Source: Candidatus Omnitrophota bacterium (GTDB lineage Bacteria; Omnitrophota; Gorgyraeia; Gygaellales; Profunditerraquicolaceae). From it: a DNA stretch of 36,773 nt. This document shows, piece after piece, positions 1 through 36,773 of this stretch. The stretch covers positions 1 through 36,773 of the forward strand of contig JAQUME010000006.1 in NCBI GenBank assembly GCA_028718245.1, read 5' to 3'. The position numbers and the translations under genes are program-made. The notes under the pieces were generated by a model. The model saw only the letters and a program-made list of their open reading frames with translations. It did no database searches and was not told the DNA's origin. Within the stretch, counting starts at the first letter, position 1, and every line of letters starts with the position of its first letter.

Positions 1-2
1 GG

Positions 3-620
3 ATAAAACTCGCGGATCCAAAAACCAAAGTGATCGTATTTGCCGGCGATGGGGATGCTTACGGGGAGGGCATCGAGCATCTTATTTTTGCGGCAAAGAG
101 GAACATTGATATTACGATGATCATCCACAATAACCGGGTTTACGGGCTTACTACCGGGCAATATACCCCTACCTCTCCTTTGGGTTTTAAAGGCCGCTCT
201 ACTCCCGCCGGAACCATCGAGCCGCCGCTAAATCCACTTGAAGTCATGTTGGCCTGCGGAGCCACTTTTCTTGGCCGGGGAACATCCCATGGGATAGAGC
301 TGCTTAAGAAGCTTTTTAAGGAAGCGATCACGCATAAAGGGTTTTCCCTGGTCGATGTTCTGCAGGTCTGCGTTACCTATTATAATATGTACGAATATTA
401 TGATAAAAGGGTCTATGAATTAAAAGAGCATAACCCCCGGGATTATAACCAGGCCTTGAATAAAATACGGGAATGGGATTATAACAACGACTCGCCTATT
501 GCCCTGGGCGCCTTCTATAAAAAAGAAATCCCCGCTTTCGAGCAGAAATTCCTAGAGCAAAATATAGCAGCAGCCGACAGGGACCAAAAAATAAAAGATC
601 TCCTGAAGGCTTCCATTTAA
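3..620 (+). CDS. 2-oxoacid:ferredoxin oxidoreductase beta subunit (TPP-binding), 5' truncated by the window edge
   Basis: Open in frame from nt 3 ([58 protein letters not shown]); GDGD...NN TPP motif typical of PorB/KorB-type beta subunits. Confidence 0.9.
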
Positions 621-655
621 CTTGTCTTTTTGTCCTTTTATCGTCAAGGTTTACT

Positions 656-2926
656 ATGGCTAAAGACCCGGTTTGCGGAATGCAGGTAGATGAAAATAAG
701 GCTATTAAGGTGGAGCAGGAGGGCCTTATTTATTATTTTTGCAGTCAGCACTGCAAGGATAAATTTTTGCAGCATCCGGCTGAAAATAAACCGCTAAAAT
801 CGCAAGGTAAGAATATTTATACCTGTCCCATGCATCCTGAGGTTACGCAGGATGGACCAGGGGATTGCCCTAAATGCGGGATGCAGCTGGAACCGAAGAT
901 CATTTCCCTTGAAGGGGAGGAAATCAGTAAAGAAGAGGCGGCTTTGGCCGGCAAGTTCCGGATCGGGCTGGTTTTGACGATCCCGGTTTTTATCCTGGCC
1001 CTCGGAGAGATGCTTCCGGCATTCCATCTGAAAACCTTTAGCTCATCCGGTGTTTCGCGCTGGATACAGTTTATTTTGGCAACCCCGGTTGTGCTCTGGT
1101 CAGGGAGCATCTTCTTCGTAAAGGCCTGGCGATCGGTTCTGAATAAAAGCCCTAATATGTTCACCCTGATCGCTATGGGGGTGGCTGCTGCCTATGGTTT
1201 TAGCGCCACAGCCATGATTTTACCGGGTATTTTCCCCGCGTCATTAAAGGAGCACGGAGAGATAGGTTTATATTTTGAAGCAGCTGCGATCATCACGGTA
1301 TTGGTCCTCTTGGGCCAGCTCCTGGAAACAAGAGCCCGGAGCAGGACAGGCCAGGCAATAAAAGCATTACTTGGCCTTGCCGCAAAGCTGGCGCACCGCC
1401 TCAAGGAAGGTAAGGAGGAGGATATTGCCATAGAAGAGATTCATAAAGGTGATTTATTGCGCGTGCGTCCGGGTGAGAAGGTGCCTTTGGACGGCATAGT
1501 CATTGAAGGAAAAAGCAGCGTAGATGAATCAATGATCTCCGGGGAGCCCATGCCGGTTATCAAGAAAAGCGGGGACCGGGTGATCGGGGCAACTGTTAAT
1601 CAGACAGGAAGTTTTCTGATGAGGGTTGAAAAAGTCGGAGCAGAAACTATTCTTGCCCAGATCGTGGAGATGGTGGCCGCAGCGCAGCGCAGCCGCGCCC
1701 CTATTCAGAATGTTGCTGACAGAGTTGCAGCCTATTTTGTTCCTTCAGTCCTGGTATGCGCAGTCGCCGCCTTTATTGTTTGGTCCATATGGGGGCCGCA
1801 GCCGGCGCTGGCCTATGCCCTGGTTAGTTTCATTTCGGTCCTGATCATTGCCTGCCCCTGTGCCCTGGGCCTGGCAACTCCTATGTCGGTCATGGTCGGA
1901 GTTGGAAAAGGAGCACAATCAGGTATCCTGATCAAGAACGCTTCGGCCCTTGAAAAGTGCGAGGGGCTCACCTGCCTGCTTACGGATAAGACAGGGACCT
2001 TGACCGCAGGAAGCCCGCAAGTTACTTTTGTGATGCCGGGAAAAGATTGGGATGAACAGGGTTTGTTAAGCATAGCAGGTTCCGTAGAGCAGGCCAGCGA
2101 GCATCCCTTGGCCCGCGCAGTAGTGGAGCATGTTAAGGCAGCCGGCATACAGTTGGTTCCGGTTGAGGATTTTCAATCCGTAACCGGCGCCGGTATTAAA
2201 GGTAAAGTTAGCGGCAGGGTGGTTTTGCTTGGGAGAGAAGGGTTTATTGAAAATTCCGGCATAAATTTACCTGAAGGATTGAAAAACAAGGCTGGTGAGC
2301 TTGAGGAGAAAGCCCAGACAGTTTGCTGGCTTGCGGTTGACGGCCAAATAGCGGGCCTCCTCGGGATATCCGACCCCATCAAGAAAACAACCCCTGATGC
2401 TATCCGCCAGTTGCATAAAATGGGACTTAAGGTTATAATGGTGACAGGGGATAATGAAAAGACCGCGCAAGCCATCGCCAGAGATTTAGGGATAACCGAT
2501 GTTTACGCCGGGTGTGATCCAAAGGCCAAGCAGGATATCGTAAATAAATTAAAGAGTGCAGGAGAGAAAGTAATGGTGGCAGGCGATGGCATAAATGATG
2601 CCCCTGCTTTGGCAGAAGCCCAGGTTGGTATCGCCATGGGCACCGGAACCGATGTGGCAATTGAAAGCGCCGGGATCACCCTGGTCAAAGGGGACTTAAC
2701 CGGGATCGTCAAGGCCCTGCGCTTAAGCCGGGCGGTCATGCGCAACATCAGGGAGAATTTATTTTTCGCCTTTATCTATAATGTCCTCGGAGTCCCAATT
2801 GCGGCGGGTTTGCTTTATCCCTTTTTTGGGCTGCTTTTGAACCCGATGATCGCCGGCGCTGCAATGAGCTTCAGCTCGGTTTCGGTGATCGGCAATTCAT
2901 TAAGGCTGCGTAATTTAAAACTTTAA
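656..2926 (+). CDS. copA: Copper/silver-translocating P1B-type ATPase with N-terminal YHS domain and heavy-metal-binding (YTCPMHPEV...CPKCGMQL) domain
   Basis: [18 protein letters not shown] and [11 protein letters not shown] motifs; N-terminal DPVCGMQV...[10 protein letters not shown]. Confidence 0.93.
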
Positions 2927-2945
2927 AAAGGAGCTTGGTTGTAAG

Positions 2946-3782
2946 ATGCAAGAATTTATTGTCTGGTGGAACCATCTTCCCGAGCACACGAGCCCGGTTT
3001 TCTTTAAGATCGGCTTTATCCAGGTCCATTATTACGGCCTGATGTACCTGCTTGCTTTTCTTACGGTATATCTGCTTGTTTTGTACAGGCTAAAGAGTGA
3101 AAAGACCGGATTCAGAAAAGAGGTTGTAGAGACTTATTTCTTCTGGCTGGTTTTCGCGGTGCTCATCGGCGGCAGGCTGGGGTATGTGCTCTTTTATGAC
3201 CTGCCGTATTACTTAAAGCGCCCTTTAGAGATAATTCTCCCCTTTGATATTAATGACGGATTCAAATATACCGGCCTCTATGGGATGAGTTATCATGGGG
3301 CGCTCATCGCGATAATTATTACAACGGTGGTTTTTTGCCGCAGGCATAAGCTTGATTTTTGGCGCTTCACCGATCTATTGGCGCCGGCTGTGCCTTTAGG
3401 TTATACCTTCGGCAGGATAGGAAATTTTATTAACGGGGAGCTTTACGGTCGCGTCACTTCAGTGCCATGGGGAATGTATTTTCCTCTGGATCCTACCGGC
3501 CGGCTGCGCCATCCCTCCCAACTTTATGAAGCCTTCTTTGAAGGGGTATTTCTTTTTATCATCCTTTGGAGTTTGCGTAAGAAGGTGCGTCTTACCGGAG
3601 GGCTTTTTTCTTTATATCTTATAGGTTATGGAGCAATAAGATTTTTGCTTGAATTTTTCCGCCAGCCGGATAGGCAATTGGGGTTTGTGTTGGGTCCCTT
3701 TACCATGGGGCAGTTGCTTTGCCTTGCCATGATCTTATCCGGGGTGTTTATTATTGTAATCAGGAAAGGATCAGCCAAATGA
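2946..3782 (+). CDS. lgt: Prolipoprotein diacylglyceryl transferase
   Basis: GGRLGYVLFYD, GRIGNFINGELYGRVT and HPSQLYEAFFEG motifs; multi-TM protein. Confidence 0.95.
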   Translation: MQEFIVWWNHLPEHTSPVFFKIGFIQVHYYGLMYLLAFLTVYLLVLYRLKSEKTGFRKEVVETYFFWLVFAVLIGGRLGYVLFYDLPYYLKRPLEIILPFDINDGFKYTGLYGMSYHGALIAIIITTVVFCRRHKLDFWRFTDLLAPAVPLGYTFGRIGNFINGELYGRVTSVPWGMYFPLDPTGRLRHPSQLYEAFFEGVFLFIILWSLRKKVRLTGGLFSLYLIGYGAIRFLLEFFRQPDRQLGFVLGPFTMGQLLCLAMILSGVFIIVIRKGSAK

Positions 3783-6046
3783 AAAGAATTCTCATTTTTA
3801 TTTTGCCCATATTGATCATAGTAACCCTCGGATTCACTATCTCCGGAATTATGCAGGCCCGCTTCACGGAAGAAAAGCTCATGGATGATTTAATGAGAAA
3901 AGCCAGGGCAGTGGGTGAGAGCCTGGAGTTAGCCGCCAAATATATCCTGGTGAATAATGACCTGAAAGCAGCTAAACGCCTGGCCGATAGTTTCCAGAAG
4001 AGGGAGCGGCTGCAGGGCTGCGTTATTTACAACCGGGAGGGCCAGATCCTGGCAGTTACCGAGCAGTTTTCCTATTTAAATGATCAGGAGAGGCCTTACC
4101 TTAAAAATATCCTGTCTACGAAGACCCCCCGGGGAGCCATTGAGCAATTCAGGGAGTATTCGGTATACAGTTATATCCTTCCTGTTTTAGATGACGATGG
4201 CAACGTATTAGGGATGGTAGAAGTGATCTACGATACCTCCTATATGTTTACCACTTTAACCGAATTATGGAAAAAATTGAGCACTACTTTGATAGCCCTC
4301 ATATTGCTGATATTCTTAGTAACCCTTTTGATCCAGAGACAGATCTTTATTATGCCGGTGCGCAGGCTGACCCAGTGGTTCACCCACTTCCAGCGAGGGG
4401 ATACGGATAAGCTGCGGCCCTTTGCCGAAGAAAAAGGGGAATTCGGCAAGCTGGTCAGCGAAGTGGAGCAGGTGGCTTTAAGCATGAGGGTGGCCCGCCG
4501 GACTATCTCCGACCAGGCGCATGTGCGCCTGCAAAAAGAAGAATTATGGACCGAAGCCAAGCTCAAGGACCTTATTCACGCCAAGCTGGGGGATAATTCA
4601 CTTTTCGTGGTTTCTAACCGAGAGCCATATATGCATGTTCTTGATGAGAGTACCGGTAAATCCGCCTGCATTAGGCCGGCAAGCGGGGTGGTTACCGCGA
4701 TACACCCAATACTTTCTGCCTGCGGCGGAACCTGGATCGCCCACGGGAGCGGTAACGCGGATAGAAAATTCGTCAACTCCAAAGATAAGCTCGGCGTGCC
4801 CCCCGAAGACAACCGTTACATCTTAAAACGAGTCTGGCTAAGCAAAGAGGAGGAGCAGGGTTATTATTACGGGTTTTCCAACGAGGGCTTATGGCCTCTA
4901 TGCCATAACACGCATACTCGTCCGCTCTTCAAGGAGTCTGACTGGAAGATGTATAAAGAGGTAAACCGGAAGTTTGCCGACAGCGTTTTGGAGGAGCTGC
5001 CCGCAAATGATCCGTTTGTCTTTGTGCAGGATTATCATTTCACGCTTTTGCCTAAAATGATCAAAGAGAAGCGTCCCGACGCAAGGATCGCTTTATTCTG
5101 GCACATACCCTGGCCTACGCCGGAGGCCTTCATGATCTGCCCTTACCAGAATGAGATCCTGGAGGGGATGCTGGGGGCTGATCTGATCGGTTTTCATGTC
5201 CAGAACCATTGCAATAATTTTCTCGATACCGCCAACCGCCTGCTTGAGTCGCGCGTGGATACGGAGAAGTTCAGCGTTGTCAGGAACGGAAAAGAGACCT
5301 TTATCAGGGCTTTCCCGATAAGCGTTGACACGCGCTCAGGCACAGGTTCATTCAAGGTTGAGCCCTTGCGCCAGATCGAGCATTTAAAGAAGGAATTTGA
5401 ACTTGAGGGCAAGATAACGGCTCTGGGGGTTGACAGGATAGATTATACGAAAGGCATAGTTGAAAAATTACTGGCCATCGACAGGTTTTTGGAGAAGTAT
5501 CCCGAATATAAGACGAAATTCGTGTTCATCCAGTTGGCCGCGCCCAGCCGCACGCATATCAAGCGCTATCATGACCTGATCAGTGAGATCGATGAACTGG
5601 TCGAGAAGATCAACTGGAAGCATAGGGAAGGGGACTGGAGCCCGGTGATCTACCTGAAAAAACATTTTTCGCAGGATGATATCCAGCCTTACTATCAGCT
5701 TGCCGATATTTGTATCGTCAGTTCACTTCACGACGGGATGAACCTGGTGGCCAAGGAATATGTAGTGCAGAAGAACGATCTATCCGGGGTGCTGATCTTA
5801 AGCCAGTTTACCGGCGCCTCCCGCGAGCTCACCGACGCTATTATGGTCAACCCGTATTCAACGGAGGAGTTTGCCGAAAGCATAAAGCTGGCCGTCGAAA
5901 TGCCTAAAGAAGACAGGAAAAAGCGGATGGAGAATATGCGCAGGGTAGTTTCCGAGAATAACGTTTATCGCTGGGCAGCCGGTATCATTACCGAAATGAC
6001 CTCTTTGAAGAAAATAGAAGATAAAAATGCGCTACCTTCTGGATGA
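3779..6046 (+). CDS. otsA: Membrane-anchored trehalose-6-phosphate synthase (GT20): TM - Cache-like sensor - TM - HAMP-like - OtsA
   Basis: Probable start ATG 3779 (ATGA overlap with the lgt stop) rather than 3719; C-terminal GT20 motifs VVSNREPY, WHIPWP, GFHVQNH, DRIDYTKGI, DGMNLVAKEYV; N-terminal two-TM region of ~250 aa. Confidence 0.9.
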   Translation: MKRILIFILPILIIVTLGFTISGIMQARFTEEKLMDDLMRKARAVGESLELAAKYILVNNDLKAAKRLADSFQKRERLQGCVIYNREGQILAVTEQFSYLNDQERPYLKNILSTKTPRGAIEQFREYSVYSYILPVLDDDGNVLGMVEVIYDTSYMFTTLTELWKKLSTTLIALILLIFLVTLLIQRQIFIMPVRRLTQWFTHFQRGDTDKLRPFAEEKGEFGKLVSEVEQVALSMRVARRTISDQAHVRLQKEELWTEAKLKDLIHAKLGDNSLFVVSNREPYMHVLDESTGKSACIRPASGVVTAIHPILSACGGTWIAHGSGNADRKFVNSKDKLGVPPEDNRYILKRVWLSKEEEQGYYYGFSNEGLWPLCHNTHTRPLFKESDWKMYKEVNRKFADSVLEELPANDPFVFVQDYHFTLLPKMIKEKRPDARIALFWHIPWPTPEAFMICPYQNEILEGMLGADLIGFHVQNHCNNFLDTANRLLESRVDTEKFSVVRNGKETFIRAFPISVDTRSGTGSFKVEPLRQIEHLKKEFELEGKITALGVDRIDYTKGIVEKLLAIDRFLEKYPEYKTKFVFIQLAAPSRTHIKRYHDLISEIDELVEKINWKHREGDWSPVIYLKKHFSQDDIQPYYQLADICIVSSLHDGMNLVAKEYVVQKNDLSGVLILSQFTGASRELTDAIMVNPYSTEEFAESIKLAVEMPKEDRKKRMENMRRVVSENNVYRWAAGIITEMTSLKKIEDKNALPSG

Positions 6047-6833
6047 TCTGGATAAAATAAAAGATAAACTGCGGGGCAGGGACCTGTTACTATTCCTTGA
6101 TTATGACGGGACCCTCTCTCCGATCGCCGCTACCCCGGATAAGTCCGTGTTCTCGGAGGGGATGAGAGGCAGTCTAAAGAAGCTGACCGGTCAACCACGC
6201 TGCCGGATCGCGGTTATTTCCGGTAGGGGCCTGGAGAATATCAAGAAAAAAGTAGGGTTAAAGGATATCATTTATTCCGGTAATCACGGATTAGAGATCG
6301 AAGGCCCGCAGTTGAGATATAAGGCAGCAGTTTCCCCTTTATATAAGAAAGCCATCGGAGAGATAAAGGATTCTTTGACTGCCGGGCTTTCTAAAATTAA
6401 AGGGGCCATTATCGAGGATAAAGGCCTCTCTTTATCCCTGCATTACCGGCTGGTGAGAAAAAATGATATCCCCGCGTTGAAAAACATCCTTCGCCGGACA
6501 GTTACCGATCATCCGGCAAAAAAAAGGGTCATGGTCAGGCCGGGTAAAATGGTATTTGATATAAGGCCTGCCTCCGGGTTGGATAAAGGCAAAGTAGCCC
6601 TCTGGCTTTTAGCCAGGGAGAGTTTCAGGAGGCGCGGCCGCAAGGTTATCCCGATCTATATCGGGGATGATTCAACCGATGAGGATGCATTTGCCGCGTT
6701 GAAGGGCAAAGGAATTACCGTTTGCGTCGGCGGAGAAAGAAAATCCTCGGCGCAGTATTATTTGAAGGATACCGGCCAGGTAAGGTTTTTTCTGAGAAGA
6801 CTGGACGGCATACTTAAAGAGAGGGAAGTATAA
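6027..6833 (+). CDS. otsB: Trehalose-6-phosphate phosphatase
   Basis: LFLDYDGTLSPIA and IYIGDDSTDEDAF HAD motifs; overlaps the otsA 3' end. Confidence 0.93.
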   Translation: MRYLLDDLDKIKDKLRGRDLLLFLDYDGTLSPIAATPDKSVFSEGMRGSLKKLTGQPRCRIAVISGRGLENIKKKVGLKDIIYSGNHGLEIEGPQLRYKAAVSPLYKKAIGEIKDSLTAGLSKIKGAIIEDKGLSLSLHYRLVRKNDIPALKNILRRTVTDHPAKKRVMVRPGKMVFDIRPASGLDKGKVALWLLARESFRRRGRKVIPIYIGDDSTDEDAFAALKGKGITVCVGGERKSSAQYYLKDTGQVRFFLRRLDGILKEREV

Positions 6834-7507
6834 TGCCTCCTTCAGGAATGGAAACGCCTTTCGTATTCTACGCAAGTTCGCACATATCGGAGCTGACCGG
6901 GTTAAGGGCCTCTACTTTAGGCCAGCTGCTTGAGCTTATCAAGGATGTGCCCGGGGCTTCTATCTATCACCACACCCATAGGTTCCTGCAGCAGCACCAA
7001 TATTTATCTCCTGAACCGCCCAATGATTTCTCTTATTGGGTAGCGGATTGCTTAGGGGATGTTGAGTTGGGAGAAAAGCTGGCCAGCATCGATACAATGC
7101 AATTCCTGACTATCCGCAGCCTAAGGGAGAAGATCACGGCTACGATAGAGAAACATCTTGAAGCTGATCCGCTGGTAAAGATGAGGTTCGCCCGCTCGGG
7201 AGAAGAGTTCCACTTCATCAAATCAATAAGTTTTGTTTTTCCTACCAATTATGTCGCCCATGACCTGGATGAATTTATCCAGGCGCTTAAAAAGGTAACC
7301 ATTGATTCCATATACTTTCATATTTTTGAGGCGCGGCTGCGCCTGGAGAAACCGGTAAATGATTTCTCTAACTGGATCGGTTCGGCTATCGGTGATAAAC
7401 AGCTGGCGGATAAAATTTCCAGGCTTGATCCTTACACTTATACGCTTGAAGATCTAAGGAATAAGATCATATACCTGATTCAGAAGAGAGTCATTAGGTC
7501 AGTATGA
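6833..7507 (+). CDS. Tandem-duplicated small-domain protein, DUF5752-like (family name from memory)
   Basis: Two internal repeats: PPNDFSYWVADCLGDVELGEKLASIDTMQFLTIRSLREKI vs PVNDFSNWIGSAIGDKQLADKISRLDPYTYTLEDLRNKI; overlaps otsB and treT-like genes. Confidence 0.7.
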   Translation: MPPSGMETPFVFYASSHISELTGLRASTLGQLLELIKDVPGASIYHHTHRFLQQHQYLSPEPPNDFSYWVADCLGDVELGEKLASIDTMQFLTIRSLREKITATIEKHLEADPLVKMRFARSGEEFHFIKSISFVFPTNYVAHDLDEFIQALKKVTIDSIYFHIFEARLRLEKPVNDFSNWIGSAIGDKQLADKISRLDPYTYTLEDLRNKIIYLIQKRVIRSV

Positions 7508-8715
7508 TAAAAATAGACGATTATATCCCAATAGTAGGCCAGTCAATCATAGATGAGATCAGGATGCTTGCCGCTAAAATGGCAGGCAGGCGGGTGCAGC
7601 ATATCAACTCTACCGCCGTAGGAGGGGGGGTTGCCGAGATATTGAACCGCATGGTGCCTTTGCTTAATGAGGTAGGCATAAATTCCGGATGGGACCTCAT
7701 CAAGGGGGGAGAAAATTTTTATTCGGTGACAAAGAAGTTCCATAACGCCCTGCATGGCAGGCCCGAGACGATCGACCAACGGGATTTTGATGTCTTTATG
7801 GAGACCAGCCGGGAGAATATTGCTAAATTGGATACCTCCAGCGATATTGTCTTTGTGCATGATCCGCAGCCTATAGCCCTGGTTGAGAAAAAGAAGGGGA
7901 ATAAATGGCTTTGGCGCTGCCATATAGATGTCTCTAACCCCAATCGGAAGGTCTGGGACTTCCTGATGGATTTTATCGTAAAATATGACTCGGCGATATT
8001 CTCTGCCCCGGCTTTTTCACAGAGGCTTGCGATAAGGCAGTTCCTGATATCTCCATCCATTGACCCTTTAAGCGATAAGAACAAGGAGCTAGCGCAGGAG
8101 ATCATTGATGGGGTTTTGAGGAAATACGAAATTGTCCGGGACAAACCGATCATTACCCAGATATCCCGCTTTGATTATTTAAAGGATCCGTTGGGCGTTA
8201 TTGAGGCCTATTCGCAGGTCAAGCGTTATATAGATTGCCAGCTGATCCTTGCAGGTGGCACGGCCAGCGACGACCCGGAGGGCCAGAAGGTCCTGGATGA
8301 GGTCCTGGAAAAAGCCGGCAGTGATAAAGATATCCATATATTGCTCCTGCCCCAGAATGACATTGAAGTTAATGCCCTGCAGAGGGCTTCGGATATCATT
8401 ATCCAGAAGTCGATAAAGGAGGGTTTTGGGTTAACGGTAGCCGAGGCGCTTTGGAAGGCCAAGCCTGTAGTTGCCTCAAGCGTCGGCGGGATATCTTTAC
8501 AGATAAAGCATAAATACTCCGGATTATTATGCCACTCCATTGAAGGGGCGGCTTTTGCCATAAAGCAGCTTCTGCACAGCCCGGAGTATGCGAAGAAATT
8601 AGGGGCCAACGGCCGCGAACATATCAAGAATAATTTCCTGCTTACCCGCCATATCAAGGAATATATCCTTTTGTTTTTGTCGTTATACCATCCTGAAGAT
8701 GTGGTTAATTTGTAA
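7504..8715 (+). CDS. TreT-like trehalose glycosyltransferring synthase / GT4 glycosyltransferase
   Basis: HINSTAVGGGVAEILNRMVPLLNEVGINSGWDLIKG, VHDPQP, WRCHIDVSNPN and EGFGLTVAEALWKAKPVVAS motifs resemble TreT/trehalose synthase GT4. Confidence 0.85.
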   Translation: MIKIDDYIPIVGQSIIDEIRMLAAKMAGRRVQHINSTAVGGGVAEILNRMVPLLNEVGINSGWDLIKGGENFYSVTKKFHNALHGRPETIDQRDFDVFMETSRENIAKLDTSSDIVFVHDPQPIALVEKKKGNKWLWRCHIDVSNPNRKVWDFLMDFIVKYDSAIFSAPAFSQRLAIRQFLISPSIDPLSDKNKELAQEIIDGVLRKYEIVRDKPIITQISRFDYLKDPLGVIEAYSQVKRYIDCQLILAGGTASDDPEGQKVLDEVLEKAGSDKDIHILLLPQNDIEVNALQRASDIIIQKSIKEGFGLTVAEALWKAKPVVASSVGGISLQIKHKYSGLLCHSIEGAAFAIKQLLHSPEYAKKLGANGREHIKNNFLLTRHIKEYILLFLSLYHPEDVVNL

Positions 8716-8742
8716 TTCAGGAGAGATGCAGGGGAGGGGATC

Positions 8743-8841
8743 ATGAATCTCGGAGGATGGATTTTGATGATAATTGCCTGGGGATTTATCCTGGGCATGG
8801 CTGTTTTCTGCTTCAGAAGGATATTCCGCAAGAACAAATAA
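8743..8841 (+). CDS. Unannotated 32-aa single-TM small protein
   Basis: MNLGGWILMIIAWGFILGMAVFCFRRIFRKNK*; strong purine-rich SD (ggggagggg) upstream of ATG; below the ORF track size cutoff. Confidence 0.6.
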   Translation: MNLGGWILMIIAWGFILGMAVFCFRRIFRKNK

Positions 8842-8875
8842 TCCCGCCAGTTTCTCCCGCCACATTCATTATGCT

Positions 8876-9061
8876 GATATTTCGCTCTTGGGATATTGTA
8901 CGCGTGCGGAATTTTTCGCCTGATGTGCTATCGGTTTACGTCTCGTTCCCGAACTGACTTACGCTAAAAGAGAGGGTTCTCCGTTCGACGTAATTCCTCG
9001 CACACATTTTGCCGAAAAATTCCTAATTGCACGCTTAACAATATCCCTCGGCAAAATATCT
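8876..9061 (+). repeat. Long imperfect palindromic element, copy 1
   Basis: GATATTTCGCTCTTGGGATATTGTACGCGTGCGGAATTTTTCGCC ... GCCGAAAAATTCCTAATTGCACGCTTAACAATATCCCTCGGCAAAATATCT; near-identical ends recur at 26935-27124. Confidence 0.9.
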
Positions 9062-9104
9062 ATGGGTAATGAGATGCTGCTCAACCAATCCTTGTACAAA
9101 AAAC

Positions 9105-9131
9105 TTGACATTTCCTGGGGGGGGGTAAACT
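9105..9131 (+). promoter_or_regulatory. Candidate promoter of the pilin gene with G9 tract in the spacer (TTGACA-N15-TAAACT)
   Basis: TTGACA 9105-9110, TAAACT 9126-9131, G9 at 9117-9125. Confidence 0.45.
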
Positions 9132-9137
9132 AATGAA

Positions 9138-9647
9138 ATGGAAAATAAAACCCCTATCCCCTCATCAAAATCCCCGAGTAAATCCTTCAGAAAAAATATA
9201 CCAGAAAAAGAACATGGTTTCACCCTCGTAGAGCTAATTATCGTTATCATCATCGTAGGCGTCCTTGCAGCACTAGGCATGACCCAATACACCCTGATAG
9301 TTGAGAAAGCCCGCACTGCCGAGGCCAAGGTCCGCATAGGCGCTATGCGAGATCTTGCCTATCAATATTACATAGAGCATGGTTCGCTAACTGGCATACA
9401 GTATGCCGACGTGGGGGTGGACAATACTTGCACGTCCACCGACTATTACTCGTACTGGAGCTATGACGCTGGTAGTTGGCTGAGCCTGGTTGCGACCAGG
9501 TGCACTAGCGGCGGAAAGTCGCCGGACGTGGACGTGTCTAGGCAGTATTATATCGCCATGAAGTGGTATCCGAGCACAGGTTTGGTTCGTTGGGTGTGTG
9601 TTTACATCCTCGGTGGGCGATCGTGTTTTGGGTTGCCTACGAGTTAG
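9138..9647 (+). CDS. Type IV pilin-like protein (orphan prepilin)
   Basis: EHGFTLVELIIVIIIVGVLAALGMTQYTLIVEKARTAEAK prepilin N-terminus, cysteines near the C-terminus; in-frame check of alternative ATG at 9133 not possible (different frame). Confidence 0.85.
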   Translation: MENKTPIPSSKSPSKSFRKNIPEKEHGFTLVELIIVIIIVGVLAALGMTQYTLIVEKARTAEAKVRIGAMRDLAYQYYIEHGSLTGIQYADVGVDNTCTSTDYYSYWSYDAGSWLSLVATRCTSGGKSPDVDVSRQYYIAMKWYPSTGLVRWVCVYILGGRSCFGLPTS

Positions 9648-9687
9648 GGTTTTGGGCTTTTTTTGATATGTTTGGTGCTTGGAATCG

Positions 9688-9731
9688 AGAATCGAGGGAC
9701 GTTCCCCCAGAATCGAGGGACGTTCCCCCAG
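9688..9731 (+). repeat. Two perfect tandem copies of a 21-bp REP-like unit (AGAATCGAGGGACGTTCCCCC)
   Basis: 9688-9708 and 9709-9729 identical; the GGGACGTTCCCC-type core recurs inverted at ~9804-9822. Confidence 0.85.
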
Positions 9732-9794
9732 GTACCACCCTTTGCGTTTCTATCCGGTTGTAAATCAATAAATTATAACATAGGTTTGTAAAAG

Positions 9795-9811
9795 GGGTGT
9801 CCCCTTGGGGA
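9795..9811 (+). repeat. Left 17-bp inverted repeat flanking the toxin-antitoxin cassette (GGGTGTCCCCTTGGGGA)
   Basis: Exact reverse complement at 10605-10621. Confidence 0.8.
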
Positions 9812-9839
9812 ACGTCCCCTCCCACCCTCTTCAAATAAC

Positions 9840-9868
9840 TTGACAAAATCTCGTTCATAGATTATACT
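9840..9868 (+). promoter_or_regulatory. Sigma70-type promoter of the toxin-antitoxin operon (TTGACA-N17-TATACT)
   Basis: TTGACA 9840-9845, TATACT 9863-9868, 17-nt spacer. Confidence 0.7.
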
Positions 9869-9905
9869 TTTGTTGGAAGTAAGAATGTAAGGAAGTAAGA
9901 AAGGA

Positions 9906-10178
9906 GTGGATAAAATGACCGTAATCGAAACAGCAAAAATAACCTCTAAAGGGCAGGTTACCATACCTAACCGCATAAGAAAACTTTTGCACATCCAGTC
10001 AGGCGCCTCTTTAGCCTTTGGTTTAAGTAGAGAGGGGATAGTCTTGCTGCCTTGCAAGGTCACCGCAGAATCTCCCTATACTCCTGGGGAGTGGGCGAGA
10101 ATCGAGAAGTTAGCCTCAAGTAAAGGCAGAATATATAGGAGCGTCAAGAGAGCCAAGAAGCATATTGAGGCGCTATGA
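9906..10178 (+). CDS. AbrB/MazE-type antitoxin-like DNA-binding protein (start GTG 9906 or ATG 9915)
   Basis: ETAKITSKGQVTIPNRIRKLLHIQSGASLAF SpoVT-AbrB signature. Confidence 0.85.
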   Translation: MDKMTVIETAKITSKGQVTIPNRIRKLLHIQSGASLAFGLSREGIVLLPCKVTAESPYTPGEWARIEKLASSKGRIYRSVKRAKKHIEAL

Positions 10179-10453
10179 GGTTTGAATTTAAGTCTTCCTT
10201 CGACAGGTCTGTCAAAAGTTTCCATGGCAGAGAAAAAGAAGAGATAAAACAAGTTGCTCTCCAAGCTATAGATATCTTATCTCAAGACAGAGTGATCCAT
10301 AAAGGCCTTGGTTTAAAACGCCTGAAGGGTGATTTTTGGGAAATACGAAAAGGCCTTAAAGCAAGAATTCTCTTCCGCTGGAAAGGCGATTTAGTGGAAT
10401 TTGTCCTTGCCGGCGATCACGATGATATTAGGCGCTATCTGAAGAATATCTAA
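10175..10453 (+). CDS. RelE/ParE-superfamily toxin-like protein
   Basis: FDRSVKSF...LGLKRLKGDFWEIRKGLKARILFRWKGDLVEFVLAGDHDDIRRYLKNI; ATGA overlap with the AbrB-like antitoxin. Confidence 0.8.
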   Translation: MRFEFKSSFDRSVKSFHGREKEEIKQVALQAIDILSQDRVIHKGLGLKRLKGDFWEIRKGLKARILFRWKGDLVEFVLAGDHDDIRRYLKNI

Positions 10454-10604
10454 TCCTGCCCAGAATAAAATACCACAACCCCAGTGATCCAAAATTCAAC
10501 CTTTCCATCTTAGCTAACCTTTCTTACCTTGAATCCCAATCAATCCGGGCAAGAGTGTAACCCATGTCCCCGGTCTAAAATGTAACCTTGATTCGCTTGC
10601 ACAG

Positions 10605-10621
10605 TCCCCAAGGGGACACCC
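10605..10621 (-). repeat. Right 17-bp inverted repeat flanking the toxin-antitoxin cassette
   Basis: TCCCCAAGGGGACACCC, exact reverse complement of 9795-9811. Confidence 0.8.
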
Positions 10622-10697
10622 TTCCGATTGATTCCAGAAACGGTCCCGCTTTACGTCCCGGCTTTGGATCTAAGAACGTCCCTCTCAAAAATAATAC

Positions 10698-10726
10698 TTG
10701 CAAAATTCCCAAAAATAGCATATACT
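10698..10726 (+). promoter_or_regulatory. Promoter of tetR-type gene (TTGCAA-N17-TATACT), giving a probable leaderless mRNA
   Basis: -10 ends 6 nt before ATG 10733; no SD. Confidence 0.55.
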
Positions 10727-10757
10727 TCAATTATGAATGTAAATTCATTAATTGAAG
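10725..10757 (+). promoter_or_regulatory. Candidate TetR operator dyad CTTCAATTA-TGAAT-N4-ATTCA-T-TAATTGAAG
   Basis: Perfect 9-bp outer arms and 5-bp inner arms (one bulged nt), overlapping the -10 box and start codon. Confidence 0.65.
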
Positions 10758-11398
10758 ATAAATTCATTACGGAAAAACCGGAGTTATCCTTAAGCCGTAG
10801 GGAGAGGGACAAGCTCTTGCGCCGGGCGGATATCCTGAGGGCGGCCGAGCACGTGTTCGCCCTGAAGGGGTATTATGAGGCGACCATCCAGGATATCGCA
10901 AGAGAGGCGCAATATGCCACCGGCACCGTCTATTTATATTTTAAGGACAAGGAATCGCTCTACTTCTCGCTGGTGGAGCGTAAATACAGCGATCTTCTGG
11001 CAATTTTAAAAGAGCGTACTTCCGTTGCCCGGGCTGCAAGGGAAAAGCTCGAAATATTTATCCATGAGAACCTTGGTTTTTTCGAGCGGAACCAGGATTT
11101 CTTCCGCATATTCGTTTCGGAAGGGAATAAGAGCCAGGCGCTAAAGGTAGGCAGGTTCCATAAATTGTCCGTGATCAAGCAGCACCGGGAGTTTGTTACC
11201 GAACTGGTCAAGCTTGGGCAGGAGGAGCGCCTGATCAGGAGCGATTTTTCGGCTAAACAAATAGGGGATGTGCTTATCCCGATCTTTATGTCCGTAGTTT
11301 TTAACTGGCTCAAAGAGGAATCTAAAGGAGCCAAGAGTTTAAGCCGGATGTCCGGTTTTATCCTGGATATGTTCTTAAACGGCGCTGGAAAAAAATAA
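10733..11398 (+). CDS. TetR/AcrR-family transcriptional regulator
   Basis: ILRAAEHVFALKGYYEATIQDIAREAQYATGTVYLYFKDKESLYFSLV HTH; start reassigned from 10628 to ATG 10733. Confidence 0.92.
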   Translation: MNVNSLIEDKFITEKPELSLSRRERDKLLRRADILRAAEHVFALKGYYEATIQDIAREAQYATGTVYLYFKDKESLYFSLVERKYSDLLAILKERTSVARAAREKLEIFIHENLGFFERNQDFFRIFVSEGNKSQALKVGRFHKLSVIKQHREFVTELVKLGQEERLIRSDFSAKQIGDVLIPIFMSVVFNWLKEESKGAKSLSRMSGFILDMFLNGAGKK

Positions 11399-12682
11399 AT
11401 GAAACTAAAATCCATCTTGCTCATTTCAGTTATTTTCTTAACCGGCCTTTTCAGCAGCCTTTACGCTGCCGAAGAGGTACTTTCCTGGCAGGACTGTATT
11501 AAAGAAGCGGCGAAAAATCACCCGGACCTTATTGCGGCAGTGGAGGAGATAAAACAATCCCAGGCTGCCAAAAAAATTACCGCCAGCACTCTTTTCCCCC
11601 AGATAGAGGCTAATGCGAGCGCATCAAGAGCCAGGACCGCATCAGACAGCGCCCCCGGGGTGACTGCCGATAGCTATAGTTATGGAGTAAGCGCGACTCA
11701 ATTGATATTCGACGGGACCAAGACGATCCAGGATGTAAAGGCTGCCTCGGAGACCATTAAGGCCTCTCAGCAGAACTACAGGTTTACATCTACCCAGGTC
11801 AGGCTGAACTTACGCACTGCGTTCATTAATTTGCTCCAGGCCCAGGAATTGATCAGGGTTACGGAGGATATTATCAGGATACGCAGGTCAAACCTGGAGC
11901 TGATAACCTTGCGTTATGAATCAGGCCTTGAGCATCGCGGGGCATTGTTGACTGCGGAAGCAAATTTAGCCCAGGCTGAATTTCAACTCGCCCAGGCAAA
12001 AAGAGAGATCGGGCTTGCTCAAAGGCAGTTGACCAAAGAGATGGGGAGAAAAGAATTCATTCCAATGATGGTAAAAGGCGATTTCGAGGTTGTTGATCCT
12101 GCAAAGGAGGAGCCGGACCTGGAATCCTTAGTCAGGAATAATCCGTCTTTGCAGCAGCTTATCGCCCAGAAAAATTCCGCGGAGTTCAGTTTAAGGTCGG
12201 CTTATGCCAATTTTTCTCCCACTTTGACCGGCGCAGCGGGCGCCAATAAAGCAGGCACCCATTGGACGCCGCGGGGGGATAACTGGAACCTGGGCCTTGC
12301 TTTATCGATGCCGATATTTGAAGGAGGCTTAAGGCTGGCGCAGGTATCCCAGGCTCAAGGTCTGTTGAATCAGCTTAGGGAGAATGAAAGAAGCACCAGG
12401 GATGGTTTGGTTGTCAGCCTGGCCAGGACCTGGGCGGCTTTACAGGATGCTGTTGAGACAGTAGGCGTCCAATACAAAAATCTTATTGCTACCGAGGAGC
12501 GTTCAAAAATTGCCGAGGCGGAATACGCCACAGGTTTTATTACCTACGATAACTGGACGATCATTGAGGATAATCTGGTGCAGGCCAAAACTACTTATTT
12601 AAGCGCCCAGGCTAATGCGTTATTGGCCGAGGCGAATTGGATCCAGGCGAAAGGAGAGACTTTGGAATATGCGCAAAATTAA
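11399..12682 (+). CDS. TolC-family outer membrane efflux protein
   Basis: Signal peptide, coiled-coil repeats, NLGLALSMPIFEGG motif. Confidence 0.92.
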   Translation: MKLKSILLISVIFLTGLFSSLYAAEEVLSWQDCIKEAAKNHPDLIAAVEEIKQSQAAKKITASTLFPQIEANASASRARTASDSAPGVTADSYSYGVSATQLIFDGTKTIQDVKAASETIKASQQNYRFTSTQVRLNLRTAFINLLQAQELIRVTEDIIRIRRSNLELITLRYESGLEHRGALLTAEANLAQAEFQLAQAKREIGLAQRQLTKEMGRKEFIPMMVKGDFEVVDPAKEEPDLESLVRNNPSLQQLIAQKNSAEFSLRSAYANFSPTLTGAAGANKAGTHWTPRGDNWNLGLALSMPIFEGGLRLAQVSQAQGLLNQLRENERSTRDGLVVSLARTWAALQDAVETVGVQYKNLIATEERSKIAEAEYATGFITYDNWTIIEDNLVQAKTTYLSAQANALLAEANWIQAKGETLEYAQN

Positions 12683-13646
12683 ATCAAAAATAATCATCGG
12701 GGTATTGGTTTTGTCGGCTGTTTTAGCCTTTGTTATGATCAGGGCTAAAGGTAAAGGCAAAAGCGATGAAATAGTCAAGGAGGTCACCCCGTCCATCGGG
12801 GCGATCCAGACCTATATTTCCACGACCGGAACAGTCCTGCCTAAGAACCGCCTTGAGGTTAAGCCGCCGGTGAACGGCCGCATTGAAAGTATCCTCGTGC
12901 AGGAGGGTCAGAAGGTTAACTTGGGCCAGACCTTAGCCTGGATGAGTTCTACCGAGAGAGCCGCGCTTTTAGATGCTGCCGAGGGGCAGGGGGAAGAAGT
13001 ATTAAAATATTGGAAAGAGGTTTATAAGCCTATCGCGTTGCTGGCGCCGATCAACGGAGAGGTTATTGTGGCTACTACCCAACCGGGGCAAACCGTTACC
13101 ACGGCTGATGCCGTGATCGTCTTATCCGACCATCTTATTGTCCGGGCCCAGGTGGATGAGACCGATATCGGCAAAATTAAGTTAGGCCAGAAGGCGGTAA
13201 TCATTATTGACGCCTACCCGGATGATAAGATTAATGCCGTTGTCGAGCATATTTATTACGAATCTGAGACGGTCAATAATGTCACTATCTATAAAGTTGA
13301 CCTTCTGCCGGAGCAGGTCCCGCAGTTTTTCCGCTCGGGAATGAACGCTACCGTAGATTTTATTGAGCAGGAAAGGGAAAAAGCCCTGCTCCTTCCGGTT
13401 GAAGCCATTTATAAGGATAAAGACGGTGATTTTGTTTTGCTCAAGAAAAACGGAGAGATCCAGCCGATACGGCAGGCCGTGCAAGTGGGGATAAGCGACG
13501 ATAAAAACACCGAGATAATCTCGGGGATAAGCGTAAATGACAGGGTAGTGGTAAAGAACGCGAAGTTCGTGCTCCCTGCCAGCGACGTGGGTTCAAGCCC
13601 ATTTACGCCTTTCGGCCAGAGAAAAAACTCTAACGGTAAGAAGTAA
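12669..13646 (+). CDS. Periplasmic adaptor (MacA/HlyD-like) with very short hairpin
   Basis: Start ATG 12669 (MRKIKSKIIIGV); NGRIESILVQEGQKVNLGQTLAWMSS ... LLAPINGEVIVATTQPGQTV lipoyl halves. Confidence 0.88.
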   Translation: MRKIKSKIIIGVLVLSAVLAFVMIRAKGKGKSDEIVKEVTPSIGAIQTYISTTGTVLPKNRLEVKPPVNGRIESILVQEGQKVNLGQTLAWMSSTERAALLDAAEGQGEEVLKYWKEVYKPIALLAPINGEVIVATTQPGQTVTTADAVIVLSDHLIVRAQVDETDIGKIKLGQKAVIIIDAYPDDKINAVVEHIYYESETVNNVTIYKVDLLPEQVPQFFRSGMNATVDFIEQEREKALLLPVEAIYKDKDGDFVLLKKNGEIQPIRQAVQVGISDDKNTEIISGISVNDRVVVKNAKFVLPASDVGSSPFTPFGQRKNSNGKK

Positions 13647-13657
13647 GGTTTAAGCCG

Positions 13658-15628
13658 ATGATAGAAGTAAAGAATATATCCAAAACATACCAGATGGGCA
13701 AGGTCCAGGTAAAGGCCCTTTCCGATGTCTCCTTAAAGATCGATAGCGGGGAATTCGTGGCGATCATGGGCGCTTCGGGCTCGGGCAAATCCACCCTTAT
13801 GCATATCCTGGGATTGCTTGACCGGCCGGATTCCGGATCTTTTTATCTCGGAGATATTGAAATAACCAAGCTCTCCGATATAGAGTTAGCGGATTTAAGG
13901 AACAGGCTTATCGGCTTTGTCTTCCAGCAGTTTCATTTATTGCCGCGGATGAGCGCTTTGGAGAACGCCGAGCTTCCTCTGGTCTACGCGGGGAAAAGGC
14001 ACTTAAAGGACAGGGCGATGCGGGAGCTGGAGGAGGTGGGTTTAAAAGACAGGGTCCGCCACAGGCCCAATGAAATGTCCGGCGGCCAGCAGCAGAGGGT
14101 GGCTATCGCCCGGAGCCTGGTCAATGACCCTTTGATCATACTGGCCGATGAACCCACGGGTAATCTTGACTCAAAAAGCAAGGAAGAGATAATCGGGGTG
14201 TTGCAAAAGCTTAATCAAAAAGGAAAGACCGTGGTGATCGTCACGCATGAAAAGGAGATCGCCGCCTACTGCCGCCGGGTCATCCAGATGCGCGACGGCG
14301 CGATAATCTCCGATATACGCAGCCAGGAGGGGAGTAAGATTTCGGAGGTCTCTTCCATTGAGGACACCCTGGTAAGCGGCATACTCTCAAAAAAACACAG
14401 TGCTTCCGGAGGGACCAAATTCTTTGATTACCTGCGCCAGGCAGTATTCGCCATGCTTTCCCATAAGATGCGTTCCATTCTTTCCATCCTGGGCATATTG
14501 ATCGGGGTTACTTCAGTCATCGCCATGCTGGCATTGGGCCAGGGTGCCAAGGATGCCATTGAAAAACAACTGTCAAGTTTGGGCTCTAATCTTCTGATCG
14601 TCATGCCGGGGTCTCCAAAAGTACACGGGGTTGCTTTGGAAACCGGGGCATTTACGCGGTTTACCTTTAATGACGCTTCGGCAATAGCCAAACTGGGGGA
14701 TGAGGTAAACCGGGTGTATGCTGCCGTAACCGGCAGGGGGCAGTTGGTTTATAAGGATGAAAACTGGAATACCCAGGTGGATGGGGTAGGTGTGAATTAC
14801 CCCAAGATGCGTAATGCCGAGCCGGCAGTGGGGAGGTTTTTCACCGAAGAGGAGGTTAAACTACGCAGCAAAGTGGTGGTTATCGGCACGACCGTAGCCA
14901 GGGAGCTCTTCGGCGAGGAAAATCCAGTCGGTCAAACCATCAAGATAAATCTTTTGAACTTTAAAGTTATCGGAATACTTCCCCCTAAAGGGGCAAGCAC
15001 CTTCAGGGACCAGGATGATGTCGTGGTCATACCGGTGACTACCGCTATGTACAGAGTATTCGGCAAGCAATATATAGATTATATTTTTGTTGAAGCAAAA
15101 GATCCTGCCTCCGTAGAATCGGCCCAGGATTCCATCACCCAGCTTATCATAAAGGTTCACCGGCTGAAAAAGGACGAGGAGGATACTTTTCAGATCCGCA
15201 ATATGGCCGATATAAGGAAGACCCTGGAGTCTACCACCAAGACCATGTCAATGCTTTTGGGGGTGATCGCCGCCATATCCCTTTTGGTCGGCGGGATAGG
15301 CATTATGAATATCATGCTTGTTTCGGTTACTGAGCGCACGCGGGAGATCGGGCTGCGTAAGGCGATAGGGGCGACCAACAAAGATATAATGGTGCAGTTC
15401 CTCATAGAGGCGATGCTGATGTCTTTTCTCGGCGGGCTTTGCGGTATTCTGCTGGGATGGGGGGTAGCGACATTGATCACGATTTTTGCCGGCTGGTCAG
15501 TCAAGGTCTCTTCGTTTTCGGTTATACTGGCAACCTCATTCTCCCTGGCTGTAGGAGTGATCTTCGGGCTCTGGCCGGCGCAAAAAGCCAGCCGGCTTGA
15601 TCCTATCGAAGCGCTGCGTTACGAATAG
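13658..15628 (+). CDS. MacB-like ABC transporter (ATPase-permease fusion)
   Basis: [23 protein letters not shown] and [11 protein letters not shown] motifs plus FtsX/MacB permease region. Confidence 0.93.
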
Positions 15629-15631
15629 CTG

Positions 15632-15654
15632 ATTCCGGGACACAATACTTAATT
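15632..15654 (+). repeat. Solitary half-site of the 32.5 kb palindrome (ATTCCGGGACACAATACTTAATT)
   Basis: One mismatch to the arm of the palindrome at 32536-32603. Confidence 0.75.
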
Positions 15655-15658
15655 GCGC

Positions 15659-16771
15659 ATGCGGGTATTAACCCAATTCGAAAAAAAGCCGCTTTTATTC
15701 CGGGAGCCGGAGTTTATCATATCCTGCTACGACCCTTCCTTATTCGCTTCCTCTTTTCAAGATATGGAGGAGGCGTTAAAAAAAGGATATTACCTGGCGG
15801 GATTTTTTTCTTATGAATCCGGGTATTGTTTTGAAGAAAAGCTGCGCAAGGATAAGCCATATGATTTCCCGCTGGCCTATTTTGGCGCTTACAAGGTCCC
15901 TCAACAAAGCAAGAACAGTCGCCTGAAATTTTCCTCTAAAAATTTCCCGGAGAACCTGCGTTTGAATATTACCCGGGATGAGTATGCTTCAAAGATCGGG
16001 GCGATCCGCGATTACATAGCCAAGGGTGATGTTTATCAGATCACCTACTGCATAAAACTGTTTTTTGAATTCAGCGGGGAGCCGCTCTCTTTTTACGACC
16101 AACTTCTCAAAGAGCAGCCTGTGCCATACCCGGCCTGCATTACGACGGATAAATTCCATATTTTGTCCCTTTCCCCGGAGCTATTTATCAAAAAGGAATC
16201 TACCGGCGTTGTGACCAAACCAATGAAAGGCACCTGGCCCCGGGGCAGCGGGATGTTTTCCGACCTGCTTGCCCCATTTCGCCTTAAATATGACAAGAAG
16301 AACCGGGCGGAGAACGTGATGATCGCCGACCTGTTAAGGAATGACCTGGGCAGGGTTGGGATCAATATTAAAGCCCCGACGCTTTTTGAGGTAGCCAGGT
16401 ATAAAACACTTTGCCAGATGACCTCTACCGTAAGGGGAAGGGTGGATAAGGATATCTCTATTTATAAGCTTTTTGCTTCTCTTTTTCCTTCCGGTTCGGT
16501 TACCGGGGCCCCGAAGATCCGGGCCATGGAGATCATCAATGAGCTGGAGAAGGAGGAACGCAGGATCTACACCGGCGCCATCGGATATATCACACCGGAC
16601 AAAGACATGTTCTTCAATATCCCCATCCGTACGCTTTTACTCCGGGGGAACTCCGGGGAGATGGGTATCGGCGGAGGGATCGTCTGGGATTCTACGCCTG
16701 ACGGTGAATGGGAGGAGGGGCTGCTTAAGGCAAGATTCCTCACCGGAAATAATAACTGTAGTTATGTTTGA
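15659..16771 (+). CDS. pabB: Aminodeoxychorismate/anthranilate synthase component I (PabB-like)
   Basis: GDVYQITYCIKL, PMKGTWPRG, ENVMIADLLRNDLGRV and PSGSVTGAPKIRAMEII motifs; ATG 15659 preferred over TTG 15653. Confidence 0.9.
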   Translation: MRVLTQFEKKPLLFREPEFIISCYDPSLFASSFQDMEEALKKGYYLAGFFSYESGYCFEEKLRKDKPYDFPLAYFGAYKVPQQSKNSRLKFSSKNFPENLRLNITRDEYASKIGAIRDYIAKGDVYQITYCIKLFFEFSGEPLSFYDQLLKEQPVPYPACITTDKFHILSLSPELFIKKESTGVVTKPMKGTWPRGSGMFSDLLAPFRLKYDKKNRAENVMIADLLRNDLGRVGINIKAPTLFEVARYKTLCQMTSTVRGRVDKDISIYKLFASLFPSGSVTGAPKIRAMEIINELEKEERRIYTGAIGYITPDKDMFFNIPIRTLLLRGNSGEMGIGGGIVWDSTPDGEWEEGLLKARFLTGNNNCSYV

Positions 16772-16795
16772 CAAATCGCAATAATGTAGTATAAT
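16768..16795 (+). promoter_or_regulatory. Consensus promoter TTGACA-N16-TATAAT upstream of the smORF/DEAD-box operon
   Basis: Perfect -35 and -10 hexamers, overlapping the pabB stop codon. Confidence 0.75.
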
Positions 16796-16823
16796 AATAT
16801 CGAAGATTAGGGAAAACTTTAAG

Positions 16824-16858
16824 CCGCCGGGGGACAACTAACCTTTGCGGATTTTTTT
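16824..16858 (+). terminator. Leader hairpin plus U-tract (attenuator-like)
   Basis: CCGC(C)GGGGG-ACAACTAA-CCTTTGCGG followed by ATTTTTTT, between promoter and first ORF; includes three G-U pairs and one bulge. Confidence 0.45.
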
Positions 16859-16879
16859 ATGCGTTTTTAGGAGGTGTCC

Positions 16880-17032
16880 ATCAAAAAGGTAAAGACTTCA
16901 CTAAAAGGAAGAAAATGCAAGTATTTGCATTGCAAGCATATATTGAGTATCTATAACCACGAAGATTATTGTCATGTGCATTTGGGTTTGTTGGCTTACG
17001 ATCACAAACCCAAGGCCATGAAGGCATCATGA
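16880..17032 (+). CDS. Unannotated zinc-finger small protein with probable AUC start (alternative GTG 16874)
   Basis: (M)KKVKTSLKGRKCKYLHCKHILSIYNHEDYCHVHLGLLAYDHKPKAMKAS*; Cx4C-x12-Cx2H; AGGAGG 16869-16874; in-frame TAG at 16868; stop overlaps helicase ATG. Confidence 0.6.
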   Translation: MKKVKTSLKGRKCKYLHCKHILSIYNHEDYCHVHLGLLAYDHKPKAMKAS

Positions 17033-18294
17033 TGAACAAACCGGTAATGACAAACAATCCCGCCCCAGCCGCCTCGACCTTTTACGGCCTAGGCATTGCT
17101 CCGAAGATCCTGGATATCCTGGAGCGGATGAAGTTTAAGACGCCTACCCCGATACAGTCAAAGGCGATCCCCCTGGCTATTGAAGGTAAGGATATCGTGG
17201 GCATTGCCCAGACCGGGACCGGCAAGACCCATTCTTTTGCCATTCCTATGGTCCAACGTCTGGTGCAGAAAAAAGGTATCGGCCTGGTGCTGGCCCCGAC
17301 CAGGGAGCTGGCAATTCAGATCGACGAAGCTTTTCAGGAGATTGCCCGCGCCTTTGGCATGAAAACCGCCTGCCTTATAGGCGGAGCGCCTATGGATCCT
17401 CAGGTGCAGGCTTTGCGCAGGGATCCCCGTATAGTTATCGCTACCCCCGGAAGGCTCATTGATCATATGTCGCAGTGGAATTTTATCCCGGACCTGGTGG
17501 TAATGCTTGTGCTTGACGAAGCCGACCGTATGCTGGATATGGGTTTTGCCCCGCAGATAGATAAGATCCTGCGTTTTCTGCCTAAAGACAGGCAAACGAT
17601 GCTCTTCTCGGCGACTATGCCTAAGGAGATCATGAGCATAGCATCCAAGCATATGAAATTGCCCTTAAGCGTTGAGATCGCCCCATCGGGAACTACGGCC
17701 GAAAAAGTCACCCAGGAATTATTTATCGTCAAGAAAGAGGATAAGTCGCGCCTCTTAAAGAAGCTGCTTAGCCAATACCACGGCACAGTGCTTTTATTTT
17801 CGCGCACTAAACATAATGCCAGGAAGATCGTCAAGTCGATCAGGGATATGGGGCATTCGGCTTCGGAAATCCATTCCAACCGTACCCTTGGCCAGCGCCG
17901 GGATGCCCTGGAGGGTTTTAAATCCGGCAAATACCGGGTCCTGGTTGCTACCGATATCGCCTCCCGCGGCATTGATGTTACGGGTATTGAGCTGGTGCTC
18001 AATTATGACCTGCCGGAAGACGCAGAAAACTACGTGCATCGCATCGGCCGCACCGCCCGCGCCGGGCATAAAGGCCATGCTATTTCCTTTGCCACTCCTG
18101 ACCAGAGCCATGATGTGCGGGATATTGAAAAACTGATCAAAGCCACCCTGCCCGTGTCAAAACATCCGGAGATCACCCTTGATAAATTCAGCGAATCCAG
18201 CCATGAGCCCAGTCGGCATTCCGGCCACAGGCAGCAAAAACAACCTCAAGCCAAAAAACCTTATAAATACCCCCGTCCTAAATTCTACCGTTAA
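17029..18294 (+). CDS. DEAD-box ATP-dependent RNA helicase
   Basis: AQTGTGKT, PTRELAIQ, LDEADRML, FSATMP, HRIGRTARAG motifs; start ATG 17029/17032 preferred over 16969. Confidence 0.95.
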   Translation: MMNKPVMTNNPAPAASTFYGLGIAPKILDILERMKFKTPTPIQSKAIPLAIEGKDIVGIAQTGTGKTHSFAIPMVQRLVQKKGIGLVLAPTRELAIQIDEAFQEIARAFGMKTACLIGGAPMDPQVQALRRDPRIVIATPGRLIDHMSQWNFIPDLVVMLVLDEADRMLDMGFAPQIDKILRFLPKDRQTMLFSATMPKEIMSIASKHMKLPLSVEIAPSGTTAEKVTQELFIVKKEDKSRLLKKLLSQYHGTVLLFSRTKHNARKIVKSIRDMGHSASEIHSNRTLGQRRDALEGFKSGKYRVLVATDIASRGIDVTGIELVLNYDLPEDAENYVHRIGRTARAGHKGHAISFATPDQSHDVRDIEKLIKATLPVSKHPEITLDKFSESSHEPSRHSGHRQQKQPQAKKPYKYPRPKFYR

Positions 18295-18319
18295 AAATCC
18301 TTGCTAAGCAGGCTAATCT

Positions 18320-18349
18320 TTCTTATAATAATAAGATAAATTATAAGAA
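18320..18349 (+). promoter_or_regulatory. Perfect dyad TTCTTATAAT-N10-ATTATAAGAA overlapping the -10 of the second efflux operon
   Basis: 10-bp arms; TATAAT 18324-18329 with TTGCTA 18301-18306 17 nt upstream; immediately precedes the SD. Confidence 0.65.
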
Positions 18350-18361
18350 AAAGGAGCCGCG

Positions 18362-19738
18362 TTGTTATATAAGAAACAAATAATTTTTAGTATTGCGCTA
18401 TCATCCCTGTTCCTTATCTTTTCCCCGGTTTTCAGCCAGGATAACCAGCCGATCCCCGGCGCCGAACTCAATCTAACCGATACCATCATCCTTGCTTTTA
18501 AAAACAATAAAGATATCCAGATACAGGAGAGGGAGATCACCATTGCCAACGCCGATATACTCGGAGCCACCAGCAATTTTCTGCCTCAGATAAACCTGGA
18601 GGGAACATATACTCATAACGCTAAAGTATTTACCCCCTCGAATATCTTCACCGGATTTAAAAACGATAACCTGCTCGATCTTTCCCTTGCTCAATCTGTT
18701 TACAGCGGCGGGTTTAATATGGCCAATCTCAATCAGGCCAAGCTCTCTCTGGACGCGCAGAAAGAGACCCTGCGCGCCAAGAAATTGGATGTGGAGTTTG
18801 ACGCCAGGAGGCTTTATTACGGGCTTTTGCTTGCGTATGAAACAGAACGCATTGCCAAGGATGCCCTGGATCAGGCGATAGAGCATTACGAAGATGTAAG
18901 GCGGATGTATGAGCAGGGGACTGCTTCGCGTTTTGACATGCTGCAATCCGGGGTGCAGGTTTCTTTGCTTGAACCGGAGGTGGTCAGGGCAAGAAACGAT
19001 ATTGAATCGCTGAAGGCGGATTTGAATAAACTTCTTGCCCGAAAAGTGGATTTTCCCATAGAAACAAAAGAAAAGCTTTCCTATTCCATCACGGAAATAA
19101 GGGAGAGTGAGTTTTTAAAAAGTGCTTACCTGGAGCGTCCGGAGATAAAACTTAAATCCCTGGGCATAGATATTGATAAGTGGGGTATCCAGATGGCCAG
19201 ATCCGGCTATCGTCCGCAGGTTAATATCCAGGCGGACTATTATTACCGTTCTAATAACCTGAGCAATATGATCAATGAGAGTCATAAGAATTGGAGCGCC
19301 GGGATATCGGTGAATATTCCCATCTTTGAAGGCTTTTCCACTAAGGCCAAGGTTGACGCGGCAAAGGCGCGCTTCGCCCAGGCCAAACTCAGCAAGGATA
19401 ACTTAGTTGACCAGATCGCCGTAGAGGTACGCAAGGCCTGTCTTGACCTTAAGGAATCCGAGGCGATCATCAGGTCCCAGAAGGATAATGTCGGGGAGGC
19501 GCAGGAGGCCTTAAGGATAGCCGAGGTCAGTTACGCAAACGGTGTCGCGATCAATTTGGATGTTTTAGACGCCCAGGTTTCCCTTGCCCAGATCCAGAGG
19601 AACCTGGCTTCGGGTATTTACGATTATTTGATGGCGCAGGCCTATCTTGACCGCAGCATCGGCCGTTCCGTATTAAGCCTAGCGCCAGGCGCGCTGCCCA
19701 AAGTGAGCCATGGAGGAGCTAATGAAAAAAAAGGTTAA
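18362..19738 (+). CDS. TolC-family outer membrane efflux protein (second copy, TTG start)
   Basis: Signal peptide, NWSAGISVNIPIFEGFSTKAKVDAAKARFAQAKL; SD AAGGAG upstream of TTG. Confidence 0.9.
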   Translation: MLYKKQIIFSIALSSLFLIFSPVFSQDNQPIPGAELNLTDTIILAFKNNKDIQIQEREITIANADILGATSNFLPQINLEGTYTHNAKVFTPSNIFTGFKNDNLLDLSLAQSVYSGGFNMANLNQAKLSLDAQKETLRAKKLDVEFDARRLYYGLLLAYETERIAKDALDQAIEHYEDVRRMYEQGTASRFDMLQSGVQVSLLEPEVVRARNDIESLKADLNKLLARKVDFPIETKEKLSYSITEIRESEFLKSAYLERPEIKLKSLGIDIDKWGIQMARSGYRPQVNIQADYYYRSNNLSNMINESHKNWSAGISVNIPIFEGFSTKAKVDAAKARFAQAKLSKDNLVDQIAVEVRKACLDLKESEAIIRSQKDNVGEAQEALRIAEVSYANGVAINLDVLDAQVSLAQIQRNLASGIYDYLMAQAYLDRSIGRSVLSLAPGALPKVSHGGANEKKG

Positions 19739-20552
19739 ATTGATGATCCTGATCGCCGCTCTTTTTGTCGCCGGGATAGTTTACGCGGTGTATTTTGTGG
19801 TAGAGAATAATCACAAGAAGGAAATAAAGGTCTCTGGCAATATCGAAGGTGATGATGTGCGCATATCTTTCCGCGTGGAGGGCCAGATCACCGAATTGCT
19901 TACCGACGAAGGCAAGGTTGTCAAAGCCGGAGATATAGTGGCGCGCCTGAATACCGATGAGCTGACCAAGGAAAGGGATAATGCCGCTGCCGCGCTGAAA
20001 GCTGCGGAATTTGATTATGAACTGGCAAAGATAGATTATCAGAGATCGGAGAACCTGCTTAAAGAAGGGGCGGTTTCCGCGCAAAAAAGGGATCAGGACA
20101 AAACTGCCTACGATGCCGGCAAGGCAAAGGTGGAACAGTTGAAAGCATCCCTGGCCCTGGCTGAAACCCGCCTGGGTTTCGCCGAGCTTGCCAGCCCCCT
20201 GGACGGTTTTATCCTGGTTAAGAGCAGTTTAGCCGGAGAAGTAGTTAAGTCGGCCACCCCCGTCTTTACCGCCATTGACCTGCATAATATCTGGGTCACC
20301 GCTTACATCGATGAAAAAGACCTGGGCAGGGTTAAACTCGGCCAGAAAGCGGAGGTAGTTACCGATACGTTCCCCGGGAAAAAATATGCGGGATGGGTTT
20401 CTTTTATCTCAAGCCAGGCGGAGTTCACCCCTAAATTCATCCAGACCCAGGAGGAGAGGGTTAAATTAGTCTACCGTATCAAGGTCAGAGTGGATAATTC
20501 CAGCCTAGAATTAAAACCGGGCATGCCTGCCGACGCCTACATAATCGAATAA
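19722..20552 (+). CDS. HlyD/YbhG-like periplasmic adaptor
   Basis: SGNIEGDDVRISFRVEGQITELLTDEGKVVKAGDIVARL; start ATG 19722 with GGAGG upstream. Confidence 0.9.
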   Translation: MKKKVKLMILIAALFVAGIVYAVYFVVENNHKKEIKVSGNIEGDDVRISFRVEGQITELLTDEGKVVKAGDIVARLNTDELTKERDNAAAALKAAEFDYELAKIDYQRSENLLKEGAVSAQKRDQDKTAYDAGKAKVEQLKASLALAETRLGFAELASPLDGFILVKSSLAGEVVKSATPVFTAIDLHNIWVTAYIDEKDLGRVKLGQKAEVVTDTFPGKKYAGWVSFISSQAEFTPKFIQTQEERVKLVYRIKVRVDNSSLELKPGMPADAYIIE

Positions 20553-20555
20553 AAT

Positions 20556-21284
20556 ATGGTTACCATAAAAGCCAGCCGCTTAACCAGGAAATTCGCTTCC
20601 CTTATCGCCGTGGATAACCTTAATCTTGAAGTGGAGGAGGGGGAGATATTCGGCCTGGTCGGCCCGGATGGAGCGGGAAAGTCCACGACCATGCGTTTAT
20701 TGACCAGCATACTTGATCCCACTGAAGGGGATGCCTGGGTTTGCGATAAGCACACGGTCAAAGACGCCGAAGTTGTAAAGGAATCTATCGCTTATATGTC
20801 CCAGCGTTTCGGTTTATACGAAGAATTAAGCGTTATGGAGAACATCAATTTTTATGCCGATGTTTACGGCATCAGCCGCGATAAACGGCAGGAGGCAATT
20901 GACCGGCTGTTGAGTTTCTCCGGCTTGCTGCCTTTTAAGCAGCGTTTTGCCGGGAAACTCTCCGGAGGAATGAAACAGAAATTAGGGCTTGCCTGCGCCC
21001 TTATACATACCCCGAGGGTATTATTCCTTGATGAGCCCACTAACGGGGTTGATCCTGTTTCAAGAAGGGATTTCTGGAATATCCTTTATGGTTTACTGAA
21101 AGAAAAGGTCACTATATTCTGCTCCACCTGTTATCTTGACGAGGCCGAGCGCTGCCACAGGGTCGGACTGATGCACAAAGGAAAACTGTTGCGCTGCGAT
21201 TACCCGAACAATATCAAGAAAGAGTTCAATGCCAGGACCCTGGAAGAGGCCTTCATAACCATAATCAATGAATACCAACGATAA
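20556..21284 (+). CDS. ABC transporter ATP-binding protein
   Basis: GPDGAGKSTTM, LSGGMKQKLGLACAL, LFLDEPTNGVDP. Confidence 0.93.
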   Translation: MVTIKASRLTRKFASLIAVDNLNLEVEEGEIFGLVGPDGAGKSTTMRLLTSILDPTEGDAWVCDKHTVKDAEVVKESIAYMSQRFGLYEELSVMENINFYADVYGISRDKRQEAIDRLLSFSGLLPFKQRFAGKLSGGMKQKLGLACALIHTPRVLFLDEPTNGVDPVSRRDFWNILYGLLKEKVTIFCSTCYLDEAERCHRVGLMHKGKLLRCDYPNNIKKEFNARTLEEAFITIINEYQR

Positions 21285-22239
21285 TAGTCCGGATAATATT
21301 GCCGTAGGGGTCAAGGACCTTGAAAAGAAATTCGGCGATTTTACCGCGGTCAATAAGATCAGTTTTGATGTCCGGAGGGGAGAGATTTTCGGATTTCTTG
21401 GGCCCAACGGCGCCGGAAAATCAACCACTATCAGGATGTTGTGCGGGATCATTTCTCCTACATCGGGCAGCGGCCAGGTAGGCGGTTATGATATCATCAA
21501 AGAGCAGCCTAAGATCAAGGAGCATATCGGTTACATGTCGCAGAAATTTTCCCTTTATAATGACCTGAGTGTAGAGGAAAATATTAATTTCTACAGCGGC
21601 ATATATAAGATACCGAAAGCGGATAAAAAAGAGCGTTTTAATATGGCGATCCGCTCCGCGGGGCTGGAGGGAATGGAGTCAGCCCTTACCTCTACCCTTG
21701 CCGGAGGCTGGAAGCAGCGCCTGGCTTTGGGCTGCGCGCTCCTGCATAAGCCCGGGATCATATTCCTTGATGAGCCCACCTCGGGGGTTGATCCGATAAC
21801 CCGGGCTAATTTCTGGGGGGTCATCAAAGAGCTGGCAGCCGGGGGAGTAACGGTGTTTGTCACCACCCATTATATGGATGAGGCGGAGAATTGTAACCGC
21901 ATGGTTTTGATCTATCACGGAACCATCATTGCCAGCGGGACCCCCGAAGAGATGAAAACCACCGTCATGAAGAACGAGGTGCTTGAGATCACTCTGTCTG
22001 ATTCCAAGGATTGGCTGGAAAAAATAAGCGGCATAGAAGGGGTCAAGGAGGCGGCATTGTTCGGCTCGGATATCCACGCGGTGGTTTATGACAGCGCTAA
22101 AGCAATATCCGCTATAAAGGAATTCCTGCAAAGGGAAAAGGTGGAAGATTTTGACGTAAGGAAGATCCTTCCTTCGCTGGAAGATGTATTTGTTTCTTCG
22201 ATTGAGGAATATGACAAGAGAGAGCTTCAAAAGAATTAA
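21268..22239 (+). CDS. ABC transporter ATP-binding protein
   Basis: GPNGAGKSTTI, LAGGWKQRLALGCAL, IFLDEPTSGVDP. Confidence 0.93.
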   Translation: MNTNDNSPDNIAVGVKDLEKKFGDFTAVNKISFDVRRGEIFGFLGPNGAGKSTTIRMLCGIISPTSGSGQVGGYDIIKEQPKIKEHIGYMSQKFSLYNDLSVEENINFYSGIYKIPKADKKERFNMAIRSAGLEGMESALTSTLAGGWKQRLALGCALLHKPGIIFLDEPTSGVDPITRANFWGVIKELAAGGVTVFVTTHYMDEAENCNRMVLIYHGTIIASGTPEEMKTTVMKNEVLEITLSDSKDWLEKISGIEGVKEAALFGSDIHAVVYDSAKAISAIKEFLQREKVEDFDVRKILPSLEDVFVSSIEEYDKRELQKN

Positions 22240-23353
22240 GGCGCTAGCCTGGAAGGAGTTTATCCAGATCAAGCGCGACCCGCGCAGCTTAGGGATGGCC
22301 CTGGCTATTCCCATATTCATGCTTCTTATCTTCGGCTACGGCCTTTCCCTGGATATTGACCATGTGCGCACCCTGGTCTGGAATCAGGATGCCTCAAGCC
22401 AGGTTACCCGCGACTTCCTGTTGAATTTCAAGAACTCCAAATATTTCAAGATAGTCGGTTACACCGATAATTACCGGGATATCCAGGATAAGATCGATAA
22501 GGGGGATATAATGATGGCCCTGGTCATCCCCAAGGATTTTTCGCATTATATTGAATCCGGGAAAATAGCGCCTTTACAGCTTTTGGTCGACGGCAGCGAT
22601 GCCAACACCGCGACTATTGCCATCGGCTACGTGCGCTCGGTGGTTTCCAAATACAACGTTGATCTCCTGACTAGCGCCTTCAGGGAGCGCGGGTTAAATC
22701 CGGTCAACTCTTTGGATGCCCGGATGAGGGTCTGGTTCAATATGGGGATGATCAGCACCTGGTTCATCATCCCGGGGGTAATTGCCATGATCATTATGAT
22801 CATTTCGGCTTTGCTGATCTCCCTGACCATTGCCCGGGAGTGGGAGCGGGGCACGATGGAGCAGTTGATCTCTACGCCGGTAAAAGGCCCGGAGCTTATC
22901 ACCGGCAAGTTCATACCGTATTTTGCCATCGGCTTCTTTGACCTTGCGGTAGGGGTTCTCATGGCCAGGTTTTTATTCGGGCTTCCGTTCAGGGGCAGTT
23001 ATACCCTGCTTATAATTTTAAGCTCCCTGTTTTTGACCGGGGCTTTGTCCCTGGGGATATTTATTTCCGTTATCGCCAGGACCCAGCTTATGGCCAGCCA
23101 GCTGGCCAGCCTTGCCACCCTTATACCGACGATGCTTCTCTCCGGATTTATCTATCCTATTTTTAATATGCCGAAATTCGTGCAGGCAGTTACTTATCTG
23201 GTCCCGGCCCGTTATTATATAGTTGTATTGAGGGACCTCTTCCTGAAAGGCAACGGTATTGCTACCATATGGGATGAAGCCCTATTTTTGTTATTGTTCG
23301 CCTTTTTTATGTTTAATTTTGCGTTGAGAAGGTTCAAGAAGAAGGTGGCTTAA
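22211..23353 (+). CDS. ABC-2 type permease (YbhS-like)
   Basis: KRIKALAWKEFIQIKRDPRSLGMALAIPIFMLLIFGYGLSLDI; ABC-2 membrane topology. Confidence 0.9.
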   Translation: MTRESFKRIKALAWKEFIQIKRDPRSLGMALAIPIFMLLIFGYGLSLDIDHVRTLVWNQDASSQVTRDFLLNFKNSKYFKIVGYTDNYRDIQDKIDKGDIMMALVIPKDFSHYIESGKIAPLQLLVDGSDANTATIAIGYVRSVVSKYNVDLLTSAFRERGLNPVNSLDARMRVWFNMGMISTWFIIPGVIAMIIMIISALLISLTIAREWERGTMEQLISTPVKGPELITGKFIPYFAIGFFDLAVGVLMARFLFGLPFRGSYTLLIILSSLFLTGALSLGIFISVIARTQLMASQLASLATLIPTMLLSGFIYPIFNMPKFVQAVTYLVPARYYIVVLRDLFLKGNGIATIWDEALFLLLFAFFMFNFALRRFKKKVA

Positions 23354-23373
23354 ATAGTTTTAAGGGGGGATGG

Positions 23374-24501
23374 ATGTTTGAGCGGATAAGAGCGATCCTG
23401 ATAAAAGAATTCAAGCAGATATTCCGCGATCCGCGGATGAAGACAATAATTTTTATTACTCCGCTTGTCCAGATAATCCTCTTCGGCTATTCCGCCAACC
23501 GGGATATCACTTATGTGCCTACCGCGATCTTCGACCGGGATAACACCAAGGAAAGCCGCGATCTCCTGCGCAAGTTCACCTATTCCAAATATTTTGTTCC
23601 TCTGCGTTATCTTACCGAGGATAAGCAGGAGAATGAAATCCTGGATAAGGGAGAGGTTAGCCTGGTCATCCGTATTGACCGCGGCTTTGGCCGTAACCTT
23701 AAGGCCGGCAAGAAGACCGATATCCAGCTGGTTTTTGACGGCACGGACTCAAATACCGCCATGGTCATTATGAGCTATGTCAATACGATCATCAGCGATT
23801 ACCAGCGGGAGTTGTTTAAAGAGAGGGTTGACACAGCCGGATTCATAAATACGGTGCCCAGCGTTGACCTCAGGGACCGCGCCTGGTTCAACGGCAACCT
23901 TATCTCAAGGAATTATTATCTGCCCGGGGTCATCTCTACCATTGTGACCGTGATGTCTCTTTTATTATCCGCAATGGCAATAGTGAAAGAAAAAGAGATC
24001 GGCACGATGGAGCAGCTGACAGTCAGCCCTTTACAGCCTTTAGAGCTTATCATAGGAAAGCTTCTGCCTTTCGCGGTGATCGCGCTTATCCAGGTTACCC
24101 TTATCACCGCATTGGGTGTACTCTGGTTCCAGATACCGCTGAGAGGCAATCTGTTTTTCCTTTTGTTTGCTACCTGCATATATTTATTTACTACTCTGGG
24201 TATAGGATTATTTATTTCCACGATATCCGCGACCCAGCAGGAGGCGATGATGTCGGTCTTTCTTTTTTATATGCCCACTGTCCTGTTATCCGGGTTTGCC
24301 TATCCGATATCCAACATGCCCCTGGTTATCCAATGGTCAACTTTTATTAACCCGCTGCGTTATTTCATGGTGGTTATCCGGAGTGTTTTCTTAAAAGGGG
24401 TGGGGATAGAGGTGCTTTGGCCGCAGCTTGCCCCGCTTTTGTTTATAGGCCTATCGGTAATTAGTTTAAGTTACCTGCGTTTTCGCAAAAGATTAGCTTA
24501 A
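23374..24501 (+). CDS. ABC-2 type permease (YbhR-like)
   Basis: RAILIKEFKQIFRDPRMKTIIFITPLVQIILFGYSANRDI; ABC-2 topology. Confidence 0.9.
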   Translation: MFERIRAILIKEFKQIFRDPRMKTIIFITPLVQIILFGYSANRDITYVPTAIFDRDNTKESRDLLRKFTYSKYFVPLRYLTEDKQENEILDKGEVSLVIRIDRGFGRNLKAGKKTDIQLVFDGTDSNTAMVIMSYVNTIISDYQRELFKERVDTAGFINTVPSVDLRDRAWFNGNLISRNYYLPGVISTIVTVMSLLLSAMAIVKEKEIGTMEQLTVSPLQPLELIIGKLLPFAVIALIQVTLITALGVLWFQIPLRGNLFFLLFATCIYLFTTLGIGLFISTISATQQEAMMSVFLFYMPTVLLSGFAYPISNMPLVIQWSTFINPLRYFMVVIRSVFLKGVGIEVLWPQLAPLLFIGLSVISLSYLRFRKRLA

Positions 24502-24518
24502 CTTTGTTTTTTAAAGCC

Positions 24519-25274
24519 ATGTTTAAACGAATAAAGAAGATCATATTATTTTCAATCCTGGGAGCTGCCTTGATCGCCCTGGGAATAGCTTTATTTACCG
24601 TATTCTTTGACCAGGCGGTGATCGTCAGGAAGGGGACTATCTATTGCGTGCTTTGTGAGGAGAAAATAGTGGCCCTGACCTTTGACGACGGGCCTTCGCC
24701 CGACTGGACCCCTAAAATATTGGACGCGCTTAAAGAGGAGAATATCAAGGCCACCTTTTTTATGCTGGGAAAACACGTGGAGGAGTATCCGGAGGTCGCC
24801 AGGCGCGTAGCCGCAGAAGGCCACGAGATAGGTAATCATACCTACGACCACCACGTGCTCCTTTATTACAAACCGGAGGAACTGGAGAAAGAGATAAGGG
24901 ATGCCCAGGATGCGATTTATAAGGCCACCGGTGTAACCACGAAATATTTTCGGCCGCCCAAGGCCTGGCTTACGGGAGCTGAAAAAAAACAGTTAAAGCG
25001 CATGGGCTATGAGACCATTCTCTGGTCTTTAAATTCCAAGGACTGGGTTACCTTCCATGACAAGCAGATCACTTCATATATTTTAAGGAATATCCGGCCG
25101 GGGGATATTATTCTTTTTCATGATTCAGGAGGGGTATTCCGTCCCGAAGGAGGGAGCAGGAAGCAGACGGTAAAGACGATATCGCGGCTTGCCGGTAAAT
25201 TAAGGGAGAAGGGTTACAGGTTCGTGACTATCAGCGAGCTTTTGAGCTTAAGGGAGAAGAATGGAAAACAATAA
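24519..25274 (+). CDS. Polysaccharide deacetylase (NodB homology domain), membrane-anchored
   Basis: VALTFDDGPSPDWTPKILDAL, HEIGNHTYDHH, RPP motifs; N-terminal TM. Confidence 0.92.
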   Translation: MFKRIKKIILFSILGAALIALGIALFTVFFDQAVIVRKGTIYCVLCEEKIVALTFDDGPSPDWTPKILDALKEENIKATFFMLGKHVEEYPEVARRVAAEGHEIGNHTYDHHVLLYYKPEELEKEIRDAQDAIYKATGVTTKYFRPPKAWLTGAEKKQLKRMGYETILWSLNSKDWVTFHDKQITSYILRNIRPGDIILFHDSGGVFRPEGGSRKQTVKTISRLAGKLREKGYRFVTISELLSLREKNGKQ

Positions 25275-26928
25275 GAGGACGCTAAAGCAGGTTTTACTTT
25301 TGGTTGTATTATCTTACTTCTGTTTCATGTTCGGCAATTCCCTGGTTTCGCTTACTATACCCGATGAGGTTTTTTACAGCCTGACCGCCAGGGAGATGCT
25401 GCAAAACGGAAGCTGGATGACCCCCTATATTTTCGGCCAGCCGCAGTTTGAGAAACCGATATTCACTTATTGGCTGCTCAAGTCGGCATTTATGGTTTCC
25501 GGGGTCAATAGTTTTTCCGCCAGGTTTTTTCCGGCCCTCTTCGGAATGATCGGGGTCCTGGCCGTTTATTTTCTGGGCAGAATAGGTTTTAAAGACCATA
25601 AAAAGGCGTTTATCTCAAGCGTAGTATTAATGACCGGCGGCCTTTATGTGGGCCTGGCCCGGACCGTATTTACGGACATGGTTTTTTCCATATTCATCCT
25701 TTTGTCCCTGCTGTCTTTTTATTGGGGATATTCTTTAAAAAACAGGAAAGGGCCGGGCATATTATTATTTTTTGTTTTTGCGGGGCTGGCCACCCTGACC
25801 AAAAGCCCGCTGGGTTTACTCATCCCCCTGGTGACGGCGATCGTGTTTTTGTGGATAAGGAAAGATATAAAATTCCTGCTTAGCCGTTACCTTTTTTTGG
25901 GCTTAGTGATCTTTGGGTTGATCTCCGTCCCCTGGTACTTTTTGATGTTTAAGCTTTACGGCAACGCTTTTACCCATGAGTTCTTTTACAATGACCACTT
26001 TAGAAGGATCATCCAGGCAGAGCACATCGGTAATGATACCTGGTATTTTTATCCTTTCTCCATGATCGGATGCATGTTCCCCTGGAGTTTTTTCCTGGCT
26101 GCGGCCTTATTTTTTCTTCCCCGGTATTTAAGGCAAAAAGAGAACGCCTTCTATGTTTTCCTGGTTTGCTGGATAGCGGTAACTTTTATGATCTTCCAGA
26201 GCGCGCATTCCAAGCTGGTAAGCTATATTTTCCCGCTTTTTCCGGCGCTGGCCCTTATTTGCGGGGGCTTTATCGCCGACTCGCTTGTTGCGGAAAAGAG
26301 GAGCCGGTTGTTTTATCTTGCCTTATCTCTGAGTGTAGCGGCGGTTTTCTTAATGCCCGCGGCTTTGATCATTACCTCGGTCTGGTTCAGGCATTATCTT
26401 AGCCGGTACATTTATTCGCAGGGGGCGATTAATTTGTTTATTTTTTCCTTTTTTGTATTAGGCATGGTTATGCTTTTTTTGCGGCTCAGGGGGAAATTGT
26501 TAAAAACTATTTACTGCCTGGGTCTTTTTGTGCCGCTGATGTTATATTTTGTCCCTCTTGTGCGGCAGGGGATCGAACCCTATCTTTCTCCCCGGGAATC
26601 CTGCGAATACCTGCTTAGGAATTATAAGATAGATAACGCTATTTTAAGTTCAAAGTTTTTCGTGCGCGGGGTAAAATATTATACGGATAAAGAGGTAGCG
26701 GTTATCGATATGCCGGGCACACCTTTTTTTAGCCCGCACCCAATCCCTTTTTTGAACACGCAAGGCAAGGTGCGTGAATTCCTGCGCCGGCAGAAAATTA
26801 CCTATGCTATCCTGAAAAAGGGCTCGGTTGAGGATATAGCTAGCCTTGTGGGCGGGGAATTCAAATATACGGTGCTGAAGGTCATCGGCAATGAGTATAT
26901 CGTGAAAATTGAGACCATTGTCAAATAA
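25261..26928 (+). CDS. ArnT/PMT-like membrane glycosyltransferase
   Basis: IPDEVFYSLTAREMLQNGSWMTPYIFGQPQFEKPIFTYWL and multi-TM architecture. Confidence 0.85.
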   Translation: MENNKRTLKQVLLLVVLSYFCFMFGNSLVSLTIPDEVFYSLTAREMLQNGSWMTPYIFGQPQFEKPIFTYWLLKSAFMVSGVNSFSARFFPALFGMIGVLAVYFLGRIGFKDHKKAFISSVVLMTGGLYVGLARTVFTDMVFSIFILLSLLSFYWGYSLKNRKGPGILLFFVFAGLATLTKSPLGLLIPLVTAIVFLWIRKDIKFLLSRYLFLGLVIFGLISVPWYFLMFKLYGNAFTHEFFYNDHFRRIIQAEHIGNDTWYFYPFSMIGCMFPWSFFLAAALFFLPRYLRQKENAFYVFLVCWIAVTFMIFQSAHSKLVSYIFPLFPALALICGGFIADSLVAEKRSRLFYLALSLSVAAVFLMPAALIITSVWFRHYLSRYIYSQGAINLFIFSFFVLGMVMLFLRLRGKLLKTIYCLGLFVPLMLYFVPLVRQGIEPYLSPRESCEYLLRNYKIDNAILSSKFFVRGVKYYTDKEVAVIDMPGTPFFSPHPIPFLNTQGKVREFLRRQKITYAILKKGSVEDIASLVGGEFKYTVLKVIGNEYIVKIETIVK

Positions 26929-26934
26929 CAGCGA

Positions 26935-27124
26935 TAGATATTTCGCTCTCGGGATATTGTACGCGTGCGAAATTTTTCGCCGTGTGCTACGGTTTACGGC
27001 TCGCTTCGGCAGCGCAAGGTTCCTTACGCATTAAGGAATTGCCTGCACTCGCCGTAAAGCCTTGCACACAATTGCCGAAAAATTTCTAATTGCACGCTTA
27101 ACAATATCCCTCGGCAAAATATCT
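26935..27124 (+). repeat. Long imperfect palindromic element, copy 2
   Basis: ATAGATATTTCGCTCTCGGGATATTGTACGCGTGCGAAATTTTTCGCC ... GCCGAAAAATTTCTAATTGCACGCTTAACAATATCCCTCGGCAAAATATCTAT. Confidence 0.9.
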
Positions 27125-27191
27125 ATGGATAAAACCGACATTCGCTCCAAAACCAGCAGCCTAAGTGTAACGGAAATAATAATGTTTAAGG

Positions 27192-28418
27192 ATGATGACG
27201 ATGAACAGTAAGAAGAAAGCCGCGTTCCAGCTTATTTTCCTTTTCGGACTAGTCAGCCTTTTCGGGGACATGGTCTATGAAGGGGCGCGCAGCGTAAACG
27301 GCCCGTATCTTAAAACCCTCGGAGCTAATGCGGCAATAGTCGGCCTGGTCGCGGGATTAGCCGAATTCTTAGGTTACGCGCTGCGCCTGGCCTCGGGGTA
27401 TTTTGTCGATAAGACAAAAGCCTATTGGTTATTTACTTTTATAGGCTACGGTATGCTGGTCAGCGTGCCTTTATTGTCTTTAGCCGGGGTATGGCAGGTG
27501 GCGGTTGTTTTTATTGTCATGGAAAGGATGGGCAAGGCCTTGCGCAGCCCGGCAAGAGACACGATCCTTTCGCAGGCAACCAAACAGGTGGGTACAGGAA
27601 TAGGTTTTGCCATCGCCGAGGTGCTTGATCAGCTCGGGGCCATCGCCGGGCCCTTGATCTTTACCGGGCTTTTTGTGATCCTCGGTAAAGGGAATAGAAA
27701 TATAGCGGACTATCAATTCGGATACTCCCTGCTGTGGATCCCCTTGATCTTGGTTTTGCTCTGCATTATCTTTGCCTGGCGCAGTGTGCCTGAACCGGAA
27801 GCATTAGAGATACCCGTAATTAAAAGCCCGCAAGCAGATAAGTTAGGCAAGGTTTTCTGGATCTACACGGTTTTTACTTTTGTCACTACCCTTGGTTTTG
27901 CCAACTTCGCGCTCATCGGTTTTCATTTCAAAGCCGCGCGCGTGCTTACCGACAGCCAGATCCCTTTATTCTATGCTGTAGCCATGGGCGTAGATGCCCT
28001 GGCTGCCCTGGCCATAGGCCGCCTGTATGATATTTTTAAGTCCAGGCGCGATAATGAAAAGGCGGGATTAGCCACCCTGGCCGTTATCCCGGTTCTTTCA
28101 CTATTTATACCGGCATTCGTTTTCTCGGCGAAGTTTTCCCTGGCCTTAGCCGGGGCGATCATCTGGGGTATCGTCATGGGCTGCCACGAAACGATCATGA
28201 GATCCGCCATCGCCGACCTTACTCCGCTAAAGAAGAGGGGGACCGGCTACGGCATATTCAATTCCGCTTATGGCTTGGCGATCTTTATCGGCAGCGCCGT
28301 CATGGGGCTGCTTTATGAGTATTCCATCCCCGCGGTCATAATCATCAGCATAGCGGTTGAAATAGCGGCTATCCCCGTATTCTTTGTCCTAAAGAAAAAT
28401 GCCTTGACAACAAAATGA
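27192..28418 (+). CDS. MFS transporter
   Basis: 12-TM-like hydrophobic pattern; MERMGKALRSPARDTILSQAT motif. Confidence 0.88.
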   Translation: MMTMNSKKKAAFQLIFLFGLVSLFGDMVYEGARSVNGPYLKTLGANAAIVGLVAGLAEFLGYALRLASGYFVDKTKAYWLFTFIGYGMLVSVPLLSLAGVWQVAVVFIVMERMGKALRSPARDTILSQATKQVGTGIGFAIAEVLDQLGAIAGPLIFTGLFVILGKGNRNIADYQFGYSLLWIPLILVLLCIIFAWRSVPEPEALEIPVIKSPQADKLGKVFWIYTVFTFVTTLGFANFALIGFHFKAARVLTDSQIPLFYAVAMGVDALAALAIGRLYDIFKSRRDNEKAGLATLAVIPVLSLFIPAFVFSAKFSLALAGAIIWGIVMGCHETIMRSAIADLTPLKKRGTGYGIFNSAYGLAIFIGSAVMGLLYEYSIPAVIIISIAVEIAAIPVFFVLKKNALTTK

Positions 28419-28448
28419 CAGCATGCTACTATCCTGAAATTAGTAGCA
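28404..28448 (+). promoter_or_regulatory. nikR promoter (TTGACA-N17-TACTAT) with overlapping dyad TGCTACTA-N9-TAGTAGCA
   Basis: -35 28404-28409, -10 28427-28432, dyad 28424-28448. Confidence 0.7.
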
Positions 28449-28467
28449 CATTATCTGAAAAGGAGCT

Positions 28468-28878
28468 ATGGCGCTGATCCGTTTCGGGGTTTCGATAGAC
28501 AAGGAGTTGTTGCAGAAATTCGACGCCCTTATCAAAAACAAGAAATACACCAACCGTTCGGAGGCCTTCCGCGACCTGATCCGCCAGGAATTGATCCGCG
28601 AACAATGGCAGGGCGGCCGGAAGATCGCCGGGGCAATTACCTTGATATATAACCACCATAAGAGGGAACTGGTAAATAAGCTTATGGATATCCAGCACGA
28701 TTTTGGGGAAATAATCATTTCCAGCCAGCATATACACCTGGATCACGATAATTGCCTGGAGTTGATCGCGGTAAAGGGGAGTCCGAGCCAGGCCCAAAAG
28801 CTTTCCGATAGTTTAAGGTCGGTAAAAGGGGTCAAGCACGGGACATTGAGTATGTCAGCGACAGGCGAGGGTATTTAG
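28468..28878 (+). CDS. nikR: Nickel-responsive regulator NikR
   Basis: RHH N-terminus (RFGVSIDKELLQKFDALI...RSEAFRDLIRQ) and Ni ligands NHHKREL / QHIHLDHDNCLE. Confidence 0.95.
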   Translation: MALIRFGVSIDKELLQKFDALIKNKKYTNRSEAFRDLIRQELIREQWQGGRKIAGAITLIYNHHKRELVNKLMDIQHDFGEIIISSQHIHLDHDNCLELIAVKGSPSQAQKLSDSLRSVKGVKHGTLSMSATGEGI

Positions 28879-28897
28879 GTATTATTTTTTTATCCAT

Positions 28898-28925
28898 TAG
28901 TAGCACGAATTATTAGTTAGTAGCA
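28898..28925 (+). promoter_or_regulatory. Two direct TAGTAGCA boxes spaced 20 nt upstream of the OM protein; putative NikR sites
   Basis: 28898-28905 and 28918-28925; same octamer as the nikR dyad. Confidence 0.55.
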
Positions 28926-28936
28926 TAAAGGTGGGA

Positions 28937-29860
28937 ATGATGTTACGCAATGTATTGTGTATTTTTTGCGCGGGTATCATACTTATCGGTATCAATACAG
29001 GCGCTATGGCGCAAGACGTATCTCAGGTTCAGGATGACTGGGACCCTCCATCCGCCGGTCCAGTTACTACCTGGACCGCGCCCTTATGCGGAAAAGGAAA
29101 GTTTGTCATTCAGCCCTTTGTCTTCTATAATAGGACAAGGGGGTCTTTTGACGAAGATGGGCATTATGGATCCCTGACGGAGGGAGAGGCAAAATCCCAA
29201 TATCAACAGCAGTTGTTCATGCAATACGGCCTTACGGATACGCTAGAGATTGACGGCCAGGCAGTTTACCAGGAGAATTTTATAAAGAGCGCAGAAGGTA
29301 AAGCCCGGGATAACGGGTTTGGTGATAGTTACCTCTTCCTGCGTTATTGCGCTTTTGAGGAAAAAGGGTTAAGGCCCCAGATAACGGCTTTGGCGCAGTT
29401 AAAAATGCCCACCGGTAAATACCAGCATCTGGATTCCAATAAACTGGGGACGGATTCCATGGGGGCTGGCTCCTGGGATCCCGGAGCGGGCCTGATTATG
29501 ACCAAGAAGTTTAAACCTTTTATTTTTCATGCCGATGCAGCATACAGTTTTCCGCAAAGAACGCTAATTGATGGTTTTGCGGTACGCTATGCCAATTACC
29601 TTAACTACGATTTTGGGCTAGAATATTTTCTGCCGAGGGGCTTCAGCATTGTGTTGGAAGCTAACGGTTTCCTGCAGGGGGACAAAAAAGAGGGCAGTGA
29701 CAAACTCCCTTCCTCGGGTGTAAGTTACATTAGTGTATCGCCCGGCTTCGGGTGGTCTTGCCAGAAGGCCCAGTTCTTGCTGGCTTACCAGAGAGTGGTA
29801 GCGGGGGTCAATACGGATGCCAACGATTCTATAGTTCTAACGGCAGTTTATGCATTTTAA
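28937..29860 (+). CDS. Outer-membrane beta-barrel protein, candidate nickel/cobalt OM channel
   Basis: Signal peptide and beta-barrel alternation; C-terminal aromatic (VLTAVYAF); located between nikR and cbiM. Confidence 0.75.
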   Translation: MMLRNVLCIFCAGIILIGINTGAMAQDVSQVQDDWDPPSAGPVTTWTAPLCGKGKFVIQPFVFYNRTRGSFDEDGHYGSLTEGEAKSQYQQQLFMQYGLTDTLEIDGQAVYQENFIKSAEGKARDNGFGDSYLFLRYCAFEEKGLRPQITALAQLKMPTGKYQHLDSNKLGTDSMGAGSWDPGAGLIMTKKFKPFIFHADAAYSFPQRTLIDGFAVRYANYLNYDFGLEYFLPRGFSIVLEANGFLQGDKKEGSDKLPSSGVSYISVSPGFGWSCQKAQFLLAYQRVVAGVNTDANDSIVLTAVYAF

Positions 29861-29877
29861 TTAAAAAGGGAGAAATT

Positions 29878-30576
29878 ATGCATATACCAGACGGATATTT
29901 GGGGCCGGGGACATGCGGTTTCTTTTACTTAGTGATGCTCCCCATATGGACTTTTGCCTCGCGTATCGTCAAAAAGACGTTAAAAGCGCGCCAGGTGCCG
30001 ATGCTGGCGATCGGCGCGGCATTCAGCTTTGTGATCATGATGTTCAATGTCCCCATACCCGGAGGCTCAACCGGGCATGCGGTTGGCGCGGTATTAGTGG
30101 CGATATTACTGGGGCCCTGGGCTGCTTGTATTGCCGTAACCGTGGCATTGGTTATCCAGGCGCTTTTATTCGGCGACGGCGGAATTACCGTCTTAGGAGC
30201 CAATTGTTTTAATATGGCTTTTATCATGCCGTTTGCGGGATATTACATCTATAAAATGATAAGTTATAACGCTCCTGTAACTTCAAAGAGAAGGGTTATC
30301 GCTTCCGGGGTTGCCGGATATCTTGGCTTGAACCTGGCGGCTTTATTTACGGGAATAGAATTCGGGCTGCAACCGTTATTGCATCATACCGCCGGAGGCC
30401 AGGCCCTTTACAGTCCATACGGGTTAAGTGTGGCAGTGCCGGCAATGGTGGTCGAACATCTTCTTTTGTTCGGATGGGTTGAAGCGCTGGTAACTGCCCT
30501 GGTAATCAAATATCTGCAGAAACATTCCCCTGAACTTCTTGAAGAAAGGCAGGTGAATAATGAAGCTCACTTCTAA
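29878..30576 (+). CDS. cbiM: Energy-coupling factor Ni/Co transporter S-component CbiM/NikM
   Basis: N-terminal MHIPDGYL metal-binding signature; start ATG 29878 rather than 29752. Confidence 0.94.
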   Translation: MHIPDGYLGPGTCGFFYLVMLPIWTFASRIVKKTLKARQVPMLAIGAAFSFVIMMFNVPIPGGSTGHAVGAVLVAILLGPWAACIAVTVALVIQALLFGDGGITVLGANCFNMAFIMPFAGYYIYKMISYNAPVTSKRRVIASGVAGYLGLNLAALFTGIEFGLQPLLHHTAGGQALYSPYGLSVAVPAMVVEHLLLFGWVEALVTALVIKYLQKHSPELLEERQVNNEAHF

Positions 30577-30895
30577 ATTATGGATCGGCATAGGGATATT
30601 GATCGTTTTATCCCCCTTAGGGCTTTTGCTCCCGGAGTATTTTAAGGCAGGCAGCGCCTGGGGTGAATGGGGGGCCGATGAAATACAGAAAATGGTTGGT
30701 TATATTCCCAAGGGACTGGCCAAACTTTCCGGCCTTTGGCAGGCGCCGCTGCCTGATTACGTGTTTAAGGGCTGGGAGGAAAAAGGTTTGCCCAGTTTAA
30801 GTTTTGCCTATATAATATCAGCCGCGACAGGTATAGTTGTCGTTATACTTGTGGCTCTGATTATAGGTAAGTTTCTGTCAAAGAAAGGCGATTAG
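30560..30895 (+). CDS. PDGLE-domain (CbiN/NikN-like) membrane protein
   Basis: Two-TM small protein (SKLWIGIGILIVLSPLGLLLPEYF...) between cbiM and cbiQ. Confidence 0.8.
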   Translation: MKLTSKLWIGIGILIVLSPLGLLLPEYFKAGSAWGEWGADEIQKMVGYIPKGLAKLSGLWQAPLPDYVFKGWEEKGLPSLSFAYIISAATGIVVVILVALIIGKFLSKKGD

Positions 30896-30900
30896 TCCTG

Positions 30901-31731
30901 GTGTCTAAAAACAATAACTTCATAGAGCGTTCTATCATGGGCGCTCTATCATTTTTGAAAGATTCGGTTTTCGCGGAGGAGTATGCCGCAGGGGGCGGTT
31001 TCCTGCAGTCGCTTGACCCGAGGGTAAAAGCAATCACCTTCCTGTTGTTCATCATCCAGGTTCTTTTTGCCCGGAGTATCCCGGCTTTGTTTTTTCTTTA
31101 TGGTTTATGCCTGTTCCTGGCGTTGGTTTCCAGGATAAATCTGGGATTTTTCCTTAAACGCACCTGGGTGTTCATACCGCTCTTCGCGCTGTTCATCGCC
31201 ATCCCGGCATTATTCAGCACCTTCAGCCCGGGTGAAGGATTAGCTACCTGGGATATTCTCGGGACTAAATTGACCATTACCCGGCAGGGCTTAGCCGCCG
31301 CAGTTACCTTTATCATGCGAGTGGCTGCTTCGGTATCCTTTGCCGTGCTTTTGACCATTACCACCAGGCACATTGAATTATTGAAGGTCCTGCGTATTTT
31401 TAAAATACCTCAGGTTTTTGTGATGACCCTGGGGATGTGCTACCGTTATATTTATCTCTTTGTGAGTATGATCGAGGATACCTACCGGGCGATCAAAAGC
31501 CGGGTCGGAGTATTGGTGCATTATAAAAGCGGGCAGAATATCGTGGCCTGGAATATCGCTTTTCTCTGGAGCCGCTCATTAAAACTGAATGAAGAGGTGT
31601 ACAGGGCAATGCTTTCCCGGGGTTATGAGGGAGAGGCCAGGGTATTGGATGAATTTAAGACCCAGGTTAAGGACTGGCTTTGGCTGTTTAGCGTAGCGGC
31701 CTTATACCTGATCATATTATGGATGACCTGA
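30901..31731 (+). CDS. cbiQ: ECF transporter T-component CbiQ
   Basis: LDPRVKAITFLLFI, RHIELLKVLRIFKIPQVFVMTLGMCYRYI, AMLSRGYEGE. Confidence 0.94.
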   Translation: MSKNNNFIERSIMGALSFLKDSVFAEEYAAGGGFLQSLDPRVKAITFLLFIIQVLFARSIPALFFLYGLCLFLALVSRINLGFFLKRTWVFIPLFALFIAIPALFSTFSPGEGLATWDILGTKLTITRQGLAAAVTFIMRVAASVSFAVLLTITTRHIELLKVLRIFKIPQVFVMTLGMCYRYIYLFVSMIEDTYRAIKSRVGVLVHYKSGQNIVAWNIAFLWSRSLKLNEEVYRAMLSRGYEGEARVLDEFKTQVKDWLWLFSVAALYLIILWMT

Positions 31732-32537
31732 TTTTCGCGTTAAAGGATGTTTATTTTTCTTATCTGGGAAAATTTCCCGCCTTACGCGGAATAGATCTCG
31801 AGATAAAGAAGGGGCAAAAAGTAAGCGTTATCGGCGCCAACGGCTCAGGTAAATCCACCCTCCTGCAGATACTCGACGGACTTATCTTCGCGGATAAGGG
31901 GGAAATTGGTTTCCGGGGCCGCAAGTTGAATGAAAAGATATTTTACGATCCGGGCTTTTCGCGGGATTTCAGGCGCAGGGTGGGTTTTGTTTTTCAGAAT
32001 CCCGATGTTCAGTTGTTTTGCCCGACGGTAAAAGAGGACATTGTCTTCGGGCCTTTGCAGCTGGGGCTGGAAAAGAATGAGATTGTAAAACGCCTGGAAA
32101 AACTCGTAGAGGGCTTAGGGATCGGGGCCTTGCTTGAAAGGCAGCCGCATCAATTAAGCGTGGGGGAAAAACGCAAGGTAGCCATCGCATCTACCTTGAT
32201 CATCGAGCCGGAGGTCCTTATTTTGGATGAACCCACTGCCGGCATCGATCCGTTGACCACCAGGCATATCATCGACCTGCTGATTGAAGAAAATTTGGCA
32301 GGCTCGACGATCATTACTTCTACCCATGACTTGCATATTGTTGAGGAGATGTCTGATGTGGTTTATGTTTTCGGCATGGATAAAAAGATCGTTAAGTCCG
32401 GCCCTGCGGAGGATATCCTGAACGATACGGCCCTGCTCAGCGCCAATAACCTCGTGCATATCCATAGCCACAAGCATATGGGCAAAGTGCACGCCCATCC
32501 GCATCTGCATATCGAGCACCACAATAACCCCGGTTAA
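31719..32537 (+). CDS. cbiO: ECF transporter ATPase CbiO with His-rich C-terminal tail
   Basis: GANGSGKSTL, LSVGEKRKVAIAS, LDEPTAGIDP; tail HIHSHKHMGKVHAHPHLHIEHHNNPG. Confidence 0.95.
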   Translation: MDDLIFALKDVYFSYLGKFPALRGIDLEIKKGQKVSVIGANGSGKSTLLQILDGLIFADKGEIGFRGRKLNEKIFYDPGFSRDFRRRVGFVFQNPDVQLFCPTVKEDIVFGPLQLGLEKNEIVKRLEKLVEGLGIGALLERQPHQLSVGEKRKVAIASTLIIEPEVLILDEPTAGIDPLTTRHIIDLLIEENLAGSTIITSTHDLHIVEEMSDVVYVFGMDKKIVKSGPAEDILNDTALLSANNLVHIHSHKHMGKVHAHPHLHIEHHNNPG

Positions 32538-32603
32538 TTCAGGGACACATTACTTAATTCCGATTTTTCTCTAAAAAAGAATTAAGTATTGTGTCCCTGA
32601 ATT
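32536..32603 (+). repeat. Near-perfect palindrome (25-bp arms, 24/25 match, 18-nt loop), REP/RAYT-like; possible terminator
   Basis: AATTCAGGGACACATTACTTAATTC ... GAATTAAGTATTGTGTCCCTGAATT. Confidence 0.85.
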
Positions 32604-32637
32604 ATTTGTGTTACAATTTTCGGTCTTAGGAGGAAAA

Positions 32638-32997
32638 ATGAAACGTTTTCTTTTGTATTTATTCAGGTGGCAGTTAAGCACCCCGATATTGTGGCTTGTG
32701 GTGCGTAAGATGGGCGCGGGTCTCTGGTCAACGGTGCTGGCGAATTTGATCGGAGGAGCGATATTTTTCTGGGTGGATAAATTCATCTTTACCAGCTATG
32801 CGGTTGAGGTATGGCATTTTAAAGACACAGGCAAGTGCGATAAGTGCGGTAGAGAGACCAGCCTCTGGAGGCTGGCCCGGGCTCCGAATTACGATAAAAG
32901 GAATTCCAAACCTATGTTCTTGTGCATGACCTGTTCCAAAGAGAAAACAGAAGAGCTCCGGAAAAAAGGATTGAAGATCCGGGGGAAAACTTTATAA
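32638..32997 (+). CDS. GtrA-like two-TM membrane protein with C-terminal zinc-ribbon
   Basis: WSTVLANLIGGAIFFWVDKFIF then CDKCGRE...FLCMTCSKEK; SD AGGAGG upstream of ATG 32638. Confidence 0.65.
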   Translation: MKRFLLYLFRWQLSTPILWLVVRKMGAGLWSTVLANLIGGAIFFWVDKFIFTSYAVEVWHFKDTGKCDKCGRETSLWRLARAPNYDKRNSKPMFLCMTCSKEKTEELRKKGLKIRGKTL

Positions 32998-33002
32998 GCA
33001 CC

Positions 33003-33329
33003 ATGAAAAAGATTAAAGCTTTTGCCGCCCAACTTAAGTCAACACAAAGATTTACGCGCCTGTTAGGAAATTCTTCCAAGATCAAGGGCCTGCGTTCAGG
33101 GTTGGTCACCCTAAAGCCCCGGGAATCGATCGGAGAGCATAAAACGGAAAAAAAGGAGGAGGTGATCGTTATTTTAAAAGGCAGTGCCCTTATTCATTAT
33201 GGTAAAGGCAGAAAGATCAAGGCCCCGCAGCATACCTTCGTATATATCCCGCCTGAAACCGTTCACAATGTAACAAATTCCGGAAGCAGTAAGCTCCGGT
33301 ATCTCTATGTTACCGCCAGTTTTGCGTAA
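33003..33329 (+). CDS. Small cupin-domain protein
   Basis: SIGEHKTEKKEEVIVILKGSALIHYGKGRKIKAPQHTFVYIPPETVHNVTN. Confidence 0.8.
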   Translation: MKKIKAFAAQLKSTQRFTRLLGNSSKIKGLRSGLVTLKPRESIGEHKTEKKEEVIVILKGSALIHYGKGRKIKAPQHTFVYIPPETVHNVTNSGSSKLRYLYVTASFA

Positions 33330-33335
33330 AATTTC

Positions 33336-33369
33336 TTGCATTGTGATTTTATTAAGGTAGAATAAAATC
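33336..33369 (+). promoter_or_regulatory. Histidine kinase promoter TTGCAT-N16-TAGAAT with dyad GATTTTATT-N7-AATAAAATC around the -10
   Basis: Dyad 33345-33353/33361-33369; -10 33358-33363. Confidence 0.5.
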
Positions 33370-33392
33370 AAGCATTAATTGCCAAGAAATCC

Positions 33393-35585
33393 ATGAAAAT
33401 AGCCAATCGAATATCCCTCTCATTCTTAATCCTCATTACACTCATCACCGTCATCGCTTCCTCAATTATTTATCTTATCGCCAAGGATAACCTTCGTAAC
33501 GCGATCTATGCGCAATTGGAGATAACCGTTCAGCAAAGAAGCCGTAATTTGGAGACATACCTGGAAATGCTTAAAGTTTCCACAGTGCAGTTCTCCAACA
33601 GCGTTGTTTTAGAGAACCTCTTGAAGGCGCTCAAGAATGATCCCAGGGATTCTAAGGAGGCCTTTGATATCGCCATGAAAAGGCTGAGGATGACCAAGGA
33701 GGATGACCCGGAAATTTATGAATTTCTACTTTTAGACGCTTCCGGCATGGTGGTTGCTTCTACCGACGAAGGCAGCATAGGGCTGGATAAATCTAAAGAC
33801 GAGTATTTTCTCAATGCCGGAAAAAATGTTTTTATCAAGGACGCCTATTATTCCGAGCAGTTAAAAGAGCGCCTTATCGCCGTATCCGCTCCTTTCTTGG
33901 ACAGTAACACCAGTGAATTTATCGGGGTGCTGGTTGCCCGGATTAAAATGGCGGGGATAGATAAGTTGATGCTGGAATCAGCCGGTGTCACCAGGTCCGG
34001 AGAGGTCTATATCGTAAATAGAAACGGCTTTATGATCACGCCTTCGAAATTCCTAAAAGACACTTTCCTAAAGCAGAGGGTTGATATCAGCGGTTTCAAG
34101 AAAGGTCTGCTTGACAGGCAGGTGACCATTTCTACGGATTACCGGGGGGTAAAAGTCCTGGGCAGCCATGTGTATATACCTGAAATGCAATGGTATCTCC
34201 TGGCGCAGATCGACGAAAAAGAGGCCTTCGCGCCTTTAGCCAAGCTCTATATACTCTTCTTGGCCATATTGTTCACCGTGCCGCTATTTGCCTATTTATT
34301 AAGTATGTATCTTACCAAAGTTATCGTGGATCCCATTTACAAGCTGCAGAAAGGGATGGAGATAGTCGGGCAAGGGAATTTAGAGCATAAAGTCGCAACC
34401 GCGGCCAGGGATGAGATCGGCCAGCTGTCCAGGGCATTTGACAAGATGATCGGAAATTTGCAAATGAAAGAGGCTAAGCTGATAACACTCAACCGCGCGG
34501 TTGAGCAGAGCCCGGCTGCGGTGACTATCACCGATGAGAACGGTATCATAACTTATGTTAATCCTAAATTCGAAGAGATGGCCGGGTATTCCGCGGCAGA
34601 GGTGATCGGCCGGAACCCGAGTATACTCAAGTCAGGCCAGCAGGGACCCGAATTTTATAAAGTGCTTTGGGAAACTATCCTTTCAGGCAGGACCTGGCAC
34701 GGAGAATTCCATAACAGGAAAAAGAACGGCTCCTTGTATTGGGAAAGTGCTTATATCTCGGCGGTCAGGGATTTGAAAGGGGAGATCACTAATTTTATCG
34801 CGGTCAAGGAGGATGTAACCGAACGCAAGAAAATGCTCGAAGAGTTGGAAAACAAGAACAGGGAGTTGCTGAAGTTGGATACCCTGAAAACCGAATTCGT
34901 TTCCGTAGTTTCCCATGAGCTGCGCACACCGCTATCCATCATCAAAGAGGGGGTCTCACTCGTCCTTGACGGAGTGATCGGAGAGATCAACTCCACCCAG
35001 AATAAGATCCTTACTACCTCCAGGGATAATATTGATCGCCTGGCCCGGATCATTAACAGCCTTTTGGATATCTCCAAAATCGAATCCGGCAAGGTGGAGT
35101 TGAAAAAGAAATCCGTTGATACCAGGGCCTTGATAAAGAACGTGGTTTCTTTGTTTGAAGCCAAGGCGCAGGAAAAAGGCCTGGAGGTGAAGGTAAGCCT
35201 CCCGCCGGAAGGGGCGTTAAATCTATACATCGACGAAGACAGAATAATCCAGGTCTTTACCAATCTCATCGGCAATTCCCTTAAATTTACCGAAAAAGGG
35301 CATATCGGTATATCGCTGGTTGATAAGGGCAAGGAGTTTGAGTTCGCGGTCAGTGACACCGGTATCGGAATTTCGGCCGAAGACCTGCCTAAGGTCTTTA
35401 AGAAGTTCATGCAATTCGGCCGGGTCGCCGGCAACGGCGAAAAGGGGACGGGTTTAGGGCTTTCCATTGCCAAGGGCCTGATAGAACTGCATAATGGCAG
35501 TATCAGGGTTGAGAGTGAATCCGGAAAAGGCTCAAAATTCATTTTTACCCTTCCAAAGCAGCTAGCTGGCCTAAGTAATGGATAA
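33393..35585 (+). CDS. Sensor histidine kinase (dCache-HAMP-PAS-HisKA-HATPase)
   Basis: Periplasmic sensor between TMs, HAMP, PAS, SHELRTPLSIIKEG H-box, GTGLGLSIAKGLIELH. Confidence 0.94.
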   Translation: MKIANRISLSFLILITLITVIASSIIYLIAKDNLRNAIYAQLEITVQQRSRNLETYLEMLKVSTVQFSNSVVLENLLKALKNDPRDSKEAFDIAMKRLRMTKEDDPEIYEFLLLDASGMVVASTDEGSIGLDKSKDEYFLNAGKNVFIKDAYYSEQLKERLIAVSAPFLDSNTSEFIGVLVARIKMAGIDKLMLESAGVTRSGEVYIVNRNGFMITPSKFLKDTFLKQRVDISGFKKGLLDRQVTISTDYRGVKVLGSHVYIPEMQWYLLAQIDEKEAFAPLAKLYILFLAILFTVPLFAYLLSMYLTKVIVDPIYKLQKGMEIVGQGNLEHKVATAARDEIGQLSRAFDKMIGNLQMKEAKLITLNRAVEQSPAAVTITDENGIITYVNPKFEEMAGYSAAEVIGRNPSILKSGQQGPEFYKVLWETILSGRTWHGEFHNRKKNGSLYWESAYISAVRDLKGEITNFIAVKEDVTERKKMLEELENKNRELLKLDTLKTEFVSVVSHELRTPLSIIKEGVSLVLDGVIGEINSTQNKILTTSRDNIDRLARIINSLLDISKIESGKVELKKKSVDTRALIKNVVSLFEAKAQEKGLEVKVSLPPEGALNLYIDEDRIIQVFTNLIGNSLKFTEKGHIGISLVDKGKEFEFAVSDTGIGISAEDLPKVFKKFMQFGRVAGNGEKGTGLGLSIAKGLIELHNGSIRVESESGKGSKFIFTLPKQLAGLSNG

Positions 35586-35961
35586 TAATAAGAAGAAAAT
35601 ACTGGTTATTGATGATGAATCGGACCTTGTGGAGATGCTTTCCATAAGGCTGGAGGCAAATAATTATCGGGTTATCGCTGCCTCCGACGGCCAGGAGGGG
35701 TTAGATAAGGCGCGTGCCGAGAGCCCGGACCTGATCATCCTTGACCTTATGCTTCCTAAACTTGACGGCTATCAGGTCTGCCGGATGTTAAAATCCGACG
35801 AAAAATATAAACAGATACCTATAGTGATCTTTACCGCCCGCGCCCAGGAGTCCGACGTGAAGGCTGGCATGGATGCAGGAGCCGATGCCTATATAACCAA
35901 GCCTTTTGATCCGGCTATCCTTTTGGGCAAAGTCAGCCAGCTTCTCGAAGAAAAGCCCTGA
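35578..35961 (+). CDS. Single-domain response regulator (CheY-like REC)
   Basis: ILVIDDESDLVEML, LIILDLMLPKLDGYQV, TARAQESD, YITKPFDP. Confidence 0.94.
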   Translation: MDNNKKKILVIDDESDLVEMLSIRLEANNYRVIAASDGQEGLDKARAESPDLIILDLMLPKLDGYQVCRMLKSDEKYKQIPIVIFTARAQESDVKAGMDAGADAYITKPFDPAILLGKVSQLLEEKP

Positions 35962-36008
35962 TCCGTAAAAGTAATTGCTAAAACCTTAATTTGTGCTAAA
36001 ATCTAACT

Positions 36009-36422
36009 ATGTTTGACCAAAAAGCCAGAAGTTTTGTGACTATCATGATCGTCATAGCGCTAAGCGCGCTTTTATTGCGTCTAGGCCTGCACAGGCTGAT
36101 CATTTTTAACATCGAACAGAACCAGCTTATCGCCCAGGGTAACCTGAAAGCCCTCTCAACCGCCCTTGAGAACTTTGCCAGGAGCAATAAGGGGGAATAT
36201 CCTTCCCAGATCAGCCAGCTTACCAAATCCGATCCGGTGTACCTGGAGAGGAACTACATCATGGATTCGCCGATAAAGGGCTATGAATATGATTGCCAGC
36301 GGGTTGATCCGAAGGGCTATAATTGCCAGTCCCTGCCGGTAAATTGCAAGCTTACGGGAAGGAATACTTATACCGTATCTACCGGCGGATTGATCATCGC
36401 GGAGAGCTGCGATAAAGAGTAA
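36009..36422 (+). CDS. Pseudopilin-like single-TM protein without canonical prepilin cleavage motif
   Basis: N-terminal TM helix followed by QNQLIAQGNLKALSTALENFARSNKGEYPSQISQL, pilin-like; Cys-containing C-terminus. Confidence 0.6.
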   Translation: MFDQKARSFVTIMIVIALSALLLRLGLHRLIIFNIEQNQLIAQGNLKALSTALENFARSNKGEYPSQISQLTKSDPVYLERNYIMDSPIKGYEYDCQRVDPKGYNCQSLPVNCKLTGRNTYTVSTGGLIIAESCDKE

Positions 36423-36430
36423 GGACAAAA

Positions 36431-36736
36431 GTGTACAGAGTAAATTTTATTTTTTCCAAGAAAGGCCTGATGCGTTATATTTCGCATTTAGACCTTATGC
36501 GCCTGTTCATGCGCGCTTTGCGCCGTGCTGCGCTGCCGTTAAAGATGTCGGAGGGTTTTTCGCCTCACCCTAAGTTAAGCCTGAAGAGGGCTTTAAAATT
36601 AGGGGTAGAAAGCGAGCATGAAGAAGCCTCCATAGTCTTAAGATTTCCGGTTGAGCCGGCTGATTTCAGGAACAGGCTGCAAAAACAACTTCCAGAAGGG
36701 ATCGAAGTAAAAGATGTCCAAGGAAATTTTAATTAA
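36431..36736 (+). CDS. DUF2344 / TIGR03936-type (radical SAM-linked) protein, short form
   Basis: YRVNFIFSKKGLMRYISHLDLMRLFMRALRRAALPLKMSEGFSPHPKLS. Confidence 0.85.
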   Translation: MYRVNFIFSKKGLMRYISHLDLMRLFMRALRRAALPLKMSEGFSPHPKLSLKRALKLGVESEHEEASIVLRFPVEPADFRNRLQKQLPEGIEVKDVQGNFN

Positions 36737-36773
36737 TGCCGAAACCCAGGAAAAACGGGTTGCCATAGTTGAT
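36714..36773 (+). CDS. Ribonuclease G/E family N-terminus (truncated by the window edge)
   Basis: MSKEILINAETQEKRVAIVD..., overlapping the previous CDS by 23 nt. Confidence 0.75.
   Translation, partial: MSKEILINAETQEKRVAIVD

Follow-up and report, generated by a model that had tools for sequence, protein, structure and literature searches.

The window, a 36,773-nucleotide stretch of the Candidatus Omnitrophota contig JAQUME010000006.1 (assembly GCA_028718245.1), carries a single uninterrupted 755-aa open reading frame at 3779-6046 (+) in which a trehalose-6-phosphate (T6P) synthase of family GT20 is fused to a transmembrane sensor. From the N- to the C-terminus, the parts are a first transmembrane helix (TM1), a single Cache domain, TM2, a divergent HAMP, a helix of near-constant length and the GT20 domain. 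The fusion is the first gene of a tightly overlapping otsA-otsB-DUF5752-treT operon. Overlaps of 1 to 20 bases occur at lgt/fusion (3779), fusion/otsB (6027), otsB/DUF5752 (6833) and DUF5752/treT (7504). Domain limits were taken from an AlphaFold2 (AF2) model and hydropathy. The genes and features are as follows, with their basis in parentheses.

2946-3782 (+): lgt, overlapping the fusion start (ATGA); not a conserved neighbour (sequence, Pfam)
3779-6046 (+): sensor-fused otsA (Cache-HAMP-GT20), 755 aa (translation, Pfam, homologues)
3788-3856 (+): TM1, residues about 4-26 (hydrophobic stretch in the translation; helix 2-59 in the model)
3857-4267 (+): extracytoplasmic single Cache, residues about 27-163 (WalK Cache profile match, Foldseek, sub-cut-off Pfam)
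4274-4348 (+): TM2, residues about 166-190 (translation; helix 154-206 in the model)
4349-4507 (+): HAMP, residues about 191-243, with P193, G207 and E221-x-G223-x-L225 (AF1503 profile matches, Pfam in relatives, conserved positions)
4508-4546 (+): signalling-helix joint, residues about 244-256 (L225-W257 spacing; starts of soluble homologues)
4547-6004 (+): GT20 trehalose-6-phosphate synthase domain, residues 257-742 (Pfam PF00982; PDB 5jij; catalytic positions)
6027-6833 (+): otsB, trehalose-6-phosphate phosphatase, overlapping the otsA end (Pfam PF02358; TIGR00685 over cut-off)
6833-7507 (+): DUF5752 protein, conserved operon member (Pfam PF19027, E 1.1e-70)
7504-8715 (+): TreT-like trehalose synthase, GT4 (Pfam PF21269; NF041139 E 4e-114, below its cut-off)

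The start codon is the ATG at 3779, which overlaps the lgt stop codon (ATGA). Homologues share this start point, and a TTG start at 3719 was dismissed on that ground. A preliminary description had proposed a GT20 enzyme joined to a transmembrane Cache/HAMP-type sensor in one frame, with the caveat that a sequencing frameshift might have merged two separate genes. The 755-aa frame and homologues with the same order of parts bear out the fusion. Frameshift or chimeric assembly is excluded by the many independent genomes, from several assemblies and phyla, with a fused frame of the same length and order. Sensor, HAMP and enzyme are also all under purifying selection (dN/dS about 0.03-0.13, rough values with dS near saturation), which further argues against two genes merged by sequencing or assembly error, and such an error has a negligible probability. 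The fusion gene is genuine.

Elsewhere in the window, a possible 32-aa single-TM protein (MNLGGWILMIIAWGFILGMAVFCFRRIFRKNK), read by eye, lies just past treT at 8743-8841. There are two efflux clusters, one with TetR, outer-membrane efflux protein (OEP), HlyD-like and MacB-like genes (10628-15628) and one with a second OEP/HlyD pair (18362-20552).

Sensor, joint and enzyme

The N-terminal half resembles the receptor half of sensor kinases. A profile built from 53 homologous N-termini gave a match to 5is1, the Cache that WalK/YycG exposes outside the cytoplasm (E 1.9e-5), and weak ones to AF1503 HAMP structures (E 0.02-0.1), with Cache and HAMP in the correct order. The AF2 model of residues 1-285 has a mean pLDDT of 81, and its best Foldseek match is a full-length WalK model over 276 columns (E 2.3e-11). 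This top match is an integrative model and not a crystal structure, so the Cache fold is claimed from the next matches, the crystal structures of the WalK, KinD, DcuS and CitA sensor domains (target-normalised TM about 0.5-0.8). Family profile and fold search thus agree with the Cache/HAMP identity on which the preliminary description had made its proposal depend, and for which it had suggested the AlphaFold/Foldseek comparison. Its extracytoplasmic Cache-like region is likewise present, at a length of about 137 aa and not ~155. Conserved Cache residues are F72, G80, Y84, P135 and G145, with R75, E76, Y132, D152 and Y155 nearly so; no ligand specificity can be read from them or from the sequence.

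At curated cut-offs, GT20 is the sole Pfam model passed by the window fusion protein. The Cache models stay below theirs (sCache_3_2 21.0 vs 28.4, E 3.9e-4; dCache_1 25.6 vs 45), and HAMP PF00672 gives no match at E <= 1, so both the Cache and the HAMP identity are argued from family profile and fold. Pfam HAMP does match in 7 of 26 family members (best 1.1e-4). A canonical dCache-HAMP-PAS histidine kinase in the same window (33393-35585) served as positive control and scores 40.5 bits for HAMP; the HAMP of the fusion is therefore divergent, and the scan is not insensitive. The predicted HAMP follows TM2, with helices to residue 205 and at 221-251. Its marks P193, G207 and L225 are invariant across the sampled family, and the E-x-G motif is absent in acidobacterial members. 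Model confidence falls to about 56-74 over HAMP and helix, in predictions made for monomers only.

The joint between sensor and enzyme is of nearly constant length. The predicted helix extends past HAMP to residue 251, and L225 of HAMP is separated from W257 by 32 residues in 69 of 72 sequences. Such fixed spacing, despite a HAMP identity to distant members of just 24%, is expected of a rigid coupler and not of a loose tether. Most soluble Omnitrophota homologues examined start exactly or nearly at the equivalent of W257 (MWTK...), and the fusion point therefore lies at about residue 256. The sensor module has thus been gained by, or lost from, an already complete enzyme.

The enzyme half matches Pfam GT20 (PF00982) at residues 275-740 (E 3.9e-128, 428.6 bits vs a curated cut-off of 32.5). 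AF2, hydropathy and Pfam together place the domain start at 257 or 275 and its end at 742. Among solved structures, OtsA enzymes come closest (5jij, E 3e-87). Residues R281, G303, Y363, W372, D418, H442, R553, K558, R591 and D652 match E. coli OtsA, as does the LVAKE stretch at 656-660. We take these aligned residues to be the donor and acceptor positions of the E. coli active site. The ten positions and LVAKE are nearly unchanged across the compared sequences, and every position checked against E. coli OtsA is intact, in line with the complete GT20 domain and intact catalytic motifs first proposed. The genome assembly (92% complete) contains no second GT20.

The GT20 domain might instead make a related compound, such as glucosylglycerol phosphate or some other disaccharide phosphate. 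The score for the NCBI OtsA equivalog TIGR02400, 433.1 vs a cut-off of 564.85, falls short and would fit such an enzyme. However, among named single-function synthase models the OtsA model scores highest, at 433 vs 326 for glucosylglycerol-phosphate synthase (GgpS). Donor and acceptor positions also agree with E. coli OtsA, and otsB comes next in the operon. We consider a different product highly improbable and treat the enzyme as a trehalose-6-phosphate synthase.

Distribution, operon and history of the fusion

Full-length fused homologues with the same size and order of parts run throughout the Omnitrophota; by our count, roughly 78 of the 270 genomes sampled have one. The close type is present in about 54 of the sampled genomes and the type at 40-47% in 23. 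Outside the phylum, full-length homologues with about 45% identity were found in Acidobacteriota and in a single Bacteroidetes MAG. In 17 of 247 sampled acidobacterial genomes the match begins near the N-terminus (again our count), and further Acidobacteriota have related two-TM N-termini.

The genes downstream of the fusion are largely constant. Among Omnitrophota-type loci with enough flanking sequence, otsB follows in 51 of 54, DUF5752 in 40 of 46 and treT in 39 of 46; all three are also retained at several acidobacterial loci. The DUF5752 gene (window 6833-7507) is thus a conserved part of this operon in Omnitrophota and Acidobacteriota alike, and no paper naming DUF5752 was found in the openly licensed literature. 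At 17 of 45 loci (e.g. L021:5678-6730) the gene next to the fusion, on either its upstream or its downstream side, encodes a mechanosensitive channel of the MscS type; no such gene was detected in the window's own genome. At the same locus L021, a CdaA-type c-di-AMP cyclase with YbbR repeats lies upstream of the fusion (1722-3167). The cyclase is clear in one genome only and was set aside as evidence.

If the N-terminal half is a receptor, its message could be T6P itself, with sensing setting a T6P level that regulates metabolism, and trehalose as osmolyte not being what is controlled. T6P signalling is established in plants, and the receptor-plus-enzyme layout is like that of cyclases. The near-constant presence of otsB next door speaks against this, as do a TreT that yields trehalose without T6P and MscS neighbours that suit an osmolyte. 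We regard T6P as the message as improbable and favour trehalose as the product that matters.

Soluble GT20 enzymes occupy the same otsB-DUF5752-treT operon in other Omnitrophota (L118-L120). Soluble homologues start at the joint and some share the operon, which argues that the sensor is a module added to a working enzyme. A GT20 tree sets the soluble enzymes of Omnitrophota apart in a clade with support of 99/97, and the fused enzymes cluster together apart from one long-branched single-TM Aminobacter protein. This 605-aa GT20, encoded on Aminobacter plasmid pAA02 (L123:4782-6599), has a single N-terminal TM without a sensor and groups among the fused forms. A topology with all fused enzymes in one clade is not rejected (p-AU 0.161), so a history of one gain and one loss of the fusion is likely, not proved. 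Spread via plasmids was considered and rejected; plasmid matches were of the soluble type only, none covering 80% of the query.

Eight acidobacterial genomes encode, in one ORF, a GT20 preceded by the membrane domain of a Na+/H+ exchanger (PF00999) (L126:2567-5551(-), L127, L131:2144-4876(-), L132 and L140-L143). The assignment was based on Pfam in four genomes and on tblastn with the exchanger part in four more. No paper on an exchanger-GT20 fusion was found in the openly licensed literature.

A candidate receptor for trehalose synthesis

We suggest, as the reading that we think fairly probable, that the gene product is a one-component membrane receptor with trehalose-6-phosphate synthase as its output domain, in which a cue at the Cache would act through HAMP to switch the GT20 enzyme. 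The Cache would sense an extracytoplasmic cue, most likely tied to osmolarity or the state of the envelope. TM2 and a dimeric HAMP would relay a rotation or piston movement into the length-fixed helix, and the helix might set the attached GT20 to a lower or a higher activity. The product of the next, overlapping gene, OtsB, would convert T6P to trehalose, and TreT could provide a second route. The architecture with its conservation, the operon and the intact catalytic residues are demonstrated here; we infer that the protein dimerises and passes on a signal, as well as the nature of that signal, the direction of control and the regulation of the enzyme. The role is probably in osmotic or envelope stress, which is favoured because of the chemistry of trehalose and the MscS neighbours in relatives.

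The main rival is that the N-terminus is a mere membrane anchor, which would place trehalose synthesis at the membrane, close to MscS or other partners, and leave catalysis unregulated. The sensor-free Aminobacter GT20 with its one N-terminal TM and the MscS genes adjoining the fusion in relatives fit an anchor, and the Acidobacteriota GT20 on a polytopic exchanger domain indicates that membrane attachment recurs without Cache. However, an anchor would require no folded Cache, no HAMP signature and no fixed spacing between HAMP and enzyme, nor a dN/dS in the sensor close to that of the enzyme. We therefore consider a mere anchor unlikely. The receptor reading draws on the WalK receptor-half fold, the invariant HAMP marks, the intact catalytic positions, the spacing, the operon, selection, MscS and the sole GT20 in the genome. 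Against it stand the sub-cut-off Cache and HAMP scores, an acidobacterial HAMP without E-x-G, the lack of a detected MscS in the window's genome, the drop in model confidence and the TIGR02400 miss. The one-component scheme that was originally proposed, in which an external signal would control trehalose synthesis, is the best-fitting reading.

Each part of the protein has known counterparts. The receptor halves of WalK/YycG and KinD (TM-Cache-TM-HAMP) share fold and order with the N-terminal half of the fusion, but their output is PAS/HisKA/HATPase and that of the fusion a GT20 sugar transferase. Soluble OtsA (E. coli; mycobacterial 5jij) has the same catalytic domain, active-site positions and otsB neighbour and, in contrast, lacks TM, Cache and HAMP. 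One-component Cache-HAMP diguanylate and adenylate cyclases also join receptor and enzyme through HAMP in one chain; they make second messengers, whereas the fusion feeds into an osmolyte pathway. The outputs best known from Cache-HAMP receptors are kinases, cyclases, diguanylate cyclases and chemoreceptors. In a census of Cache domains, Cache architectures carry known signalling outputs, the SMP_2 family excepted, and trehalose is unmentioned (PMC4822843). In Thermoproteus tenax, the msc-gt-tpsp trehalose operon groups a mechanosensitive channel gene with a GT4 enzyme and the synthase and phosphatase of T6P, and a model of its role in osmotic stress has been put forward (PMC3634074). The operon of the fusion has the same three enzyme activities, joined in relatives of the window by a channel gene. 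In T. tenax, unlike in the window fusion, TPS is fused to TPP and regulation acts through GT without a receptor domain, and the 2013 paper held this operon type unique to Thermoproteus and Pyrobaculum (PMC3634074). Searches of the openly licensed literature found no paper on HAMP with T6P synthase except an unrelated fungal one, and none on Glyco_transf_20 with HAMP. The parts are known; no description of them in this combination turned up in the openly licensed literature that can be searched. To the Cache-HAMP-GT20 fusion noticed earlier, the present analysis adds the cross-phylum family, the otsB-DUF5752-treT operon and the MscS neighbours in relatives.

In one conserved family spanning at least two phyla, a bulk stress-protectant enzyme occupies the slot of signalling outputs. 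Tentatively, and at a little short of even chances, the family would represent a cross-phylum receptor class with osmolyte synthesis as output, in which Cache-HAMP directly gates trehalose-6-phosphate synthase. Little is settled about how bacteria adjust trehalose production to the osmolarity outside at the level of the enzyme. This family offers a way to test it on a single protein, and its relatives without a sensor, found in the same operon, can serve as natural controls. If the reading is true, such control would bypass kinases, second messengers and transcription, and the exchanger-GT20 fusions would then point to T6P synthase as a general effector wired to membrane sensing. The enzyme itself may thus be the sensor of the outside through which the cell controls a stress protectant.
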